Assembly (NCBI GenBank): GCA_016124735.1
Contig: WGMZ01000033.1
Span: 62,001-126,000, forward strand
DNA length: 64,000 nt
Direction of reading: 5' to 3'
Origin: Bacteroidota bacterium
GTDB lineage: Bacteria; Bacteroidota; Bacteroidia; UBA8524
In this document: positions 1 to 64,000 of the stretch, piece after piece
How the letters are laid out: every line of letters begins with the position of its first letter
Numbering within the stretch: the first letter of the stretch is position 1
The notes under the pieces: model-generated
What the model was told of the DNA's origin: nothing
Databases searched by the model: none
Seen by the model: the letters and a program-made list of their open reading frames with translations, nothing else
Translations under genes and position numbers: made by a program

Positions 1-518
1 TTGCGATATGCCCTTACAAAATGATCAGAAGAAGCCTTGGATGCACTGTAAGGTGATTGCGGATCGTAAGGCGTTGTCTCGAGAAAGAATCCGCCATCAT
101 CCAATGAGCCATATACTTCGTCGGTGGATACATGGTAGAAGCGTTTCCCTTCCATCTGTTCCCTCCAAACCGTTTTGGCTGCGTTGAGCAGGTTCACTGT
201 ACCTATGACATTCGTCTCCACAAATGCCATGGGATTGCTGATTGAACGGTCGACATGGGATTCCGCAGCCAGGTGAATTACACTATCAATTTTATTTTCC
301 TGCATGATATTGAGCATGGCTTCCCCATCTCTGATATCTGCTTTTATAAATTGATAATTCCGGGCAGATTCAATGTCTTCCAGATTACGCAAGTTTCCCG
401 CGTAAGTCAGTGCGTCGAGATTGTAAATGGTATAATCGGGATACCGCTCCACAAAACGCCGCACCACATGGGAGCCGATAAAACCGGCTCCACCTGTGAT
501 CAGCACATTTCTTTTCAT
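1..518 (-). CDS. rfbB: dTDP-glucose 4,6-dehydratase, N-terminal part (cut by window edge)
   Basis: Only the first 172 or so residues are inside the window; the C-terminus lies to the left. The protein begins MKRNVLITGGAGFIGSHVV, the glycine-rich NAD-binding turn of an extended short-chain dehydrogenase. It continues with a HLAAESHVDRSI segment, the STDEVYG catalytic Thr-Asp-Glu signature and the YSASK catalytic Tyr/Lys pair close to the edge. This set is diagnostic for RmlB/RfbB, which converts dTDP-glucose to dTDP-4-keto-6-deoxyglucose in deoxysugar (rhamnose-type) synthesis for surface polysaccharides. Its ATG overlaps the stop of the upstream FKBP gene by one base (TAATG), so the two are translationally coupled. 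It is the third gene of a minus-strand operon with nrnA and the FKBP gene. Confidence 0.93.
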   Translation of the reverse strand, partial: MKRNVLITGGAGFIGSHVVRRFVERYPDYTIYNLDALTYAGNLRNLEDIESARNYQFIKADIRDGEAMLNIMQENKIDSVIHLAAESHVDRSISNPMAFVETNVIGTVNLLNAAKTVWREQMEGKRFYHVSTDEVYGSLDDGGFFLETTPYDPQSPYSASKASSDHFVRAYR

Positions 519-1366
519 TAACGAGTAGCTGAGATCAGTTCTACGTCGAATATGAGGGTTGCACCCGGAGGGATAACTCCACCAGCTCCACGGTCGCCAT
601 AACCCAATTTAGCCGGCACGATCAAACGCATTTTATCGCCAACCTGCATCAAACGGATCCCTTCATCCCATCCCGGAATAACTTGTCCTGTGCCCAAAAC
701 AAATTTGAAAGGCTCTCCTCTTGGAATGCTTGAATCGATCACTTTTCCATCTTCCAGGTAGAGGGTATAATCTACTTCAACATTCATGTTGGCATAGGCC
801 TGATCGCCGTCTTCGTTTTTCTCCACAACGATATATTGCAATCCCGAAGGGGTTTGCTCGATTTTCTTTCCTTCCGTGTCAAAAGGAACCGGACTTTTCA
901 CTTCTTTGACATTTTCAAGTTTCACTTCAAAATGAAGGGTTGAATTAGGCGGGATTGTTCCCATATCGCGGTCGCCATAGCCAATTGTCGGAGGGATAAT
1001 CAAGGTGGCAGAATCGCCTACCCGCATCATTGCAATGCCTTCGTCCCATCCTTTAATAACATATCCTTGTCCCAAAGGGAAAGAGATCGGCTCTCCTCTT
1101 TTGAAGGAATTATCGAATTCAGTTCCATCTTCCAGGGTTCCGGCATAGTGAACTGCCACTAAGTCGCCTGCTTTTGCTTGTTGTCCTTCACCACGGGAAT
1201 GAAAAATTACTTTCAATCCAGACTCGGTGGTAATTGTATCTGATACTGTCATATTTTCTTTTTCTTCATCACCCGTTTTCGCGGGGCTGTTGTTGGAACA
1301 GGCAATGATTGTCATTGCTGAAAATGCGGCCAAGATCAGTCCGCTTTTGAAATAATTTGTTTTCAT
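518..1366 (-). CDS. FKBP-type peptidyl-prolyl isomerase lipoprotein, two FKBP domains
   Basis: A 282-residue protein with a lipoprotein signal (hydrophobic stretch followed by TIIACSNN, lipid Cys at residue 23). Two consecutive FKBP domains follow. The first, about residues 55-155, has VAVHYAGTLEDGTEFDNS and VIKGWDEGIAMM; the second, about 170-280, has VDYTLYLEDGKVIDSS and VIPGWDEGIRLM. Both keep the GxVIxGWxEG and IPPxxTLxFxVEL elements of active FKBPs, so both may catalyse prolyl cis-trans isomerisation. It probably acts as a periplasmic folding factor anchored to a membrane. The gene starts 2 bases after the nrnA stop and overlaps the rfbB start by one base, so it sits inside a tight three-gene operon. 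The repeat of two similar domains in one chain points to an internal duplication. Confidence 0.92.
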   Translation of the reverse strand: MKTNYFKSGLILAAFSAMTIIACSNNSPAKTGDEEKENMTVSDTITTESGLKVIFHSRGEGQQAKAGDLVAVHYAGTLEDGTEFDNSFKRGEPISFPLGQGYVIKGWDEGIAMMRVGDSATLIIPPTIGYGDRDMGTIPPNSTLHFEVKLENVKEVKSPVPFDTEGKKIEQTPSGLQYIVVEKNEDGDQAYANMNVEVDYTLYLEDGKVIDSSIPRGEPFKFVLGTGQVIPGWDEGIRLMQVGDKMRLIVPAKLGYGDRGAGGVIPPGATLIFDVELISATR

Positions 1367-1368
1367 AT

Positions 1369-2385
1369 TTAATCGTCCGCAAGATACTTTTTATAATTTG
1401 GAAGAATGTGCTTAAATCGCTCAACAGCTTCCTTCAACGTTTCGGTAGATTGACCGCCTGCCGCGTTGAAATGCCCCCCTCCGGAAAAATTATCCCGGGA
1501 GAATTCATTGCAGGGAAACTTACCAGAGCCGCGGAAAGATATTTTAATCAGTTTCGTCCGATCAATAAAAAGTGCCGAAAATTCGATTCCGCGAATACTC
1601 AATCCGTAATTGACCAATCCTTCTGTGTCTCCGGTTTGGATTTTGTATTCCTGCAATTCTTCGCGGGTCACGGACATAACTGCTGTTTTAAGTTCCGGAA
1701 TAATTTCGAGGTTATTGGCGAGGCAATGACCAATAAAACGCAATCGATCGTAGGAGAAATTGTCAAATACTTTTTGATGGATAAAGGAGTTTTGGGCTCC
1801 CCTTTCAATTAATTCGGCTACTGTGCGATGGGTATGCGGGGTCACCGTGTCGAAACGAAATGATCCTGTATCTGTCATGATTCCGGTATACAGACAAGTA
1901 GCCATATCCGCGTCAATTGCTTCCGCTCCTTTCCACATCACAATCACTTCTTCCACCAGTTGAGCAGTCGAAGTGGTTTGGGTCGTCCAATAGCGGTACT
2001 GATCAAAATCCTCCGGTTCCTGATGGTGATCAATCATGATTTTCTCCGCTTTGCAATTGCGGATGATATCGCCCAATTCATTGATTCGATGGAGCGCGTT
2101 GAAGTCAAGACAAAAGATGAAATCAGCCTGTTCCACCAATTCTTTCGCACGGTTATATGCCATCTCAAAATTGATGACCTGTTCCTGATTGGGCATCCAT
2201 TGCAGATGGACTCCATAATCGGTCGGGCTCACCACATGCACGTCAAATCCCTGATTACGAAGAAATTTCCAGAGGGCAAGGGAAGAACCCAAAGCATCTC
2301 CGTCAGGCTTGTGATGTGTGGTAATAACTATTTTGGAATTTGCCTGTCGATCCAGGCGTTGGAAAAGTTCTTTGATATCCTGCAA
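1369..2385 (-). CDS. nrnA: DHH-family oligoribonuclease / pAp phosphatase (NrnA type)
   Basis: A 338-residue cytoplasmic phosphoesterase. The first metal motif HKPDGD is at residues 25-30, the DHH motif (Asp119-His120-His121) follows IMI, and a second aspartate lies in FCLDFNALHR. The C-terminal DHHA1 domain carries the substrate-binding FSGGGHFNAAGG glycine motif near residue 300. Order and length fit NrnA-type enzymes, which degrade nano-RNAs of 2-5 nucleotides and in many species dephosphorylate 3',5'-pAp. It heads the operon nrnA-FKBP-rfbB. The start MQDIKELF is 74 bases from the divergent ndk start, so both promoters must lie in that short gap. Confidence 0.93.
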   Translation of the reverse strand: MQDIKELFQRLDRQANSKIVITTHHKPDGDALGSSLALWKFLRNQGFDVHVVSPTDYGVHLQWMPNQEQVINFEMAYNRAKELVEQADFIFCLDFNALHRINELGDIIRNCKAEKIMIDHHQEPEDFDQYRYWTTQTTSTAQLVEEVIVMWKGAEAIDADMATCLYTGIMTDTGSFRFDTVTPHTHRTVAELIERGAQNSFIHQKVFDNFSYDRLRFIGHCLANNLEIIPELKTAVMSVTREELQEYKIQTGDTEGLVNYGLSIRGIEFSALFIDRTKLIKISFRGSGKFPCNEFSRDNFSGGGHFNAAGGQSTETLKEAVERFKHILPNYKKYLADD

Positions 2386-2436
2386 AACCGCGTCGAATGA
2401 TTGGCGGCAAATGTCGCTAAATCGGATTTTAAATCA

Positions 2437-2444
2437 TAGTTTTG
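2437..2444 (+). promoter_or_regulatory. Probable -7 element of the ndk promoter
   Basis: TAGTTTTG matches the Bacteroidota -7 consensus TAnnTTTG exactly and ends 15 bases before the ndk ATG. I see no TTG -33 box at the usual 19-21 base spacing upstream, so this is a partial match only. Confidence 0.5.
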
Positions 2445-2459
2445 CCGAAAATTTAAGTA

Positions 2460-2879
2460 ATGTCAGGGAATATCACCTTCACGATGATTAAACCCGATGC
2501 CGTAAAAAACGGATACATCGGTAAAATTTTGGATCAGATTATCAGCAATGGATATCAAATCCGTGCGATGAAGTACATCCACTTGAGTACAGAAAAAGCA
2601 GGCGAATTTTACGCCATTCACCGCGAGCGTCCTTTTTTTAACGACCTCGTAAGCTTCATGACTTCCGGTCCGATTGTCGCTGCTGTTTTGGAGAAAGAGA
2701 ATGCAGTTGCTGATTTCCGTACATTGATTGGAGCAACCGACCCGAGCAAAGCTGAGACCGGAACCATTCGTAGCCTGTATGCGAAATCCATCGATGCCAA
2801 TGCTATCCATGGATCCGACAGCGATGAAAACGCAGCGATTGAAGCTTCTTTCTTCTTCTCTGCCTTCGAGCGTTTTTAA
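2460..2879 (+). CDS. ndk: Nucleoside diphosphate kinase
   Basis: A 139-residue cytoplasmic enzyme that transfers the gamma phosphate of ATP to other (d)NDPs through a phosphohistidine. It opens with the family signature [14 protein letters not shown] (ATP-binding Lys11). It contains [14 protein letters not shown] and [12 protein letters not shown], and the active-site block [15 protein letters not shown], with the catalytic histidine at residue 117. Length equals that of typical bacterial Ndk. It is monocistronic: a divergent nrnA operon lies upstream, and a strong bidirectional hairpin terminator separates it from the convergent cyclophilin gene. Confidence 0.98.
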
Positions 2880-2890
2880 GAATATTCACA

Positions 2891-2936
2891 GAACATAAAC
2901 AAAAAAAGCCACCCGAGAGTGGCTTTTTTTATGTTC
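2891..2936. terminator. Bidirectional hairpin terminator between ndk and the cyclophilin gene
   Basis: A perfect 12-bp stem (2901-2912 with 2919-2930; core GCCAC/GTGGC) encloses the loop CCGAGA. Its outer part is seven A on one arm and seven T on the other, so either strand gives a stem followed by a U-run. An outer GAACAT/ATGTTC stem extends the structure. It lies between convergent genes. Confidence 0.9.
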
Positions 2937-2946
2937 TATATAATCC

Positions 2947-3588
2947 CTATTGAGGAATATCGTAGCCGTAATCAGCCTTTATCGCCTCTTTGGTTTTGGA
3001 TATAACTTTCATCGTCATTGGAATGTCGGTGAGAGGTCTACCGTTTTTATCATATGGTACCGCCATCATCTGGTCTGTTGCTTCGATATTGTCAATCACA
3101 TATCCAAATACGGTATAGTTACCATCCAACCCAGCAGTATTGCTGTTGCTAGCTACTACGATATAGAATTGGGAACCATTGGATTCTTTTGCCGGATTAT
3201 TGTCCCTGGCCGCTCCAATCGCACCTCTTACATGGTGTAAGTCCGATTTGATTTCGGCAGGAATGGTATATCCGGGACCACCAAAACCATCATTGGTTGG
3301 ATCGTTGTCTTTGGAATTCGGATCACCGCCCTGGGCTACAAACTGAGATACCAATCGGTGGAAGGTAGTTCCATCGTAAAATCCGTTTTTGGAAAGTTTG
3401 AGGAAATTGGCTTTGTGAAGTGGAGTTTCTTCGTATAACCAAATAGTCATTGTACCGAATTTCGTTGTCAATTCCACCAGCTCATAGGTTGTCGGACCAG
3501 GATCAGGTGTCGCAGTATCTTTTTTCTTGCAGGAATGGATGAACACAATGGAACATAGCAGCACTCCAAGGAAACAGGCTCTTTTCAT
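2947..3588 (-). CDS. Cyclophilin-type peptidyl-prolyl isomerase lipoprotein
   Basis: A 213-residue protein with a short lipoprotein signal (FIHSCKKKDT, lipid Cys at residue 20), then a cyclophilin domain from about residue 35. Recognisable elements are FGTMTIWLYEETPLHKANFLKL, FYDGTTFHRLVSQFVAQGGDP (catalytic Arg region FHR and FxxQGGD), GAIGAARDNNPAKESNGSQFYIV and YTVFGYVIDN. It is a probable periplasmic or outer-membrane-attached prolyl isomerase, the second folding-isomerase lipoprotein within 2.5 kb. The gene stands alone: convergent to ndk, and separated from the upstream co-directional gene by a terminator-like hairpin. Confidence 0.93.
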   Translation of the reverse strand: MKRACFLGVLLCSIVFIHSCKKKDTATPDPGPTTYELVELTTKFGTMTIWLYEETPLHKANFLKLSKNGFYDGTTFHRLVSQFVAQGGDPNSKDNDPTNDGFGGPGYTIPAEIKSDLHHVRGAIGAARDNNPAKESNGSQFYIVVASNSNTAGLDGNYTVFGYVIDNIEATDQMMAVPYDKNGRPLTDIPMTMKVISKTKEAIKADYGYDIPQ

Positions 3589-3651
3589 ATGGACAATTTA
3601 CTACATTTTTTCTCAGGAGCAAGAACCAACAACCCGCGATAATAATCCATC

Positions 3652-3682
3652 AAAAAAGCCAACAGTGTGAGTACTGCCGGCT
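3652..3682 (-). terminator. Probable terminator of the 591-residue lipoprotein gene
   Basis: An imperfect hairpin AGCC-AA-CAGT / ACTG-CC-GGCT (4+4 bp with a 2x2 internal loop, hexaloop GTGAGT) is followed on the minus strand by six T (3652-3657). It lies 22 bases beyond the stop of the gene at 3704-5479. Confidence 0.6.
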
Positions 3683-3703
3683 CTTTCCTTATGAATTGAT
3701 TGA

Positions 3704-5479
3704 TTATTTCTGTAAAATTTTACCATTGGATAGCGTAACATCCACCCAATTCAGCATGGTTTTATCGTAATAAGTAAAGGTTCCCGAGAATTCTATAGAA
3801 TAGGGACTTCTGCTTATCACATTGATATCAACAAGTTTAGATTCAATCAGAATTCCATTCCCAATATCCAGTTTCATGAATCCGTTCCAATTTCCGCTAC
3901 TGTTGTTCAATTGAAATTGATTCTTTGAATTCCAGGTATCATTTTTAGCGAAAGCGGCAATAAACTCCTGATCCGTGCTATAATCCATGGCCTGTTTTCC
4001 ACCAATAAAAGTAATGACACTATCCTCTTCAAACATTGCTTTGACCCCTTCCATTGAATAATGCTTTCCATTCATGTCAAATGAAAACTCAAAATTGTCT
4101 GTATTGCCATTGCCAAGACACAAACCAAAAGCAGGCACTTCCACTTGAGAACTTCCATCGAATTCAACTGTGCGGGTCTGAGATATTCCACTGGGTAAAT
4201 ACATTGCCCATAATTTCATGATGGTATTCATGGAATGTAAAATTCGAAAAGAATATTCTCCATTATTAATTGGAGCACAAATATTATTTCCGGTTGTAAC
4301 ATACCCCGCTGTGACTTTTTTGCCATTGCAGCCCAGAACCTGTCCATGTACCAAAACTGTATTAATTGTAGGCAGCTTAATATTCATCTCCTTTTCAGCT
4401 GCTGAACCCAAATTGACTTTAGTTGAATAAACTTCTACACCGGAAAGGAGGACATGTAGATTCATTTCCATATTCTGAGGAACCTGGGCTATATAATTGC
4501 CATACTCATCCGGACAACCTGCTGAATGCCTGTTATTCGTATAAAATTCAATATATGCCCCCGGGAGTGTTTGCCCATCTGTAAAAATCAACTTCCCATA
4601 AAATCGTCCTGTTGAATTCGGGAAATCATAATTCCAGACGGAGAAATGGCTTACTTTTCCAACATATTTGCCATTGACCAGCTTGCCTTCCCCTTCTCGC
4701 GACCAGATGCCGTATACTTCATCAAAATGCCACAACGGCATAGTTTCGGGTGCCTTTTGCACCATAGAAGATGGAACCACAGCCGTAATGGTAGCGGGAT
4801 GATTCTTAGTCAGCTGCAATTTTTGCCCCCCTTCTCCCTCCAACTCAACGGCTACCATGCCATAAGATTCCAATGACTTTTCCCCGTCTGCATCCGCACC
4901 GCGTAAAGCACCTGGCATGATTTTTAAAATATCCGGATCTTCCGGATTTATGTATCGAACGTAAGCATTGACCTTCCCTGAATAGGGGTTTCCAGATACA
5001 TCGCTTATGGATCCGTCAAGCTCAATAGTTGCATTTTCATGAATGAGTTTTACAGATTGATTGGCCTGAAACACCTGAGGAATCCCTTTCCGCATCATGA
5101 TGATATGAAACTGATTCAATCCATTTTGGGGGATGAAGGACCTGCTTCCATCAAAGTAACCGTCTTTTTCCGCTTTGAAATATGCAATATTTTTAAATGC
5201 CGAACCCTGTGAAATTTTTACCTGACCCTGTGCATTGCTGTAATATTCCCTGGAGCCAAGGGTAACCTTGACACCGGATATGGGATTACCCTGTTCGTCC
5301 AGAATACTTCCAAAGGCATCCATAGTGATGGAGCTCCCTTTTTCAATAGAATACTTGGATGCGGTCGAAACTCCACCAGCAGGAACAGGGTTATTCCAAA
5401 CATGAGGATTTTCTTTTTGACATTGGCTAAGGAGGAGAAGACCTGAGGCCAGGATTGAGAGTAAGAACAACTTTTTCAT
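3704..5479 (-). CDS. Uncharacterised lipoprotein with carboxypeptidase-regulatory-like domain
   Basis: A 591-residue protein with a lipoprotein signal (LLLLSQCQKENP, lipid Cys at about residue 20). At residues 48-115 there is a segment of the carboxypeptidase regulatory-like / Cna-B-like fold (GSILDEQGNPISGVKVTLGSREYYSNAQGQVKIS). Two further beta-sandwich-like stretches follow, around 150 (IELDGSISDVSGNPYSGKV) and 290-410 (GRFYGKLIFTDGQTLPGAYIEFYTN, VLVHGQVLGCNGKKVTAGYV). The rest has no motif I recognise. It is probably a surface-exposed or periplasmic lipoprotein made mainly of beta-sandwich domains; no enzymatic signature is visible. Similar proteins are common in Bacteroidota and mostly uncharacterised. 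It has its own probable terminator, and the next co-directional gene lies 122 bases upstream. Confidence 0.8.
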   Translation of the reverse strand: MKKLFLLSILASGLLLLSQCQKENPHVWNNPVPAGGVSTASKYSIEKGSSITMDAFGSILDEQGNPISGVKVTLGSREYYSNAQGQVKISQGSAFKNIAYFKAEKDGYFDGSRSFIPQNGLNQFHIIMMRKGIPQVFQANQSVKLIHENATIELDGSISDVSGNPYSGKVNAYVRYINPEDPDILKIMPGALRGADADGEKSLESYGMVAVELEGEGGQKLQLTKNHPATITAVVPSSMVQKAPETMPLWHFDEVYGIWSREGEGKLVNGKYVGKVSHFSVWNYDFPNSTGRFYGKLIFTDGQTLPGAYIEFYTNNRHSAGCPDEYGNYIAQVPQNMEMNLHVLLSGVEVYSTKVNLGSAAEKEMNIKLPTINTVLVHGQVLGCNGKKVTAGYVTTGNNICAPINNGEYSFRILHSMNTIMKLWAMYLPSGISQTRTVEFDGSSQVEVPAFGLCLGNGNTDNFEFSFDMNGKHYSMEGVKAMFEEDSVITFIGGKQAMDYSTDQEFIAAFAKNDTWNSKNQFQLNNSSGNWNGFMKLDIGNGILIESKLVDINVISRSPYSIEFSGTFTYYDKTMLNWVDVTLSNGKILQK

Positions 5480-5601
5480 TGTGCTGTGATTTTAAGTTTA
5501 GATAGTGGCGTTTCGTTCTCGCCGTATTAACCTGAAGTTCGACAGCAGATTTAAGTTGCCTTCTGTACGATTATAGAGCAAAATTTCGACGAACAGACTC
5601 T

Positions 5602-6144
5602 TTACTCTGTTCGGATGCCGCGCATGCGCATCATCTGTTCATAGCGCAGCCACATTGGTTCTAAATCATAGACTGGTTTGGCGATTACTTCGATTTCATC
5701 GGTGTTTCGCTCAATTTTTGTTTCCAGTTTATGGTACTTTTCCTTGAATTCTGAACGATTTATTTCATTCGCATCAGTAGCCCTTTTAAAGTCCGAGCAT
5801 TCCTGCATCAGCAGTTTGGTGCTGGATTGAAAGAGAAGATAATTGTTCAGATAAAAATCATAAGCCGTCAGCATACCACGCAAATCATCTTCAATTCGCA
5901 TATGAATATCCGGAACGGTATCCTGAATGGATGGCAACCAATATTGGCGTATAATTTCCTTTCTTTTCACCAAAGACTGTTCATCGATACTCAGTGCCTT
6001 TTCATTCCCTTTCAGTGAATAAAGCAAGGTATCGAGATACACTTTTTCTGCCGGCTTTGGTGCTTCATCACACGAATGAAGCATACCCACGCTAATTATG
6101 AAAAAAATAAACAGGCTTATGCCCTTTATTTTAAATTTGTCCAT
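5602..6144 (-). CDS. Uncharacterised lipoprotein, helical
   Basis: About 180 residues from the start MDKFKIKGISLFIFF. I prefer this start to one 21 bases upstream because the upstream one would overlap the divergent transporter gene. The signal ends in VGMLHSCDEAP, a lipobox with Cys at about residue 25. The mature part is rich in charged residues and heptad-like leucines (VYLDTLLYSLKGNEKALSIDEQ, KLETKIERNTDEIEV) and is probably alpha-helical. I recognise no family. The gene is divergent from chrA with only 8 bases between the starts, so each promoter must lie inside the other gene. Confidence 0.65.
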   Translation of the reverse strand: MDKFKIKGISLFIFFIISVGMLHSCDEAPKPAEKVYLDTLLYSLKGNEKALSIDEQSLVKRKEIIRQYWLPSIQDTVPDIHMRIEDDLRGMLTAYDFYLNNYLLFQSSTKLLMQECSDFKRATDANEINRSEFKEKYHKLETKIERNTDEIEVIAKPVYDLEPMWLRYEQMMRMRGIRTE

Positions 6145-6152
6145 TCCCTGAA

Positions 6153-7352
6153 ATGCCAGTACCATCGTATTCTGTCTCGCAAATTAAGCGCTTCATTTAC
6201 CTGAAGGAAATTTTTTTGATTTCCATCACCGGTTTTGGTGGTCCCGGCGCGCATTTAAATGCAATTATTAAACATCTGGTTAAAAAGCGGCAATTTCTGA
6301 GTAAAGAAGAATTATTGGAGCTGCATTCCTTTTGCCAAATGCTTCCCGGGCCTACCTCTACACAGATGATAACCGGTTTGGGATTTCAACTTGGTGGGCC
6401 ATTGCTTGCTTTCACCTCCTTGTTGATTTGGATATTACCGGCCACACTTTTAATGACATTTTTTGTCGTTGCCTGGAACTTGATCGGTGCCCGGAATATC
6501 CCCATGCATTTTCTCAGTTATATTCACCCGATGGCGGTGGCCTTTATTGCCGGTGCAGCCGCGAAGGTTTTTCTGATGATTAAACGCAAGCCTCTCTACG
6601 TGATTCTTTATATCATGGGAACGGCCGGGGCGATTCTATTCCGCTCTCCCTGGATTTTTCCGGTTCTGTTTACCATAGGAGGAATTGCTTCTCACCGGGC
6701 GAGTCAGGGTGAATTCCCGGCCTACCGCGCCAAGATCAAACCGAACTGGCGTATATTCTCACTTTTCATCGGAATATTAATGGCTTCTGCCATTATCGGT
6801 AACATTAGTAAGAGTAAACCCGTCTTGCTTTTTGAGAACTCATACCAATACGGTTCCATCGTGTTTGGTGGAGGAAATGTTCTCATCCCGATGATGTACA
6901 AACAATATGTAACCTTTAAAGAATACATGTCTGCCGATGATTTCCTTCTGGGAATCGGATTGCAGCAGTCTGTGCCTGGCCCGGTTTTCAGCATTGCCAC
7001 CTTTGCCAATGGCCAGGCCATGGCCGATTGGGGAATCAGTGGCCAATTGCTGGGTTGCCTGATTGGTACAGTGGGAATATTTTTACCCGGAGTATTGATG
7101 ATATTTTTCCTTTTTCCTATTTGGGATGAAATGAAAAAAATGCCATTGATCCGAAAGGCCATTGATGGAATTAGTGCGGTATCTGCCGGTTTGGTTTTGG
7201 CGGCAGCCGTGTTGCTTTTTCAGGGTGTTGAAACCTCACCAATGAACATGGGGGTGTTTGTGGTAACCTTCCTTCTGTTTATGTTTACCAAACTACCTTC
7301 CCCGGCAATTGTTGCGGCAATCGTTATCTTTGGAGTAATTTTTCCGGCCTAG
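6153..7352 (+). CDS. chrA: Chromate transporter family protein (ChrA, two CHR domains)
   Basis: A 399-residue polytopic inner-membrane protein with two homologous halves. The first has GFGGPGAHLNAIIKHLV, FCQMLPGPTSTQM and GFQLGGPLLAF; the second has VFGGGNVLIPMMYKQYV, FLLGIGLQQSVPGPVFSIATF and GWLIG-like glycine turns. The GFGGP / PGPT / FGGG / PGPV set is that of the CHR family, and bidomain proteins of about 400 residues are the long-chain type. The best known members export chromate by proton or sulfate-linked exchange, but many CHR proteins have unknown substrates. No chrB-type regulator is adjacent. The carboxypeptidase-domain gene follows within 20 bases and may be co-transcribed. Confidence 0.88.
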   Translation: MPVPSYSVSQIKRFIYLKEIFLISITGFGGPGAHLNAIIKHLVKKRQFLSKEELLELHSFCQMLPGPTSTQMITGLGFQLGGPLLAFTSLLIWILPATLLMTFFVVAWNLIGARNIPMHFLSYIHPMAVAFIAGAAAKVFLMIKRKPLYVILYIMGTAGAILFRSPWIFPVLFTIGGIASHRASQGEFPAYRAKIKPNWRIFSLFIGILMASAIIGNISKSKPVLLFENSYQYGSIVFGGGNVLIPMMYKQYVTFKEYMSADDFLLGIGLQQSVPGPVFSIATFANGQAMADWGISGQLLGCLIGTVGIFLPGVLMIFFLFPIWDEMKKMPLIRKAIDGISAVSAGLVLAAAVLLFQGVETSPMNMGVFVVTFLLFMFTKLPSPAIVAAIVIFGVIFPA

Positions 7353-7371
7353 CATGCTTTTTGAACACCCT

Positions 7372-8028
7372 ATGCGAATGAAAAAATCCTACCGCCTGTT
7401 TATATTGATTGCATGGTCTGCTTTGTCGTGGAATCATTGTTTCGCTCAGAGCGATAGTCTGGAAAGAAGAAATGAACTGATCCAATTTACAGGAATCCTC
7501 ATCACCACCGACAGTCTTCAGGCCGTTAGTGACGTAAATATCCGGATAGCTGGAACCATGATGGGCACTGTTTCCAACGACGAAGGTTTCTTTGCCATCG
7601 TGGCAAAAAGAATGGATACACTCATCTTCAGCGCCGTTGGGTACAGAACCATTCGATATGCCATCCCATGGGATTTGAGCGGGCAGAAATACACTATGAT
7701 TCAACCTATGACTCAGGACACCTTATTTCTTCCGGAGGCCATAGTTAAACCCTATATAAGTCGGGAACTTTTTGAGCATTATTTCGTGAACCTGGAAGTG
7801 CCCGGGGAAGAAAATCCCCTTGAAAGTTTAGACCCTGAAACAATCCGTCAAATGGCTTTTGCGATGAGCATGGATGGCCAAGATAACGGTAAATACTACC
7901 TCCGCCAGGAAGCGGGCAAATACTACTACACAGGTCAAATGGTTCCAATCAATCTTATGAATCCTTTTGCATGGGCTCAGTTCATCAAAGCCTGGAAATC
8001 AGGTAAGTTGAAGATTCAGAAGGATTAG
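7372..8028 (+). CDS. Secreted protein with carboxypeptidase-regulatory-like (DUF4480-type) domain
   Basis: About 218 residues from MRMKKSYRLF. A start 18 bases upstream is possible, but this one gives a cleaner signal peptide, which ends in CFAQ. Residues 30-105 form a carboxypeptidase-regulatory-like beta-sandwich: FTGILITTDSLQAVSDVNIRI, GTVSNDEGFFAIVAKRMDTLIFSAVGYRT, YTMIQPMTQDTLFLPEAIV. This is the domain found at the N-terminus of SusC-like receptors, here without a barrel. The C-terminal 100 residues are charged and unrecognised. Small proteins of this type are frequent in Bacteroidota and their function is not known. It follows chrA closely on the same strand. Confidence 0.72.
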   Translation: MRMKKSYRLFILIAWSALSWNHCFAQSDSLERRNELIQFTGILITTDSLQAVSDVNIRIAGTMMGTVSNDEGFFAIVAKRMDTLIFSAVGYRTIRYAIPWDLSGQKYTMIQPMTQDTLFLPEAIVKPYISRELFEHYFVNLEVPGEENPLESLDPETIRQMAFAMSMDGQDNGKYYLRQEAGKYYYTGQMVPINLMNPFAWAQFIKAWKSGKLKIQKD

Positions 8029-8067
8029 ATGCCAGACTCCAGACGCTGGATTTCCGGTACCTGACTC
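8029..8067. repeat. Degenerate short repeats (ccagactccagac type)
   Basis: The gap between two convergent genes consists of degenerate 8-10 base units (CCAGACTCCAGACGCTGG, CCTGACTCC) with no coding content. Similar low-complexity units occur at 23819-23880 and 27781-27800. Confidence 0.35.
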
Positions 8068-8352
8068 CTAATTTTCCGGAACAATCACAAAGATATCCTC
8101 GTTGTCTTTTTTCATGAGGTATTTCTCGCGGGCAAATTTTTCCAGGCTTTCCTGATTTGTAAATAACTCGTCGTATTCCTGTTGCGCCTTTTCCATCTCA
8201 CGGATATAATAAGCCTTTTCAGATTTAAGGTCATGCAATTGCGAACGCAAGCGGTATTGATCTATCAAATTATTTTGATCGAAAAAAATCATCCAGATGA
8301 CAAAGACCCCGAACACAATCAGGTACTTATGACGGTTAATTTTCTGCCACAT
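8068..8352 (-). CDS. Septum formation initiator family protein (DivIC/FtsB-like)
   Basis: A 94-residue bitopic membrane protein with a short cytoplasmic N-terminus (MWQKINRHK), one transmembrane helix (YLIVFGVFVIWMIFF), then a coiled coil (YRLRSQLHDLKSEKAYYIREMEKAQQEYDEL). The C-terminal block LEKFAREKYLMKKDNEDIFVIV is the signature of the DivIC/FtsB family. These proteins pair with FtsL and FtsQ/DivIB in the divisome and help activate septal peptidoglycan synthesis. It sits downstream of, and co-directional with, no other division gene; the neighbours are unrelated. Confidence 0.92.
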   Translation of the reverse strand: MWQKINRHKYLIVFGVFVIWMIFFDQNNLIDQYRLRSQLHDLKSEKAYYIREMEKAQQEYDELFTNQESLEKFAREKYLMKKDNEDIFVIVPEN

Positions 8353-8359
8353 CCTGTTT

Positions 8360-8367
8360 CAAAGATA
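8360..8367 (-). promoter_or_regulatory. Probable -7 element upstream of the DivIC-like gene
   Basis: On the minus strand TATCTTTG matches TAnnTTTG exactly. It ends 7 bases before the ATG, which would give an almost leaderless transcript. I see no TTG -33 box at the expected distance. Confidence 0.4.
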
Positions 8368-8409
8368 GATTGCAAGTAAGGACTTCCACTAAATTCACCC
8401 TGGCAATTA

Positions 8410-11400
8410 TCAACGAATCAATGTGAGCGTTCCTTTATATCGTACAGGAGCAGCGTAATAGAAGCCATAGTCGAAGATGACATAATAGACTCCCGCTGGT
8501 GCTTCTCTTCCTCCTGAAAGGGTGCCATCCCAGTTGTTTCCGTCTTTTCCTTCGCCATCCTGATCCGATTCAAAGACCAGTTCGCCCCAACGGTTATAAA
8601 TGCGCAGGTGGTAATCAACCTCTCCTTCTATATCAATCTCAAAAACATCATTCGTTCCATCTGCGCTGCCCGGAGTAAATACATTGGGAATGGTGATGTG
8701 GGTCTTATAGTCCAGATTGATATCCTTGCAAAAGGTATCAATGCAACCAAATTTATTGGCGGCAATCAGGCAAATGGTGAAGTCGCCTTTGTCCGGGAAA
8801 TACTGATGACTGGGTTCAAATTGATTCGATCTGTTCCGGGCACCTGAGTTGGGTTGACCAAAATTCCAGCTGTAATAATCAGCTCCCTTCGATAGATTAT
8901 CAAAATACTTTTCGAGAGGCGTGCTGCGCGGGTCAAAATCAAATTCCGAAGCAATCGACACGACAAAAACATTCTTCTTTGCGCTGTCGTAACAAGCACG
9001 GTCCATTGCACCTGGAATGTAGCTTGGATAATAGTCCAGATGGTGCCATCCCGTGTCGCCGATGGAATACTTGACCTTGGGAGCTGAACTTAACAGAGTG
9101 TCTAACCCATGATCATAAACCCATAGGAAACTGGAGTATTTTGGAGAACCCGTATGTTCAATCTGGAAGGGTAAATTTCGACAAACCGTGTCAGGACAGG
9201 TAAAAGAAACCGGTTCGATGGGCAAAACAATCACTTTCCTGGCAATTTGTTTAGGCAACAAGGTATCAGGATATATATAGCTGCAAAACTGATTGTTTTG
9301 GGTTGCTGGATTGTAAATGCTGTCGGCACCGTATAATTGAATATAATAGGTACCCGGTTTCGAATAAAGAAATCGAATATTTGAATCGGCCCTCGTCGGC
9401 AAGGTGGTATTTGCCGAATCTCCCAGATACCAAATCCAATTATTTACGCGGGAAGAGACATTTTTCAGTTCCACTTCAAAAGGAACACATCCGATGGAGT
9501 CTTCCACAAATTCAAAGGCAGGCAATGGCCCGTCGACAAAAACTTTTTTCACAAAAGTGTCGATACAGTTTCTTGAAGTTTGAATTACAAGACGAACATC
9601 AAACTCTCCAAAAGCAGAATAAAAGTGATAGGGATTTTGCAGATAGCTGGGAGTTGATCCATCCCCAAAATCCCAATACCAACCCGTAATTCCTTCGTTC
9701 GAATTGGAATTGATATTAACACTTGAGTCAAAAAACTGGACGATTTCCGAGCATAATATTTTGTCCTTCCCCCGCACTCCCGATAATATCCCGCCAATAT
9801 CCAGGCTGGCGTAGCTGGTATCATAGCAGCCCGAACTATCCAGGGTTACAAGCTGCAATGTATAATATCCGGTATCGCGAAAACATTTGATCGGATGACT
9901 TTGGGTAAAGAAATCGCCATCGGAAAATGTCCACCACATCTTCTCCTTGGTTCCTGACTGAAGCCTTGCGGTATCGCACCAATAATAGGTAGTATCCCCA
10001 TAATATAGCGTGGAATCATTGAAGACAATGCAGTCGTTGATGCAGGGTTCCTTTTTAAATGTAAAGACATTGTTATGCCCAACGGAAAGATCCTCGAAAG
10101 CTACTTTCGAGCAGCCCCGGTTATTGATTAATTCCAGTTTAACCGAATATTTTCCGTTTTTCAAATAGGTATGCTGAAACTGCTGCTGAATCAAATTACC
10201 GCTTATCACATGTATGGTATCAATACTTCCATCTCCCCAGGTCCAGACAGCCATGACCAATGTCGTATCTGAAGTATCTGTGAGGCTCACCTGCGCCTTA
10301 AAAGGTGCACATCCATGGTTGGATTGCAAAGAAAACCCGGGTGAAGGCTCATTGATAATATGGATGTAATTATGATACCATAAAGTATCCCGGCAAACGG
10401 AACCTAAGGTATAGCCCAGACAAGTACTGGGCGAGACGGGTCCCGACTCCAATACCAATCCAACCGTTACAAATCCGCTTGGCTGACTTAATGCCGGATA
10501 GTTCCATGTTGTTAGTCCGGGAAAAAATGTCGGTGCGGCCGCCGAGTCGGGATTGATTTGGAAGTTGTAGCAATTCCCTTGCATGGCAAACGAAAAGGTT
10601 CGATCGACGGCATTGCCCGTGCATGCCTTGTCAATAAAATACTGCAGGGTGATGGTTTCCGGTTTGATATCTCCGACCTGGACTCCGTAGGTTTCCTCCC
10701 AGGAGCAACCTGTAACAGTGTCAGTCAATGTTATTTTCGGACCATAACAGGTATCAACAAGATAAAGGTGTTTGGGAGATACATCGACGGAAAACCGGCA
10801 GTTCAATCCCACATTGATTCCTGCTGCTGTATTGGTGGTGCATGCCGGGCAATATTTGTCGCCAAAGTCCCAAAACCGCTTTATGCCGACCGTGGCCGCA
10901 TAATTACTTTCATCGCAGAAATAGGTGGTATCACCTTTCATGCAGATGGATTTATTTTTAATGTTCACCTTAGCCACCGGACCGTGGACCAAAATGGAAT
11001 CCTTGACAAAGGTACTGATGCAATTTCCGCGGTGAACCGTCACCGTGATATACTTTTTCCCCGGGTCAAATCCTGAGGCGGAAAAGGGATTTCCCTGTCC
11101 CAACGGTAGGGCAATCTGATTCGTGGAATCCCTGAAATACCAGTAATACTGCTCCTTTGGCTCTCCTTTGTCTTCAAAGGTCCAGGTAGAGCCTACACAG
11201 TCATCGTATTTATCCTTAACCACATCAAAGTGTACCGGATCCAGATTGATCAGCCCATTTTGTTGAAAGGAATCCAAACAGCCATTGTTGGATCGAATAA
11301 TCAGCTTAGGGGAAAAAGAGCCAGAATCATAGTAATTGAAACATGCTCCAGACCAATGCACCGAGTCTTTTTTGCCATTACCGAAATCCCAATACCATTT

Positions 11401-12105
11401 TACTTTGGTTGAATCTGTTTGAGTGAGGTTGAACATGCACAAGGCCGCCGTATCGCAGTTCCCATACAGATTGTATCCAAATAGGGCTCTTACATCTTTG
11501 TATATAGTGACGCTCACCGATGAACGATTAATGCAGCCCTTGCTGTCGGTTACTTCCAGATTGATGGTATATTGACCGTCGCGGTTAAATGTGTGGCAGA
11601 CTTTCTTTGCGCTACCCGGATTGAATGAGATATCTGCATCCCCATCTCCCCATAGTATAACCCGTTTTACAATTGGCGAACCAGTGGCACCAGGACTCGA
11701 AAAATCATCTATGCATACACTGTTTTTGCTCAAACAATAATTACTGACCGGATCGACCATCATACTTGCAACAGGCAATGGATGAGCCTGAACGGTGGCT
11801 TTGGCCACACAGGTACTTCCATTTGTAAAGGTCAGAGTTACTTGTATTGACTTCATCCCTGCCTTGGTATACTTTACAAATGGATTCGACTGCGTAGAGC
11901 TTTGTCCATCGCCCAAATCCCACTTATAACTGGCAATGGGACCCCCGGAAACCTGAGCCTGAAAAGAAATGAAATCGTTTAAGCAAACAACCGAATCCGA
12001 TAGAATACTGCATGACTGTGCGTGCAGTTTGAGTGCAGCAAACAGAAACAGGCAAAGAAGGATTATCGGTTTTTTCAAGCAGGGATTTATGGTTATAGAC
12101 TTCAA
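8410..12105 (-). CDS. Large PKD-domain protein with gliding-motility-associated C-terminal (T9SS type B) domain
   Basis: A 1231-residue secreted protein. The signal peptide ends in LKLHAQ, and about nine PKD or PKD-like beta-sandwich repeats follow. Cores visible include YKWDLGDGQSSTQSNP, VILWGDGDADISF, WYWDFGNGKKD, RFWDFGDKYCPAC, AVWTWGDGSID, WWTFSDGDFF, WYWDFGDGSTPSYLQNPYHFY and YSWNFGQPNSG. The last 95 residues (ITIPNVFTPGSADGTNDVF, YNRWGELVFES, WDGTLSGG, PAGVYYVIF) are the gliding-motility-associated C-terminal domain, the type B sorting signal for export by the type IX secretion system. It is probably an adhesin or surface-layer component. Many cysteines in the interior (CCPACTT-like pairs) suggest disulfides. 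It lies downstream of the TonB receptor gene on the same strand, separated by a terminator. Confidence 0.9.
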   Translation of the reverse strand: MKSITINPCLKKPIILLCLFLFAALKLHAQSCSILSDSVVCLNDFISFQAQVSGGPIASYKWDLGDGQSSTQSNPFVKYTKAGMKSIQVTLTFTNGSTCVAKATVQAHPLPVASMMVDPVSNYCLSKNSVCIDDFSSPGATGSPIVKRVILWGDGDADISFNPGSAKKVCHTFNRDGQYTINLEVTDSKGCINRSSVSVTIYKDVRALFGYNLYGNCDTAALCMFNLTQTDSTKVKWYWDFGNGKKDSVHWSGACFNYYDSGSFSPKLIIRSNNGCLDSFQQNGLINLDPVHFDVVKDKYDDCVGSTWTFEDKGEPKEQYYWYFRDSTNQIALPLGQGNPFSASGFDPGKKYITVTVHRGNCISTFVKDSILVHGPVAKVNIKNKSICMKGDTTYFCDESNYAATVGIKRFWDFGDKYCPACTTNTAAGINVGLNCRFSVDVSPKHLYLVDTCYGPKITLTDTVTGCSWEETYGVQVGDIKPETITLQYFIDKACTGNAVDRTFSFAMQGNCYNFQINPDSAAAPTFFPGLTTWNYPALSQPSGFVTVGLVLESGPVSPSTCLGYTLGSVCRDTLWYHNYIHIINEPSPGFSLQSNHGCAPFKAQVSLTDTSDTTLVMAVWTWGDGSIDTIHVISGNLIQQQFQHTYLKNGKYSVKLELINNRGCSKVAFEDLSVGHNNVFTFKKEPCINDCIVFNDSTLYYGDTTYYWCDTARLQSGTKEKMWWTFSDGDFFTQSHPIKCFRDTGYYTLQLVTLDSSGCYDTSYASLDIGGILSGVRGKDKILCSEIVQFFDSSVNINSNSNEGITGWYWDFGDGSTPSYLQNPYHFYSAFGEFDVRLVIQTSRNCIDTFVKKVFVDGPLPAFEFVEDSIGCVPFEVELKNVSSRVNNWIWYLGDSANTTLPTRADSNIRFLYSKPGTYYIQLYGADSIYNPATQNNQFCSYIYPDTLLPKQIARKVIVLPIEPVSFTCPDTVCRNLPFQIEHTGSPKYSSFLWVYDHGLDTLLSSAPKVKYSIGDTGWHHLDYYPSYIPGAMDRACYDSAKKNVFVVSIASEFDFDPRSTPLEKYFDNLSKGADYYSWNFGQPNSGARNRSNQFEPSHQYFPDKGDFTICLIAANKFGCIDTFCKDINLDYKTHITIPNVFTPGSADGTNDVFEIDIEGEVDYHLRIYNRWGELVFESDQDGEGKDGNNWDGTLSGGREAPAGVYYVIFDYGFYYAAPVRYKGTLTLIR

Positions 12106-12134
12106 TTACGCTAATTAAGTTGCCTTTTTCACAG

Positions 12135-12160
12135 AAAAAAACCGCCATTGCTGGCGGTTT
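12135..12160 (-). terminator. Terminator of the 1236-residue TonB receptor gene
   Basis: A perfect 7-bp stem AACCGCC/GGCGGTT with loop ATTGCT is followed on the minus strand by a run of seven T (12135-12141). It starts 23 bases after the stop codon. Confidence 0.85.
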
Positions 12161-12182
12161 TCGAATTTCCGGTTAAATTTAA

Positions 12183-15100
12183 TCAGAAAGTAAGCAGCAG
12201 GCTTAACCGGGTTCTTCTCGGGAGACTATAGTAATCAGGGTTAGCAAGTCTTGCATTGTATAAGTCAACAAAGCTCTGAGCGCTGCCTGCAGACTCAATC
12301 GCCTGGCGACCATTGGCAGAATTCAAGTACCCATCAGTGGAAGCAGATCCGGAATAAGGATGCACGGATACCACATTTTTCACGTTGAGGAAATTTTCAA
12401 TCCACATGGTGACAGTGAAATTAGCTCGTATCAGTTTTCCATCTTTTTTTCCAAGAACCACCGGGAAGTTTTTATACAGATTGATATTGTTATTCAAAGA
12501 CCAGGGCAAACGCGAGCCATTCGGGGTACCGTGAATCGGGCTTCTCAGCGCAATACCTGACTGCGCATCTGGTGTGGCGATCACATTGGATGTAAACGGA
12601 GTTCCTGAAAAGGCGTTGAGCGTAAGACCAATGCCTGCATTTTCGAAAATGGGTTTTCCGGCCACTACTGGTCCTTCGTAGTCTCTTCCTTCTCCAAAAT
12701 TGTGGAAATAGGTCAGCTTGATATTATGACGCGTGTCGAATGACAATGGGAACAAGTTTCTCAAATTTGGTTGTCCGGCAGAAATCAATCCTGACTGAGA
12801 ACCAGTGCCAGAACCGGTTCCATCTGCTATCTGGAAGGTATAGCTTGAATTCAGATAAAAGTGTTTGCGACGAAGCTGGTATTCGGCTCGAATGGATTTT
12901 ACTGTCGACAAGTCGATATTCCCATAAGAAATATAGGAAACCGGAAAGGCCTGATAATAGCGAACCAATTGAATCATATTCCTTTGTTCACGGTAACTGG
13001 CCACCAGACTCAAAGCCGAGGAAGTATTCAAAACCTGACGGAATCCAATTTCATAATCGGTAGTCAGTTGGGGCTTAAGAGCCGGATTATTCAGGACTTT
13101 GGTTGGGTTGTAACGCAGAAAATAATAATCATCGATGGGTGTAAAAACATTGCTCGGACGTTGGGCTAACATATCATAGTAGGCGAAGAAACGTGCAGTG
13201 GAGCTTATTGGAAATTCCACAGAAAACCTTGGAAGCACCATGATTTTGGCTTGATAATCCCGGAAAGAAGCAGTGCCAAGACTTAGATTGTTGGTATTTT
13301 CCAGGTAAGGTTGAATGGTTCCACTGCTCGTTTTTTGAGCCAACAAACTTGGGTCGGATATTGCAATACCGTCGGCATTGAACCAATGGTTTCCATCCCG
13401 GTAACCCACAATCTGAGTAGGATTTTTCATGTCGTTCACATACACGGAATAATCGGATCCGATTCCGGAAGGATGCACCACCGGATTGCCATTGAGTTCT
13501 TTCACCTCAGAAGCAGTGCGCACGGGATAGAGTGAGTATGGGTCTTTGAGTACCTGGGTATTGGCATCGAAGCGTTCTACCCGAAGACCCAAGCGAAGTA
13601 TCATCTGATCAATCTCGATATAATCCTGGGCATACACTGCTGCGTAGAGCGGACGAAATGCACCAATATTCCTTTGGCCCGGGTTATTCAGAAAATCATT
13701 GACCCCAAAATATTTTCCCGTTCTTCTTCCCAAATAATCGTAACCATAATAGCTCACATACTGATTGGAGCCCCCGGTTCCCAAAAGCTCATCTGCATTG
13801 AATAATTTGAGTGATAAATCTGCAGGATTCAATTCGTGCACATTCACATAGGAATTCGGCGTAATTAAATTGCCGTTTGCATCCTTATACCCTCTATCTA
13901 TGAGTGCCTGACGGAGATTTTTTGCAAAATTGCTCACGTTTTGATTGAATGCTAAATTGTAGGAAATTGAATCGCTGAAAACGCCATTGGCATCCTGATG
14001 TAAAATGGGATGATCCTTGTCTAATTCGAGCCCCTGGTTGGCACTTTGAAACATCATTGTCCAAAGATTCATGGCATTCACAGAATAGGCACGGTAGCTT
14101 CTTTGTTCAAGGTACATTCCAATTTTTGCGGTATGTATTCCTTTGCTAATCTCACCCTGAACACTCATACTGAATTGCTGGGTTTGCGATTTTGAAACTC
14201 CCGAATTGATAGATGAACCAACCAATTGGGTACCGGGACTGGTCCACATATTCGAATAAATCCCTGTTGGGTTTTTGCCGTTGAGAAATGCACCTCCATC
14301 TGATGCAATCTGGTTCAGAGATTGAACCTTGGGAGATAAATTGAAATAAGTACTTGCGTAGTTTGCCAGAATTAGGTTGGCGGTATGGGTACGGTCAAAC
14401 GTGACGAGCGTATCCGAATAGCCTTGCAGCTCATAATAATTCTTCACCCAGACTGTATCTCCATTTTCAATGACACGGTAGGCCCCGGATGAACCATTGT
14501 CGACATATTTATAGACCGGTGCACGGAATGCAGTAAACTTACCAATATAGCCATAACGGAAATAATCATCTTGCAAGTTCTGATCTTCTGTTTTGTTCCA
14601 AATACTTTGGTATTGAAGAGATACAGAATACTTCATGCGACGAAGCTGATTTCTTTTTTGTTGCTCTTCGGTAAAATTGGTGAGCAGGTTATGTTCCATA
14701 TTGAGGTACGCAATGCCAGTCCATTGCGTGTTCAAAGGATTTGATTGAGCATTCAGCAGCTGACTGGAATAGGGGGCAATTTTTGAAGCCGTGCGGTTCA
14801 CTACGGCAGCCGCTTCTATACTGATATTTGTCTTTGGACGATATTCCAATTTGTTTAGCCAGGTCAGATTGCTTTGGTCTGCATTGCTTTTTGCTTTGAC
14901 TTTTTGAAAATCCCTGGCTGTTAAAAACTCAGCAGATTTCACAAAACCACTTCCATTTGGAGAAACCTGAATCGGGGTTTCCTGAATCTCCTTTAATTTA
15001 TTCGGGTTGAGCTGGTATATACCAATTGCACTCGGGTTGGGGTCGTGCTGGTACAAGAGGTTGAAATCCATATGAAAGCCCAAAACCATGCGGTTGTAAT

Positions 15101-15893
15101 CCTTATTTTTCACCCGTTTCATGATGAGCGGTCCGCCAAAATTCAAATCAAACTGACTGTAATGGTATTTATCAAACAAACTGGAGCTGATTGCTTCTGC
15201 CGAAAAATATTTTCTGGTTTGCACTGCTATCAAACTTTGTACAACGGCACCTCCCACAAAATCGCCGTATTCCGGTGCCACACCTCCCAACATCACTCCG
15301 ATTTGAGCCAATGAACGCGGAGAAAAATTGATGCGGGCAATAAGCGGCATAGTACCAAGGTAGTAACCCGTAGCACTTGGCCTGGCCCCTTTAATGCTCA
15401 GTCCATTTGGTGTTTTACTTGTTGCAGGTAAGGTATTTATTAAATCGGGCAGAGCTCTGGTAGGCATATGTTTAAGCACATCGTTACCAATGACCGGAGG
15501 ACCTACGTCTTCTATTTTGATGGCGGTATCCAAATCATTTTTCACTCCCACATCAATGGTAATCAAAATATTTGTGGACATTCCCAATCGGAAATTAATG
15601 TAATTTACTTCCCCACCTTTCGCACGAATGCTGCGCTGTTGTTTACCATATCCGGAATAGGAAACTTCAAGAATATAGTAACCCGGAGAAATACCACTTA
15701 AGTAATAGGTTCCATCGCTACCAGTGGTTACTCCGGTAATCATGACGTCTCCATTTTTCAGCACCACAGTGGCGCCAATAAGGGTCTCATTAGTGGTGGA
15801 ATCCTTGACAACGCCTTTTATTTCAGCGGAATTTTGAGCCTGGGCGATCAGCGTAGAACCCAGGAAAACGATAATGTAAATAATCTTGTGCAT
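12183..15893 (-). CDS. TonB-dependent receptor with carboxypeptidase-regulatory N-terminal domain
   Basis: A 1236-residue outer-membrane protein. The signal peptide ends in STLIAQAQ. Residues 22-110 are a carboxypeptidase-regulatory-like domain (AEIKGVVKDSTTNETLIGATVVLKNG, GTYYLSGISPGYYILEVSYSGY). A plug-like segment follows around 130-220 (LPDLINTLPATSKTPNGLSIKGARPSATGYYLG), and the rest is a long beta-barrel with alternating aromatic residues ending in RRTRLSLLLTF, a normal C-terminal barrel strand. Architecture and size fit SusC/OmpA-like transporters of Bacteroidota, but no SusD gene is adjacent, so the substrate cannot be inferred. It has its own terminator, and a 790-base gene-poor region lies upstream. 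Confidence 0.85.
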   Translation of the reverse strand: MHKIIYIIVFLGSTLIAQAQNSAEIKGVVKDSTTNETLIGATVVLKNGDVMITGVTTGSDGTYYLSGISPGYYILEVSYSGYGKQQRSIRAKGGEVNYINFRLGMSTNILITIDVGVKNDLDTAIKIEDVGPPVIGNDVLKHMPTRALPDLINTLPATSKTPNGLSIKGARPSATGYYLGTMPLIARINFSPRSLAQIGVMLGGVAPEYGDFVGGAVVQSLIAVQTRKYFSAEAISSSLFDKYHYSQFDLNFGGPLIMKRVKNKDYNRMVLGFHMDFNLLYQHDPNPSAIGIYQLNPNKLKEIQETPIQVSPNGSGFVKSAEFLTARDFQKVKAKSNADQSNLTWLNKLEYRPKTNISIEAAAVVNRTASKIAPYSSQLLNAQSNPLNTQWTGIAYLNMEHNLLTNFTEEQQKRNQLRRMKYSVSLQYQSIWNKTEDQNLQDDYFRYGYIGKFTAFRAPVYKYVDNGSSGAYRVIENGDTVWVKNYYELQGYSDTLVTFDRTHTANLILANYASTYFNLSPKVQSLNQIASDGGAFLNGKNPTGIYSNMWTSPGTQLVGSSINSGVSKSQTQQFSMSVQGEISKGIHTAKIGMYLEQRSYRAYSVNAMNLWTMMFQSANQGLELDKDHPILHQDANGVFSDSISYNLAFNQNVSNFAKNLRQALIDRGYKDANGNLITPNSYVNVHELNPADLSLKLFNADELLGTGGSNQYVSYYGYDYLGRRTGKYFGVNDFLNNPGQRNIGAFRPLYAAVYAQDYIEIDQMILRLGLRVERFDANTQVLKDPYSLYPVRTASEVKELNGNPVVHPSGIGSDYSVYVNDMKNPTQIVGYRDGNHWFNADGIAISDPSLLAQKTSSGTIQPYLENTNNLSLGTASFRDYQAKIMVLPRFSVEFPISSTARFFAYYDMLAQRPSNVFTPIDDYYFLRYNPTKVLNNPALKPQLTTDYEIGFRQVLNTSSALSLVASYREQRNMIQLVRYYQAFPVSYISYGNIDLSTVKSIRAEYQLRRKHFYLNSSYTFQIADGTGSGTGSQSGLISAGQPNLRNLFPLSFDTRHNIKLTYFHNFGEGRDYEGPVVAGKPIFENAGIGLTLNAFSGTPFTSNVIATPDAQSGIALRSPIHGTPNGSRLPWSLNNNINLYKNFPVVLGKKDGKLIRANFTVTMWIENFLNVKNVVSVHPYSGSASTDGYLNSANGRQAIESAGSAQSFVDLYNARLANPDYYSLPRRTRLSLLLTF

Positions 15894-16088
15894 AGCAATA
15901 ACTTTTGAGCCCTTGAACTGGTCTTGGGTGGTTCAACAAAAAGTCCCCCTGCAGTGCACCGCATACGAATTTCATTTAGCCTAAGAGGCTATCTTTCAAT
16001 AAGTTATTTGGGGTTAAAAACTATTATATAAACGCGAACCGCAACGCATAAGGTTGTAGAATCGCTGCATGAATATTTATAGAATAAA

Positions 16089-16286
16089 TTAAGTGTTTGA
16101 TTTTGTGCCATTTAAATTCACAAAAAGATCCCCTTTAATTCCATTTTGTAGGTACAGTTTTCTGATATGACGATTATTTTCCATTAAATAATCAGATAAC
16201 TCACCCATTGCTCCCTTCTCTTCATCAATAATTCTTTTTGCTTGAACCAAAATGCTTCTCCCATTCTCACTGCCCTGTTTCTCCAA
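16089..16286 (-). CDS. Short hypothetical protein, doubtful
   Basis: A 65-codon frame beginning MEKQGSENGRS and containing ELSDYLMENNRHIRKLYLQNG. Codon use resembles the neighbours and the composition is protein-like (charged, no low complexity). However, there is no recognisable family, no clear promoter, and no operon partner. It could be a small cytoplasmic protein or a decayed gene remnant. Confidence 0.3.
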   Translation of the reverse strand: MEKQGSENGRSILVQAKRIIDEEKGAMGELSDYLMENNRHIRKLYLQNGIKGDLFVNLNGTKSNT

Positions 16287-16389
16287 AGAAACTCACTGCA
16301 GCCAAACATACGAGAACCAAAAAATTCAAGGCCGCACGAAGCTTACCTATTTCATGCAGCTTGAGATGTTATTTTACGCTGGCGTCAGC

Positions 16390-16520
16390 AATAGGCGCCT
16401 GGCTTCCGATCCGAAATTTATCGGGAGGGCACCCGCCGCCTGACGGAGTGTCTGTCCCGCAGGTGCGGGATAGCGGAGGAAGGCTTAGCGGATCATGGAG
16501 GAAGCAAGCGCGATTTTTTT
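16390..16520. repeat. GC-rich intergenic hairpin element (REP-like candidate)
   Basis: This stretch is markedly richer in GC than its surroundings. It contains a perfect hairpin TCCCGC-AGGT-GCGGGA (16455-16470) flanked by short purine-rich units (GCGGAGGAAGG, GGAGGAAGC) and ends in a T-rich run. No coding frame is visible. Composition and structure suggest a dispersed intergenic repeat, but only one copy is in this window. Confidence 0.4.
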
Positions 16521-16681
16521 CTTTCTTTTTTCTAAAAAAAGGAATGAATTAAATGAGAGATTAATCGAATAACGAACAGTCCGTTTGAATGCAAAGCAAT
16601 CTGGATTTTCGAATCAAAATCACATACACATCTCATTTGCTTCTGGTCAAATACAGGGCTATATTCGGCCAAATTTGAAGC

Positions 16682-17854
16682 ATGATGAATAAAATTATTA
16701 CCGGGATCTTCGGAGTTGCTGCCCTGCTGCACAGTCTTCCATCCGGAGCGCAAACATTTAAAAACAAAGAAGGTGGACATATTGAATTCACCGTAGTAAA
16801 AGATTTAGACAAAACTGAAGTTGCCAATCAATACCGCAGTTCCACCTGCTGGAGTTTCTCTTCCCTTTCATTTTTCGAATCGGAAATCCTGCGGATAAGC
16901 GAGAAGAGAGTCAACCTTTCCGAGATGTTTGTGGTCAACCATATTTACCGCGATAAAGCCGACCGTTATGTGCGCATGCACGGAAACGGAACCTTTGCCG
17001 CCGGCGGAGGGTTTCCCGATGCGCTTTATGTAATGAAGAATTACGGAATGGTTCCTGAATCCGCCTATCCCGGAAAACTGGTCGACCCGGAAAACCATAT
17101 TCATTGGGAGATGGACAATGTTTTAAAATCGATCGTTGACGCAGTAATTGCGAATAAAAATGGAAAATTAAGCCCTGTTTGGAAGGATGCTTATACGGCA
17201 TCTCTCGACAGTTATTTAGGTGCCTTACCTGAAAAATTTGAAACAGAAGGCAGCTCTTATACTCCAAAAACATACATGGAGTCTTTAAAAATCAATCCAG
17301 ATGATTACATCGTTCTGACGAGCTTCTCACATCATCCATTCTATAGCCAGTTTGTATTGGAAGTGCCGGATAACTGGGCGGCCCAAAGTGTTTACAACGT
17401 ACCCCTGGCGGATTTTAGAGACATCATGAATTACTCGATCGACAAAGGGTACACTTTTGCCTGGGCGGCGGACGTAAGTGAATACGGTTTTAACTGGAAA
17501 AATGGGGTCGCCATTGTTCCTCAAAATGGTTGGGAATACCGTCCAAGCAAAAGCCTAATCGACAGTTTGACGGATTATCCGGTTGTACAGATGACCATCA
17601 CACAGGAAAACCGTCAAGTCGCTTTTGACAACTACGAAACACAAGATGATCATGGGATGCATATTACGGGCATCGTAAAAGATCAAAACGGAACACTTTA
17701 TTACAAAGTGAAAAACTCCTGGGGCACCAAAAGCAATGATTGCGATGGCTATCTGTATGCTTCAGAAGCTTATGTTCTTTATAAATCTACTGGCATTATG
17801 CTGCATAAAGATGCGATTCCTTCTTCTATCCGAAAGAAGATGGGGATTAAATAA
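16682..17854 (+). CDS. Secreted C1-type cysteine peptidase (bleomycin hydrolase / PepC-like)
   Basis: A 390-residue protein with a signal peptide ending in LPSGAQ, followed by a papain-fold peptidase of the C1B type. The oxyanion glutamine and nucleophile are in NQYRSSTCWSFSS (Gln50, Cys56). The catalytic histidine is in DDHGMHITGI (His327) and the asparagine in KVKNSWGTKS (Asn345). The long insertion between Cys and His, including KTYMESLKINPDDYIVLTSF and FAWAADVSEYG, is typical of bleomycin hydrolases/aminopeptidase C, which trim peptides from the N-terminus. Unlike cytoplasmic PepC it is predicted to be exported, so it probably degrades peptides in the periplasm or outside. It is monocistronic, with a strong terminator 10 bases beyond the stop. 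Confidence 0.9.
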   Translation: MMNKIITGIFGVAALLHSLPSGAQTFKNKEGGHIEFTVVKDLDKTEVANQYRSSTCWSFSSLSFFESEILRISEKRVNLSEMFVVNHIYRDKADRYVRMHGNGTFAAGGGFPDALYVMKNYGMVPESAYPGKLVDPENHIHWEMDNVLKSIVDAVIANKNGKLSPVWKDAYTASLDSYLGALPEKFETEGSSYTPKTYMESLKINPDDYIVLTSFSHHPFYSQFVLEVPDNWAAQSVYNVPLADFRDIMNYSIDKGYTFAWAADVSEYGFNWKNGVAIVPQNGWEYRPSKSLIDSLTDYPVVQMTITQENRQVAFDNYETQDDHGMHITGIVKDQNGTLYYKVKNSWGTKSNDCDGYLYASEAYVLYKSTGIMLHKDAIPSSIRKKMGIK

Positions 17855-17864
17855 AATAATCCGA

Positions 17865-17892
17865 GGCGCTCAAATTTGAGCGCCTTTTTTTT
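17865..17892 (+). terminator. Terminator of the C1-type peptidase gene, overlapping the convergent receptor gene
   Basis: A perfect 20-base palindrome GGCGCTCAAATTTGAGCGCC (17865-17884) followed by eight T. Its right part encodes the last codons (Lys-Gly-Ala-Gln-Ile-stop) of the TonB receptor on the opposite strand, whose TGA lies inside the palindrome. Confidence 0.92.
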
Positions 17893-20242
17893 GCCATAAA
17901 GGAAGGCCCATTCTCAGTTGAATATTCCGACCTGGCTGGGGAATATTTAAGTTTCTCCAAAGCGCCAGATTATTCAGATAGAATGTGTTCAACAAATTCT
18001 GGCATTGGAGTGAAATCTCCATTTCGTAATTCTTTTTGAAACGGAGTTTGCTGCCCATTCCGAGATGAATCAATTGGTAGGCAGGTGTCTTTAATTCATA
18101 GAGCTCGGTTCTGTTTTGTGCACTTGCTCTTTGCCAGTCAACACGCAGAAATGAAGTGCCCCAAAAACTCGATTTAGGGGTATAATTCCATTCTACTGCC
18201 GTTTTCAGTTGAAAGGGAGGAATCATAGGTAGGGGTCGGTCTGCACTCAGATTTTGTGCGTATACGTATTCCATTCCCATTTCCAGATGAAGCTGTTTTA
18301 AAGGATGATATTCAGCGCTCAATTCCCCTCCGCTCATGAAGGTTCTGCCTTGCTGATAGCGGTAGATATAACCGGCCTTGGGAATTGGAGAAGGATCATG
18401 ACTGGGTTGGAGATAGATGAAATTGGAAAAGTAATTCATGAATGGTGTCAGGGAAACAAACCAATTGGTTTTTTCCATCTCGTAGCCCAAATCCAGCTGC
18501 CAGGCTTGCTCGGGATTTAGGTTCCCATTGCCCTGTTCATACCGGAAGGTCCCTTCATGAACGCCATTAACACTCAGTTCCTGTGTATTTGGAATGCGGA
18601 AACTCTTTCCAAGATTCAGCTTAAACAAAGCAAAGGCATTGACTTTATGTGTCCAGCCAATGGCACCGCTGAAGTTGGAAAAATTCCTCTTATTCTCTGC
18701 GGCCAGAACGGAGACTTCAGGAACACCATTCACTACGGAATGCTCCTCAAAAGATTGAATATGCAGATATGCCCAATCGTAGCGAAGTCCCATGCTTAGA
18801 TTGCTTCGATTACTCATTTGTTTGTTCTGGAATGCAAATATTCCCGCCTGAAAAGATTGGAACGCAGGCATCAGGAATTCATATCCTCCAATCGAATTAT
18901 TTTGGTGAGACATTGACAGACCAAAGCTTCGGGTTCCTTTCTTGATCTTTTGATGATACCTCGACTGTAAACTCCAGGTTTGTAATCGCAATACATGTGC
19001 TGCATTCCCTGCTTCAAGGCTCGCCGTGCTATCTTCTGGCACCGCATTTTCTGTCCGAATATTGTATTGGTATCCCGCATCAATTTCCAACCAGTTTTTA
19101 CCCAGGTGAATATTGGTATTACTAATCAGTTTATGGTGAAGTATGCTTTGATTAGGCAATCCAATATTCCGTATCGACGCGTCTGGAGCCAACAGTATTG
19201 AATCCGTTTCTCCATCTGCTCCCGGGAAAATGCCTATTCTTTGGTCAAAGCGACTGTAAGATATTCGGGTATAGCCCCAGCTTCGATGCAGGCCCAGTTG
19301 AAGAGCTAAATGCCGCTCTTTGCCAGCGGTATTTTTCAGTTTTTGTTGATAGACAGGATAGCGGGAGTTTCCCAAACCAAAACTATCGGCTGGCAGAGAA
19401 TAATCGCCATAATCCTGAGTGGTAAAACGAAAGCGGTAAACCCAGCCGTTTTGATTGCCTTTGGCCGACAAACTGCTTCCAAAAGATTGATTCACGCTTC
19501 GGCCAAGCAGGTTTAGTTTTACCTCGTGCTGGCCGCTAATTGGGATAAGCGGTTGCTTAAGATGAATGATTCCACCAATTCCATCCGAGCCATACAATAG
19601 CGAGGCCGGACCTTTAATCACCTCTACCCTTTCTGCATTGAGCGGGTCGATCTCCAAACCATGATCTCCTCCCCATTGCTGGCCTTGCTGCTTCACCCCA
19701 TTTTCAAGCACCGCAATTCGATTCCCTGTCAATCCCCGAATCACGGGCTTCCCCACTCCGATACCCGTTTGAATGCTATTCACTCCTGGAACCTGCGCCA
19801 AGGCTCCGGCCAATGTTTGAGAAGGGTTGTTCTTTAATTGATCCTCTCCTAAAACAGTGATGGACAATGGTAATTGCGAAGGATCAAGCTTCAAAGCGTT
19901 TTGTTCCACTACGGCTTCATGCAGTTCTAAATTCGATTTTTCAAGGAGGATATCCTGAAAAGGTGTGCTATCGTTAATCTGGATAGACTTACTGAACCCA
20001 TGATAGCCAACGTAACTCACATGCAGATGATAAATCCCTGGTTTTATTCCAGTGATCTGGAATCGACCAGAATCGTTGGTGAGTGCTCCGGATAGCGTTT
20101 CATGCAGGTAGACACTCGCTCCCGATAATGGGCTATCATCTGAACCATGAACAACACCACTTAGTGCATATTCCCGGGCCTTCTGTCCAAAAGACAGAAG
20201 ATTAAAAAAACTGAAGAGTATGAGAATCCTTAAACGCAACAT
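17870..20242 (-). CDS. TonB-dependent receptor, probable metal (zinc-type) uptake
   Basis: A 790-residue outer-membrane receptor. The signal peptide ends in LLSFGQ, then a carboxypeptidase-regulatory-like domain (YALSGVVHGSDDSPLSGASVYLHE, residues 25-110). A full plug domain follows around 125-235: LPLSITVLGEDQLKNNPSQTLAGAL, VPGVNSIQ, GKPVIRGLTGNRIAVLENGV, GGDHGLEIDPLNAERVEVIKGPASLLYGS. The rest is the 22-strand barrel. This plug style is shared by ZnuD-like and cobalamin/metal receptors. The zinc assignment rests mainly on the palindrome over the start codon, which is almost identical to the one in the merC/ABC divergent promoter. The C-terminal tail KKGAQI beyond the last barrel strand is encoded by the convergent gene's terminator. 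The ATG at 20242 is the only plausible start before the signal peptide. Confidence 0.88.
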   Translation of the reverse strand: MLRLRILILFSFFNLLSFGQKAREYALSGVVHGSDDSPLSGASVYLHETLSGALTNDSGRFQITGIKPGIYHLHVSYVGYHGFSKSIQINDSTPFQDILLEKSNLELHEAVVEQNALKLDPSQLPLSITVLGEDQLKNNPSQTLAGALAQVPGVNSIQTGIGVGKPVIRGLTGNRIAVLENGVKQQGQQWGGDHGLEIDPLNAERVEVIKGPASLLYGSDGIGGIIHLKQPLIPISGQHEVKLNLLGRSVNQSFGSSLSAKGNQNGWVYRFRFTTQDYGDYSLPADSFGLGNSRYPVYQQKLKNTAGKERHLALQLGLHRSWGYTRISYSRFDQRIGIFPGADGETDSILLAPDASIRNIGLPNQSILHHKLISNTNIHLGKNWLEIDAGYQYNIRTENAVPEDSTASLEAGNAAHVLRLQTWSLQSRYHQKIKKGTRSFGLSMSHQNNSIGGYEFLMPAFQSFQAGIFAFQNKQMSNRSNLSMGLRYDWAYLHIQSFEEHSVVNGVPEVSVLAAENKRNFSNFSGAIGWTHKVNAFALFKLNLGKSFRIPNTQELSVNGVHEGTFRYEQGNGNLNPEQAWQLDLGYEMEKTNWFVSLTPFMNYFSNFIYLQPSHDPSPIPKAGYIYRYQQGRTFMSGGELSAEYHPLKQLHLEMGMEYVYAQNLSADRPLPMIPPFQLKTAVEWNYTPKSSFWGTSFLRVDWQRASAQNRTELYELKTPAYQLIHLGMGSKLRFKKNYEMEISLQCQNLLNTFYLNNLALWRNLNIPQPGRNIQLRMGLPLWQKKGAQI

Positions 20243-20249
20243 TGTTGCA
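20235..20249. promoter_or_regulatory. Probable Zur-type operator over the TonB receptor start
   Basis: CGCAAC-ATT-GTTGCA is an inverted repeat with 5 of 6 arm pairs. It matches 13 of 15 bases of the palindrome at 28216-28230. It covers the receptor's start codon (20240-20242) and touches the last base of the -7 element. The regulator's identity is inferred from the genes controlled. Confidence 0.6.
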
Positions 20250-20278
20250 AATAAAGATTCTTTTCTTCAAAGAGACAA
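20248..20278 (-). promoter_or_regulatory. Promoter of the TonB receptor gene
   Basis: On the minus strand a TTG (20276-20278) is followed after exactly 20 bases by TTTATTTG (20248-20255), one mismatch from TAnnTTTG. The spacing equals that of the promoters at 28190-28220 and 39442-39472. The start codon begins 6 bases further, so the transcript may be leaderless. Confidence 0.55.
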
Positions 20279-20280
20279 CA

Positions 20281-20925
20281 CTAGGTTCCAAAATACCGAC
20301 GAATACCGAAGCTCAACACATTATTGTAATAGCCCGTGCGGAGTCTGGGGGAGGACAGCAAACGACCATGTGGCCCACCGTCGATATTTAACACAGAATA
20401 ACTAAATCGGGCGTAGACGGTTAAGTTCTTCTTCACCAAATAGCTGCCGCCCCAATGCATTGCCCATTCCATCCGATTGTAATCCCGCGTATTGGTCAAG
20501 AAATTCCCTGAATTATTGCTGTTATAGGCCCACATTAACACACCGAATGAAGGGCCTGCTTCAATCTTCAATTTCTTAATTGAATAGGTAGCAATAATCG
20601 GCACCTCCATATAATAGAGTGCTGCCTTCAGGGGATCTGTGATATTGTTTTTGTCGACGTAATTCTTTGCTCCTTTTACCGTGAAAAGAAACTCTGCTCT
20701 CAGTCCAAATTTTTTCTTCAACTGGCGTTCTACGAACACCCCGACATGTGGACCAAACTTATCGTATCCACTGAGGTTGTCTCCATCTATCTGCGTTAGT
20801 GATACACCGAGATTGAGACCATATTGAAACTCCCTGGACTGAGCGTTCAAATCCGAATGGAAGATGAGGAAAAAGAGAAATGTGAGAAAACCTGAAAAAC
20901 CTCTGAAGCAGCTACGATAATTCAT
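20281..20925 (-). CDS. Outer-membrane beta-barrel protein, PorT-like
   Basis: A 214-residue protein with a signal peptide ending in SDLNAQ. Alternating hydrophobic/aromatic beta-strands follow: FQYGLNLGVSLTQIDGDNLSGYDKFGPHVGVFVERQL, FGLRAEFLFTVKGAKN, YYMEVPIIATYSI, KLKIEAGPSFGVLMWA. It ends in LSFGIRRYFGT. This is the outer-membrane beta-barrel family often labelled PorT family. One PorT is a T9SS assembly protein, but most family members are uncharacterised, and I cannot say this is the T9SS one. It lies between hutH (23 bases downstream of the hutH stop) and the TonB receptor on the same strand. Confidence 0.82.
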   Translation of the reverse strand: MNYRSCFRGFSGFLTFLFFLIFHSDLNAQSREFQYGLNLGVSLTQIDGDNLSGYDKFGPHVGVFVERQLKKKFGLRAEFLFTVKGAKNYVDKNNITDPLKAALYYMEVPIIATYSIKKLKIEAGPSFGVLMWAYNSNNSGNFLTNTRDYNRMEWAMHWGGSYLVKKNLTVYARFSYSVLNIDGGPHGRLLSSPRLRTGYYNNVLSFGIRRYFGT

Positions 20926-20948
20926 ACCTGCAAACTACAGGAAATCAC

Positions 20949-22439
20949 TCAGACCCGCAATGAACCAACAAAGGATTCGGCAGCCCGGATATGCAAATGC
21001 ATCTCTACGTCATCATCCACCTTGCTCACTGATTTCCGGAAATCAGCATGGAGTGCCTCAAGCAGTTCCGAGCTCAATGCCGGACGTCTGAATTCCAATG
21101 CCTGGGCAGCGGTCATAAGTTCCAATGCAAGGATGCGTTCCAGGTTCTTCATCACCCGGAAACATTTGGTTGCAGCATTGGCTCCCATGGATACATGATC
21201 CTCTTGTCCGTTGCTGCTAACAATAGAATCTACCGAAGCTGGTGTACAAAGTTGTTTGTTCTGACTGACGATTCCTGCCGACAAATATTGGACGATCATA
21301 AATCCCGAATGCAAACCTGGGTTTGGTGTTAGAAACGCGGGCAAACCTCTTTGTCCGGATACCATCAGATAGAGTCTTCTTTCAGAAATATTACCCAATT
21401 CCGACATCGCCATTGCCAGGTAATCCAGAGGCAATGCCAAAGGCTGTGCATGGAAATTTCCGCCACTGATGATCTGATCCTCATCCGCAAAAATATTGGG
21501 GTTATCCGTCACCGCATTGATCTCTGTTTTAATCACTTCCTGCACATGGCGCAATGCATCTTTACTGGCCCCATGCACCTGAGGAATGCAACGATAACTA
21601 TAGGGATCCTGAACATGCACTTTGTCTGCATCCGCAATGGCGGAGCCTTTACGGTATTTCTGCATGACAAGTGCGGTTTCCAGGTGACCTGCATGAGGTC
21701 TTACCTTTCCAATCTTCAGGTCGAAGGCGTCGGTGCGGGCATCAAATGCATCGCATGACATGGCCGCAATCAAATCCGCCGCATGAAACAATTCCTCTCC
21801 TCTCGACACTAAAGCGGTCGAGTAGGCAGAAATAAATTGTGTACCGTTTATCAGGGCCAGGCCTTCTTTAGCCCCTAATTTTAAAGGCTCCAATCCGAGC
21901 TTTTTAAGTGCCTCAGCCCCACTCATTCGTTCTCCTTTTAGGAAGACCTCTCCCATCCCAATTAACGGAAGGCTCATATGCGCTAAAGGGGCCAAATCGC
22001 CAGAAGCACCGAGTGAACCCAATTCGTAAACAACCGGCAAACAGTCTTCATTGTAAAAATGGAGCAAACGTTCTACGGTGGCAAGTTGAACACCGGAATA
22101 GCCATAGGACAAACTCTGCGCTTTCAGCAAAAGCATCAAACGAACAATTTCCGCAGGCACTTCATCTCCTGCGCCACATGCATGCGACATGAGCAGGTTA
22201 TACTGCAGTTCAGCCAGCTTGGCTTTTTCTACTACTGTATTGTACAAAGAACCGAATCCGGTATTGATGCCATAATGGGCATTCTCGCTCTTGTTGATCT
22301 TTTCCTGCAGGTAGTTGTATACCTTCAGAATGGCTTCCTTGGATGACTCAGCCAAATCTGCTTTTCTCCCTTCCCGCACTGCATGATAGAGCTCAGCAGG
22401 TGAAAGTTCTTTCGTTATATCAATCCGAAGATTCGTCAT
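20949..22439 (-). CDS. hutH: Histidine ammonia-lyase
   Basis: A 496-residue cytoplasmic enzyme that deaminates histidine to urocanate. The MIO cofactor forms from Ala145-Ser146-Gly147 in GSLGASGDLAPLAHMSL. Other family blocks are YGINTGFGSL (residues 56-65), LINGTQFISAY, QDPYSYRCIPQVHGASKD, NPNIF, SGGNFHAQPLALPLDYL and SSNGQEDHVSMGANAATK. Length matches HutH. The ATG overlaps the hisS stop by four bases (ATGA), so hisS and hutH are translationally coupled, an uncommon pairing of a tRNA-charging and a histidine-degrading enzyme. No hutU, hutI or hutG is visible nearby. Confidence 0.95.
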   Translation of the reverse strand: MTNLRIDITKELSPAELYHAVREGRKADLAESSKEAILKVYNYLQEKINKSENAHYGINTGFGSLYNTVVEKAKLAELQYNLLMSHACGAGDEVPAEIVRLMLLLKAQSLSYGYSGVQLATVERLLHFYNEDCLPVVYELGSLGASGDLAPLAHMSLPLIGMGEVFLKGERMSGAEALKKLGLEPLKLGAKEGLALINGTQFISAYSTALVSRGEELFHAADLIAAMSCDAFDARTDAFDLKIGKVRPHAGHLETALVMQKYRKGSAIADADKVHVQDPYSYRCIPQVHGASKDALRHVQEVIKTEINAVTDNPNIFADEDQIISGGNFHAQPLALPLDYLAMAMSELGNISERRLYLMVSGQRGLPAFLTPNPGLHSGFMIVQYLSAGIVSQNKQLCTPASVDSIVSSNGQEDHVSMGANAATKCFRVMKNLERILALELMTAAQALEFRRPALSSELLEALHADFRKSVSKVDDDVEMHLHIRAAESFVGSLRV

Positions 22440-23788
22440 GCTTTAATTTTCTTGATAACTGATTCTATATCTACAATCTCCTGCTCGCCACTTTGCAGGT
22501 TTTTCAACGCCACTTTCCCGGCTGCCAACTCTTGCTCTCCTAAAATTGCAGCATAGGCAATTTGGTTATTGTTGGCATAGGTAAGTTGTTTCTTCAATTT
22601 GGCCGCCTGCGGATAAACCTCGCTGGAAATTCCGGCCATTCGGCATTGCATGGCGTATTCAAATGCTTTGCCTAGAGCTGAATCTTCCATCGGACAAATC
22701 AGCAACTGCGTGGAATTTGCTACAGTGTCCGGGAACAAATCACTCTCCAATAACACGTCATAAATACGGTCGGCGCCAAATGATATACCAACTCCTGAAA
22801 CGCCTTTGAGTCCAAAAATACCGGTGAGGTCATCGTATCGTCCGCCACCGCCGATACTTCCCATCTGCACATTAGAAGCCACCACTTCGTAAATGGTACC
22901 GGTATAATAATTCAGGCCTCTGGCCAGCGTTCCATCGAAGACAACCTCGTTTATAGCGTGATAAGATGAAAGATAATGCAGCATTTCTTCTAATTCGGCT
23001 AATCCTTTCAGACCGGTTACATCGTGCATTCTTTCTTTCAGAGAGGACAGATAGTTTTTGTCGAGAGCTCCCTTCTCCAGCAAGAGCATGGCCGCATTGG
23101 CGTCTCCCCCGAGAGCAGCCAGTTCTTCCTTCACTTTATCCGCCCCAATTTTATCCAGCTTATCGATGATTACTGTAAAGCTCCGGAAGCTTTCTTTGAA
23201 TCCGCACTGATTGGCAATACCCTCCAGGATTTTCCGGTTATTGATCCGAATCTGCACAGGAAGATTGAAAGCAGCAAACACTCGGTCGTAAATGCAAAGA
23301 AGTTCTGCTTCATAGATGAGAGAATCGGAGCCAACGATATCCACATCGCACTGATAGAATTCGCGGTAACGTCCTTTTTGCGGGCGATCTGCGCGCCATA
23401 CAGGTTGAATCTGATACCGCTTAAAGGGAAAGGTAATTTCGTTCTGGTGCATCACCACATAGCGGGCAAATGGTACTGTTAAATCGTAACGCAATCCTCT
23501 GTCGGCAATATGCGGAATGAGTCGGTTGGAGTTTTTCTCCTCCAATAATATATCGGGTGCTTTTTTAAGAAAATCGCCAGAGTTCAATACCTTAAACAGA
23601 AGGGTATCTCCTTCATCGCCATACTTGCCGGTAAGGGTGCTCAGGTTCTCAAGCGAAGGTGTTTCTATTTGTTGAAATCCAAACTCCCGAAATATCCGCT
23701 CCACGGTCGAAAAAATATAACGCCTTCGCGCCATTTCGAGCGGAGTGAAATCCCTTGTACCCTGCGGAATCGACGGTTTTTGACTCAT
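22436..23788 (-). CDS. hisS: Histidyl-tRNA synthetase
   Basis: A class II aminoacyl-tRNA synthetase of about 450 residues from MSQKPSIPQGTRDFTP. A longer frame upstream adds 15 residues but lacks the expected start context. Motif 1 region is EFGFQQIETPSLEN; motif 2 is PVWRADRPQKGRYREFYQCDVDI; the histidine-specific blocks are FDGTLARGLNYYTGTIYEV and GGGRYDDL; motif 3 is GVGISFGADRIYDVL. The C-terminal anticodon-binding domain (LLICPMEDSALGKAFEYAMQCR onward) is present. It is coupled to hutH by a four-base overlap. Confidence 0.96.
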   Translation of the reverse strand: MSQKPSIPQGTRDFTPLEMARRRYIFSTVERIFREFGFQQIETPSLENLSTLTGKYGDEGDTLLFKVLNSGDFLKKAPDILLEEKNSNRLIPHIADRGLRYDLTVPFARYVVMHQNEITFPFKRYQIQPVWRADRPQKGRYREFYQCDVDIVGSDSLIYEAELLCIYDRVFAAFNLPVQIRINNRKILEGIANQCGFKESFRSFTVIIDKLDKIGADKVKEELAALGGDANAAMLLLEKGALDKNYLSSLKERMHDVTGLKGLAELEEMLHYLSSYHAINEVVFDGTLARGLNYYTGTIYEVVASNVQMGSIGGGGRYDDLTGIFGLKGVSGVGISFGADRIYDVLLESDLFPDTVANSTQLLICPMEDSALGKAFEYAMQCRMAGISSEVYPQAAKLKKQLTYANNNQIAYAAILGEQELAAGKVALKNLQSGEQEIVDIESVIKKIKA

Positions 23789-23818
23789 GGGGCGAAGATA
23801 AGGAAAAAGAGAATGAAG

Positions 23819-23880
23819 GAGACGACAGGTCAAAGACGAAAAACGAAAGACTTAAGACGATAGACCCGATATCTGATACC
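23819..23880. repeat. Degenerate short repeats (aaagacgaaa / ctgatacc type)
   Basis: The gap upstream of hisS is filled with imperfect 7-9 base units: AAAGACGAAAAACGAAAGAC, TTAAGACGATAGACC, ATCTGATACC. The same two unit types occur at 27520-27550 and 27781-27800. No coding potential is seen. Confidence 0.4.
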
Positions 23881-23888
23881 CGAACTTC

Positions 23889-25463
23889 CTATTGAAAATA
23901 GATACGGGAAGTAGCGCTGCCATCTTCGGTTTGCATTTGGATGATGTACAAACCTTTCAATTGGAAGCCACTGATATCTGCATGGTTATTTTGAACATTC
24001 TGCTGAACCAGCACCCTTCCGGATAAATCGATGATTGAAAATTGCTGAACTCCGGCCTCTGTTCTAAAGTGAATAATGCCGGTATTTGGATTTGGATAGA
24101 CAGATACCTCTTTGTTTTGTACCGGCGATAAGCCCAGTTTGATTCCTGAAGCCATAAGCTCCAGGCTTTTATCAATATTGATGCGGCCTGCCCCCATTTG
24201 ACCAATTTTATCCGGATTCTCGATATCTATATCGTCACAGCCTTGCTTTAAAAGTTTCACTGCCATTTCAGGGTCATTTTCCTGAGAAAGCAGAAGGCCT
24301 ACAAATCCTGAAACTATGGGTGCAGCAAAAGAAGTTCCGCTATCGTAGCCGTAAGAATTATCCGATTGCGCAGTGGTGGTGAAAATATTGACACCCGGTG
24401 CCATCACATCGATATATGAGCCAAAGTTGGAATTCGACCATACTTTATCGTCGCTGGTTGTTGCGCCCACCGCAATTACACCATTGTATGCCGCGGGATA
24501 GGCATCTTCGGTACTACCCTCATTTCCGGCAGAAGCAACAATGATAATTCCTTTGGACATGATTTCATCCAGCAGTAATTGCTGGCCATAAGTAAGCGAT
24601 CTTTGTGACCAGGAACAATTGATAATGTCTGCTCCGGAATTCATTGCAAAGCGCATCCCATCCCAGGCATACCATAAAACATTGTCCAGGGAATCATTCG
24701 GAATGCATTTCACCGGAATGATTTGCGTGTTCAATCCAAGGGAAGCTATACCAACTCCGTTATTGGTAGACGCTGATGATAGGCCCGCAACCTTAGTTCC
24801 ATGAGAAAAGAAAGATGATGTAACTCTGTTCAGTGGAGGATTGGCATCATTGTCTTTGTCGGCTACATCATAACCTTTTACGTCATCAATATAACCATTG
24901 TCGTCATTATCAATCCCATCTCCCGGAATTTCATTTTTATTGATGTAAACAATGTCACGAATATCTTCATGACTCAATCTCACCCCGCAATCCACAATAG
25001 CAATTTTTATCGACTTTCCTTTCCCTTCCAAATCTTTCCAGTATTCCCATCCGCTCTGATTGATTTTCGAAAAATACCACATATTGGCTCCCCCCGGATC
25101 AGGCGGAATTGCTCCAGTGAGTGTTGGAACCGGAATCTGTTCTACATTTTTAATTCCCCGAACCGTATACAATTCATCTATTAAATCCTGAACATGTTCC
25201 AGGTCTGAAAATTTCAAGAGATACAGTTCCTGAAGGTTGGGCGACTCAGGGTACATTACATCAAAATACGTGATGCTATATTTCTGAACGAGCACATCAA
25301 AAGGAGTTCCTGAACTGGATTGAGCAGATGATGAAACTTCCTGTGCATCATGGCTGGTATAAATCGCCACCTCCAACACACCGGGAAAATAATGATCCGT
25401 TTGTGCCTGAAGCAAACCTCCGGTGAGGCATGCAAGAAGGAAGAGTTTAACTCTTTGATACAT
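23889..25463 (-). CDS. Subtilisin-like serine peptidase (S8) with T9SS type A sorting domain
   Basis: A 524-residue secreted protease. The signal peptide ends in GGLLQAQ, and a prodomain-like segment of about 120 residues follows. The catalytic domain has Asp158 (IAIVDCGVRLSHEDI), His221 (FFSHGTKVAGL), oxyanion Asn314 (SAGNEGS) and Ser378 (DSGTSFAAPIVSGF). A calcium-binding-like acidic loop (DGIDNDDNGYIDD) lies between Asp and His. The last 75 residues (VYPNPNTGIIHF, IIDLSGRVLVQQ, LKGLYIIQMQ) are a type A sorting domain, so export is by the type IX system, with probable attachment or release at the cell surface. It is likely an extracellular protein-degrading enzyme. Confidence 0.95.
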   Translation of the reverse strand: MYQRVKLFLLACLTGGLLQAQTDHYFPGVLEVAIYTSHDAQEVSSSAQSSSGTPFDVLVQKYSITYFDVMYPESPNLQELYLLKFSDLEHVQDLIDELYTVRGIKNVEQIPVPTLTGAIPPDPGGANMWYFSKINQSGWEYWKDLEGKGKSIKIAIVDCGVRLSHEDIRDIVYINKNEIPGDGIDNDDNGYIDDVKGYDVADKDNDANPPLNRVTSSFFSHGTKVAGLSSASTNNGVGIASLGLNTQIIPVKCIPNDSLDNVLWYAWDGMRFAMNSGADIINCSWSQRSLTYGQQLLLDEIMSKGIIIVASAGNEGSTEDAYPAAYNGVIAVGATTSDDKVWSNSNFGSYIDVMAPGVNIFTTTAQSDNSYGYDSGTSFAAPIVSGFVGLLLSQENDPEMAVKLLKQGCDDIDIENPDKIGQMGAGRINIDKSLELMASGIKLGLSPVQNKEVSVYPNPNTGIIHFRTEAGVQQFSIIDLSGRVLVQQNVQNNHADISGFQLKGLYIIQMQTEDGSATSRIYFQ

Positions 25464-25536
25464 AGTATAGGAACTATATATCGAAGGTCGCGCTTTTCAT
25501 CCATAAAAAAAAGACGTTCAACGAAATTTCAGGCAT

Positions 25537-25566
25537 AAAAAAACCCGAATTTTTCGGATCCGGGTT
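25537..25566 (-). terminator. Terminator of the sigma factor / barrel protein operon
   Basis: A stem AACCCG/CGGGTT (25542-25547 with 25561-25566) with an inner CCGA/TCGG pairing is followed on the minus strand by seven T (25537-25543, partly in the stem). It lies 20 bases beyond the stop of the 447-residue gene. Confidence 0.75.
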
Positions 25567-25585
25567 AAAATAGTTTACGAATTTT

Positions 25586-26929
25586 TTAGCGCATAATATA
25601 GCGTATACCCAAGCGGCCACCCAAAAACTCATTCGTTCTGTTGGGGTGATTGGGCAAAGATTGGCCGTTAAAGTTCTGCAATCCCCTGCGGTACTGTGCT
25701 TGCAGGTCTATCATCCAATTATTACCTAATTGGTACGCGATGCCTGCACTTCCGCTCATGCTCCAATAATTTTTAAAGGGATGATGCGGTCTGGCTTCCC
25801 CTGCCTGATCCATTCCAGAAAAACCCTGGTTAGGTTCAAAACCAGAATAGGCATTGATTATTGAATAGGTAATTCCTGCCTGACCAGTTAACGCCCAATT
25901 GGAATTCAAAGAATATATGTAGCCTAACTGCACTGGAATATCTATCCAAAACTGTTTGTTAACCACATGAGTTTTACCAGCAACAAGACTATCAGGGCCT
26001 GCAATCCCAGGAACTGTATCATTAAAAGTCTCCTTAAAATCATACCACAAATTCGCGCCAGAAACCGAGGAACTTAATCCAGATTGAACAAATAATCCGT
26101 TTCTGAATTTCACTCCGAACTGCAGGCCTTTGCTGTTGTACATAAAAGGATGTTCGTGATTAAAGCGCGCCGCATAGGGCCCTTTGACCAATTGTTTGTT
26201 GCTACCCAATTCGCTGGTGAGTCCTACATAAGGACGAACTCTGCCGGGAACAATATTCTTTCCTTTTCTGGCTTGTACAAATTTGGCGTGGGGATGAGTC
26301 GGACGCACTGTAAATGCAGATACAGGAGCAGAAGCTATCGTGTTTATGCTTTCTAATTTATCATTCGGTGCTAACGGCATCAATGCCTGATTCGCTTCTT
26401 CGTTGTCTTCGGCGTCCAGTAATTCTCCAGCATTTTCTTCGCCCAATTCTTCTGAAATCAGAGCCTGCTGGCTTGGATGAGGATTCATTCCAATGGTCGA
26501 TGCTTCTGTTCTTCCGCTTCTTACATTTGGAGCGATAGTCAACGTATTCGAAAGTGCTGGAGCTGTATTCGAAGCTCCTCCATTTTCTGCAATGATTTCA
26601 TCCGGGAATTGTTCTCTTTCCACCCGTACTTCCGGCGTGGTATAGATTTCCTGTTGCAGGACTTCTTCCTGGTTTTTAATCGCCTCCGCCAATTTCTGGT
26701 TCTCGTTGGCCAGATGATAGATTCCCAATCCGCTCAAAAGCAGCAAGCCGCCCATCACATATACCATCCAAACTGCACGCTTGCTCCGATTTTCTTTTTT
26801 CACCAAATCGTGCTCAATACGGTCCCATAAGCTGTCCGACAGCTCAGGCTCAAACGAATCGATCCGTTCACGCAACTTCTTATTGAAGCGGTTTTGGTTA
26901 TAAAAATCGTTTAGACTCTCGTTGCTCAT
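25586..26929 (-). CDS. Membrane-anchored protein with C-terminal beta-barrel-like domain, sigma factor partner
   Basis: A 447-residue protein in three parts. A charged cytoplasmic N-terminus (LRERIDSFEPELSDSLWDRIEHDLVKKENRSKR, residues 18-50) precedes one transmembrane helix (VWMVYVMGGLLLLSGLGIY, about 53-71). A coiled-coil and proline/alanine-rich linker of about 150 residues follows, and then a C-terminal region rich in outer-membrane-barrel-like strands (FNHEHPFMYNSKGLQFGVKFRNGLFVQSGL, GRLGIRYIMR). There is no signal peptide. The start overlaps the sigma factor stop by 32 bases. Position and the short cytoplasmic N-terminus suggest control of that sigma factor, as with membrane anti-sigma factors, but no zinc anti-sigma motif is seen. 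Such sigma-barrel pairs occur in Bacteroidota; their mechanism is not established. Confidence 0.75.
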   Translation of the reverse strand: MSNESLNDFYNQNRFNKKLRERIDSFEPELSDSLWDRIEHDLVKKENRSKRAVWMVYVMGGLLLLSGLGIYHLANENQKLAEAIKNQEEVLQQEIYTTPEVRVEREQFPDEIIAENGGASNTAPALSNTLTIAPNVRSGRTEASTIGMNPHPSQQALISEELGEENAGELLDAEDNEEANQALMPLAPNDKLESINTIASAPVSAFTVRPTHPHAKFVQARKGKNIVPGRVRPYVGLTSELGSNKQLVKGPYAARFNHEHPFMYNSKGLQFGVKFRNGLFVQSGLSSSVSGANLWYDFKETFNDTVPGIAGPDSLVAGKTHVVNKQFWIDIPVQLGYIYSLNSNWALTGQAGITYSIINAYSGFEPNQGFSGMDQAGEARPHHPFKNYWSMSGSAGIAYQLGNNWMIDLQAQYRRGLQNFNGQSLPNHPNRTNEFLGGRLGIRYIMR

Positions 26930-27455
26930 TTCTCTTTAACTTCTCTTGCAGCAGCATTCTTGCTCTGCTAAACTGGCTCTTCGATGTTCCCACCGAAATG
27001 TCCAGTGTTTCTCCTATTTCCTTATGCGTGTACCCCTCAATGGCGTACAAGGTGAATACCATTCTGGATCCTTCGGGTAATTCCTGAACGGCTTTGATAA
27101 TATCTCTTACGGCAAAGCTGTCCAGATCGAGGTCTCCAATCATGTATTCGGCATCTTCCAGGTTCACTTCCGAAAATTTGATCCGCTTTTTCTTGCGGTA
27201 GTAGTCGGTTGCAGTATTCACCACAATACGGCGAATCCAGCCTTCCAGACTTCCGGTAGGCTGATACCTTTTGATGTTTTCAAATATTTTAATGAACGAC
27301 TCCTGCAAAATATTTTCCGCTTCATAGGTGTCGCGGGAATAACTCATGCATACGCCCAACATCTTACGTGCAAAGCGCTCGTACAATTTTTTCTGGTAGA
27401 ACCTGTTTTGGTCTACGCAGCCTTGTACCAGCTCTATGTCGGAGATATTGGTCAT
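26898..27455 (-). CDS. RNA polymerase sigma factor, ECF family
   Basis: About 185 residues from MTNISDIELVQGCV; a start 36 bases upstream is possible. Sigma region 2 (residues 5-80) has YERFARKMLGVCMSYSRDTYEAENILQESFIKIFENI and the DNA-binding GWIRRIVVNTATDYYRKKKR. Region 4 has LPEGSRMVFTLYAIEGYTHKEIGETLDISVGTSKSQFSRARMLLQEKL, a standard helix-turn-helix. It is a sigma-70 family factor of the extracytoplasmic-function group, expected to respond to envelope signals. It is coupled by overlap to the membrane-anchored barrel protein, the likely regulator or output. Confidence 0.93.
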   Translation of the reverse strand: MTNISDIELVQGCVDQNRFYQKKLYERFARKMLGVCMSYSRDTYEAENILQESFIKIFENIKRYQPTGSLEGWIRRIVVNTATDYYRKKKRIKFSEVNLEDAEYMIGDLDLDSFAVRDIIKAVQELPEGSRMVFTLYAIEGYTHKEIGETLDISVGTSKSQFSRARMLLQEKLKRNEQRESKRFL

Positions 27456-27561
27456 GGTTTTTGCGTTTGCGTTTGAATCTATAACGCACAAAAATAACAG
27501 GAGGTTGGATTGGGGCGAAAGTTTTTCGTTTTAAGACGAAAGGCGATAAATTTTTTTGCCC

Positions 27562-27626
27562 GGTCACTGAGCCTGTAGAAGTGCAGGGTCTCTATATATC
27601 CGGTCATTTCGACACGCTCAATGACC
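27562..27626. repeat. Inverted pair of REP-like palindromic elements
   Basis: Copy B (27602-27626) has the internal stem GGTCATT/AATGACC around TCGACACGCTC. Copy A (27562-27585) reads GGTCACTGAGCCTGTAGAAGTG and matches the reverse complement of B at about 18 of 22 positions, so the two copies point towards each other. Sequences of the form GGTCAYTGAGCSTGTCGAARTGACC are a widespread dispersed palindrome in many bacterial genomes. Confidence 0.55.
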
Positions 27627-27694
27627 CGTCGGGTAGACTCCAGATAGTTTTAGGTGTGAAGTTTTCCGTTTTACGTTCATTCAAAAAAGCAATC

Positions 27695-27774
27695 CTCTAA
27701 AAAGTCCAAATAGTCAAAAACTCTAAAGACTCTAAATCCTCTAAAAACTCTAAAAACTCTAAAAACTCTATTTA
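27695..27774. repeat. Tandem repeat of a 9-base unit (CTCTAAAAA)
   Basis: Units CTCTAAAGA, CTCTAAATC, then three perfect CTCTAAAAA and a decayed CTCTATTTA occupy 27721-27774 without gaps. Diverged units (CTCTAAAAA, GTCCAAATA, GTCAAAAA) extend leftwards to 27695. The unit contains stop codons, so it is not coding. Confidence 0.75.
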
Positions 27775-27806
27775 CTTTAAATCAGACAGCTGATACCTGA
27801 AACCTG

Positions 27807-28178
27807 TCAAGCAATTGCACAGGAACGTATATGCCGGAAATTAAAAAAGTGGAACACTACCAGGGATATTGCCGCCATCCAGGAAAGCACCGTGAATAGG
27901 AATAGTTCGTGACTGAAGAAAATGGATAAGGATAAAACCAAAATGGAAATTCGTAATCCCCATTTGATCCATTTCATGCTGTGACCTTTGGTTACCGAAT
28001 ACACAGCCCATCCGCTAACAAGTAGAAACAATACATCCCAGATATGCCATCCGTCAGGCTCTATAAATCCATAGCCCAACAAGACCAATACAGGTCCGGC
28101 AAGACAATGAATCAGGCATAGACCAGAACTGATCATGCCCAACAAATCGGATTTCGGATTGTGCTCGTGATGATGCAT
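27807..28178 (-). CDS. MerC domain-containing membrane protein
   Basis: About 123 residues from MHHHEHNPKSDLLGM. I choose this start because an upstream ATG at 28223 would lie inside the operator and above the promoter elements. The His-rich N-terminus (HHHEH) is followed by a MerC-like core: LGMISSGLCLIHCLAGPVLVLLGYGF, with the paired cysteines of LCLIHC, and about four transmembrane helices. Proteobacterial MerC moves Hg(II), but Bacteroidota members without mer genes are thought to handle other metals. Here the shared operator with an ABC operon and the absence of merA/merT favour zinc or a related metal. The gene is divergent from the ABC operon. Confidence 0.82.
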   Translation of the reverse strand: MHHHEHNPKSDLLGMISSGLCLIHCLAGPVLVLLGYGFIEPDGWHIWDVLFLLVSGWAVYSVTKGHSMKWIKWGLRISILVLSLSIFFSHELFLFTVLSWMAAISLVVFHFFNFRHIRSCAIA

Positions 28179-28189
28179 TTTTGAAGGAA

Positions 28190-28220
28190 CAAAGATAATT
28201 GCATTCTTTTTTACTTGCAA
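28190..28220 (-). promoter_or_regulatory. Promoter of the merC-like gene
   Basis: On the minus strand TTG (28218-28220) and TATCTTTG (28190-28197, exact TAnnTTTG) are separated by exactly 20 bases. The start codon lies 11 bases beyond the -7 element. The -33 box is inside the palindrome 28216-28230, so a bound repressor would block it. Confidence 0.7.
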
Positions 28221-28230
28221 CATAGTTGCA
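28216..28230. promoter_or_regulatory. Palindromic operator (probable Zur-type) between merC and the ABC operon
   Basis: TGCAAC-ATA-GTTGCA is a perfect 6-bp inverted repeat with a 3-base spacer, 5 bases before the ABC operon ATG and overlapping the merC -33 box. A near-identical site lies at the TonB receptor start (20235-20249). That a Fur-family zinc repressor binds it is inferred from the controlled genes; no fur/zur gene is in the window. Confidence 0.65.
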
Positions 28231-28235
28231 TAAAT

Positions 28236-28889
28236 ATGCTTCGATCAGAACCTCTGCACTTTGAATACACCTCCGGGACTGCACTGGACTTTCCTGGATT
28301 TGAGTTAGTTGCAGGAGAGCATCTCCTGATTCTGGGAGCTTCCGGATCCGGAAAAAGCACCTGGCTACAATTGCTCTCCGGAATACGCAAACCAAAAACA
28401 GGAAATATTTATTACGGAACAAGGGCATTGAATGTGCTCAAGGGTTCTGCGCTGGATCAATTCCGGAACCAGCATATCGGCATCATCTTTCAGGAACATG
28501 CTTTTATCCCCTCCCTTTCTGCGCGGGAAAATTTAATGCTGAGTACCCCAGACATTCCGGCACTGGAGAATAAAGCAAAAGCGTTGGGACTTCATCATCT
28601 ATTGAATAAAAAGCCGCAGCACCTGAGTGTGGGCGAACGCCAAAGGTTGGCCATCCTTCGTTGTTTGTTGAGAAAACCTCAGGTAATTCTTGCCGATGAA
28701 CCGAGCTCCAGCCTGGATGACATTCATTGCGAACGGGTGATTCAACTTTTGCTGGATGAAGCCAAAAAACTCAATGCCTCACTCATTGTAGTCACACATG
28801 ATGCCCGGGTGAAGCCCTTTTTGAAAGGAGACTCGAAAGATGACACTCCTTTACATTGCATGGAAAAACCTACGCTACCGCTGGAATAG
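28236..28889 (+). CDS. ABC transporter ATP-binding protein (MacB-like, zinc-starvation operon type)
   Basis: 217 residues from MLRSEPLHFEY; an in-frame TTG upstream is inside the operator and rejected. Walker A is GASGSGKST (residues 34-42), the Q-loop is in IIFQEHAFIPSLSARENL, the ABC signature is LSVGERQRL, Walker B is VILADEPSSSLDD and the switch His is in VVTHDARV. It resembles LolD/MacB ATPases that power type VII ABC systems. It is the first gene of the operon ATPase-permease-DUF3299-DUF6702, and the frame overlaps the permease by 50 bases. The gene order (ATPase, permease, DUF3299) equals that of PA4064-PA4066 of Pseudomonas aeruginosa, known to be zinc-repressed. Confidence 0.9.
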   Translation: MLRSEPLHFEYTSGTALDFPGFELVAGEHLLILGASGSGKSTWLQLLSGIRKPKTGNIYYGTRALNVLKGSALDQFRNQHIGIIFQEHAFIPSLSARENLMLSTPDIPALENKAKALGLHHLLNKKPQHLSVGERQRLAILRCLLRKPQVILADEPSSSLDDIHCERVIQLLLDEAKKLNASLIVVTHDARVKPFLKGDSKDDTPLHCMEKPTLPLE

Positions 28890-30018
28890 TCATCTGCTAA
28901 GTCTGCTTTTATTCTCAATTTCCATTGGCATCCTCTGGGCGGTTCACGAATTTGCCCGCCAAAGTGAAGAGAAATTAAAAGCTAACCTGGCACAAACGGA
29001 TCTGGTTATCGGTGCCAAAGGTAGTCCGCTGCAAATCATCCTTTCTTCGCTTTACCATATCGATGCTCCAACGGGCAATATTTCCTATATTGAAGCCAAA
29101 CGCTGGATGCATCACCCCATGATACGGCAAGCCATTCCTCTTGCTTATGGCGATTATTACCAGCAGTATAAAATTATTGGAAGCGATACGGGCATTCTTT
29201 CCTGGTACGGAGTTCAACTTGCGGAGGGAAATGTTTGGCACCAAGCAGGAGATGTTGTTCTGGGTGCTGCCCTTGCGCATCAAACTCATCTGCAAATTGG
29301 AAGCACATTTAGCGGACAGCACGGCAGTATGGATGCCGAAGCGGAACATGGTCAATACCGGGTGGTTGGCATATTGGAACCCAAAGGAACAGTAATTGAT
29401 CAATTGGTATTATGTGCTCTGGAAACCGTGTGGGCCGTCCATGAGAAACACGGTGCAGTCCTGGCTGATTCAGCAAAAGAAGTTACCGCCGTCTTATTGC
29501 GCTACAAGAACCCAATGGCAGCTATTCAAATTCCAAGGGCCATCAATGAAAACAGCAATTTACAGGCAGCCGCACCGAGCATTGAAATCAACCGATTGGC
29601 ATTTATGCTGAATAATGGAACGGATGTGATTGCCTATCTGGCAATCGGGCTATTTGTGCTTGCAGCCTTGAGCATGCTTATCCAGGTATGGATGGGACTT
29701 AAAGTCCGCAAAAAGGAATTGGCCCTTCTTCGTTATACCGGATATACAAGAAGCCGAATTCTACTCCTTCTGTACTACGAAATTGCTTTTATCAGCCTTT
29801 TGTCTTTTGTATTTGGAGAAATGTTGGCACGTGTCCTTTTACATACCTTTAGCGATGCATTGGCTTTTGGCAGCAGCTATACATTAAATGCAACCCATTT
29901 CACTTCTTTCGATCTGCTATTGCTGGGAATGCCTCTGCTCATCGCAGGACTTCCTTTGCTTTTTAACCTGCGGAGTATATTTCGCAGTTCTGTGGCCGAT
30001 TTATTGCAAAACGAATAA
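28840..30018 (+). CDS. ABC transporter permease (FtsX/MacB-like)
   Basis: A 392-residue inner-membrane protein with one N-terminal helix (residues 15-36). A periplasmic domain of about 210 residues contains DLVIGAKGSPLQIILSSLYHIDAPTGNI, the typical opening of this permease subfamily, and QYKIIGSDTG. Three C-terminal helices (about 255-390) form the FtsX domain. The periplasmic part is rich in histidines (MHHPMIRQ, WHQAGD, HQTH, HGSMDAEAEHGQY), consistent with metal handling, although that is inference. Transporters of this class usually do mechanical or extrusion work across the periplasm, not import. It is co-transcribed with the ATPase (50-base overlap) and the two small proteins downstream. 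Confidence 0.88.
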   Translation: MTLLYIAWKNLRYRWNSHLLSLLLFSISIGILWAVHEFARQSEEKLKANLAQTDLVIGAKGSPLQIILSSLYHIDAPTGNISYIEAKRWMHHPMIRQAIPLAYGDYYQQYKIIGSDTGILSWYGVQLAEGNVWHQAGDVVLGAALAHQTHLQIGSTFSGQHGSMDAEAEHGQYRVVGILEPKGTVIDQLVLCALETVWAVHEKHGAVLADSAKEVTAVLLRYKNPMAAIQIPRAINENSNLQAAAPSIEINRLAFMLNNGTDVIAYLAIGLFVLAALSMLIQVWMGLKVRKKELALLRYTGYTRSRILLLLYYEIAFISLLSFVFGEMLARVLLHTFSDALAFGSSYTLNATHFTSFDLLLLGMPLLIAGLPLLFNLRSIFRSSVADLLQNE

Positions 30019-30024
30019 GGCCCC

Positions 30025-30032
30025 TATTTTTG
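30025..30032 (+). promoter_or_regulatory. Possible internal -7 element upstream of the DUF3299-like gene
   Basis: TATTTTTG matches TAnnTTTG and ends 5 bases before the ATG. It could be a second, internal promoter. No convincing TTG at 20-base spacing was found, so this is weak. Confidence 0.25.
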
Positions 30033-30037
30033 TATTC

Positions 30038-30466
30038 ATGAAAAGAAATCTTCTTCTCTTTTTTCTTTTTGTTCTTCCCTTTGGACAACCCGAACAAATC
30101 ACTTGGAAAACCCTGTCAGATGTCAAGTTTGAAAAACAATGGGATAAAAAGGAAGGCATGTATGTGCTTTATCCGAGTTTTGGTGAATCGGTTAAAAAAA
30201 TGGCGGGCAAAGAAGTGCAAATCAGTGGCTATGTGATTCCCGTCGACTATAATGAAAATTTCTATGTTCTCAGCGCCTTTCCTTACAGTGCTTGTTTCTT
30301 TTGCGGTGGTGCCGGACCTGAATCTGTCATATCTCTCAAATTCAAAGACAAAAGCGAACGGTTTAAAACCGATACAAAACTGGAAGTCAAAGGCCGATTA
30401 GAGCTGAACAGTTCCGATATTTACGAAATGAATTATATCCTCCGTGATGTTGAAAAAGTTCATTAG
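30038..30466 (+). CDS. DUF3299-like periplasmic protein
   Basis: 142 residues from MKRNLLLFFLFVLPFG, a signal peptide; in-frame codons upstream overlap the permease gene and are not used. The mature protein has WDKKEGMYVLYPSFGESVKKMAGKEVQISGYVIPVDYNENFYVLS, then SACFFCGGAGPESVISL, then KLEVKGRLELNSSDIYEMNYIL. The ISGYVIPVD segment, the metal-ligand-like CFFC pair and the OB-fold-like strand pattern fit DUF3299, the family of PA4066. In Pseudomonas and Vibrio the family is zinc-repressed and sits with the same ABC pair. It is probably a periplasmic or lipid-anchored accessory of the transporter. It overlaps the DUF6702 gene by 20 bases. Confidence 0.75.
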   Translation: MKRNLLLFFLFVLPFGQPEQITWKTLSDVKFEKQWDKKEGMYVLYPSFGESVKKMAGKEVQISGYVIPVDYNENFYVLSAFPYSACFFCGGAGPESVISLKFKDKSERFKTDTKLEVKGRLELNSSDIYEMNYILRDVEKVH

Positions 30467-30944
30467 TTGGGGAATCCTTCTGTTGACCCTGGTATTTCTC
30501 TCATCCGCCAGTCTGCATAAGTTTTATGTGAGCCATTATACCCTGGATTACCGCCATCAAACATTGGAGATTACAGCCAAGGTATTTACCGATGACCTGG
30601 AAAAGGTGCTACAAACAGATGATGCCTCTCTACGCATTGACGAGCGGCAAGATTCCAAATTACTGGGAAAGAAAATCTCTGACTATTATTCCAATCATCT
30701 GCAAATTCAATTGGATCATCACAAAATAGAGACAGACTATGTGGGTTATGAACTGGATCAGGACGTGCTCTACGTTTATATGAAGATTGATTCGCTGTCC
30801 TCTGCACCAAAATCCTTGCGAATTCAATGCGATGCACTAACTGAATCCTTCCCGGATCAGGTCAATTTGTTCCGGGTAAAATGTGGTTCCATAGATCAGA
30901 CCTTTTTTCTGAATTCATCGGAGAAAACCAAAGATTTGCCCTGA
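30447..30944 (+). CDS. DUF6702 family protein
   Basis: 165 residues from MLKKFISWGILLLTLVFLSS (signal peptide or anchor). The mature protein starts HKFYVSHYTLDYRHQTLEITAKVFTDDLEKVLQ, the recognisable opening of DUF6702, with several histidines (HKF, SHY, RHQ, NHLQIQLDHH). In proteobacterial versions of this operon the corresponding small protein is the zinc-binding DUF2796 (ZrgA type). DUF6702 may play that role here, which is an inference from position and composition. Last gene of the operon; the next gene lies 29 bases on. Confidence 0.75.
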   Translation: MLKKFISWGILLLTLVFLSSASLHKFYVSHYTLDYRHQTLEITAKVFTDDLEKVLQTDDASLRIDERQDSKLLGKKISDYYSNHLQIQLDHHKIETDYVGYELDQDVLYVYMKIDSLSSAPKSLRIQCDALTESFPDQVNLFRVKCGSIDQTFFLNSSEKTKDLP

Positions 30945-30973
30945 GTTTCAAGAAGGCTTTGTATCTTTAGAGA

Positions 30974-31339
30974 ATGATTCTCGGACTCCGTACCTGCATC
31001 TATTCCGTCCCTAATTTGAGGGAAGCCATTGCCTGGTATAACCGTGCATTTCAAGTGGAGCCCTATTTTAATGAATCTTTTTACGCCGGCTATTCAGTCG
31101 GAGGATATGAACTGGGATTGATTCCTGTGGAAACAGAAACGCAGGTGAAAGGACATCCCGCAATCACCTATTGGGGCGTGGATAATGTGGAAAAGGAATA
31201 CCAGCATTTTATTTCCTTAGGAGCCAAGCCAATTGAAGAACCCACCCATGTGGGTGGAGATATCGTGGTGGCGTCTGTCCGGGATCCCTGGGGAAATGCG
31301 ATTGGTCTAATTTATAACCCGGAGTTTGAGGCGAAATAA
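30974..31339 (+). CDS. VOC (glyoxalase/dioxygenase) superfamily protein
   Basis: A 121-residue single-module VOC protein: LGLRTCIYSVPNLREAIAWYNRAF opens the first beta-alpha-beta-beta-beta unit, and VDNVEKEYQHFISLGAKPIEEP with VASVRDPWGNAIGLIYNP closes the second. The family's terminal metal ligand position (the E in NPEFE or IGLIYN) is not a clear Glu, so enzymatic activity is uncertain. Function cannot be named; relatives include glyoxalase-like and antibiotic-binding proteins. Cytoplasmic, with a co-directional SRPBCC gene 23 bases downstream. Confidence 0.85.
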   Translation: MILGLRTCIYSVPNLREAIAWYNRAFQVEPYFNESFYAGYSVGGYELGLIPVETETQVKGHPAITYWGVDNVEKEYQHFISLGAKPIEEPTHVGGDIVVASVRDPWGNAIGLIYNPEFEAK

Positions 31340-31362
31340 TCTCCATTTCATAAATTGCGTAT

Positions 31363-31773
31363 ATGACAAAAATTACGGTTAGCGCACAAATCCAAAAACC
31401 CGTGAGTGAAGTTTGGCACCACTGGAACCTACCAGAAAGTATCATCAAATGGAATTCTGCCCACCCAAGTTGGCATTGTCCTTTTGCAGAAAATGACCTC
31501 CGTGTGGGTGGCCTGCTCAAGTCCAGAATGGAAGCGGTGGATGGGAGCATTGGTTTTGATTTTGGTGGCACCTATCTCGAAGTAGATGATCATTCCAAAA
31601 TTGTATATGTACTGGGCGATGGACGTCGGGTTGAAATTCAGTTCGAAGCCAGGGATGATTCAACCAAAGTGACTGAAACTTTTGATGCAGAAGCTCAGAA
31701 CCCGATTGAAATGCAACAACAAGGCTGGCAGGCCATACTGGACAATTTCAAAAAGTACGTTGAAGCTTTGTGA
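31363..31773 (+). CDS. SRPBCC family protein (AHSA1-like)
   Basis: A 136-residue cytoplasmic protein of the START/SRPBCC helix-grip fold: ITVSAQIQKPVSEVWHHWNLPESIIKWNSAHPSWHCP, LRVGGLLKSRMEA, FGGTYLEVDDHSKIVYVLGDGR, TKVTETFDAE and a C-terminal helix QQQGWQAILDNFKKYVEAL. This is the AHSA1 / SRPBCC-type binding cavity fold; the ligand is unknown. It follows the VOC gene, a common pairing in Bacteroidota, and the two are likely co-transcribed. Confidence 0.88.
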   Translation: MTKITVSAQIQKPVSEVWHHWNLPESIIKWNSAHPSWHCPFAENDLRVGGLLKSRMEAVDGSIGFDFGGTYLEVDDHSKIVYVLGDGRRVEIQFEARDDSTKVTETFDAEAQNPIEMQQQGWQAILDNFKKYVEAL

Positions 31774-31791
31774 TACGTGTGAATCATTCGC

Positions 31792-32163
31792 ATGCGAAAA
31801 CTATTCATTCTTATTTGGGCCATTGTTAGCCTGGTAATGTTCTGGTATATCTCGCCCATCAATAAAAGTACAGCCCCGGAAACTGCCGAACAGGCCATAG
31901 AAGAATACCTGCAATTCAGTGAAAATCCTATGGTAATGGCCAACCGATATTTGGATCAGAAGATGAATGCTCATTCAATTGGAAACCGTTTGGTCGAGGG
32001 CAAAGAATATGAAGTGTTCCAGATTGGATTTATGGAATCAAAGGACAAACAAGAACCTTCTTACGTACTTTGCGCGACGGTGCTTTGGAACCAGGAAGAA
32101 CAAATACTCCTGGAAGAAAGCCTGTTTCACAACGAACTTATTGATGCGATGCCCTGGCGATAA
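31792..32163 (+). CDS. Hypothetical protein with N-terminal membrane anchor
   Basis: 123 residues with an N-terminal hydrophobic segment (LFILIWAIVSLVMFWYI, residues 4-20) that may be a signal anchor, then a soluble domain (EQAIEEYLQFSENPMVMANRYLDQKMNAHSIGNRLVEGKEYEVFQIGFME). I do not recognise the family. It sits 18 bases after the SRPBCC gene and 33 bases before the DUF1287 gene on the same strand, so it probably belongs to the same small operon. Confidence 0.65.
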   Translation: MRKLFILIWAIVSLVMFWYISPINKSTAPETAEQAIEEYLQFSENPMVMANRYLDQKMNAHSIGNRLVEGKEYEVFQIGFMESKDKQEPSYVLCATVLWNQEEQILLEESLFHNELIDAMPWR

Positions 32164-32196
32164 TACCAGGCATTGGTCAATTATCGTTATCCATAT

Positions 32197-32775
32197 GTGC
32201 ATCGTCTCCTTATCCTATCCTTTCTTTTTCTCAGTCATTGGGTTCAAGCGCAAAGTGATTTTTATACACGCCTGGCGGATTCTGCCTTTAGCTTGACTCT
32301 GGATCATGTGATTTACGACCCATCCTATTTCTCCATTCCCTATCCAAATGGTGATGTTCCTGCTGGGAAAGGGGTGTGTACCGACGTGGTGATTCGTTCC
32401 TACCGAAAAGTGGGCATCGATCTGCAAAAATTGGTGCACGAAGACATGACGGCACATTTCAATCTTTACCCTAAGAACTGGGGACTCAAAAGCACCGATA
32501 AAAACATTGACCACCGCAGGGTGCCAAACCTGATGGTTTTCTTCTCTCGAAAAGGCAGCAGTTTGCCTGTCTCAAATACAGCAGATGACTACCATCCTGG
32601 CGATATTGTCTGTTGGGATCTGGGAGGAGGCATCACTCATATTGGCATTGTGGCCAATAGAAAGTCGGCAGATGGCAAACGCTGGCAAATCATCCACAAT
32701 ATTGGCGGCGGACAAGTGATGGAGGATGTGCTGTTTAACTATAGGTTGATTGGGCATTACCGGTATGAAGGGTAA
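32197..32775 (+). CDS. DUF1287 family secreted protein
   Basis: About 192 residues from the GTG at 32197 (MHRLLILSFLFLSHWVQAQ signal peptide). A TTG at 32173 is an alternative, but no ATG exists in frame. The mature protein has the DUF1287 core: VIYDPSYFSIPYPNGDVPAGKGVCTDVVIRSYRKVGIDLQKLVHEDM, then DYHPGDIVCWDLGGGITHIGIVANRKS and IIHNIGGGQVMED. The cysteine of GVCTDV and the histidine of THIGIV resemble an NlpC/P60-like catalytic pair, and the family is related to that fold, so a cell-wall peptidase role is possible but unproven. Confidence 0.85.
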   Translation: MHRLLILSFLFLSHWVQAQSDFYTRLADSAFSLTLDHVIYDPSYFSIPYPNGDVPAGKGVCTDVVIRSYRKVGIDLQKLVHEDMTAHFNLYPKNWGLKSTDKNIDHRRVPNLMVFFSRKGSSLPVSNTADDYHPGDIVCWDLGGGITHIGIVANRKSADGKRWQIIHNIGGGQVMEDVLFNYRLIGHYRYEG

Positions 32776-32838
32776 ATCATAAGATTCGGCACAAACTAAA
32801 ATCAAAACCCTCTGTTATCTTGGTCAAAAAAGAGTGCG

Positions 32839-33423
32839 ATGAAAGAGGCCTTAGATCATCTGCATAAAGTAATCGGTCAGTTGATTACTTTCCGAGAGGA
32901 AGAGATGCACCGCTTTACTTCGATGTTGGAAATTCGGAAATATAAAAAACGCTACATCCTTCAGCCGGTCGGAAAAATTCCAAACGAGGTTTTGTTTATA
33001 CATTCCGGGTTGATTCGGGTTTGCCTGGATGATTATTCCGGAAAAGAACACAGCATTCATTTCGCAACAGAAAGTCAATTCATTGCCGATTACTCCAATT
33101 TTATTTTAAATGAGCCCGCTGTATACCGGCTTGAAGCCATGGAAAATCTGGAAGTGGTTGTTTTACCAAGAGCTGCCATAGAGTGGGGCTATACCCATTT
33201 GCAGGAAGGAGAAAAATTGGGAAGGATGATAGCCGAATTCTATTTCATCTACCACGATAACCGCATCCGAAATCAATATATGCGCACTCCAAAAGAAAGG
33301 TACGAAGCCATTCAACATGTGTTTCCAGATATTCACCAACGTGTGCCTCAGCATATGATTGCTTCTTATTTGGGAATTACTCCCATCCATCTTAGTCGAC
33401 TGAAAAAAGAGGCAAAAGTCTAA
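32839..33423 (+). CDS. Crp/Fnr family transcriptional regulator
   Basis: A 194-residue cytoplasmic regulator with a cyclic-nucleotide-binding-like beta-roll (residues 15-125: YKKRYILQPVGKIPNEVLFIHSGLIRVCLDD, FIADYSNFILNEPAVYRLEAMENLEVVVLPR). A dimer helix and a C-terminal helix-turn-helix follow (RYEAIQHVFPDIHQRVPQHMIASYLGITPIHLSRLKKEA). The phosphate-binding cassette of true cAMP receptors is not conserved, as is usual in this Bacteroidota subgroup, so the effector is unknown. It is followed 55 bases later by a lipoprotein SRPBCC gene, forming the first of two Crp-SRPBCC modules. Confidence 0.9.
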   Translation: MKEALDHLHKVIGQLITFREEEMHRFTSMLEIRKYKKRYILQPVGKIPNEVLFIHSGLIRVCLDDYSGKEHSIHFATESQFIADYSNFILNEPAVYRLEAMENLEVVVLPRAAIEWGYTHLQEGEKLGRMIAEFYFIYHDNRIRNQYMRTPKERYEAIQHVFPDIHQRVPQHMIASYLGITPIHLSRLKKEAKV

Positions 33424-33477
33424 ACATTTGTTATCGATTTAAGGCGGACCCTGCTCTCAACTTTGAAGAAAAAAAAG

Positions 33478-34047
33478 ATGAGAACTTTCCTCCTTTTCAT
33501 TTTGCTTATTGCCCTGAGTGCCTGTTATTCTGTGAAACAGCACGTGGAGGCCGGCAAACCCTTTATTCAAAAAATCGAATGGCCAAAACCTTACCTGCCC
33601 GATCAAAGTAAATTCTTTGTGCACAATGCCATTCATATTGATGCAGACTCCCAATCAATCTGGAATGTGCTGATTGCAGCCAAAACATGGCAAAGTTATT
33701 ATTCCGGGGCGCGGGTCGATAGTATCCTGCAAGCGGACACGGCCGGAAATCTTGGGCCTTCATCCATCTTAAAATGGAAAACCATGGGACTCCAATTTAC
33801 CAGTTCCATCCGTGAATTTACCCCCGGAAGAAGTTTGGCCTGGGAATCTATCCGGGGCAATATTCAGGGCTATCATGCCTGGCTTATCCTTCCCGATGCC
33901 ACCGGGTGTATGCTCATTACCGAAGAAGCGCAAAAAGGATGGCTCACCTTTTTCGAAAAAACTTTTCAGGCCAATAAACTGGAGCGCTTGCATCAGGAAT
34001 GGTTGGAAGGCATCAAACACATTGTTGAATCAAAAAACCATGAATAA
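33478..34047 (+). CDS. SRPBCC family lipoprotein
   Basis: About 189 residues from MRTFLLFILLIALSACYSVK, a lipoprotein signal with lipid Cys at residue 16; a TTG 15 bases upstream is disfavoured. The mature part is an SRPBCC domain: FFVHNAIHIDADSQSIWNVLIAAKTWQSYYSGARVDS, SSILKWKTMGLQFTSSIREF, YHAWLILPDATGCMLITEEAQKGW. The family normally binds hydrophobic ligands inside the cytoplasm, so an exported lipid-anchored version is unusual. The stop overlaps the SDR start by 8 bases, so the two are translationally coupled. Confidence 0.82.
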   Translation: MRTFLLFILLIALSACYSVKQHVEAGKPFIQKIEWPKPYLPDQSKFFVHNAIHIDADSQSIWNVLIAAKTWQSYYSGARVDSILQADTAGNLGPSSILKWKTMGLQFTSSIREFTPGRSLAWESIRGNIQGYHAWLILPDATGCMLITEEAQKGWLTFFEKTFQANKLERLHQEWLEGIKHIVESKNHE

Positions 34048-34861
34048 ACTCAGTACCCCGCAAAAAAAGGATTTATTAAAATCTTTTGGGCCGGCTGCCT
34101 TCGTAAGCGGAGCTAGTTCCGGCATTGGAAAAGAATTGGCCTATCATCTCGCTGATGCCGGCTTTCAATTGCTCTTACAAGGAAGAAATAAGAATGAATT
34201 ACTCAAACAAAAGGATGAATTACGCTTTGTTCATGGCTGTGAAGTGGAATTATTCATTGGCGATTTGAGTGACCCTAATACCATTCAGGAATTATGCAGT
34301 GCACTCGATGACTATCCAATTGGTTTGGCTGTTTTAGCCGCAGGTTTTGGGACTTCAGGGCCCTTTCTTCAAAATTCCATCAACGCAGAAATGAATTTAC
34401 TCCGCGTCAATATTGAGGCCGTAGCGCAACTCAGTCATTATTTTGGTCGCCGATTTGTTGAAGATGGACGTGGAGGCATTCTCCTGTTTAGTTCCCTTCT
34501 TGCTTTTCAGGGAACTCCCTATGCAGCGAACTATGCGGCAAGCAAAGCCTATATTCAAAGTTTTGGCGAGGCGCTGTATCGTGAGCTCAAACCGTTTGGG
34601 GTACGAGTGCATACCACGGCTCCCGGACCCGTACAAAGTGGATTTGAAGAACGGGCAAATATGAAGATGAGTTTGAGTGCCACCCCCAATCAGGTTGCAG
34701 TTTCAATGCTTCGCAAACTGAACCAAGGTCCGGTAAGTACCCCGGGATTTTTGAGTCGGTTTTTGACCTATTCTCTCCGTACCCTCCCGCGAAGATTTAA
34801 GGTGCTGGCCATTGAACAAATCATGAAAAAGATGACGGCCCATCAAAATTTCCAAACATAA
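34040..34861 (+). CDS. Short-chain dehydrogenase/reductase (SDR)
   Basis: 273 residues from MNKLSTPQKKDLLKSFGPA. The NAD(P)-binding turn is AFVSGASSGIGKELAYHLADAG (Gly-x3-Gly-x-Gly). The active site has Ser-region LFSSLLAFQGTPY and the Tyr-x-x-x-Lys pair in YAASKAYIQSF. The C-terminal part (TTAPGPVQSGFEERANM) matches the classical SDR family of the YqjQ/DltE type (dehydrogenase/reductase SDR family 7-like). Substrate unknown. It overlaps the SRPBCC lipoprotein gene by 8 bases. Confidence 0.92.
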   Translation: MNKLSTPQKKDLLKSFGPAAFVSGASSGIGKELAYHLADAGFQLLLQGRNKNELLKQKDELRFVHGCEVELFIGDLSDPNTIQELCSALDDYPIGLAVLAAGFGTSGPFLQNSINAEMNLLRVNIEAVAQLSHYFGRRFVEDGRGGILLFSSLLAFQGTPYAANYAASKAYIQSFGEALYRELKPFGVRVHTTAPGPVQSGFEERANMKMSLSATPNQVAVSMLRKLNQGPVSTPGFLSRFLTYSLRTLPRRFKVLAIEQIMKKMTAHQNFQT

Positions 34862-34886
34862 GAACGAATTACCTGTTCTGCTTTTG

Positions 34887-35462
34887 GTGAACTCCATTCG
34901 CACTTTTATTCAATCCTATGCCCCGTTTTCCGATTCGGATTGGGAAGCTTTTTCCGCCCAATTAAGCTATCGTGAATACAGGTCAGGAAGTTTTCTCCTG
35001 GAAGAAGGAAAACTTTGTCGGCATTTGTTCTTTTTAGAAAAAGGCGTTGTGCGTTTCACCTACGACAAAGGAGGCGATATTTATTCCAAATATTTCACTG
35101 CAGCCCCCTATTGTTTGACCAGTCAGGCGAGTTTTTTAATGGACACCCCAAGCAGCGAAGGCATACAGGCGCTGGAAAATTGTAAGGTATACCTGCTTGA
35201 AAAAGCGAGTGCCTATCAGTTACTGAAACTGGAGGCATGGAATTCTTTCGTCAGGCAATTGGTGCAGGAGGTGCAAATCAATACCGACTCCATTTATCAG
35301 GAGTCGCAAACATTGAGTGCCGAAGAACGATATAAGAAACTTGTACAGGAGAATTATTCGCTACTGCAACGAATTCCCCAAAAGCATGTCGCCACTTTTC
35401 TTGGAATTGCCCCTCAATCATTAAGTCGAATTCGCAAACGAATAGCAGAAAAACGAAGTTAA
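34887..35462 (+). CDS. Crp/Fnr family transcriptional regulator, second copy
   Basis: About 191 residues from GTG (34887); a TTG one codon earlier is equally possible, and there is no ATG. The cyclic-nucleotide-binding-like domain includes YREYRSGSFLLEEGKLCRHLFFLEKGVVRFTYDKGGDIYSKYFTAAPYC. The helix-turn-helix is RIPQKHVATFLGIAPQSLSRIRKRIA. It is a diverged relative of the regulator at 32839 and, like it, lacks a clear cAMP phosphate-binding cassette. It precedes another exported SRPBCC gene (44 bases later), repeating the Crp-SRPBCC arrangement. Confidence 0.9.
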   Translation: MNSIRTFIQSYAPFSDSDWEAFSAQLSYREYRSGSFLLEEGKLCRHLFFLEKGVVRFTYDKGGDIYSKYFTAAPYCLTSQASFLMDTPSSEGIQALENCKVYLLEKASAYQLLKLEAWNSFVRQLVQEVQINTDSIYQESQTLSAEERYKKLVQENYSLLQRIPQKHVATFLGIAPQSLSRIRKRIAEKRS

Positions 35463-35506
35463 CCCGGGTGAACGTTTCCAAAATTCTGCAGCAGGAATTT
35501 TGAATC

Positions 35507-35989
35507 ATGAAATCAGTTTTAATCAGCATTTTTATGCTATGGACAATGGTTGGCCAGGCCGATCCGACTCCACTAAAATTTAGTCACACGGATAGTACAC
35601 AAGCCCTTCCCGAAAAAATTTGGGCGGTATGGACCGACGTACCTCAATGGCATACCTGGGACAAGGGATTAAAAAAGGTGGTTTTGAGCGACAGCTTTCA
35701 TTTGAATGCTAAAGGGTTTATCTATCCCGACAATGGACCAAAATCGAAATTCATCATCTCCGAATTGGCTCCCGGAAAATCCTATACGTTCAAAACCAGG
35801 ATTCCATTTGGATGGCTTTACGTTACCCGAAAAATGGTACAAAAAAACGGCTGGACGTATTTTACCCATGAAGTGGAATTCACCAGCTTACTCAAATCCT
35901 TTTTTGCAAAAAAACTTGGAGCCAATTACCGTAGCATTTTGCCGCAGGTGATGCAAGAAATTAAAAAACAAGCCGAAGAAAAATCATGA
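35507..35989 (+). CDS. SRPBCC family protein with signal peptide
   Basis: 160 residues with a short signal peptide (MKSVLISIFMLWTMVGQA), then a polyketide-cyclase/SRPBCC-like domain: LKFSHTDSTQALPEKIWAVWTDVPQWHTWDKGLKKVVL, FIYPDNGPKSKFIISELAPGKSYTFKTRI, YFTHEVEFTSLLKSFFAKKLG. Function unknown; probably a periplasmic ligand-binding protein. The stop overlaps the start of the next gene by four bases (ATGA), so it is coupled to a small membrane protein. Confidence 0.85.
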   Translation: MKSVLISIFMLWTMVGQADPTPLKFSHTDSTQALPEKIWAVWTDVPQWHTWDKGLKKVVLSDSFHLNAKGFIYPDNGPKSKFIISELAPGKSYTFKTRIPFGWLYVTRKMVQKNGWTYFTHEVEFTSLLKSFFAKKLGANYRSILPQVMQEIKKQAEEKS

Positions 35990-36363
35990 ACCCAATTCAA
36001 CTCATTTATTTAGCCAATATCCTGGTAGCAGGATGGGTAGGTGTACATTCTTTGTTCTTTACCCGGCATGCTGCAGTTTATCTGTATCAGGGAGTTTACC
36101 CTGCCAGCGACGCTATAAAAATAACCGGTGCCTTATGGCTTGCAATCGCCTTGCTTTCTTTATTTGGGCTTTGGTTACCGGAACGATTTGCTGCTGTTCT
36201 TCTTTTGCAACTTATTTATAAAGGCGGCTGGCTTCTATTTGTTGCGCTACCGGGACTCATCGAGAAAGAAAGCTTCCCTGTCGGAATTGCCTCTTTTTTT
36301 CTGGTCTGGGTGCTGATATTACCCTTTGTAATTCCCTGGGACAAACTATTCACCACAATTTAA
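35986..36363 (+). CDS. Small four-helix membrane protein, unknown function
   Basis: 125 residues with four predicted transmembrane helices: LIYLANILVAGWVGVHSLFF, ITGALWLAIALLSLFGLW, FAAVLLLQLIYKGGWLLFVAL and GIASFFLVWVLILPFVIPW. No family recognised with confidence; the layout resembles DoxX/DUF-type small integral proteins. It is translationally coupled to the SRPBCC gene upstream and followed after 12 bases by the DUF3267 gene, so it is part of a four-gene module starting at the Crp/Fnr regulator. Confidence 0.8.
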   Translation: MNPIQLIYLANILVAGWVGVHSLFFTRHAAVYLYQGVYPASDAIKITGALWLAIALLSLFGLWLPERFAAVLLLQLIYKGGWLLFVALPGLIEKESFPVGIASFFLVWVLILPFVIPWDKLFTTI

Positions 36364-36375
36364 ATCAACTTTCTC

Positions 36376-37002
36376 ATGAACTGGAAACCGGAAGTGCTGG
36401 AAGAAAATGGATATGCGTTATTTGAAACCTTGCCTCATGCCGAATTGTTAGGCTTTCTGAAAAAGCATAAATCGATTAAAAATCGCTATTCCTATGCGTT
36501 TTTGATATTCAATCTCCTTTTTTTCCTGCTCGGCGTTTCTTATTCGTATTGGTTGGTGCGGACTGAACAAATGAGATTTGGCGATGTATTCAGCTATTTG
36601 AGTTATGGAATAAGTATTTCCATTTTACTTATTCCCTTCCACGAATATTTGCATGTTCTCGCCTACCGCTCTCAGGGGGCAAAGCAAACCTCTCTGTCGG
36701 CCAATTGGAAGCGCTTCTATTTTATGGCCCTTGCCCACCGTTTTGTCGCCAATCAAAAGGAATTTATCATCGTAGCATTGACCCCTTTTGCCGTTATTAC
36801 TTCACTGGCATTGTTGGGTTTACTGCTGGGGGATTCTACTTTCAAACTTGTTTTTCTTGGACTTTTGATAGTCCATACGGCGATGTGTTCAGGAGATTTC
36901 AGCTTGTTAAAATTCCTGGAATACCACAAAAAAGATGAAGTATTAACCTACGATGATGCAGAGAATAAAATCAGTTATTTCTTTCGCAGAAGAATGAATT
37001 GA
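36376..37002 (+). CDS. DUF3267 family putative zincin membrane protease
   Basis: A 208-residue integral membrane protein with about four helices. It begins MNWKPEVLEENGYALF. The second helix ends in IPFHEYLHVLAYRSQGAKQT, which has the HExxH zinc-protease motif (HEYLH), and FIIVALTPFAVIT follows. This pairing of HExxH with a downstream membrane segment is characteristic of DUF3267, a predicted site-2-protease-like zincin family. The substrate is unknown. It closes the second Crp-SRPBCC module; the M1 peptidase gene starts 78 bases later. Confidence 0.85.
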   Translation: MNWKPEVLEENGYALFETLPHAELLGFLKKHKSIKNRYSYAFLIFNLLFFLLGVSYSYWLVRTEQMRFGDVFSYLSYGISISILLIPFHEYLHVLAYRSQGAKQTSLSANWKRFYFMALAHRFVANQKEFIIVALTPFAVITSLALLGLLLGDSTFKLVFLGLLIVHTAMCSGDFSLLKFLEYHKKDEVLTYDDAENKISYFFRRRMN

Positions 37003-37080
37003 ACCAGTTTGTCGCGAAAACTTGCTCTTTTAACCAATCATGCAGAATATTCGCTTGGCTTTCCTTTTTTTTGCTTTACG

Positions 37081-39390
37081 ATGAAAACCAGACTCTTTTT
37101 ACTGGCACTTTGCATCAGTGCCCTTAGCTTTGGTCAGAGAAGCAACAAATTCCGTCAGATGGATGAAATATGGCCGACTCCAGGTCCTTACCGTAACGCG
37201 GCTGGTGCTCCGGGATATGCCTATTATCAAAACAGAGCGAATTACGAGATTGATGTAACCCTGGATGAACCCGGGCATAAAATTACCGGTTCGGAGAAAA
37301 TCACCTATATAAACAATTCGCCCGATGCCCTGACCTATCTCTGGCTTCAGCTGGATCAAAATGTACGTGAATTGGGTACCGACACCAAAAAGGTCGGGCA
37401 GGAATCCATCTCTCCCAAAATGACTTTCGATCAACTCAATAATATGATGAAGGCCTTCGATGGCGGTTATCATATAGAAGATGTGAAGGGCAGTAATGGG
37501 AAAGACCTCCCCTATTTTATTGTAAAAACTATGATGCGGGTCGATTTGCCTTCTCCTTTGAAACCCGGTGCAAGCGTTGACCTGAATATCAAATACTGGT
37601 TCAATATTCAGGAACGTGCTGCTTTTGGCGGACGCATGGGCTACGAATATTTCGAAGAAGACAGCAATTACATTTATACCATGAGCATGTTCTTCCCTAG
37701 AATGTGCGTTTATAATGATGTCTACGGATGGCAAAACAAACAGTTTCTGGGTCGTGGTGAGTTCACCTTGCCTTTTGGAGATTACAAAGTAAAATTGACC
37801 GTTCCTGCTGATCATATTGTGGGTGCCACCGGTGAGCTTCAGAATGCTTCTTCTGTCCTGACTTCAACGGAAAGGAAACGCTTCGAACAGGCTAAAAACA
37901 GCGATACTCCGGTTCTCATTGTCACCGAAGAGGAAGCGCGAATTAAAGAGAAAACAATAGCCAAAGACACACGAACCTGGATTTTTCATGCAGAAAATGT
38001 GCGCGATTTTGCCTTTGCCTCTTCCCGTAAATTTATCTGGGATGCACAGGGAGTGAAATTTGGAAACCGTACGGTGATGGCTATGTCGTATTACCCAAAA
38101 GAAGGAAATCCACTTTGGGGTAAATATTCCACCAAAGTAGTAGCACATACCATACGGACTTACTCCAAACATACCTTCGACTATCCGTACCCGGTCGCTA
38201 TTTCCGTTCATACCAATAATATCGGGATGGAATATCCCATGATCTGTTTCAATGGAGGTCGTCCTGAAAAAGATGGAACCTATTCCGAAAGAACCAAATA
38301 CGGAATGATTACGGTCATCATCCACGAAGTAGGACATAACTTCTTCCCCATGATCATCAACAGCGACGAGAGACAATGGACCTGGATGGACGAAGGATTA
38401 AATTCATTCCTTCAATACCTGACTGAACAAGCCTGGGATGAAAATTATCCATCCCGCCGCGGACCAGCCTATAAAATCGTGGATTACATGGCAGATGATC
38501 CCAACCAGATTATGCCAATCATGACCAATTCCGAAAGCCTGTTGCAATTTGGAAATAATGCCTATGGCAAACCTGCGACGGCACTCAATATCCTGCGTGA
38601 AACAATTCTCGGAAGAGAGAATTTCGACTATGCATTTAAAACCTATGCACAAAGATGGATGTTCAAACATCCCGAGCCGACTGATTTATTCCGCACCATG
38701 GAAGATGCATCCGGCGTTGACCTCGACTGGTTTTGGCGTGGCTGGTTTTATAGTACCGATTATTGCGATATCGGACTGAAAGAAGTAAAGTGGTATAAAA
38801 TCAATACCCAGAACCCGGACAAAGAAGTGGAGATAGATGCCAAAGAACGGAATAAAGACCGGGAAGTTTTTCAGGGTGATATTTTAAACCGCGAAGATAC
38901 CGTCTATAAAACAGTGGTAGAACGCGACCCCGCCACCCATGATTTTTATACCGATCCCGATCGATTTAAAGTCACCGAATTAGACCGCAAAGAATACCAG
39001 AGTCTGCTTGGGAAATTAAGTCCGGAAGAAAAATCCCTACTTAACAGCAACCTGAATTTCTATGAATTAAAATTTGAGATGATTGGTCAATTGGTAATGC
39101 CTGTCATCATTGAATTTGAATTCTCCGACGGACAAAAAGAGAAAATCTATATCCCCGCAGAAATCTGGCGCTTTGGCGATTCCATTGTAAGCAAGGTATT
39201 CTGGTTTGAAAAAGAAGTGGTGCGCATCAGTCTCGATCCAAATCTGGAAACCGCAGACGTAAACCGCAACAACAACTACTGGCCTCCAAGAATGGAACCC
39301 ACCCGTTTTGAGCTCTTTCAGCAAAAGAAGCACGAAGGAGGAGAAAACCCCATGCAAAGGAAAAAACGAGCCGAATCTCTGAATAAGTAA
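37081..39390 (+). CDS. M1 family metallopeptidase (aminopeptidase-like)
   Basis: 769 residues from MKTRLFLLALCISALSFGQ, a signal peptide; in-frame codons further upstream are rejected because they put a non-signal sequence in front. The N-terminal beta-saddle domain includes YEIDVTLDEPGHKITGSEKITYIN. The exopeptidase-type motif is NNIGMEYPMICFNGG. The zinc site is VIIHEVGHNFFPMII (HExxH at about 415-419) with Glu 19 residues later in WMDEGLNSFLQYL. A C-terminal region of about 200 residues follows the catalytic domain. It is an exported zinc peptidase, probably periplasmic. Family members usually remove N-terminal residues. Confidence 0.93.
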   Translation: MKTRLFLLALCISALSFGQRSNKFRQMDEIWPTPGPYRNAAGAPGYAYYQNRANYEIDVTLDEPGHKITGSEKITYINNSPDALTYLWLQLDQNVRELGTDTKKVGQESISPKMTFDQLNNMMKAFDGGYHIEDVKGSNGKDLPYFIVKTMMRVDLPSPLKPGASVDLNIKYWFNIQERAAFGGRMGYEYFEEDSNYIYTMSMFFPRMCVYNDVYGWQNKQFLGRGEFTLPFGDYKVKLTVPADHIVGATGELQNASSVLTSTERKRFEQAKNSDTPVLIVTEEEARIKEKTIAKDTRTWIFHAENVRDFAFASSRKFIWDAQGVKFGNRTVMAMSYYPKEGNPLWGKYSTKVVAHTIRTYSKHTFDYPYPVAISVHTNNIGMEYPMICFNGGRPEKDGTYSERTKYGMITVIIHEVGHNFFPMIINSDERQWTWMDEGLNSFLQYLTEQAWDENYPSRRGPAYKIVDYMADDPNQIMPIMTNSESLLQFGNNAYGKPATALNILRETILGRENFDYAFKTYAQRWMFKHPEPTDLFRTMEDASGVDLDWFWRGWFYSTDYCDIGLKEVKWYKINTQNPDKEVEIDAKERNKDREVFQGDILNREDTVYKTVVERDPATHDFYTDPDRFKVTELDRKEYQSLLGKLSPEEKSLLNSNLNFYELKFEMIGQLVMPVIIEFEFSDGQKEKIYIPAEIWRFGDSIVSKVFWFEKEVVRISLDPNLETADVNRNNNYWPPRMEPTRFELFQQKKHEGGENPMQRKKRAESLNK

Positions 39391-39441
39391 AAGCCTCTTT
39401 CTTACTGTATTCGCGTATTCATCTATTTGATGTCAAATCGC

Positions 39442-39472
39442 TTGACAATCGAAAATAGATAAAGTATATTTG
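39442..39472 (+). promoter_or_regulatory. Promoter of the iron-transport operon
   Basis: TTG (39442-39444) and TATATTTG (39465-39472, exact TAnnTTTG) are separated by exactly 20 bases. This is the cleanest Bacteroidota-type promoter in the window. The operator-like box at 39482-39500 starts about where transcription should begin. Confidence 0.8.
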
Positions 39473-39481
39473 AATTACATT

Positions 39482-39500
39482 TTAAGTAAGCTTAACTTTT
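39482..39500 (+). promoter_or_regulatory. DtxR-type operator candidate
   Basis: TTAAGTAAGCTTAACTTTT aligns with the DtxR/IdeR consensus TTAGGTTAGGCTAACCTAA at about 12 of 19 positions, and has symmetric arms AAGT/ACTT. It lies just downstream of the -7 element and 18 bases before the DtxR ATG, the right place for autoregulation. Binding is inferred. Confidence 0.5.
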
Positions 39501-39518
39501 TTATTAAATGTCCTTCAA

Positions 39519-40187
39519 ATGACGATTTCAGTCGAGAATTTTATAAAGACCATCTACCATCAAAGTATTCATCAGAATGCCAATACCAAATTGAGCAGCA
39601 TTGCGAAAAGTTTACAAATCACCAGCGCAGCCGCAACCGACATGGCCAAAAAACTTTCGGCCAGAAATTTGGTTCATTATACAAAATACAAGCCTTTGAC
39701 TTTGACCTCCAACGGAAACAAACTGGCCCTGAACATTGTTCGAAAACACCGGCTTTGGGAATGTTTTCTTCATCAAACCCTGAACCTGTCTTTGCATGAA
39801 ATACATCAGGAAGCGGAAAATCTGGAACATGCTACTTCCGATTATTTAGCCGATAAAATTGAAGCCTTTTTAGGGAATCCGGGGTTCGATCCGCATGGAG
39901 ACCCTATACCCAGTAACAGCGGGAACATTGAAAATGACAAACAGCAAATCTTGCTTTCTGAAGCGCCTGCAGGTAAAAAATACCAAATATCCCGTTTGTT
40001 CAGTTCGGAGTTGGACTTCTTTCATTTTTGCGATGAAAACGAATTATCCATTGGAGCAAACATCGAGGTTGATAAACAATATGCTTCCAGCAAGATGACC
40101 GAAATTCGGGTCAATGGAAATAAAATTTTACTTAACAAGCAGTTTACCAATGTAATTTTTGTAAGACTCAATCGAACTGAATCATGA
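39519..40187 (+). CDS. DtxR/MntR family metal-dependent transcriptional regulator
   Basis: A 222-residue protein with an N-terminal winged helix-turn-helix (ISVENFIKTIYHQ, LSSIAKSLQITSAAATDMAKKLSARNLVHYTKYKPLTLTSNGNKLALNIVRKHRLWECFL). The dimer/metal domain is LHEIHQEAENLEHATSDYLADKIEAFLGNPGFDPHGDPIP, with ligands of the EAExLEH type (Glu where DtxR has Cys102, as in MntR). A C-terminal SH3/FeoA-like part follows. The N-terminal ligand positions Asp8 and Glu11 of MntR appear as Asn and Lys here, so metal site A may differ. The gene stop overlaps the next ATG by four bases (ATGA). It is probably the iron or manganese sensor of this operon. Confidence 0.9.
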   Translation: MTISVENFIKTIYHQSIHQNANTKLSSIAKSLQITSAAATDMAKKLSARNLVHYTKYKPLTLTSNGNKLALNIVRKHRLWECFLHQTLNLSLHEIHQEAENLEHATSDYLADKIEAFLGNPGFDPHGDPIPSNSGNIENDKQQILLSEAPAGKKYQISRLFSSELDFFHFCDENELSIGANIEVDKQYASSKMTEIRVNGNKILLNKQFTNVIFVRLNRTES

Positions 40188-41239
40188 TTCTGTTGCAATC
40201 ATCTCCGGGAACCTCCCTGCTTGCAGGGTTGGGCATTTTACTCTTTATCATCTGGCTTTTCTGGCCGGCAAAAGGAGGTATTGCCTGGATTTCAAGATTG
40301 ATTCAAAACAACAAACGGGCATTGATGGAAGACGCCTTAAAATTCATTTTCGATTGCGAATACAAACAGGTGTATTGCGATGTTAACAGCGTTGCCGGCA
40401 ACTTAAACATCAACATGGACAAAGCAGGACGCCTGCTCCTCCGGCTTGCTTCTCTGGAATTGATTGTATGGAATAGGCAGGCGATCGCATTGACCGATGC
40501 GGGACGTTCTTATGCCTTGCGAATTGTGCGAATACACCGGATATGGGAACGCTATCTGGCGGACCAAACGGGAATCGATCCGGCCAAATGGCACGGGGAA
40601 GCCGACAGAATAGAACATTACGTAACGGAACAGGAAACAGAAAAACTGGCTGCTCAACTTGGAAATCCTGTTTTCGATCCTCATGGAGACCCCATTCCAA
40701 CCGCCGAAGGAGAATTGCCCATTGCAAAAGGGGTAAGTCTGAGCAGTCTCCATGAGGGAGAATTCGGAAGAATTACCCACCTGGAAGATGAACCAAAGAG
40801 CATTTATGAACAACTCGTGGTTTTGGGGCTTTACCCAGGAATGGAGGTTTATATTACCGATGTCGACGATAAAAAAATAAGCTTCGTAGCCAATGGGGAT
40901 GAATGCGTTTTAACCCCACTTTTTGCCGGTTACATCACCGTAGAAAAAATAACGGCGGCTCCGGTACAAAAACAAAAATACCCGGTGCTCTCCTCCCTCA
41001 AGTTGGGAGAAGAAGCCGAGGTAATTGGAATTTCTCCTCTTTGCCGGGGGCTGCAACGCAGAAGATTGATGGATCTGGGAATTGTTCCGGGAAGCACCAT
41101 TAGTGCGGTAATGCGAAGTCCCTCAGGTGATCCCACAGGCTACCGATTTTTGGGAACGACCATTGGCATTCGAAAACAGCACGCGGATTTAATATTTATC
41201 AAACACCCTTTATCTAAAGAACATGGATACTCAGCATGA
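40184..41239 (+). CDS. Membrane-anchored DtxR-like protein fused to two FeoA-like domains
   Basis: 351 residues. One transmembrane helix (about residues 11-28, SLLAGLGILLFIIWLFW) precedes a DtxR-type winged helix region (MEDALKFIFDCEYKQVYCDVNSVAGNLNINMDKAGRLLLRL, 48-110). A dimer/metal-like domain with WHGEADRIEHYVTEQ and NPVFDPHGDPIP follows (115-172). Then come two FeoA/SH3-type segments: GRITHLEDEPKSIYEQLVVLGLYPGMEVYI (195-260) and SLKLGEEAEVIGISPLCRGLQRRRLMDLGIVPGSTISAV (270-341). The second is a canonical FeoA. It overlaps the upstream DtxR gene by 4 bases and the FeoB GTPase gene by 17 bases. The probable role is FeoA partner of FeoB; whether it also binds DNA while tethered is open. 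Confidence 0.85.
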   Translation: MILLQSSPGTSLLAGLGILLFIIWLFWPAKGGIAWISRLIQNNKRALMEDALKFIFDCEYKQVYCDVNSVAGNLNINMDKAGRLLLRLASLELIVWNRQAIALTDAGRSYALRIVRIHRIWERYLADQTGIDPAKWHGEADRIEHYVTEQETEKLAAQLGNPVFDPHGDPIPTAEGELPIAKGVSLSSLHEGEFGRITHLEDEPKSIYEQLVVLGLYPGMEVYITDVDDKKISFVANGDECVLTPLFAGYITVEKITAAPVQKQKYPVLSSLKLGEEAEVIGISPLCRGLQRRRLMDLGIVPGSTISAVMRSPSGDPTGYRFLGTTIGIRKQHADLIFIKHPLSKEHGYSA

Positions 41240-42014
41240 TTGCGCCAATTGTCCGGCATATAACAAGGCCAACCTGATTAAACTCGGTTTGAACCTGGAC
41301 AATATAGATTATGTGATTGCTCTGGCCGGGAATCCAAATACAGGAAAAAGTACGGTTTTCAATAACCTCACGGGCCTGCATCAGCACACCGGAAACTGGC
41401 CTGGCAAAACAGTATCCAGAGCCGAAGGGGGGTATTCATATGATGAAAAAAGATACAAAGTGGTGGATTTACCCGGAACGTATTCTTTATTATCTACCAG
41501 CACAGACGAAGAAGTAGCCAGAGATTTTATCTTGTTTGGCCAACCGGACGTAACCGTTATTGTGGTGGATGCGACACGCATTGAAAGGAACCTGAATCTG
41601 GTACTTCAAATTCTGGAGTTGACCAAACGAGCCGTGCTTTGTCTGAATTTAATGGATGAAGCAGAAAGAAATCACTTGGAAATTGATGTGCGCGGATTAT
41701 CCAAAGAATTGGGTGTGCCCGTAATACCCTGTGTGGCCAGAAAGATGGAGGGTATTCCAGAGTTACTTCAGGCTATCAAAGAAGTAGCCGATGGAGAGTT
41801 CATTTGCCGGCCTCCGCAAATTAAAAGTCATTCAAAAAAATTAAACCATGCCATCGCATCTCTATCCGAGAAACTGTTGGATTCTTACCCGGGCTTACCC
41901 AATGCCAAATGGGTTGCAATGCGATTGCTTGAAGGCGACAACAGCATCATTGAAGCGGTGCGTTCCGGAGAATTGGGAAATTTAAATGAAATACAACCCG
42001 GCGTCCAAGCCTAA
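41223..42014 (+). CDS. feoB: FeoB GTPase domain, separate gene
   Basis: A 263-residue soluble GTPase with no transmembrane helix. It starts with a Cys motif, MDTQHDCANCPAYN. The GTPase motifs are G1 GNPNTGKST (36-44), switch I/G2 HQHTGNWPGKTVS, G3 VVDLPGTYSL (82-85 DLPG) and G4 LNLMDEAE (NxxD); G5 is near CVARKMEG (170-177). LPNAKWVAMRLLEGDNSIIEAV begins the GDI-like helical domain, after which the gene stops. In ordinary FeoB this is the N-terminal half of one 700-800-residue protein. Here the membrane half is a separate gene beginning 13 bases later. It should regulate Fe2+ uptake by GTP hydrolysis together with the permease. Confidence 0.9.
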   Translation: MDTQHDCANCPAYNKANLIKLGLNLDNIDYVIALAGNPNTGKSTVFNNLTGLHQHTGNWPGKTVSRAEGGYSYDEKRYKVVDLPGTYSLLSTSTDEEVARDFILFGQPDVTVIVVDATRIERNLNLVLQILELTKRAVLCLNLMDEAERNHLEIDVRGLSKELGVPVIPCVARKMEGIPELLQAIKEVADGEFICRPPQIKSHSKKLNHAIASLSEKLLDSYPGLPNAKWVAMRLLEGDNSIIEAVRSGELGNLNEIQPGVQA

Positions 42015-42027
42015 ACCCGTCTGAACT

Positions 42028-43458
42028 ATGTCGAACAACAGAACGAAAGGAGAGGATATCATTGCCGCTGCCAACAGCGCAAGATGGGAGCTGGGAACGA
42101 ATTACCACGATTCTCTCATTGAGTCCATCTACGGAGAAGCTTCCCGGATTAGTCGGAATACGGTCAAACAAAAGGGTGACAAACAAGCCTACAGTTTCGA
42201 TTTAAAAATAGATAAAATCGTAACCAGCAGATGGCTTGGTTTTCCCATCATGTTTATTCTGCTGGCTCTTGTTTTTTGGATTACGGTATCCGGAGCAAAT
42301 TATCCGTCGGGGCTGCTCGCTTCACTGCTGATAGATACGCTTCATCCCATGTTAAAGGATCTGGCAACTACCATCCACATGCCCTGGTGGCTTAGTGGAG
42401 TGTTGATAGACGGTGCCTATTTATCCATGGCCTGGGTTATTGCAGTGATGCTGCCACCCATGGCAATCTTTTTTCCCATCTTTACCTTGCTGGAAGACCT
42501 CGGTTACCTGCCTCGGGTTGCATTTAATATGGACAACCTATTTCGCAAGGCTGGAGCGCATGGGAAACAAGCATTGACCATGAGTATGGGATTTGGATGC
42601 AACGCCGCAGGTGTGGTTGCGGCCCGCGTAATCGACAGCCCAAGAGAACGTTTGATTGCCATCATTACCAACAATTTTTCACTTTGCAATGGAAGATGGC
42701 CCACCCAAATTTTAATTGCAACCATCTTTATCGGAAGCCTGGTTCCTGCAAAAATCGCCGGATTGGTATCGGCCGGTGCCGTTGTAACGGTAGCTCTGTT
42801 GGGCATATTTTTTAGCCTGGCGGTTTCCTGGGGATTAAGCAAGACCGTGCTCAAAGGAGAAGCTTCCTCTTTTAGTCTGGAACTGCCCCCCTATCGTCCG
42901 CCTCAGGTGCTGCAAACACTTTACACATCATTGATTGACCGGACCATGATCGTGTTATGGCGCGCAGTAGTATTTGCCGTGCCAGCCGGAATCATCATCT
43001 GGCTCGTTGCAAATATTCATGTCGGAGATTTAAGTCTGGCAGAATATTTTATCGAGTGGTCGAACCCATTTGCCCTAGTGTTTGGATTGAATGGAGTGAT
43101 TCTGTTGGCATACATCATTGCTATTCCGGCAAATGAAATTGTTATTCCAACTGTACTAATGCTCACCGTGCTGAGTACGGGCATGTCTGATATCGGGGCC
43201 GGTTCTGGAGTCATGTTCGAAACAGACTCTATTGGAAACACCGCTTCGATTCTTCATGCCGGGGGCTGGACCCTTCTTACCGGAATCAATCTGATGTTGT
43301 TCAGCTTGCTCCACAATCCTTGTTCAACTACAATCATGACCATCTATAAAGAAACCCGAAGCGTAAAATGGACCCTGGTTTCTACTTTTCTACCCATCCT
43401 TCTTGGCTTGATTGTGACCTTCTTTACCACACAAGTTTGGTATCTGTTTCATGGATGA
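42028..43458 (+). CDS. feoB: FeoB Fe(II) permease domain, separate gene
   Basis: A 476-residue polytopic inner-membrane protein. Its first 45 residues (GEDIIAAANSARWELGTNYHDSLIESIYGEASR) look like the last GDI helix that follows the GTPase in fused FeoB. Two Gate domains follow. Gate 1 contains MSMGFGCNAAGVVAARVIDSPRERLIAIITNNFSLCNGRWPTQ with the conserved Cys191 and Cys220; Gate 2 spans about 300-470 (IPANEIVIPTVLMLT, HNPCSTTIMTIYKETRSVKWTLVS). The CNAAGV / CNGRWP variant differs from the CSARLPVY-type FeoB of enterobacteria and resembles clostridial-type FeoB. It imports ferrous iron across the inner membrane, with the GTPase and FeoA partner encoded upstream. Confidence 0.92.
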   Translation: MSNNRTKGEDIIAAANSARWELGTNYHDSLIESIYGEASRISRNTVKQKGDKQAYSFDLKIDKIVTSRWLGFPIMFILLALVFWITVSGANYPSGLLASLLIDTLHPMLKDLATTIHMPWWLSGVLIDGAYLSMAWVIAVMLPPMAIFFPIFTLLEDLGYLPRVAFNMDNLFRKAGAHGKQALTMSMGFGCNAAGVVAARVIDSPRERLIAIITNNFSLCNGRWPTQILIATIFIGSLVPAKIAGLVSAGAVVTVALLGIFFSLAVSWGLSKTVLKGEASSFSLELPPYRPPQVLQTLYTSLIDRTMIVLWRAVVFAVPAGIIIWLVANIHVGDLSLAEYFIEWSNPFALVFGLNGVILLAYIIAIPANEIVIPTVLMLTVLSTGMSDIGAGSGVMFETDSIGNTASILHAGGWTLLTGINLMLFSLLHNPCSTTIMTIYKETRSVKWTLVSTFLPILLGLIVTFFTTQVWYLFHG

Positions 43459-43496
43459 TTTTTCCGCCGGCGAAGAATAAAATATTCTTTATTTTT

Positions 43497-43515
43497 ATTT
43501 AGACTATTTCTAAAT
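43497..43515 (+). promoter_or_regulatory. Palindromic operator candidate upstream of the porin
   Basis: ATTTAGA-CTATT-TCTAAAT is a perfect 7-bp inverted repeat with a 5-base spacer, 16 bases before the porin ATG. It has the TTTAG...CTAAA form of DtxR-family sites and could give the porin-Rieske-imelysin genes separate metal control. Confidence 0.55.
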
Positions 43516-43531
43516 AACATATATTCGCCCC

Positions 43532-44755
43532 ATGAAACAGAAAAGGATATTACTCGCCCTGCTCGTTGCTTTGGGCGTACTTCAAGCTAAATCCCAGGTA
43601 TTGACCCGGGAAGATTCCCTCAATGCCGGACTGGTTTCTTCGAACAGTCCTACGGTACTTTCAGGATATGGACAGGCCAAGGTCGACTACGACTTACGTC
43701 AGAGAACAGGAACCGCTTCTCTGACACGGAACGTATTATTTGTTGGCCATCGCTTTAGCAAAAACATCAGTTTCTTTAGCGAATTAGAACTGGAAGATGC
43801 CAAAGTGAGTGGCGACAGTAAGGGAGAAATTTCCATGGAACAGTTGTTTCTTAAAATGAACGTGAATCCATCCAATTATATCGTAGCGGGTCTGTTCGTC
43901 CCAAGAATTGGTATCATTAACGAAAATCACCTTCCCAACACATTTAACGGAAATGACCGTCCTTATGTTGAAACCTTAATCATTCCATCCACCTGGAGAG
44001 AATTAGGAATTGGGTTCTACGGACAAAGTCGTCGTATTGCCGGACTGAACTATTCTGCGGCCATCATGAATGGATTAAATGCTGCCAACTTCCAATTCGG
44101 AAGCGGTATCATGGGAGGCCGACAAGAAGGAAGCCTGGCCACCGCTTCCAATATTGCTGTAACCGGTGCACTTCTTTACTATATTAAAAATTTCCGGATC
44201 CAGGCATCGGCTTATATCGGAGGCTCCAGCGGACTGAATAAAAGACAAGCCGACAGCCTCCAGATGAATTATGGTGCATTCGGCAGTCCGGTGGGTTTAT
44301 TTGATTTCAACGTTCAATACCACAATAATGGATGGCAGATCAAAGCACTGGCCACTCAGATTAATATTTTTGATGCCATGGCCATTAACCGAGCTTATGC
44401 CAACAACACCCCTGAAAGAATGTGGGGTGCCTATGTGGAAGCTGGTTATAATTTACTCCGCCTTTTCAAAAAAGATACGGAAAAGAACCTTACCTATTTC
44501 TGCCGCTACGAGCAGATGAATCTGGCTGCAAAACTCCCGGTAAACGGCATTCAGGACGATTTTCAAAAGAAACGCTACTTCGTTACCGGCTTAACATTCC
44601 AGCCTTTGCGTTCCGTTTCAATCAAGGCAGACTATGTGATGCAGTCGACCGGAAACTATAACGAATCGCTCTACAATGTCAATCCTTACAATTCCAGGAT
44701 TCCGTTCTATAACACGAATCATCATTTCAATCTCGGGATTGCTTACAGCTTTTAA
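43532..44755 (+). CDS. Outer-membrane beta-barrel porin (OprP/OprO-like)
   Basis: A 407-residue protein with a signal peptide ending in LQAKSQ and a 16-strand-type barrel pattern: VLSGYGQAKVDYDLRQRTGTASLTRNVLFVGHRFSKNISFFSELELEDAKV, LFVPRIGIINENHLP, and a last strand FNLGIAYSF. The FFSELELEDAKV and FVPRIGIINENHLPNTFNGNDRP segments are typical of the phosphate-selective porin O/P family in Bacteroidota, whose substrates are mostly unknown. It sits directly after the FeoB permease gene and 2 bases before the Rieske gene, so a role in moving iron or an iron complex across the outer membrane is likely by context only. Confidence 0.85.
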   Translation: MKQKRILLALLVALGVLQAKSQVLTREDSLNAGLVSSNSPTVLSGYGQAKVDYDLRQRTGTASLTRNVLFVGHRFSKNISFFSELELEDAKVSGDSKGEISMEQLFLKMNVNPSNYIVAGLFVPRIGIINENHLPNTFNGNDRPYVETLIIPSTWRELGIGFYGQSRRIAGLNYSAAIMNGLNAANFQFGSGIMGGRQEGSLATASNIAVTGALLYYIKNFRIQASAYIGGSSGLNKRQADSLQMNYGAFGSPVGLFDFNVQYHNNGWQIKALATQINIFDAMAINRAYANNTPERMWGAYVEAGYNLLRLFKKDTEKNLTYFCRYEQMNLAAKLPVNGIQDDFQKKRYFVTGLTFQPLRSVSIKADYVMQSTGNYNESLYNVNPYNSRIPFYNTNHHFNLGIAYSF

Positions 44756-44757
44756 TT

Positions 44758-45183
44758 ATGCAGCGTCGTCAATTTATACGAAGTTCCTGTACGCTTTGCG
44801 TGGGAATAGGTGCGGGTATCTCAGCCATTACCCTGTTGCAGGGTTGTGTCGCTGTTCCGGTTTATAAAACAAAACCACAGAGTAAAAATCTCGTTATTCC
44901 GGAAACCCAGTTTTTAGAAAACAAACTGGTGCTGGTTCGAACGCCGCAACTGGATTTTGACATCCTTTTGGTCAAAGATGAGGCGGATAAGTTTCATGCT
45001 CTGTACATGCAATGTTCGCATCAGAATCAACCCCTGACAGCAACCAACGACGGTCTTTTCTGTGCTTCACATGGAAGCCGTTTTGATCTAGATGGAAAAG
45101 TTCAGAAAGCGCCTGCTTCAAAGGAACTTCAACGTTTCCCCACTTACTACGAAAAACCGAATATTTTCATACAACTTTCTTGA
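44758..45183 (+). CDS. Rieske 2Fe-2S protein, Tat-type leader
   Basis: 141 residues beginning MQRRQFIRSSCTLCVG; the twin-arginine RRQFIR pattern and a following hydrophobic stretch fit a Tat signal, with a possible lipobox LLQGC (Cys30). The Rieske ligands are Cys86/His88 (YMQCSHQNQPL) and Cys102/His105 (FCASHGSRFDL), and the loop DGKVQKAPASKELQRFPTYY follows the usual Rieske layout. It is a small one-domain electron carrier in the envelope. Next to an imelysin and a di-haem protein it may pass electrons for ferric reduction, which is inference. Confidence 0.9.
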   Translation: MQRRQFIRSSCTLCVGIGAGISAITLLQGCVAVPVYKTKPQSKNLVIPETQFLENKLVLVRTPQLDFDILLVKDEADKFHALYMQCSHQNQPLTATNDGLFCASHGSRFDLDGKVQKAPASKELQRFPTYYEKPNIFIQLS

Positions 45184-45193
45184 TTATCCTCTA

Positions 45194-46261
45194 ATGAATA
45201 CAAAGAACATAAGCAGCGCGGCTCTTATTATATCCCTTATAGGAATTCATTCCTGCAGAAAAGCAGAGAATCCATCCGGAAGTTCCGGTACTCCGGAAGA
45301 AGTTCAGAAAGCCATCATATACCAATTGGCTGACAATGTCATCTTTGCTACCTACCAGGACATGGACAGTGGCGCTGTAGCACTTGAAACACATGTCAAT
45401 GCTTTTATTCAAAACGGAGGTGAAGAAGAGTTAAAAGCCTGTCGTGAATCCTGGTTGGCCATCCGTGGCGCCTGGGAAAAATCCGAAGGCTTTTTATTTG
45501 GACCAGTGGCTACTCAGAATGTGGACCCCCGCATAGACACCTGGCCGGTGAATTTCCAATCGCTCGATTCCGTGCTTACCCATAACAGCACTTTCGACAA
45601 CGCCTATATCGAATCTTTGGAGGATGCATTGCGCGGATTCCACCCGATTGAATACCTGATTTTTGGTCAGAACGGGGAGAAGAAAGCGGCGGATTTTACT
45701 CAAAGGCAAAAAGACTATCTATTGGCTCTTTCTCATAACCTGAGAGGATTATGTGATTTGGTGGTGAACGAATGGCATGGTGGTTATTACAAGGAATTTA
45801 CCCAACCGGGATCCGGATCTGTCTATGCCAATCAAAGAGAAGTTTACGAAGAAATTGTTCAAGCCATTATTGGCATTTGTGATGAAGTAGCCAATGGGAA
45901 AATACTGGAGCCATTTTCTGCCAACGACCCCAGTTTGGAAGAATCGCCCTTTTCGCAAAATTCAATGACTGATTTCACCAATAATATCAGAAGCGTGGCA
46001 AATATTTACTACGGTGCATATTCCAAAAACGGAAAAGGTCTTGAAGATTTTGTCAGGCTTTACAATCTATCACTTCATGGAAAAATCAGCATGGAGATCG
46101 AGGCAGCCATTAAATCACTTGAAAATATTAGCCTGCCTTTCGGACAGGCCATCACCGCAGAAGCCACCAAACTGCAAAGTGCAATGGATGCCATCAATGC
46201 ATTAAAAGAAACACTGGAAAACGAGCTTCTCCCCCTGGTTCAACTACATAGCGCAGAGTAA
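45194..46261 (+). CDS. Imelysin family lipoprotein (EfeO-like M75)
   Basis: 355 residues from MNTKNISSAALIISLIGIHSCRKAEN, a lipoprotein signal with lipid Cys at about residue 21; earlier in-frame codons overlap the Rieske gene. The imelysin core is seen in VALETHVNAFIQNGGEEELKACRESWLAIRGAWEKSEGFLFGPV, DPRIDTWPVNF and ALRGFHPIEYLIFG, the family's GxHxxE signature. It is a helical-bundle protein of the iron-regulated IrpA/EfeO group, expected to bind or process iron in the periplasm. The di-haem gene starts 3 bases after the stop. Confidence 0.9.
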   Translation: MNTKNISSAALIISLIGIHSCRKAENPSGSSGTPEEVQKAIIYQLADNVIFATYQDMDSGAVALETHVNAFIQNGGEEELKACRESWLAIRGAWEKSEGFLFGPVATQNVDPRIDTWPVNFQSLDSVLTHNSTFDNAYIESLEDALRGFHPIEYLIFGQNGEKKAADFTQRQKDYLLALSHNLRGLCDLVVNEWHGGYYKEFTQPGSGSVYANQREVYEEIVQAIIGICDEVANGKILEPFSANDPSLEESPFSQNSMTDFTNNIRSVANIYYGAYSKNGKGLEDFVRLYNLSLHGKISMEIEAAIKSLENISLPFGQAITAEATKLQSAMDAINALKETLENELLPLVQLHSAE

Positions 46262-46264
46262 TCA

Positions 46265-47659
46265 ATGAAACTTCAACATCCCAAATACCGGATCAAGGTT
46301 ATTGCTATTTTAGTCGCTTTGGTTGCTTTTGTCTTTGCCTGCCGGAAAGCAGTACCCCTTTCTGATTCCGAACAAAACGAATGGTATTCAGGTGGCATGC
46401 AAACCGTTTTCATCAGTGGATCGGGCGCCTATGGACAGCCCTTCCCTACCTTGAGCAAGGAAAAGCAGGAATTGCACGAGTTAGGAGACGTTGGCTTTGG
46501 TGCCATCTTCAATAGCGATCCAAAGCAAAGGAATTATGGACTAGGTCCCATTTTCAACCATGTTTCCTGTGCCTCCTGTCACATAGGTGATGGACGAGGA
46601 AAAGCACCCGAGACAGGAGAAGCCTTAGGTTCTCTTTTATTGCGAATCAGCGTGCCGGGCACAGATCCTCACGGTGGTCCTAAGCCCGTTCCATTTTACG
46701 GAGGACAACTTCAGCAGCGTTCCATTTTTGGTGCTGCCGCTGAAGCAGACGTGACGGTAAGCTACACTGAAAAAAGCTATCAATTTCCGGATGGAGAGTC
46801 GTACGCATTGAGAACTCCGGTTTATACCCTCAGCAACTACTATACTACAGGCCCCGGAAACATGATGGTTTCTGCGCGCATGGCAGCACCCGTATTTGGA
46901 TTGGGCCTGCTGGAAGCAATAAATGAGATGGATATTTTGGCTCTTCAGGACATCAATGATCAGGATGGCGATGGGATATCCGGAAAGGCCAACCGGGTAT
47001 GGGATATTGAAAAAAATGAGATGAATCTCGGTCGTTTTGGATGGAAGGCAGGCCAACCCAGCTTGATTCAACAGTCGGCTGCTGCCTATAACCAGGACAT
47101 GGGCATTACCAATCGTTTGTTTCCGGAAGAAAGCTCCCTCGGACAAACGCAGGGGAATCTGGCATCAAGTATTCAGGAGTTGTCAGATAGTACCTTGTAT
47201 GCTGTGGCATATTATGTTAAAAGTCTGGCAGTTCCCGGTCGGCGTCGGGCCAATGAGCCGCTTATTCAGCAAGGAAAAATTCTATTCAATCAAACAGGTT
47301 GTAATAGCTGCCATGTGCCCTCGTTCAGAACAGCTGCAAATATGGCTTTCCCGGAATTATCCAATCAATTGATCTATCCTTATACCGACTTACTCGTTCA
47401 TGATATGGGCAATGGTCTCGCCGATAATCGACCGGAATTTCTTGCCAACGGAACCGAATGGCGTACTCCTCCACTTTGGGGTATTGGGTTGAGCAAGATT
47501 GTTAACGGTCATAATAACTTCCTCCACGATGGCAGGGCGCGAAGCCTTACAGAAGCCATCATGTGGCATGGCGGGGAGGCGGAGAAAGCCAAATCTGGTT
47601 TTGAGAACCTCAATACTCAGGAAAGAAAAGCCCTCATTGCCTTTTTGGAAAGTTTATAG
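46265..47659 (+). CDS. Di-haem c-type oxidoreductase lipoprotein (DUF1111 / thiol oxidoreductase type)
   Basis: 464 residues with a lipoprotein signal (VFACRKAV, lipid Cys at residue 26). Two c-type haem motifs are present: VSCASCHIGDG (Cys102-Cys105-His106) and GCNSCHVPSF (Cys346-Cys349-His350). Typical segments of the DUF1111 family are VPGTDPHGGPKPVPFYGGQLQ, LRTPVYTLSNY, FGLGLLEAIN, GWKAGQPSL, DLLVHDMGNGL and WRTPPLWGIG. Members are electron-transfer or peroxidase-like proteins, usually paired with imelysins in iron-responsive operons. Here it closes the iron locus. Its stop is followed by 121 bases without features, then a convergent gene. Confidence 0.92.
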   Translation: MKLQHPKYRIKVIAILVALVAFVFACRKAVPLSDSEQNEWYSGGMQTVFISGSGAYGQPFPTLSKEKQELHELGDVGFGAIFNSDPKQRNYGLGPIFNHVSCASCHIGDGRGKAPETGEALGSLLLRISVPGTDPHGGPKPVPFYGGQLQQRSIFGAAAEADVTVSYTEKSYQFPDGESYALRTPVYTLSNYYTTGPGNMMVSARMAAPVFGLGLLEAINEMDILALQDINDQDGDGISGKANRVWDIEKNEMNLGRFGWKAGQPSLIQQSAAAYNQDMGITNRLFPEESSLGQTQGNLASSIQELSDSTLYAVAYYVKSLAVPGRRRANEPLIQQGKILFNQTGCNSCHVPSFRTAANMAFPELSNQLIYPYTDLLVHDMGNGLADNRPEFLANGTEWRTPPLWGIGLSKIVNGHNNFLHDGRARSLTEAIMWHGGEAEKAKSGFENLNTQERKALIAFLESL

Positions 47660-47780
47660 GCAATCGAACCAAAGGTCTGCTGTGAAAATAGTCCTGTTTC
47701 AATTTGCTGCGGATTTCGTCCATAGCGAAATATTCAATCAAAACCAGCGAAGGAATCCCTTTTGGTTATTGGCAAATCAT

Positions 47781-50063
47781 CTATTTGACTTTGATAAAAT
47801 ATACGCTTTGACTTTGCCCGTTGGCGAATTGAATTCGAATCCAATAATTTCCGGGAGCCAAGGTCTCAATATCGGCACTGAAATGGCTGGATGATTCCTG
47901 AACTACTAGCAAGTCAATCATCCTGCCCTGTGCATCGAAGCATTGGAAATATGGCGCGTCAAGGGGTGTATCCCAGCTCAGATGAATCTGAGTTTTTCCA
48001 GGGTTGGGATAGACATTCGGAGCAGCTATTCCGGCGGGAACAGGTAGGCCATTCGGACCTAATAACACACCAGCGGAGTCGGTAAGTACTTGACATAATA
48101 CCTGACTATATGCCAGAAAGCGAGCGTATCCCAAAGCTTTTTCTGAGGCCGATGGAATATATACGGCATTGAAGGTATTCGAATCAACCAGCCATTTACC
48201 TCCACTACCCCACCAATGGATATAATGGCCTGCACCTAAGGTATGAGACAAGTAAATGCTATCTCCATTTATACTTTTGATCACGTGGATCTTAAGTGAA
48301 TCATTGGTATGAATATCCATTAACATCGAGTCCCTGAATTGTTTGCAATAACTTGTACTCGTGGCTTCCAGGTAAAGCCACACTTTACAATTCAAGGAGT
48401 CTAAAGAGCCATATTTATAAGAAGCTGAGGAGGAAAAGGGGCTAGAAAACTGTCCATCTCCTGAGCTGCTCCACAAGAACTTGTAGCTCGTGTCAAATTG
48501 ATTATTGCCCAGAAGGTTTACCGAATCTCCGTTGTCTACATTATTTGGATCAACACCCAGCGTTAGTGGTCCCGGATCGATTGTTATAATCATCGTGTCT
48601 GATCTGTTATTGCCACATAATGATTCAGTCGCAGGTCTGCGGACAATGCTTATGCTGCATTGTTTTTTATCATTTGGACCAAAAATATACTTGGTCTGAA
48701 CAACACCGGTATCGGTAAAATATCCATCTCCCAAGGTTTCCCAAACGGCCGTTTGCCCTTTGGCAAAGGAATCGGATCCTGAAATGAATAGCGTGTCCGC
48801 AACCTTAGTAGTCCGATCTGGCCCCGCATAAAAAGCAGGTCCGGACGAAGAGTCTTCCACATAAATGGCGATACTCCTGGCAATCTCCATCCTCATAGGA
48901 CAACTATTATCCCAGGCATACACTGTGAGCAAGTAAGGCGAATGCGCAATCATGCTATTATCCGTTTTCCAATGCAAAACTCCTGTTGCATTTTGTGCCT
49001 GCCCATTATTGCTCGAAAAAGATGCTCCAGGAATTGAATGAAACCCTTCGATGAAACTTGTATCCATTCCGTTCGAGTCCAGTGTTGGAAAATCAATTGA
49101 AAAAGAATCTCCCGCACAGACCTGATAAGACTCGGGAACCACTATCCTCGGAGCCTGGGCAGCCGGATCGCAGCTAATAACCGTAACCTGCATATCTCTT
49201 CTGGTCCTTCCAATTACTGTGGGTACCCCGTTCATTGTTCTCCATTCCGTGACTTCTATAACAATGACGGCCAATTGATTGATCGTTGTTGGACGAAAAG
49301 ATAAATTTCCGCTTACCGGATCCAGATGAAATCCAGCTGGAGAAGCAAGATTCTGATTGGGCCAACCGAAAAAGGTGAGCGGACGAACATTACTGAATGG
49401 CCCTGAATAAGTAGCCGATTGGGAATCTGCTACCAATGCATTGACCAATTCAAAAGTAAATGAATCAACCAAATCAATACTATCTGTTGCAGCCATATTG
49501 TAAACCACATCTTTATTCGCACACAAATAACCAAGAGGCAGGTTTTTAAATATCGGAGAACTATTGCCGTTAACAACACATTTATTAAGCATAGCTTGTG
49601 TGTAGTAGTTTTGATTTGCCTGTCCGGTTGTAATTGCACTATTTCGACAGCAGAGTTGCCAGGACAAAATCCATTCACAGCAGGAATAACTGCTTAAATC
49701 AAGGGAATAGGAAAAGACATGTTCTTCTATTCCATAAGGAGAGGTCGAGCCGGCACAGCGACTTTGAATCGGACAATTCGAACCAATGCCGGTAACATCC
49801 GTAACGGATACCGTAGTTGGGTTGGATAAAGTAATTGTATCTGATCCACAGGTTGCTACCAACGTACTTTGAGCGAGTGGAATTCCATTGCAATCTTCAT
49901 AGATTTTTACGGTTACCTCATATTTCCCAGTATCAATATTTCGGTAAAAAATATCGGCTCCAAACAAATGAGTACCAAAGGAAAGGGAGTTGCACCCCAA
50001 GTATAAGAAGATGAAGAGAATATATCTCTCACATAAATTCCTCTTTAATACCTTGATTCTCAT
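47781..50063 (-). CDS. Large cysteine-rich secreted protein with T9SS type A sorting domain (paralogue 1 of 3)
   Basis: 760 residues. The signal peptide ends before THLFGADIFY. The N-terminal domain (about 35-290) has GKYEVTVKIYEDCNGIPL, VTDVTGIGSNCPIQSRCAGSTSPYGIEEHVF and SSYSCCEWILSWQLCCRNSAITTGQANQNYYTQ, rich in paired cysteines. A middle part has repeats of the form W.S.GDG.F....Y (VWETLGDGYFTDTGVVQTKYIFG, LWSSSGDGQFSSPFSSSASYKYG). The last 75 residues (AAPNVYPNPGKTQIHLSWDTPL, LAPGNYWIRIQFANGQS) are a type A sorting domain, so export is by the type IX system. The N-terminal THL-GAD...DCNG domain is a recurrent uncharacterised Bacteroidota family. Adjacent paralogues lie at 50080 and 52365-55441. 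Confidence 0.85.
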   Translation of the reverse strand: MRIKVLKRNLCERYILFIFLYLGCNSLSFGTHLFGADIFYRNIDTGKYEVTVKIYEDCNGIPLAQSTLVATCGSDTITLSNPTTVSVTDVTGIGSNCPIQSRCAGSTSPYGIEEHVFSYSLDLSSYSCCEWILSWQLCCRNSAITTGQANQNYYTQAMLNKCVVNGNSSPIFKNLPLGYLCANKDVVYNMAATDSIDLVDSFTFELVNALVADSQSATYSGPFSNVRPLTFFGWPNQNLASPAGFHLDPVSGNLSFRPTTINQLAVIVIEVTEWRTMNGVPTVIGRTRRDMQVTVISCDPAAQAPRIVVPESYQVCAGDSFSIDFPTLDSNGMDTSFIEGFHSIPGASFSSNNGQAQNATGVLHWKTDNSMIAHSPYLLTVYAWDNSCPMRMEIARSIAIYVEDSSSGPAFYAGPDRTTKVADTLFISGSDSFAKGQTAVWETLGDGYFTDTGVVQTKYIFGPNDKKQCSISIVRRPATESLCGNNRSDTMIITIDPGPLTLGVDPNNVDNGDSVNLLGNNQFDTSYKFLWSSSGDGQFSSPFSSSASYKYGSLDSLNCKVWLYLEATSTSYCKQFRDSMLMDIHTNDSLKIHVIKSINGDSIYLSHTLGAGHYIHWWGSGGKWLVDSNTFNAVYIPSASEKALGYARFLAYSQVLCQVLTDSAGVLLGPNGLPVPAGIAAPNVYPNPGKTQIHLSWDTPLDAPYFQCFDAQGRMIDLLVVQESSSHFSADIETLAPGNYWIRIQFANGQSQSVYFIKVK

Positions 50064-50079
50064 AGCAATTTCCCTCGTT

Positions 50080-52317
50080 TTATTTTATGGAAATCAATCT
50101 GCTTTGTGCCGTCCCCTCTGGTGTAAGGACCCTTACCAGATATGTACCAGTCTCTATATGCCTTACATTAACCTTCACCACTTCTTCTTCTTCGGCTGAC
50201 TGACGAAGCATCAATCGACCGGTAATATCATAAACCTCAATTTGTGAATGAATAGGCACTCCCTGTATAAACAAATCACTATTTACCGGATTTGGGTAAA
50301 ATTTCAGTCCGTTGATTACAGAAGTTTCGCTCATTCCTGTTGGAACAAGAGGAATACCAATCGAATCCGTAAATACCTGACAAAACACCTGACCATTGGC
50401 TAAAATAGTTGCAAATCCCGCCGATTTTTCTGCCGCCGTGGGTACATATCTCGCATTGAAAGTGACAGAATCGACAAACCATTTTCCACCGCCACCCCGC
50501 CAATGAATATAATGACCCGGGCTTAGTGTATGTGTCAAATTAATGGTGTCTGGAGGTGTGTTAATCCAAAAACCAATTTTCAGAGAGTCATTGGTTCTTA
50601 CCCGAGCCAATAAAGAATCTTTATACTGCTGGCAAAATTCAGCGCTGTTGGCTTCCAGATACAACCAAACAGAACAGTTAGATGAATCAGAACTACCAAA
50701 TGTATAGGTTGTTTGGACAGATTGTGGATCAGAAAACAGTCCATCTCCCGTTCCTGACCACTGAAAGCGATAACTCGTATCCAGCATATAGTTGCCTTTC
50801 AGAACCACAGAATCTCCATTATTTATAATCGATGAATCGAAACCGACCTGCATATATCCCGGATCAATCCATAGAGTCATGGTATCGGGATGATTGGTGC
50901 CGCAAAAGGAATAAATTTTAGGACTACGTATCATGGTAACCTGGCAACTCTTCTTATCCATAGGCCCAAGAATATAAAAGGCTTGTGTAGCATTCGGATC
51001 AACAAAACGTCCATCTCCATCACTCTGCCATTGGGCTTTTTGTCCGTAATTAAAGGAATCTGAACCCATCAGCCGTATCGTATCCTGTCGCTGAATATGG
51101 ATATCCGGCCCAGCATAAAATGCTGCCGTCTGCGCAGAATCCGTGACGTAGAATACAAATGTCTTTGAGAATTCTAAATTCAATGGACAGTTGTTATCTC
51201 TTATTTGAACCGTGAGAAAATAAGGAGAATTGGCGATCATCGTGCTATCCGTGCGCCAATGAAAATACCCCGCCGCATTTTGACTTTGTCCGTTATTAGA
51301 AGTAAAGCTGGCACCCGGAATAGAATGAAAGGCTTCAATAAATGTCGAATCCATTGTGTTTGGGTCTATACTTGGAAAGGGCAACGAAATACTGTCTCCT
51401 GCACATACCTGGTATTCATCGGGAACTGAAATGGAAGGTGGTTTCTGATTTTGAGCGCAAGTCACCACAATGACCTGCATGTCTCTCCGCGTCTTTCCTA
51501 TCACAGTCATAATACCATTCACCTTTCTCCACTCGGTAACTTCGACAACAATAACCGCAACCTGATTTACCTGAGTAGGTCTGAACGACAAGTTGCCGGT
51601 AACCGGATTAAGATGAAATCCTGCCGGAGAAAGCAGGTTTTGATTCGGAAAACCAAAAAATGTCAAAGGCCGTTCCGGGGCAAAATTACCTGAATAGGTG
51701 GCATATGCATTTGCTCCTGTCAGCGCATGAACCAGGGTATAGGAGAAAGAATCATGTGCATCAATAGTATCCACAACACCCATATTGTAATTGACGTCTT
51801 GATTGTAGCACAAGAATCGAATGGGTAAATTATCGTAGGTTGGAGAACTATTGCAGGGGGCCACGCATTTATTTATGGTGGCCGTTGTATAAAAATTTTG
51901 ACCTGCCTGACCTGTTGTAATTGCACTGTTTCTGGCAGATTGAGACCAACTAAAGGTCCACTCGCAACAGGAATAGGTGCTCAGATCAACTGTCATCTTC
52001 CAGGTATGCTCTTCCACCCCATATTGATAGGCTGAGCCTGCGCAGCGACTCTGAATTGGACAAGACGATCCAACTCCTGTTACATCACGAACAGAGACTT
52101 GGGTCTGGGTCGAAATGGTTATGCTGTTAGAACTGCAGCTACCAACTACATTCGATTGCGAAATGGGAATTCCATTGCAATCGCGATAAACCCGAACAGT
52201 AAGTTCATACTTTCCCTGACCGAGGCAAACATACGACATGTCTGAGCCCATCAAATGGGTGCCGTAGGAAAATAAGGTCAAACAAAAAAACAGCGGTAAC
52301 AGTAGTAATTTTTTCAT
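50080..52317 (-). CDS. Large cysteine-rich secreted protein with T9SS type A sorting domain (paralogue 2 of 3)
   Basis: 745 residues, about the same length as its neighbour at 47781 and closely similar along its length. Signal peptide ends near FSYG, followed by THLMGSDMSYVCLGQGKYELTVRVYRDCNGIP. The same blocks recur: VRDVTGVGSSCPIQSRCAGSAYQYGVEEHTW, YSCCEWTFSWSQSARNSAITTGQAGQNFYTT, FRPTQVNQVAVIVVEVTEWRKVNGIMTVIGKTRRDMQV, then GDG-repeat units (WQSDGDGRFVDPNATQAFYILG, WSGTGDGLFSDPQSVQTTYTFG). It ends in the T9SS type A domain (LKFYPNPVNSDLFIQG, TGTYLVRVLTPEGTA). Paralogue identity suggests tandem duplication. The two genes are separated by only 16 bases and are probably co-transcribed. Confidence 0.88.
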   Translation of the reverse strand: MKKLLLLPLFFCLTLFSYGTHLMGSDMSYVCLGQGKYELTVRVYRDCNGIPISQSNVVGSCSSNSITISTQTQVSVRDVTGVGSSCPIQSRCAGSAYQYGVEEHTWKMTVDLSTYSCCEWTFSWSQSARNSAITTGQAGQNFYTTATINKCVAPCNSSPTYDNLPIRFLCYNQDVNYNMGVVDTIDAHDSFSYTLVHALTGANAYATYSGNFAPERPLTFFGFPNQNLLSPAGFHLNPVTGNLSFRPTQVNQVAVIVVEVTEWRKVNGIMTVIGKTRRDMQVIVVTCAQNQKPPSISVPDEYQVCAGDSISLPFPSIDPNTMDSTFIEAFHSIPGASFTSNNGQSQNAAGYFHWRTDSTMIANSPYFLTVQIRDNNCPLNLEFSKTFVFYVTDSAQTAAFYAGPDIHIQRQDTIRLMGSDSFNYGQKAQWQSDGDGRFVDPNATQAFYILGPMDKKSCQVTMIRSPKIYSFCGTNHPDTMTLWIDPGYMQVGFDSSIINNGDSVVLKGNYMLDTSYRFQWSGTGDGLFSDPQSVQTTYTFGSSDSSNCSVWLYLEANSAEFCQQYKDSLLARVRTNDSLKIGFWINTPPDTINLTHTLSPGHYIHWRGGGGKWFVDSVTFNARYVPTAAEKSAGFATILANGQVFCQVFTDSIGIPLVPTGMSETSVINGLKFYPNPVNSDLFIQGVPIHSQIEVYDITGRLMLRQSAEEEEVVKVNVRHIETGTYLVRVLTPEGTAQSRLISIK

Positions 52318-52364
52318 AGCGATTTATTGTTTGACGCAAATCTACCCCCGAGAGTTGCCCGGAC

Positions 52365-54656
52365 CTATTTTTTGTCAATCATCCGATTGAAAATTAGTCC
52401 ACCCACTCCTGTAATTCTCAGTAAATAGTGACCTGCAGGCAAATTATCGATATTCAGTTTGGTGTGGTTTGACTCAAGTTGGTACTCCAAAACAACCTGA
52501 CCAGCAATATCATACAGAACCACTTGGCTTCCTTGATTGGCTCCATCAATCCATAATTCTGTTTCAGCCGGATTCGGGTAAATTTTTATATGCTTCTGGT
52601 ACAGGGGATCGATGCCCAATTTTATTTGGCCTGGATCTACATGGACCAGATCTGAAGATAGCCTGCATGGTGCCTGATAAGTGAGCGTCAATTGGATATC
52701 TGCCAGATTCTTATCTGCGCTGGACAAAACATAATAAACCAGGCCATCAGCAATCCTGGTAAAGGTTCCTGATCCATTTGTATTCCAATTGAGAAGTCCA
52801 CGACTACTCGTTCCCTGGTAGGCCAGATAGATCGTATCAAAATTGCTAGAGTCAACCCAAACAGCTGCAATTTGAATCGCAGAATCTTTAATTATCAAAC
52901 TCAGGTTATCTTCTGATGAGCAATGAGAAGAAACCGGAAACTCCTTATATTTCAAATGAATGATACAATTCGCAGAGTCGTAATGACCCAGAGTATAAAT
53001 TGCATTCGCCGAAGTGGAATCATCGAAGCTGCCATCGCCTGATGTTTCCCAAAGCGCATAAAAGCCCAAGGCCGTGTCATTACTTCCCTGCAGTTGAAAG
53101 CTCATCCCGGAATGGAAATATTCTTCCTGATTTTGTCCGGCATCGACCTGGTGATTGATTCGACTCAAAACAAGGGTATCAACCCTACCTCCACAGTCTG
53201 GATCCAGTTCATTCCAAAAAAGTGACACTGTGCATTGAACAATATCCAGCACACTTGGAAAATACAAAGTTTGTGCATCGTTAGAGTCAAGGAACTTACC
53301 GGTACCTGAGGTGGTCCAATAGCCAAATTGCCAATTTTTATTGGCTGAAGGTTGCGCATCCAATTTCACTGAATCTTGAACATGCATGCCCTGATCCGGA
53401 CCTGCCATGAACGGATAATGTGCCTTCCTTACTTTTATGGAATCAACCTGTCCGCAAGCGAACAAAGGCCATTCACGAAGAATGATTTGGGATACACAAT
53501 TTTTATAATCTTTTGTCCCGGGATAATACCAGGTATTTTGTGCCGTGGTATCTCCGAAAACGCCATCGCCCATCGTCGACCAATGAATGGGCACCAAATG
53601 AGCGGTATCGACGAATGCGGAAAGGAAAAGCGTATCTCCGCGATATACCGAGTCCGGGCCTTGATGTCCATAAAGTGCACTTCTTCTTAAAACCCAGGTA
53701 CTGTCTCTCTTCCTGGAGCAGTGTGTTGCGTCGAAATCTAAATAGATGGTCCATCCGCACGACGCCCAGTCATTTGAACCGGGCACATATATAGGGGCTT
53801 TACTAAAACTATCAAGAAAAAAGCCATCTCCGGTTGAAGACCATGCAAAATGTTGTCCGTTCAGGATATTGCTGCTCGTCGATAATTGCACTGTATCACC
53901 GTAATATGGGAACTCCACCGTATCCATCTTCAATTGAGGATAAACCCGGCTAATCCGAATGGAATCAGCAATAGTGCTAACTGCACTGCTGCAATAATTT
54001 TTATCAACCAGTTCCAACCAAATCTGATATGAACATGTCACCTGATTTGCCGATCCGGGGATATAAGTCGTAAAAGGATCATACTGGTTTACGAATTGAC
54101 CATCGCCCGTTGTATGCCATTGAAGCAACCTACCACCCGGATTTGATACCGTTGGATGGAGAAAAATGCTATCCATCCCATTGCTGTCGAGTATATCACC
54201 TCCCACATTAAAACTTACCGCCGGGGCATTCGCCTGAACAAACAGGCGGTACGTTCGGGTTTGGTCTACGCCAAACGGACACCGCTGTTCCGTTGTGTTT
54301 ATCATCAGAAGATGAGGTTGTGACTGAATACAACTTGAGTCGGGCATCCAGGCAAAAGACACGGTTGTCGTCTTGGTGGCCGTATCAGTAAGCGTCTCCA
54401 GAACAGCACCGGGGAAATTCCCGGTTATACTGGCGTTGAGACTGTCTCCATCTGCATCGGTAAATTGCAGTTTCAGATGAAACGTATCGTTGACACAAAG
54501 CGTGTAGTCCTGGTACTGATCCGTTGATTGATTCGATTGATAAACCGGCGGATTATTATTCGGCATGGGTAAAACGATGAACTCATTGTCGTGGCGGATG
54601 ACAGAGATGACGGTCATCACTCCATTGACCTTTCTCCACTCCTTGACCAGCACCAC
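52365..54656 (-). pseudogene. C-terminal fragment of paralogue 3 (frameshifted), T9SS type A
   Basis: 763 codons open after the frameshift at 54659-54665, starting VLVKEWRKVNGVMTVISVIRHDNEF, which aligns with VVEVTEWRKVNGIMTVIGKTRRDMQV of paralogue 2. It contains about seven units of the form W.T.GDG.F.D....T.Y.PG..D...C (LQWHTTGDGQFVNQYDPFTTYIPG, IHWSTMGDGVFGDTTAQNTWYYPG, LWETSGDGSFDDSTSANAIYTLG), more than its siblings. It ends in a type A sorting domain (IKIYPNPAETELWIDGA, LPAGHYLLRITG). With the N-terminal part at 54659-55441 it would make a protein of about 1020 residues. No stop interrupts it, so the lesion is recent, a sequencing error, or a recoding site. Confidence 0.8.
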
Positions 54657-54658
54657 AA

Positions 54659-54665
54659 TTACCCC
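54659..54665 (-). other. Frameshift site inside paralogue 3
   Basis: On the coding strand CAG-GTG-GTG-GGG-TAA: the TAA at 54659-54661 follows a run of four G. The -1 frame at this point continues as GTA-ATT-GTG-GTG (V-I-V-V) and matches the paralogues. Confidence 0.8.
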
Positions 54666-55441
54666 ACCACCTGGTTTAGCTGAATTGGCCTGAATTCTAC
54701 TATTCCGGTCCTGTAATTAATATGAAATCCTTGCGGCTGAGGTAATGAATAATTGGGATATCCCCAACAGCTCAGAGGCATCCGATAGGTGAAATACCCC
54801 TGATAGGGAATTGAAGTCGTCAGTCCCTGAAGTGCAGGAACCAATTCGTAGGAAAAGGAATCTCCCTGGTCCATAGTATCCATGACGCCATAGGACAATT
54901 TTGCATCTACATTATAAGCTAGAAAATTTCGCACATCGTGAGCGAAGAAGGGCGTGGAATTATACACGCACTTGTTGATTGTCATGTAATTGTAAAAATC
55001 AACCGGGTTGGATTGCATGCCCAAATTGCGGCAGCATGCGTGATAAGTAATTTGCCATTCACAAGTGGAATAGGAGGTCAAATCCACGGTATCCACATAA
55101 AGTTGTTCCTCCATGCCGTATGGATAGGTCCCCCCGGCACAACGCGAAAGAACTCCGCAAGAGGGATTTAGTCCGGTAATGTCGCGCACCGAAATTCGGT
55201 GCAGGCTATCCAAGGTATGAGAAAAACTCGTAGAACCTGATGTGTAATCAATACTCACACTATCCTGTTTTATGCCATTGCAATCCCGAATAAATTTAAA
55301 ATACACCACATATTTCCCGGTGTCCATTTGTACCGCATTGAACCGCGCACCAGCGAGATGAGTGGCGGAGGCGCTTTGCAAGGAAAGAAGAATTAATAAG
55401 GGTAAAACTAAAATAGCAGGAGTAAAGAACATAAATTTCAT
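54659..55441 (-). pseudogene. N-terminal fragment of paralogue 3 (frameshifted)
   Basis: 260 codons starting with a signal peptide (LILLSLQSASA) and THLAGARFNAVQMDTGKYVVYFKFIRDCNGIKQ. The cysteine-rich N-terminal domain shared with paralogues 1 and 2 follows: ISVRDITGLNPSCGVLSRCAGGTYPYGMEEQ, SYSTCEWQITYHACCRNLGMQ. It ends FRPIQLNQVVG-stop, exactly where the siblings read NQVAVIVVEV. Removing two bases from, or slipping back one base at, the run of four G on the coding strand restores NQVVVIVVLVKEW. The gene is therefore one unit with the fragment at 52365-54656. Confidence 0.82.
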
Positions 55442-55455
55442 ACGCTGAGAGAATT

Positions 55456-55476
55456 AACCTATTGGCATACTAGGTT
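55456..55476. promoter_or_regulatory. Short inverted repeat between divergent genes
   Basis: AACCTA-N9-TAGGTT is a perfect 6-bp inverted repeat, followed by four further T. It lies between two divergent genes, so it could be an operator or a weak hairpin. Evidence is symmetry only. Confidence 0.25.
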
Positions 55477-55554
55477 TTTTGTTTAGGAGCACTTCCTTTT
55501 CAGTTATGTTGCTTTTGCTCTTCAGGATAAAATCCGAAATTAGGCCAATCTACC

Positions 55555-56499
55555 ATGATTTCTGTTGTACTCCTTTTCACTCTTTCACTTGCCCTACTTA
55601 TTGCTTCCGCCCGATTTTTTACTAAGGCTGCAGAAAAAATCGGCATTTTTCTTGGCATGCACCCCCTTGTCATTGGAATTTTCATTGTAGGAATTGGCAC
55701 TTCTCTGCCCGAACTGGTTTCGGGTATTGTATCCGTTCAGGATGGACTGTCGGAGGTGGTTGCCGGAAACATTTTCGGCGCCAATATTTCTAATATCCTA
55801 CTGATAACGGGCACCGTAGCTCTGGTTCATCACAAAGACATTATCCTTTCCAGTAAATACATCTTTATAGACCTACACTATCTGATCGGAAGCGTATTTG
55901 CCGTCGGCTTATTTGCATTTGATGGGGTTATCGAATGGAAGGAATCCATCCTTGGCCTTCTCATCTTTCTGGCTTATAGCATGTATTTGCTAAAGAATGA
56001 AACAAGCAGCAGAGAACAAAGGCAAATAAAACTGAGAACCAAAATGGGCCTTCCCTGGCTGCAGGCAGTGATTTTAATTCTCGGCGGCCTGGGCATATAC
56101 CTGGGTGCAGACTACACGATTCAGTATCTGAGTGAAATCGCCGTTTATTTGCAAGTTCCACCTTCCATTGTCGCTCTTACGGTCTTATCGCTCGGTACAA
56201 CTTTGCCTGAATTGGTGGTGAATGTATCGGCCATCCGGCAGGGAAAGGCAGAAATGGCCATCGGGAATATTCTGGGGTCCAGTGTTTTTAACAGCATAAT
56301 GGTGCCTTCAATTGCCAGCTTCTTCGGGCCGATTCATGTACCGGATTCCATGCTTCATCTGGCTTTCCCAGTACTTCTGGCATCGGCCCTATTTTTCTAT
56401 CTGATTACGCACGACAAACGCATCTCACGCTGGGAAGGAATGCTCTTCGTTTTGCTTTATATACTGTTCCTTCTTAAAGTAGTCGAACAACACGTCTGA
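55555..56499 (+). CDS. Calcium/sodium antiporter (CaCA family, CaxA/YrbG-like)
   Basis: A 314-residue inner-membrane protein with about ten helices and two inverted alpha repeats. Alpha-1 is GIFIVGIGTSLPELVSGIVSVQDGLSEVVAGNIFGANISNILLITG; alpha-2 is VALTVLSLGTTLPELVVNVSAIRQGKAEMAIGNILGSSVFNSIMVPS. Both carry the G-T-S/T-L-P-E and G-N-I-x-G-x-x-x-x-N signatures that form the cation sites. It exchanges Ca2+ for Na+ (some relatives K+-dependent) and would lower cytoplasmic calcium. Monocistronic; cysS starts 53 bases later. Confidence 0.95.
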   Translation: MISVVLLFTLSLALLIASARFFTKAAEKIGIFLGMHPLVIGIFIVGIGTSLPELVSGIVSVQDGLSEVVAGNIFGANISNILLITGTVALVHHKDIILSSKYIFIDLHYLIGSVFAVGLFAFDGVIEWKESILGLLIFLAYSMYLLKNETSSREQRQIKLRTKMGLPWLQAVILILGGLGIYLGADYTIQYLSEIAVYLQVPPSIVALTVLSLGTTLPELVVNVSAIRQGKAEMAIGNILGSSVFNSIMVPSIASFFGPIHVPDSMLHLAFPVLLASALFFYLITHDKRISRWEGMLFVLLYILFLLKVVEQHV

Positions 56500-56551
56500 A
56501 GCCGGCCGAGCGTACCACTTACCCTTGAAATTTCTTAAATTGCGCCTCCTT

Positions 56552-58054
56552 ATGGCACGATATCAGGATTACCCTCTCAGCATTTACAACTCCTATAACA
56601 GAGAGAAAGAAATTTTCACTCCTCTCCACGAAGGTCATGTTGGTATGTATGTGTGCGGACCAACGGTGTACAGCAATGTCCATCTCGGAAATGTGCGCAC
56701 CTTTCTGACATTCGATGTGCTGTATCGTTACCTGATCCATCTGGGTTACAAGGTGCGCTATGTTCGCAATATCACGGATGTGGGTCATTTGGTAGATGAT
56801 GTGGACGAAGGCGAAGACAAAATTGCCAAAAAAGCCCGGTTGGATAATCTGGAACCGATGGAAGTGGTGCAGATGTATACCAACGATTTTCACAACACCC
56901 TTGCTCTTTTCAATTTTCTATCTCCCAGTATCGAGCCTACTGCAACAGGACATATCATCGAGCAAATACAGATGATAGAACAAATTCTGAACAATGGATT
57001 CGCCTACGAAGTAAATGGTTCTGTTTATTTTGATGTACCGAAATATCAGGAGGCCAAAGGGAATTACGGGCAACTATCGGGACGGGTTTTGGAAGACCTG
57101 ATCAGCAATACCCGTGAACTCGACGGACAAGATGAAAAAAGAAGTCCGCTGGATTTTGCCATTTGGAAAAATGCAGATGAACGCCATATTATGAAATGGC
57201 CTTCTTCCTGGGGCATCGGTTTCCCCGGTTGGCACTTGGAATGTTCGGCCATGAGTACTAAATACCTCGGAAAAGAATTCGATATCCACGGAGGTGGAAT
57301 GGACCTGAAATTTCCGCACCATGAATGTGAAATTGCACAATCGGTAGCTGCGGATGGCGTGGCTCCGGTGCATTACTGGATGCACAGTAATATGCTCACT
57401 GTAAATGGTCAAAAGATGAGCAAGTCGCTGGGGAATTCATTTTCTCCATCTGAGCTCATGACTGGAAATCATCACTTGCTCAAAAAAGGGTATTCTCCAA
57501 TGACCGTGCGTTTCTTTATGCTTCAATCTCATTATAGCAGTACGCTGGATTTCAGCAACGACGCGTTGGATGCTGCAGAAAAAGGATTCAGGCGTCTGAA
57601 CAATGCAAGAAAATCATTGGCCAAATTGAGCTACCTATCCGGACCAATGGATGAAGCGCTGAACAAAGAAATTCAATCCTCCCTGAACTCTGCTTACCTG
57701 AACCTGAGCGACGACCTCAATACGGCAAAGGCAATTGCCAATCTCTTCGACCTGGCAACACGAATCAACAGCATGGCAGGCGGAAAATTAAAGCCCGGTG
57801 CATTGTCCGAGGGAACTTTTAATCGCCTGAAACAGGAATACGAGCAAATCATCAATGATATCCTTGGACTTCGCCTGGAAGAATCAGATGAAAGCGGGAT
57901 GATGGACGGATTGATGCATTTATTGATCGATATCCGCCAACAAGCCCGCAAGAACAAGGATTTTGCTACCTCCGATCAAATTCGTGATACCCTCAGTGCT
58001 TTGGGAGTGCAATTAAAAGACGGGCCGGAAGGCACCAGTTATTCGATTGAATAA
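56552..58054 (+). CDS. cysS: Cysteinyl-tRNA synthetase
   Basis: 500 residues from MARYQDYPLSIYNSYNREK; in-frame codons upstream have no ATG. It is a class I enzyme with zinc ligand Cys35 in GMYVCGPTVYS, the HIGH-type motif NVHLGNVRT (44-47), WHLECSAMS and HGGGMDLKFPHHECE for cysteine recognition, and KMSKSLGNS at 288-292. The C-terminal DALR-type helical domain is present. Essential cytoplasmic enzyme. It converges with the hybrid kinase gene with a 46-base gap and no clear hairpin. Confidence 0.97.
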   Translation: MARYQDYPLSIYNSYNREKEIFTPLHEGHVGMYVCGPTVYSNVHLGNVRTFLTFDVLYRYLIHLGYKVRYVRNITDVGHLVDDVDEGEDKIAKKARLDNLEPMEVVQMYTNDFHNTLALFNFLSPSIEPTATGHIIEQIQMIEQILNNGFAYEVNGSVYFDVPKYQEAKGNYGQLSGRVLEDLISNTRELDGQDEKRSPLDFAIWKNADERHIMKWPSSWGIGFPGWHLECSAMSTKYLGKEFDIHGGGMDLKFPHHECEIAQSVAADGVAPVHYWMHSNMLTVNGQKMSKSLGNSFSPSELMTGNHHLLKKGYSPMTVRFFMLQSHYSSTLDFSNDALDAAEKGFRRLNNARKSLAKLSYLSGPMDEALNKEIQSSLNSAYLNLSDDLNTAKAIANLFDLATRINSMAGGKLKPGALSEGTFNRLKQEYEQIINDILGLRLEESDESGMMDGLMHLLIDIRQQARKNKDFATSDQIRDTLSALGVQLKDGPEGTSYSIE

Positions 58055-58100
58055 AAGCCGTTTCAAACTTGAATGTGATTCAAAAAAGGGCCGGGATCAT

Positions 58101-60707
58101 TTAGTGTGCAACTCGTGTAATTTCGGAAGGAAGAAATTCGAACAGGGTTTTAAAGGATCGCGTGAAATATGACAGGTTATTGAAACCCACAGAATACGCA
58201 ACTTCCGAAACATTTAACCGGCTCGATTCCAATAAACTTTTCGCTTCCTGCAAACGGATATAACGAATAAACTCCGCCGGAGATAAACCGGTTTCTGATT
58301 TAATTTCCTTTTGCAACCGATTTCTTCCAATTCCAAGTTGTTCACAAAGGTAAGCACTGCTCAAATCCTGATTATCCATATTTTCCTGAATCAGGCGGAT
58401 CACTTCATTCATCCAGGAATTCTTCTCCACCTTGCCCAATCCTGGCTGAACGTGAATTCCCCTTTCATTCAGCAAACTTTGAAGTTGTTTTCTTCGCTCA
58501 AAGCAGTTCCGAATAATTGCTAACAACTCATCCGAATCAAAAGGTTTTACCAGATAATTTTCTGCGCCTAAACCGTACAGTTCCACCTTATCGGGCACTT
58601 TACTTTTTGAGCTCAGAATTATCACCGGAATATGCGCGGTTTGGGGATTTTCTTTGATTCGCCCAAGCAGATCATCGCCTTGCATCCCGGGCAACATCAA
58701 ATCGGCCAGAACCATATCGGGCAAGTCCTGAGCCACTTTATTCCAGGCCTGAGTTCCATCGTATGCCTGAATCACCCGATAGTTGCCACGAAGGGTGGAA
58801 GCAATGAAATCATTCAATTCCGGATGGTCCTCTACTACCAAAATGACAGGTTCAGACGAATCCATATTTTCTTCCACTGCAGTCACTTCTACTTCATATT
58901 CTTGCAACAACCCATGGTCCATTATTAAAGTGAAACAGGCTCCTCCTTTCGGGTTCTCTGAATAGTCGACCCGACCGCCTATCATATCCATGTACTCTTT
59001 CACCAGAGCCAGCCCGATTCCTGTTCCTTCGTGATTATTGACATCGGTTTTATAAAATCGATCAAAAATCTTTTTTCTGTGTTCCGACTCTATACCTGGT
59101 CCGTTATCGCAAATCTGCAAATGCAAATCATTTGTTCTTTCATCCCGAACACTGCTGATACTTACCATCCCCCCTTCCGGAGTATATTTAAATGCGTTTT
59201 GCAAAAGATTATGAATGCATTGTTGCAGCTTGAATTTATCTGTAAACAACAAGGTCTCGCAACGTTTTACTTCAAGATGGATTTGTTTCCGTTCAATGAG
59301 TGATTCGAATTGTTCGATCAGAGGTTCCATGATGTCGCATAATTGGAAACGCTCCGGATAAAGGTGTTTCAATCCATGGTCTAATCGTTGCAATTGCAGC
59401 AATTGCTCAACCATATGCTGCAGATGCGCCGTATTCTTATCAATATATCCAGCAAATTTCAAAGTCTCCGCATCCTTATTGTTTTTCAGAATTTGTTGCA
59501 CCGGACCTCTTATCAGAGACAAGGGTGTTTTCAAATCATGGGATATATTCGATATAAAACGATTCTTCAATTCATCCAGTTCCTTGAATTGTTCGGCAAT
59601 TCTTCGCGCGCTCTCTGCTTCCCTGATCTGGTCTTTGGCCCGGTCGTCCGTCAATTTGATACCGCAATACGATGCAATCACCTCAAAAACCTGCTGATGA
59701 AAGCGGTTAAAATAGCCAGGTGCAGAATGTTCTGAATCCAAAACCCCCACCACACGGTCCTCACTGAAAATAGGAACGGCCAATTCCGACCTACGGGCCA
59801 TATCATCTACCAAATAATCAGCTTCCAGTCTTGTATCTTCAATTAATACAGGCTTCGAACTTGTAAAACAACGCCCTACTATTCCTTCGCCAATTCCGAT
59901 TTCAAGGGGTCTTATGGTCAAATTTCCTGGTTTATGCACGGAGCGCGAAGATTCCACCTGAAGCAATTTATCCCGAATGGGGTCATGCAGATAGATCACA
60001 AAGTCTTCCAGGTCGAGAAGTGGAATGCATCGTTGTGTAATTCTCCAAAGAAGGTCGTTCAGCGGTTCATTGCTGCTTAATATTTCTGACATCTGTCTGG
60101 ATATCATGTGCAGGCGCTGGAATTGCCTTTGCATATTTTCCAATTTCAGTTTGTCGGCCACAAAATCTACATACAGCAAATAGAAATTTATTAGCACCAA
60201 TACAATCGCACTGATAAATGTCGCGATAGAAGTACCGCCAGCTATATTTCTGTTATCTGCCATATAAACGGTCAGAGTGAGGCAACCAAAAATGAGAAGG
60301 AAAAGAAACAATCCAAATCCCAGACTTACATAGCCGCGCCTTTCCGATAACAAGGCTATAGACGACCAAACCATAAAATACAGCGTTCCGGCAATCTCCG
60401 CATTGGTGTAGTAAACGGCCAGGACCTGAATGGCTAATCCCGTAAATATGAACCATCGCAGAAGTTGAACCTGCACCCTTTGCCTGCGAACGAACCAGAA
60501 TGTCCATACCTGAATAAAAACAAGGAGCACCAGTCCCAACTCCAGACTGGTGCCTTTCTCAAAAACATTGCTGCTATACAAGACAAGCACCTGTACCAAC
60601 AAAATAAAGCCTGCCCACTCTTTTAAGCGGGTAGGCGATCCGCCGGGATTCACCGACTTTTTCAGGTATTCCAGTACGATATTCGTCATACGATGGTCAT
60701 TAAGCAC
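58101..60707 (-). CDS. Hybrid histidine kinase - response regulator with AraC-type output (one-protein two-component system)
   Basis: 868 residues (a start at the Met seven codons in is possible). Six transmembrane helices occupy about 35-180, without a large periplasmic domain. A GAF domain lies at about 205-355 (LEIGIGEGIVGRCFTSSKPVLIED, VPIFSEDRVVGVLDSE). The kinase core has phospho-His390 in FISNISHDLKTPLSLIR and HATPase blocks LQNAFKYTPEGG, ICDNGPGIE, GTGIGLALVKEYMDMIGG. The receiver domain is VILVVEDHPELNDF with Asp669 in VLADLMLPG and a Lys in YLVKPF. The AraC-type helix-turn-helix occupies about 765-868. It resembles hybrid two-component systems of Bacteroidota, but with a membrane-GAF input where the usual periplasmic beta-propeller would be. 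Confidence 0.93.
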   Translation of the reverse strand: MLNDHRMTNIVLEYLKKSVNPGGSPTRLKEWAGFILLVQVLVLYSSNVFEKGTSLELGLVLLVFIQVWTFWFVRRQRVQVQLLRWFIFTGLAIQVLAVYYTNAEIAGTLYFMVWSSIALLSERRGYVSLGFGLFLFLLIFGCLTLTVYMADNRNIAGGTSIATFISAIVLVLINFYLLYVDFVADKLKLENMQRQFQRLHMISRQMSEILSSNEPLNDLLWRITQRCIPLLDLEDFVIYLHDPIRDKLLQVESSRSVHKPGNLTIRPLEIGIGEGIVGRCFTSSKPVLIEDTRLEADYLVDDMARRSELAVPIFSEDRVVGVLDSEHSAPGYFNRFHQQVFEVIASYCGIKLTDDRAKDQIREAESARRIAEQFKELDELKNRFISNISHDLKTPLSLIRGPVQQILKNNKDAETLKFAGYIDKNTAHLQHMVEQLLQLQRLDHGLKHLYPERFQLCDIMEPLIEQFESLIERKQIHLEVKRCETLLFTDKFKLQQCIHNLLQNAFKYTPEGGMVSISSVRDERTNDLHLQICDNGPGIESEHRKKIFDRFYKTDVNNHEGTGIGLALVKEYMDMIGGRVDYSENPKGGACFTLIMDHGLLQEYEVEVTAVEENMDSSEPVILVVEDHPELNDFIASTLRGNYRVIQAYDGTQAWNKVAQDLPDMVLADLMLPGMQGDDLLGRIKENPQTAHIPVIILSSKSKVPDKVELYGLGAENYLVKPFDSDELLAIIRNCFERRKQLQSLLNERGIHVQPGLGKVEKNSWMNEVIRLIQENMDNQDLSSAYLCEQLGIGRNRLQKEIKSETGLSPAEFIRYIRLQEAKSLLESSRLNVSEVAYSVGFNNLSYFTRSFKTLFEFLPSEITRVAH

Positions 60708-60781
60708 TTAGTAGATTGAATCGGATGCTTTATCAAACCTATCAAATTAGCTCCTAAAAAATCACCTTAATTTCATGAAAT

Positions 60782-60850
60782 ACAAGGTCCTGAAGCAACA
60801 AACAGCCAATTCAACAGAATGCTTGTTCGTGTGAAACTTCAGGACCTTGT
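60782..60850. repeat. Long perfect inverted repeat in the 3' gap of the delta-60 gene
   Basis: ACAAGGTCCTGAAG (60782-60795) and CTTCAGGACCTTGT (60837-60850) are perfect reverse complements separated by 41 bases. A second palindrome ATTTCATGAAAT (60770-60781) abuts it. It lies 7 bases beyond the stop of the gene at 60857 and could be a terminator or a 3' mRNA-stabilising stem; no U-run follows. Confidence 0.75.
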
Positions 60851-60856
60851 GATTGC

Positions 60857-62440
60857 CTAGTGTTGAATCAGAAATTTCGTGGTATGCAGGATATTTCCTT
60901 CCTGAGCTCTTAAAATATAAATTCCGTTTTGCAGCGAATTTACTTCCATATCCAAAGAATTAACTGTTAGCACGAGGCTTCCCTGCAGGTTGTAAATTTT
61001 CACATTAACTGATTCTGATTTCAACCCATCAATATGAAGGTGATTATTCGCAGGGTTCGGGAACACATTAATCTGGCCACTCGGTGAATTCAAGCCCGTT
61101 CCACCGCCATTGTTTCCTTCTTTGAAGCCACCGGTATAAGTAGCGTAAATGAAAAATCCATTGGAAACAGGATTTGACTGATTTCCCAGCAGATAAAGTC
61201 GTCTGCTACCCGTATCCAAGACCACATCATCAATGCTGAAATCCAACACAAATCCTTCTATCGAACGAATTTGATGTTTTCCATTGCTGTTTCCATAAAG
61301 TCCTTCCACATTTCCATCACTTTTATATCTGGAAATAATCAATGTTGCCGTATCTGTTGTGGCAGAAACCGTAGCGAGGAAAATTGAGCTATCCGGTGCT
61401 ATACAGAGGTCTGAAGTCAATTCGTCGTAAGGATTGGAAAGGTCGTGCAGTATTCGGGCAAAACCGGTTCCTGCAAATGCGCTGTTCCAGGTTCCGTCTA
61501 ATTCTAGTCTGGCCAGAAATCCATCTGCGTTATTTTGCGGCCCATTGTAAGTGCCACAAATAAAAATGGAACGATTGAAATAATAAGCATCTGTAGCAGT
61601 TGTTCCTTTTCCATCAATCTTCAGGCTGACTTCTCCTGTCCCACCCAGATCTATATTGGTATTTCCATTTTTAGAAACAGAATGAATGGTAACAAGAGAT
61701 TCTCCGTTTCCCGTGGTATTGCAGATCACATAGTATCCGCCTTCTGGTCTTTCCAACAATGCAACGGGAAGATTGTTAAGATTTTGAGGATTCAGCAGGA
61801 GGATACCATCCTTGTCAAACGTACTATCCAATACACCATTCGGGTTCAGACGCAGGACAAACATCTTCTTTTGGGTAGCAGGAATATTTCCTAAAATCAC
61901 AATTTTCCCGTCTTTATCCTCCAGAATATCAGTAGCCACTTCGTACCCTGGGTCAACTTCCATTTTAAATACTCCGTTGAGTCCGAAATTAATTTGGACG
62001 ATGCCGTCCTGATTGAATTTGGCCACCATAAGGTCTGCACCATTTGGACCTGTAAACCCTCCAGCAGCAATGATATCTCCATTTTGGGTTTTGGCAATCG
62101 CGTGAACAAAATCGCTGTTAAGGTTATTAAAATCGATATGAGACGGACCGGCATTCATTCTGAAGCTCATGTCTTCTGAACCATTCATTTGGTACCGACT
62201 CAATCCAACATCCCATTTAAACTGAGCATTTAATGAACCACCCATAACAATGAGCTGACCGTTTTTATCAATAACTCCTTTGACAGCCTGGGCAGATTTA
62301 TCCCCAAAAGAATAAACTCCGTATCCATTGGTATGAAATGTACTGTCTGCAGTACCAGGTAATTTTTGAGCCAGCAATATGCTGCTGCTTAGCAGCGCCG
62401 TGACTCCAAGTGTGAGTGAACGTAACATAAGTTGATTCAT
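60857..62440 (-). CDS. Delta-60 repeat protein with T9SS type A sorting domain (copy 1)
   Basis: About 527 residues from MNQLMLRSLTLGVTALLSSS; earlier in-frame codons overlap the neighbouring gene. Signal peptide ends in ILLAQ. The body is a series of beta-repeats of about 55-60 residues of the delta-60 type: ADSTFHTNGYGVYSFGDKSAQAVKGVIDKNGQLIVMGG, FGLNGVFKMEVDPGYEVATDILEDKDGKIVILG, LDSTFDKDGILLLNPQN. It ends in a type A sorting domain (IYNLQGSLVLTV, LQNGIYILRAQ). It is exported by the type IX system, function unknown. It follows its relative at 62448 after a 7-base gap. Confidence 0.85.
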   Translation of the reverse strand: MNQLMLRSLTLGVTALLSSSILLAQKLPGTADSTFHTNGYGVYSFGDKSAQAVKGVIDKNGQLIVMGGSLNAQFKWDVGLSRYQMNGSEDMSFRMNAGPSHIDFNNLNSDFVHAIAKTQNGDIIAAGGFTGPNGADLMVAKFNQDGIVQINFGLNGVFKMEVDPGYEVATDILEDKDGKIVILGNIPATQKKMFVLRLNPNGVLDSTFDKDGILLLNPQNLNNLPVALLERPEGGYYVICNTTGNGESLVTIHSVSKNGNTNIDLGGTGEVSLKIDGKGTTATDAYYFNRSIFICGTYNGPQNNADGFLARLELDGTWNSAFAGTGFARILHDLSNPYDELTSDLCIAPDSSIFLATVSATTDTATLIISRYKSDGNVEGLYGNSNGKHQIRSIEGFVLDFSIDDVVLDTGSRRLYLLGNQSNPVSNGFFIYATYTGGFKEGNNGGGTGLNSPSGQINVFPNPANNHLHIDGLKSESVNVKIYNLQGSLVLTVNSLDMEVNSLQNGIYILRAQEGNILHTTKFLIQH

Positions 62441-62447
62441 TGGTTGA

Positions 62448-63983
62448 TTAATGAAGTATTTGAATTTGTGTGCGGTACTGGTTGCCTCCCTGATTGGCAA
62501 TTACATGATAGAGTCCATTAGCCAAATAATCCAGATTCATTTCTTGCGTATCGGACGTTTGATGCACCAATCGACCGTCCGCAGAATATACCCGAATTGT
62601 CCCGGTGCCCTCATTCGGGAAGGATACATGGAACCGGCCACAACCGGGATTAGGGAATACTGACAAAGAATTTATCCCCGAATTTTCGATTCCGGTATTT
62701 TCCCCGGAAGATGGTTTATCGGTATCATAATAAAAGGCATGATAGTACAAGTAGTCAACAGGTCCCAGGTAAATGTTCCCCACAATAACGGCTTGTGAAT
62801 CAACGCTGGTAAACTCCATTGCATTCATGCTGAAGAAGTTGATATTGGCATCCGGGCTTCCTTTGTAGAACCCATTGTTGTTGCCAAAAAAGGGATCTTT
62901 TGTTCCATCCGGCTTTACACGGAATATGGCATATTCCTGGGGACCGTACATTGTAATGAACAATATTTTGCCATCGTCCTGAAATTTCATGTCGATCACA
63001 TTCTCATCTTTCTGATTGGCCGGAAAGGGGTAGAATGTAGCAGATCCGCTTGCATTAAACGACAAATCAACATTGCCATTTGATTTTACGCGAACAAGCA
63101 GCGCATCCCGATTCCCCGCAATTTCCACACGACCTCCCATCAGGATATTTCCTGCGCTGTCTACCAGGATTCTTTTCAATTGGGTTATGTCTGTTCCGAA
63201 TTGATAAGAGAAATACGATTTATTATTAAAATCAAGCCGACCATTGCCATTGCTGGAAACGCTGTAGATGTAACTTCGGTTATCATCGGCTGTCGAAACC
63301 ACATAATAGCCTCCATTCGGACTTTCGACCAAATCTTGTCCGGTGTTGTTGGTAGTTCCTAAATCCACTACGGTAACTCCATCCACACTAAAGGAACTAT
63401 CTATTTGTCCATTACTTTTTATCCTGGCAATCAGAATATCATTATCCATGTTCCCTTTGGTGGTGCCTACCAGGACAATTCTTCCCTGACTGTCCAAAAT
63501 TAAGCGACCGAATACATCCGAATTGCTCTCATCAATAACCATTTTTCCGCCATTGCCCCAATTTGGATCCACCGTACCATTTTTCATGATTCGATAAAGG
63601 GTAATATCCGAATTCGATGCATAATTAACCGTAGCAATTACCGCAGTGCCATCGACAAGCAGGATAATTCCCAGTCCACTCTCATCCTCATTCGCGTTCG
63701 GATTAATCGTTAGTATTCCGTTGGTTCCAAAACTCGGATCAATCTGACCATCCGGTTGCAGACGGGTAACGAGAATCATTCCGTCGGGGTTGTACTGGCT
63801 TCCAACCGACCAGATATAACCTAAATCGTCTACGGCTACATCGCTAAGTCCTTCCGCTTTTCCGGCGTCCCAAAATTTAAATCCATTGGAATTAAAATTA
63901 CTGTCGGGTTCTCCCGTCATGTGTTGTGCATAGGTCGGAGTCATCATGCATCCGACTACTAAAAGAGTAAGTATTTTTTTCAT
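62448..63983 (-). CDS. Delta-60 repeat protein with T9SS type A sorting domain (copy 2)
   Basis: 511 residues with a signal peptide ending in PTYAQ. Delta-60 repeats run through the middle: PDSNFNSNGFKFWDAGKAEGLSDVAVDDLGYIWSVGS, IDPSFGTNGILTINPNANEDESGLGIILLVDGTAVIA, VDPNWGNGGKMVIDESNSDVFGRLILDSQGRIVLVG, IDSSFSVDGVTVVDLG. These alternate with short acidic loops that could bind calcium. The C-terminus (LSVFPNPGCGRFHVSFPNEGTGTIRVYS, LANGLYHVIANQ) is a type A sorting domain. Its gene is the upstream partner of copy 1 at 60857 and the two are probably co-transcribed. Confidence 0.85.
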   Translation of the reverse strand: MKKILTLLVVGCMMTPTYAQHMTGEPDSNFNSNGFKFWDAGKAEGLSDVAVDDLGYIWSVGSQYNPDGMILVTRLQPDGQIDPSFGTNGILTINPNANEDESGLGIILLVDGTAVIATVNYASNSDITLYRIMKNGTVDPNWGNGGKMVIDESNSDVFGRLILDSQGRIVLVGTTKGNMDNDILIARIKSNGQIDSSFSVDGVTVVDLGTTNNTGQDLVESPNGGYYVVSTADDNRSYIYSVSSNGNGRLDFNNKSYFSYQFGTDITQLKRILVDSAGNILMGGRVEIAGNRDALLVRVKSNGNVDLSFNASGSATFYPFPANQKDENVIDMKFQDDGKILFITMYGPQEYAIFRVKPDGTKDPFFGNNNGFYKGSPDANINFFSMNAMEFTSVDSQAVIVGNIYLGPVDYLYYHAFYYDTDKPSSGENTGIENSGINSLSVFPNPGCGRFHVSFPNEGTGTIRVYSADGRLVHQTSDTQEMNLDYLANGLYHVIANQGGNQYRTQIQILH

Positions 63984-64000
63984 AGCTGTTCTGTATTGAT

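Follow-up and report, generated by a model that had tools for sequence, protein, structure and literature searches.

A predicted Zur operator spanning the start codon of a ZnuD-like TonB receptor gene in Bacteroidota

In Proteobacteria, Zur is known to repress zinc receptors and operons of the Zrg type. The regulons of E. coli, Vibrio, Pseudomonas and Caulobacter (ZnuD-type receptors, ZigA, ZrgABCDE) resemble the system proposed here in having a Fur-family zinc repressor and a palindromic operator at a zinc receptor, a zinc ABC operon and a zinc-chaperone GTPase. They differ in the operator sequence, the predicted Vibrio site being TGAGTGTTATATTATAACACCCG (PMC9817125) as against TTGCAACNNNGTTGCAA here, in the promoter, which here is of the sigma-A type TAnnTTTG, and in that the operator here contains the start codon. 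Leaderless repressed operons have also been described, namely acuR-acuI-dddL in R. sphaeroides (PMC3017554) and nreAXY in Mesorhizobium (PMC12724321). They share with the present case a compact promoter and an operator overlapping promoter elements; their transcripts start at the AUG, as 5′ RACE showed, and a start next to the AUG is predicted here. In both, however, the start codon comes after the operator, which spans −30 to −12 in nre and lies over the promoter in acuR, whereas the operator described below has the start codon at its centre and encodes residues 1–3 with its 3′ arm. For Bacteroidota, we found no description of a Zur operator or regulon in the open-access literature searched; a paper outside it may exist.

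The window, i.e., the whole stretch of DNA analysed, comprises 64,000 nucleotides. Its positions 20235–20249 read CGCAACATTGTTGCA on the forward strand (CGCAAC-ATT-GTTGCA), the complement being TGCAAC-AAT-GTTGCG. This palindrome (operator 1) is a predicted Zur box. The receptor ATG (20242–20240, minus strand) lies within the minus-strand reading, which encodes residues 1–3 (M-L-R), and no in-frame start codon was found upstream of 20242 in the 790-aa receptor ORF. An earlier note on this DNA had described a palindrome on the receptor ATG, two changes away from another copy 8 kb away, and reading the window sequence confirmed this, the partner being at 28216–28230. Its TTG-N20-TTTATTTG promoter, said to end inside the palindrome, was likewise recovered on the minus strand with five bases between its last base and the A of the ATG; the full layout is TTG-N20-TTTATTTG-CAACA-ATG-TTGCG.

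The −7 element TTTATTTG (20248–20255, minus strand) has one mismatch to TAnnTTTG and shares its TG with the operator. A possible −33 element, TTG (20276–20278, minus strand), is located 20 nt upstream of it, on weak evidence. A sigma-70 promoter scan of the receptor site gave no match, sigma-70 being the wrong promoter type for Bacteroidota. In Flavobacterium psychrophilum, TAnnTTTG occupies −12 to −5 (PMC9723704). When this position is applied to the receptor, the predicted transcription start is the A at 20243 (minus strand), one base before the ATG. The leaderless receptor mRNA claimed earlier probably holds in a slightly weaker form: the position of the −7 element and 20 further receptors with the same geometry support a near-leaderless transcript, for which one leader nucleotide is predicted. 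The palindrome thus takes in the start codon, the predicted +1 and the last bases of the −7 element; a Fur-family dimer would extend beyond it on both sides.

The position of TAnnTTTG was counted around 23 exact palindromes (46 arms), which were picked regardless of promoters. The element overlaps the first TTG of the palindrome in 6 of the 46 arms and ends 24 bases beyond the palindrome centre in four, as compared with a mean of 0.19 per position. Given these two preferred places, what lies under the operator is, in one type, the −7 end with +1, as at the receptor, and in the other the −33 region. The merC gene (see below) is of the latter type with a longer spacing: its −7 element TATCTTTG is read at 28197–28190 (minus strand), and the TTG 20 bases upstream falls in the operator arm. 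Both placements are compatible with a repressor that would block RNA polymerase.

Some observations weigh against a near-leaderless start. The leaderless share is low in Bacteroidota (~4% to 5.5%): 5.5% of mapped F. psychrophilum mRNAs are leaderless or nearly so (PMC9723704), and 3.7% (~4%) of mapped B. thetaiotaomicron mRNAs have leaders under 10 nt. The one-mismatch −7 element and the weak −33 TTG are weak spots of the receptor promoter as well. Only 38 nt separate the receptor from the beta-barrel gene (20281–20925), no terminator-like site was found in this gap, and G002 and G004 share the gene order hutH–beta-barrel–receptor. The receptor might therefore be transcribed mainly from an upstream promoter, with the beta-barrel gene or hutH and with a long leader, in which case Zur would still bind the operator but serve as a roadblock or act on a minor promoter. 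We consider this arrangement unlikely, as the −7 element is fused to the operator both here and in G004, which is a general feature of these sites, and many other genomes have the same layout at receptor genes that stand next to other genes.

The preferred reading, a near-leaderless receptor gene under Zur, agrees with the identity of the gene product. The gene (17870–20242, minus strand) encodes a ZnuD-like TonB-dependent receptor of 790 aa with the signal peptide MLRLRILILFSFFNLLSFGQ. Its best NCBIfam match out of 25 models is ZnuD, at 158.2 bits against a cutoff of 950, which places it outside the ZnuD equivalog. Its best relative in the PDB is again ZnuD (94 bits), followed by OprC (49 bits). 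Like ZnuD of N. meningitidis and A. baumannii, it would be repressed together with other zinc genes; unlike ZnuD, it carries an N-terminal carboxypeptidase-regulatory-like domain (PF13715). A C1-type peptidase gene downstream of the receptor (16682–17854) is kept in G002 and G003, and the kept beta-barrel and peptidase genes suggest a functional neighbourhood.

The second palindrome, TGCAACATAGTTGCA (operator 2, predicted Zur box, 28216–28230), lies between merC and the ABC operon, differs from operator 1 by two changes and is kept in L036 and L043. The merC-domain gene (27807–28178, minus strand; −7 element at 28190–28197) most likely starts at 28178 with MHHHEHNPK, judged by the congener locus L036. 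The ATG inside the palindrome was ruled out as the merC start because the frame from it is stopped in L036. On the plus strand follow a LolD-like ABC ATPase (ZrgC-like, 28236–28889, starting at ATG 28236), an FtsX/MacB-type permease (ZrgB-like, 28840–30018), a DUF3299 protein (ZrgE-like, 30038–30466; the ORF is listed from 29888, the likely start being MKRNLLLFF at 30038) and a DUF6702 protein (30444–30944), the last gene of the likely operon. The gene order and the operator 2 site are the same in G001 (L036) and G004 (L043).

In Vibrio, the Zur-repressed zinc operon has counterparts of the ATPase, the permease and the DUF3299 protein in ZrgC, ZrgB and ZrgE, respectively; as in ZrgABCDE, the three window genes stand in one likely operon under a zinc site (PMC9817125). 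The window locus differs from ZrgABCDE in the DUF6702 protein and the divergent merC. Since none of the scanned neighbours (merC, ATPase, permease, DUF3299 and DUF6702 proteins) matched DUF2796, the domain of ZrgA, the locus is MerC plus a ZrgC-B-E-like zinc operon, short of a full Zrg system. Mercury resistance was rejected as its function, MerC being one among several zinc-linked genes under the same site. A sigma-factor-like gene (26898–27491) adjoins merC in the window; it is also found beside a Zur-box receptor in G001 (L035) and a Zur-box DUF4625 gene in G003 (L038), and is thus a conserved neighbour of zinc genes.

The Zur-type site, the ZnuD match of the receptor and the MerC plus ZrgC-B-E-like operon together indicate that the imported metal is probably zinc and not mercury. 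The earlier note had linked the receptor to a merC/ABC regulon and proposed that both handle the same metal. Comparison upholds both points: the site is kept at the same genes in relatives, Zur can be named as the candidate regulator, and zinc is the probable substrate, judged from the regulon and from similarity.

The palindrome is very probably the operator of Zur, the zinc uptake regulator. The genome encodes two Fur-family proteins, of which L003 resembles Fur and PerR, and L004 is most like E. coli Zur (L004:1471-1884, PF01475; best PDB match E. coli Zur, 4mtd; best NCBIfam match Zur, below the curated cutoff). The genes that follow the 15-mer in relatives encode Zur homologs, MerC, DUF4625 proteins, TonB receptors, ABC proteins and zinc-chaperone GTPases of the ZigA type, the last scoring 541 and 548 bits against a ZigA model cutoff of 600. 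Among 60 relatives, most from different families, exact palindromes are present in 15 of 19 genomes with zur and in 4 of 41 without it (p = 2e-7, kinship ignored); in one of these four zur-less genomes, the palindrome sits within a 499-codon ORF. The promoter-plus-operator pattern has at least 120 matches in named genomes, at least 93 of them in Bacteroidota by a hand count of record titles. Among the matches listed, at least 55 adjoin genes for TonB receptors (19), MerC (14), ZigA (12), Zur (9), ABC proteins (4) or DUF4625 proteins (2), some adjoining two. A TAATTTTGCAACAATGTTGCAAAAT-like sequence is present nine or more times in a Verrucomicrobia MAG (UBA1183; L153, L155, L169, L190, L224, L228, L237, L249, L261) and seems to be a repeat family unconnected with zinc genes.

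The congener G001 counts against Zur: both sites are present in this 97% complete draft, in which only the Fur-like paralog and no zur was detected. G002 also carries sites, and only an L003-type Fur protein was found there. The palindrome could accordingly be read by a regulator other than Zur, in the simplest case the L003-type second Fur-family protein, otherwise another factor, with another metal being imported; the name MerC would suggest mercury. This is improbable to our minds. Zur genes accompany the sites across families, and zur and ZigA genes are found behind them; the G002 genome is only 80% complete, and L003-type proteins are also encoded in G007, G050 and G053, where sites are few and, in the case looked at (G050), within an ORF. 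In the genome itself, the search for a ZigA gene gave two weak cobW-domain matches only, and the best box at its own zur scored 10/14, which is not convincing as an operator; autoregulation of this gene was therefore not adopted.

The number of sites alone carries no weight. The core GCAACNNNGTTGC occurs in two copies only in the 3.11-Mb genome, at the receptor start and between the merC and ABC genes, and the genome composition predicts about 2.1. The mismatch-tolerant motif count in the window was reached by 21 of 100 shuffles. Motif counts in the window and the genome were hence dropped as evidence, being not above chance. The four other one-mismatch copies of the 15-mer in the genome are all inside ORFs and were ruled out as regulon members. 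What goes beyond chance is that both core copies are at the starts of related genes 8 kb apart, that the four other copies are confined to ORFs, and that relatives keep the site at these genes; because the copy count is no more than chance, the case rests on position and conservation. That the palindrome is a coincidence without regulatory function, as the predicted copy number and the shuffles would allow, is very hard to reconcile with both copies being at gene starts, conserved with their genes in relatives, and with G002, G003 and G004 all having kept an operator ahead of this receptor gene.

Sequence comparison shows the site and its placement, its association with zinc genes, the promoter geometry and the recurrence of the embedded start codon; from these we infer a probable Zur operator controlling a near-leaderless ZnuD-like receptor gene as well as merC and the ZrgC-B-E-like zinc operon. 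When zinc is plentiful, a zinc-loaded Zur dimer would sit on the 15–17 bp palindrome, where it would cover the start codon together with the −7 element and the transcription start, and would keep RNA polymerase off. When zinc is scarce, Zur would leave, and the transcript would begin one base before the ATG. The near-leaderless mRNA would then yield the ZnuD-like TonB receptor, which would import zinc, or a zinc complex, through the outer membrane. The same Zur would control merC and the ZrgC-B-E-like operon 8 kb away.

The embedded start codon is not restricted to the window. In 21 distinct receptor genes across Bacteroidota, the start codon is at the operator centre directly behind the −7 element; it is ATG in 17, TTG in three (L010, L223, L236) and GTG in one (L095), all in the same frame. 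With the spacer NAT, an ATG falls within the palindrome at +2, and the four non-ATG receptors were not found via an operator ATG. In all 21 receptors, residue 2 is Leu and residue 3 is His, Gln or Arg; in most, a signal-peptide-like hydrophobic stretch follows residues 1–3, and 13 of the 21 are without another Met in the first 20 residues. Among the matches listed, the operator ATG is used as the start in 17 of 23 receptors, the other six starting elsewhere, versus none of 12 ZigA neighbours (p = 3e-5); L194 and L203, both zur genes, and the MerC gene L248 likewise start there.

A quick tree of 47 receptors, with the N-terminal 40 residues removed and with some long branches, places the embedded start in 15 of 19 members of one subfamily and scattered in 6 of 28 members of the other, the window receptor among the latter. 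Its well-supported branches force at least eight changes in this trait. The receptor orthologs in G002 (same genus) and in G004 and G003 (same family) keep an operator, TTGCAACATTATTGCAT, but overlap with the start codon is absent from these nearest orthologs: the predicted start follows +1 by 19 nt in G002, by 14 nt in G004 and further downstream in G003. As the nearest orthologs keep the operator without the overlap and other receptors have it, the overlap here is a lineage-specific instance of a recurrent design. On balance, we favour the view that zinc-regulon receptors of Bacteroidota repeatedly evolved one element serving as Zur operator, as the −7 3′ end and transcription start, and as the start codon with signal-peptide codons 1–3. 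If so, this would be a switch that can be repressed and has no 5′ leader, its operator arms fixing the N-terminus M-L-H/Q/R.

As far as the open-access literature searched shows, two things are new: an operator consensus for Bacteroidota together with its regulon, and a fusion of operator and start codon that recurs. The motif TTGCAACNNNGTTGCAA would give a direct handle on zinc regulons across Bacteroidota. The embedded start codon would offer a testable reason for the leaderless minority of Bacteroidota mRNAs, and it would be a case of a DNA-binding site constraining the first residues of a protein.

Two minor observations concern other genes. At the genome's own zur, a −7 element without mismatch lies four bases ahead of the ATG (TATCTTTG-TAAC-ATG; L004:1455-1473, G000:C45), so its mRNA, too, is probably leaderless, even though the gene lacks a good operator; the zur gene of G004 (L124) has the same spacing, TATCTTTG-TGCC-ATG. 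DUF4625 proteins, whose function is unknown, are repeatedly encoded behind the zinc operator (L037, L038, L042, L163, L211), which suggests a role in zinc acquisition.
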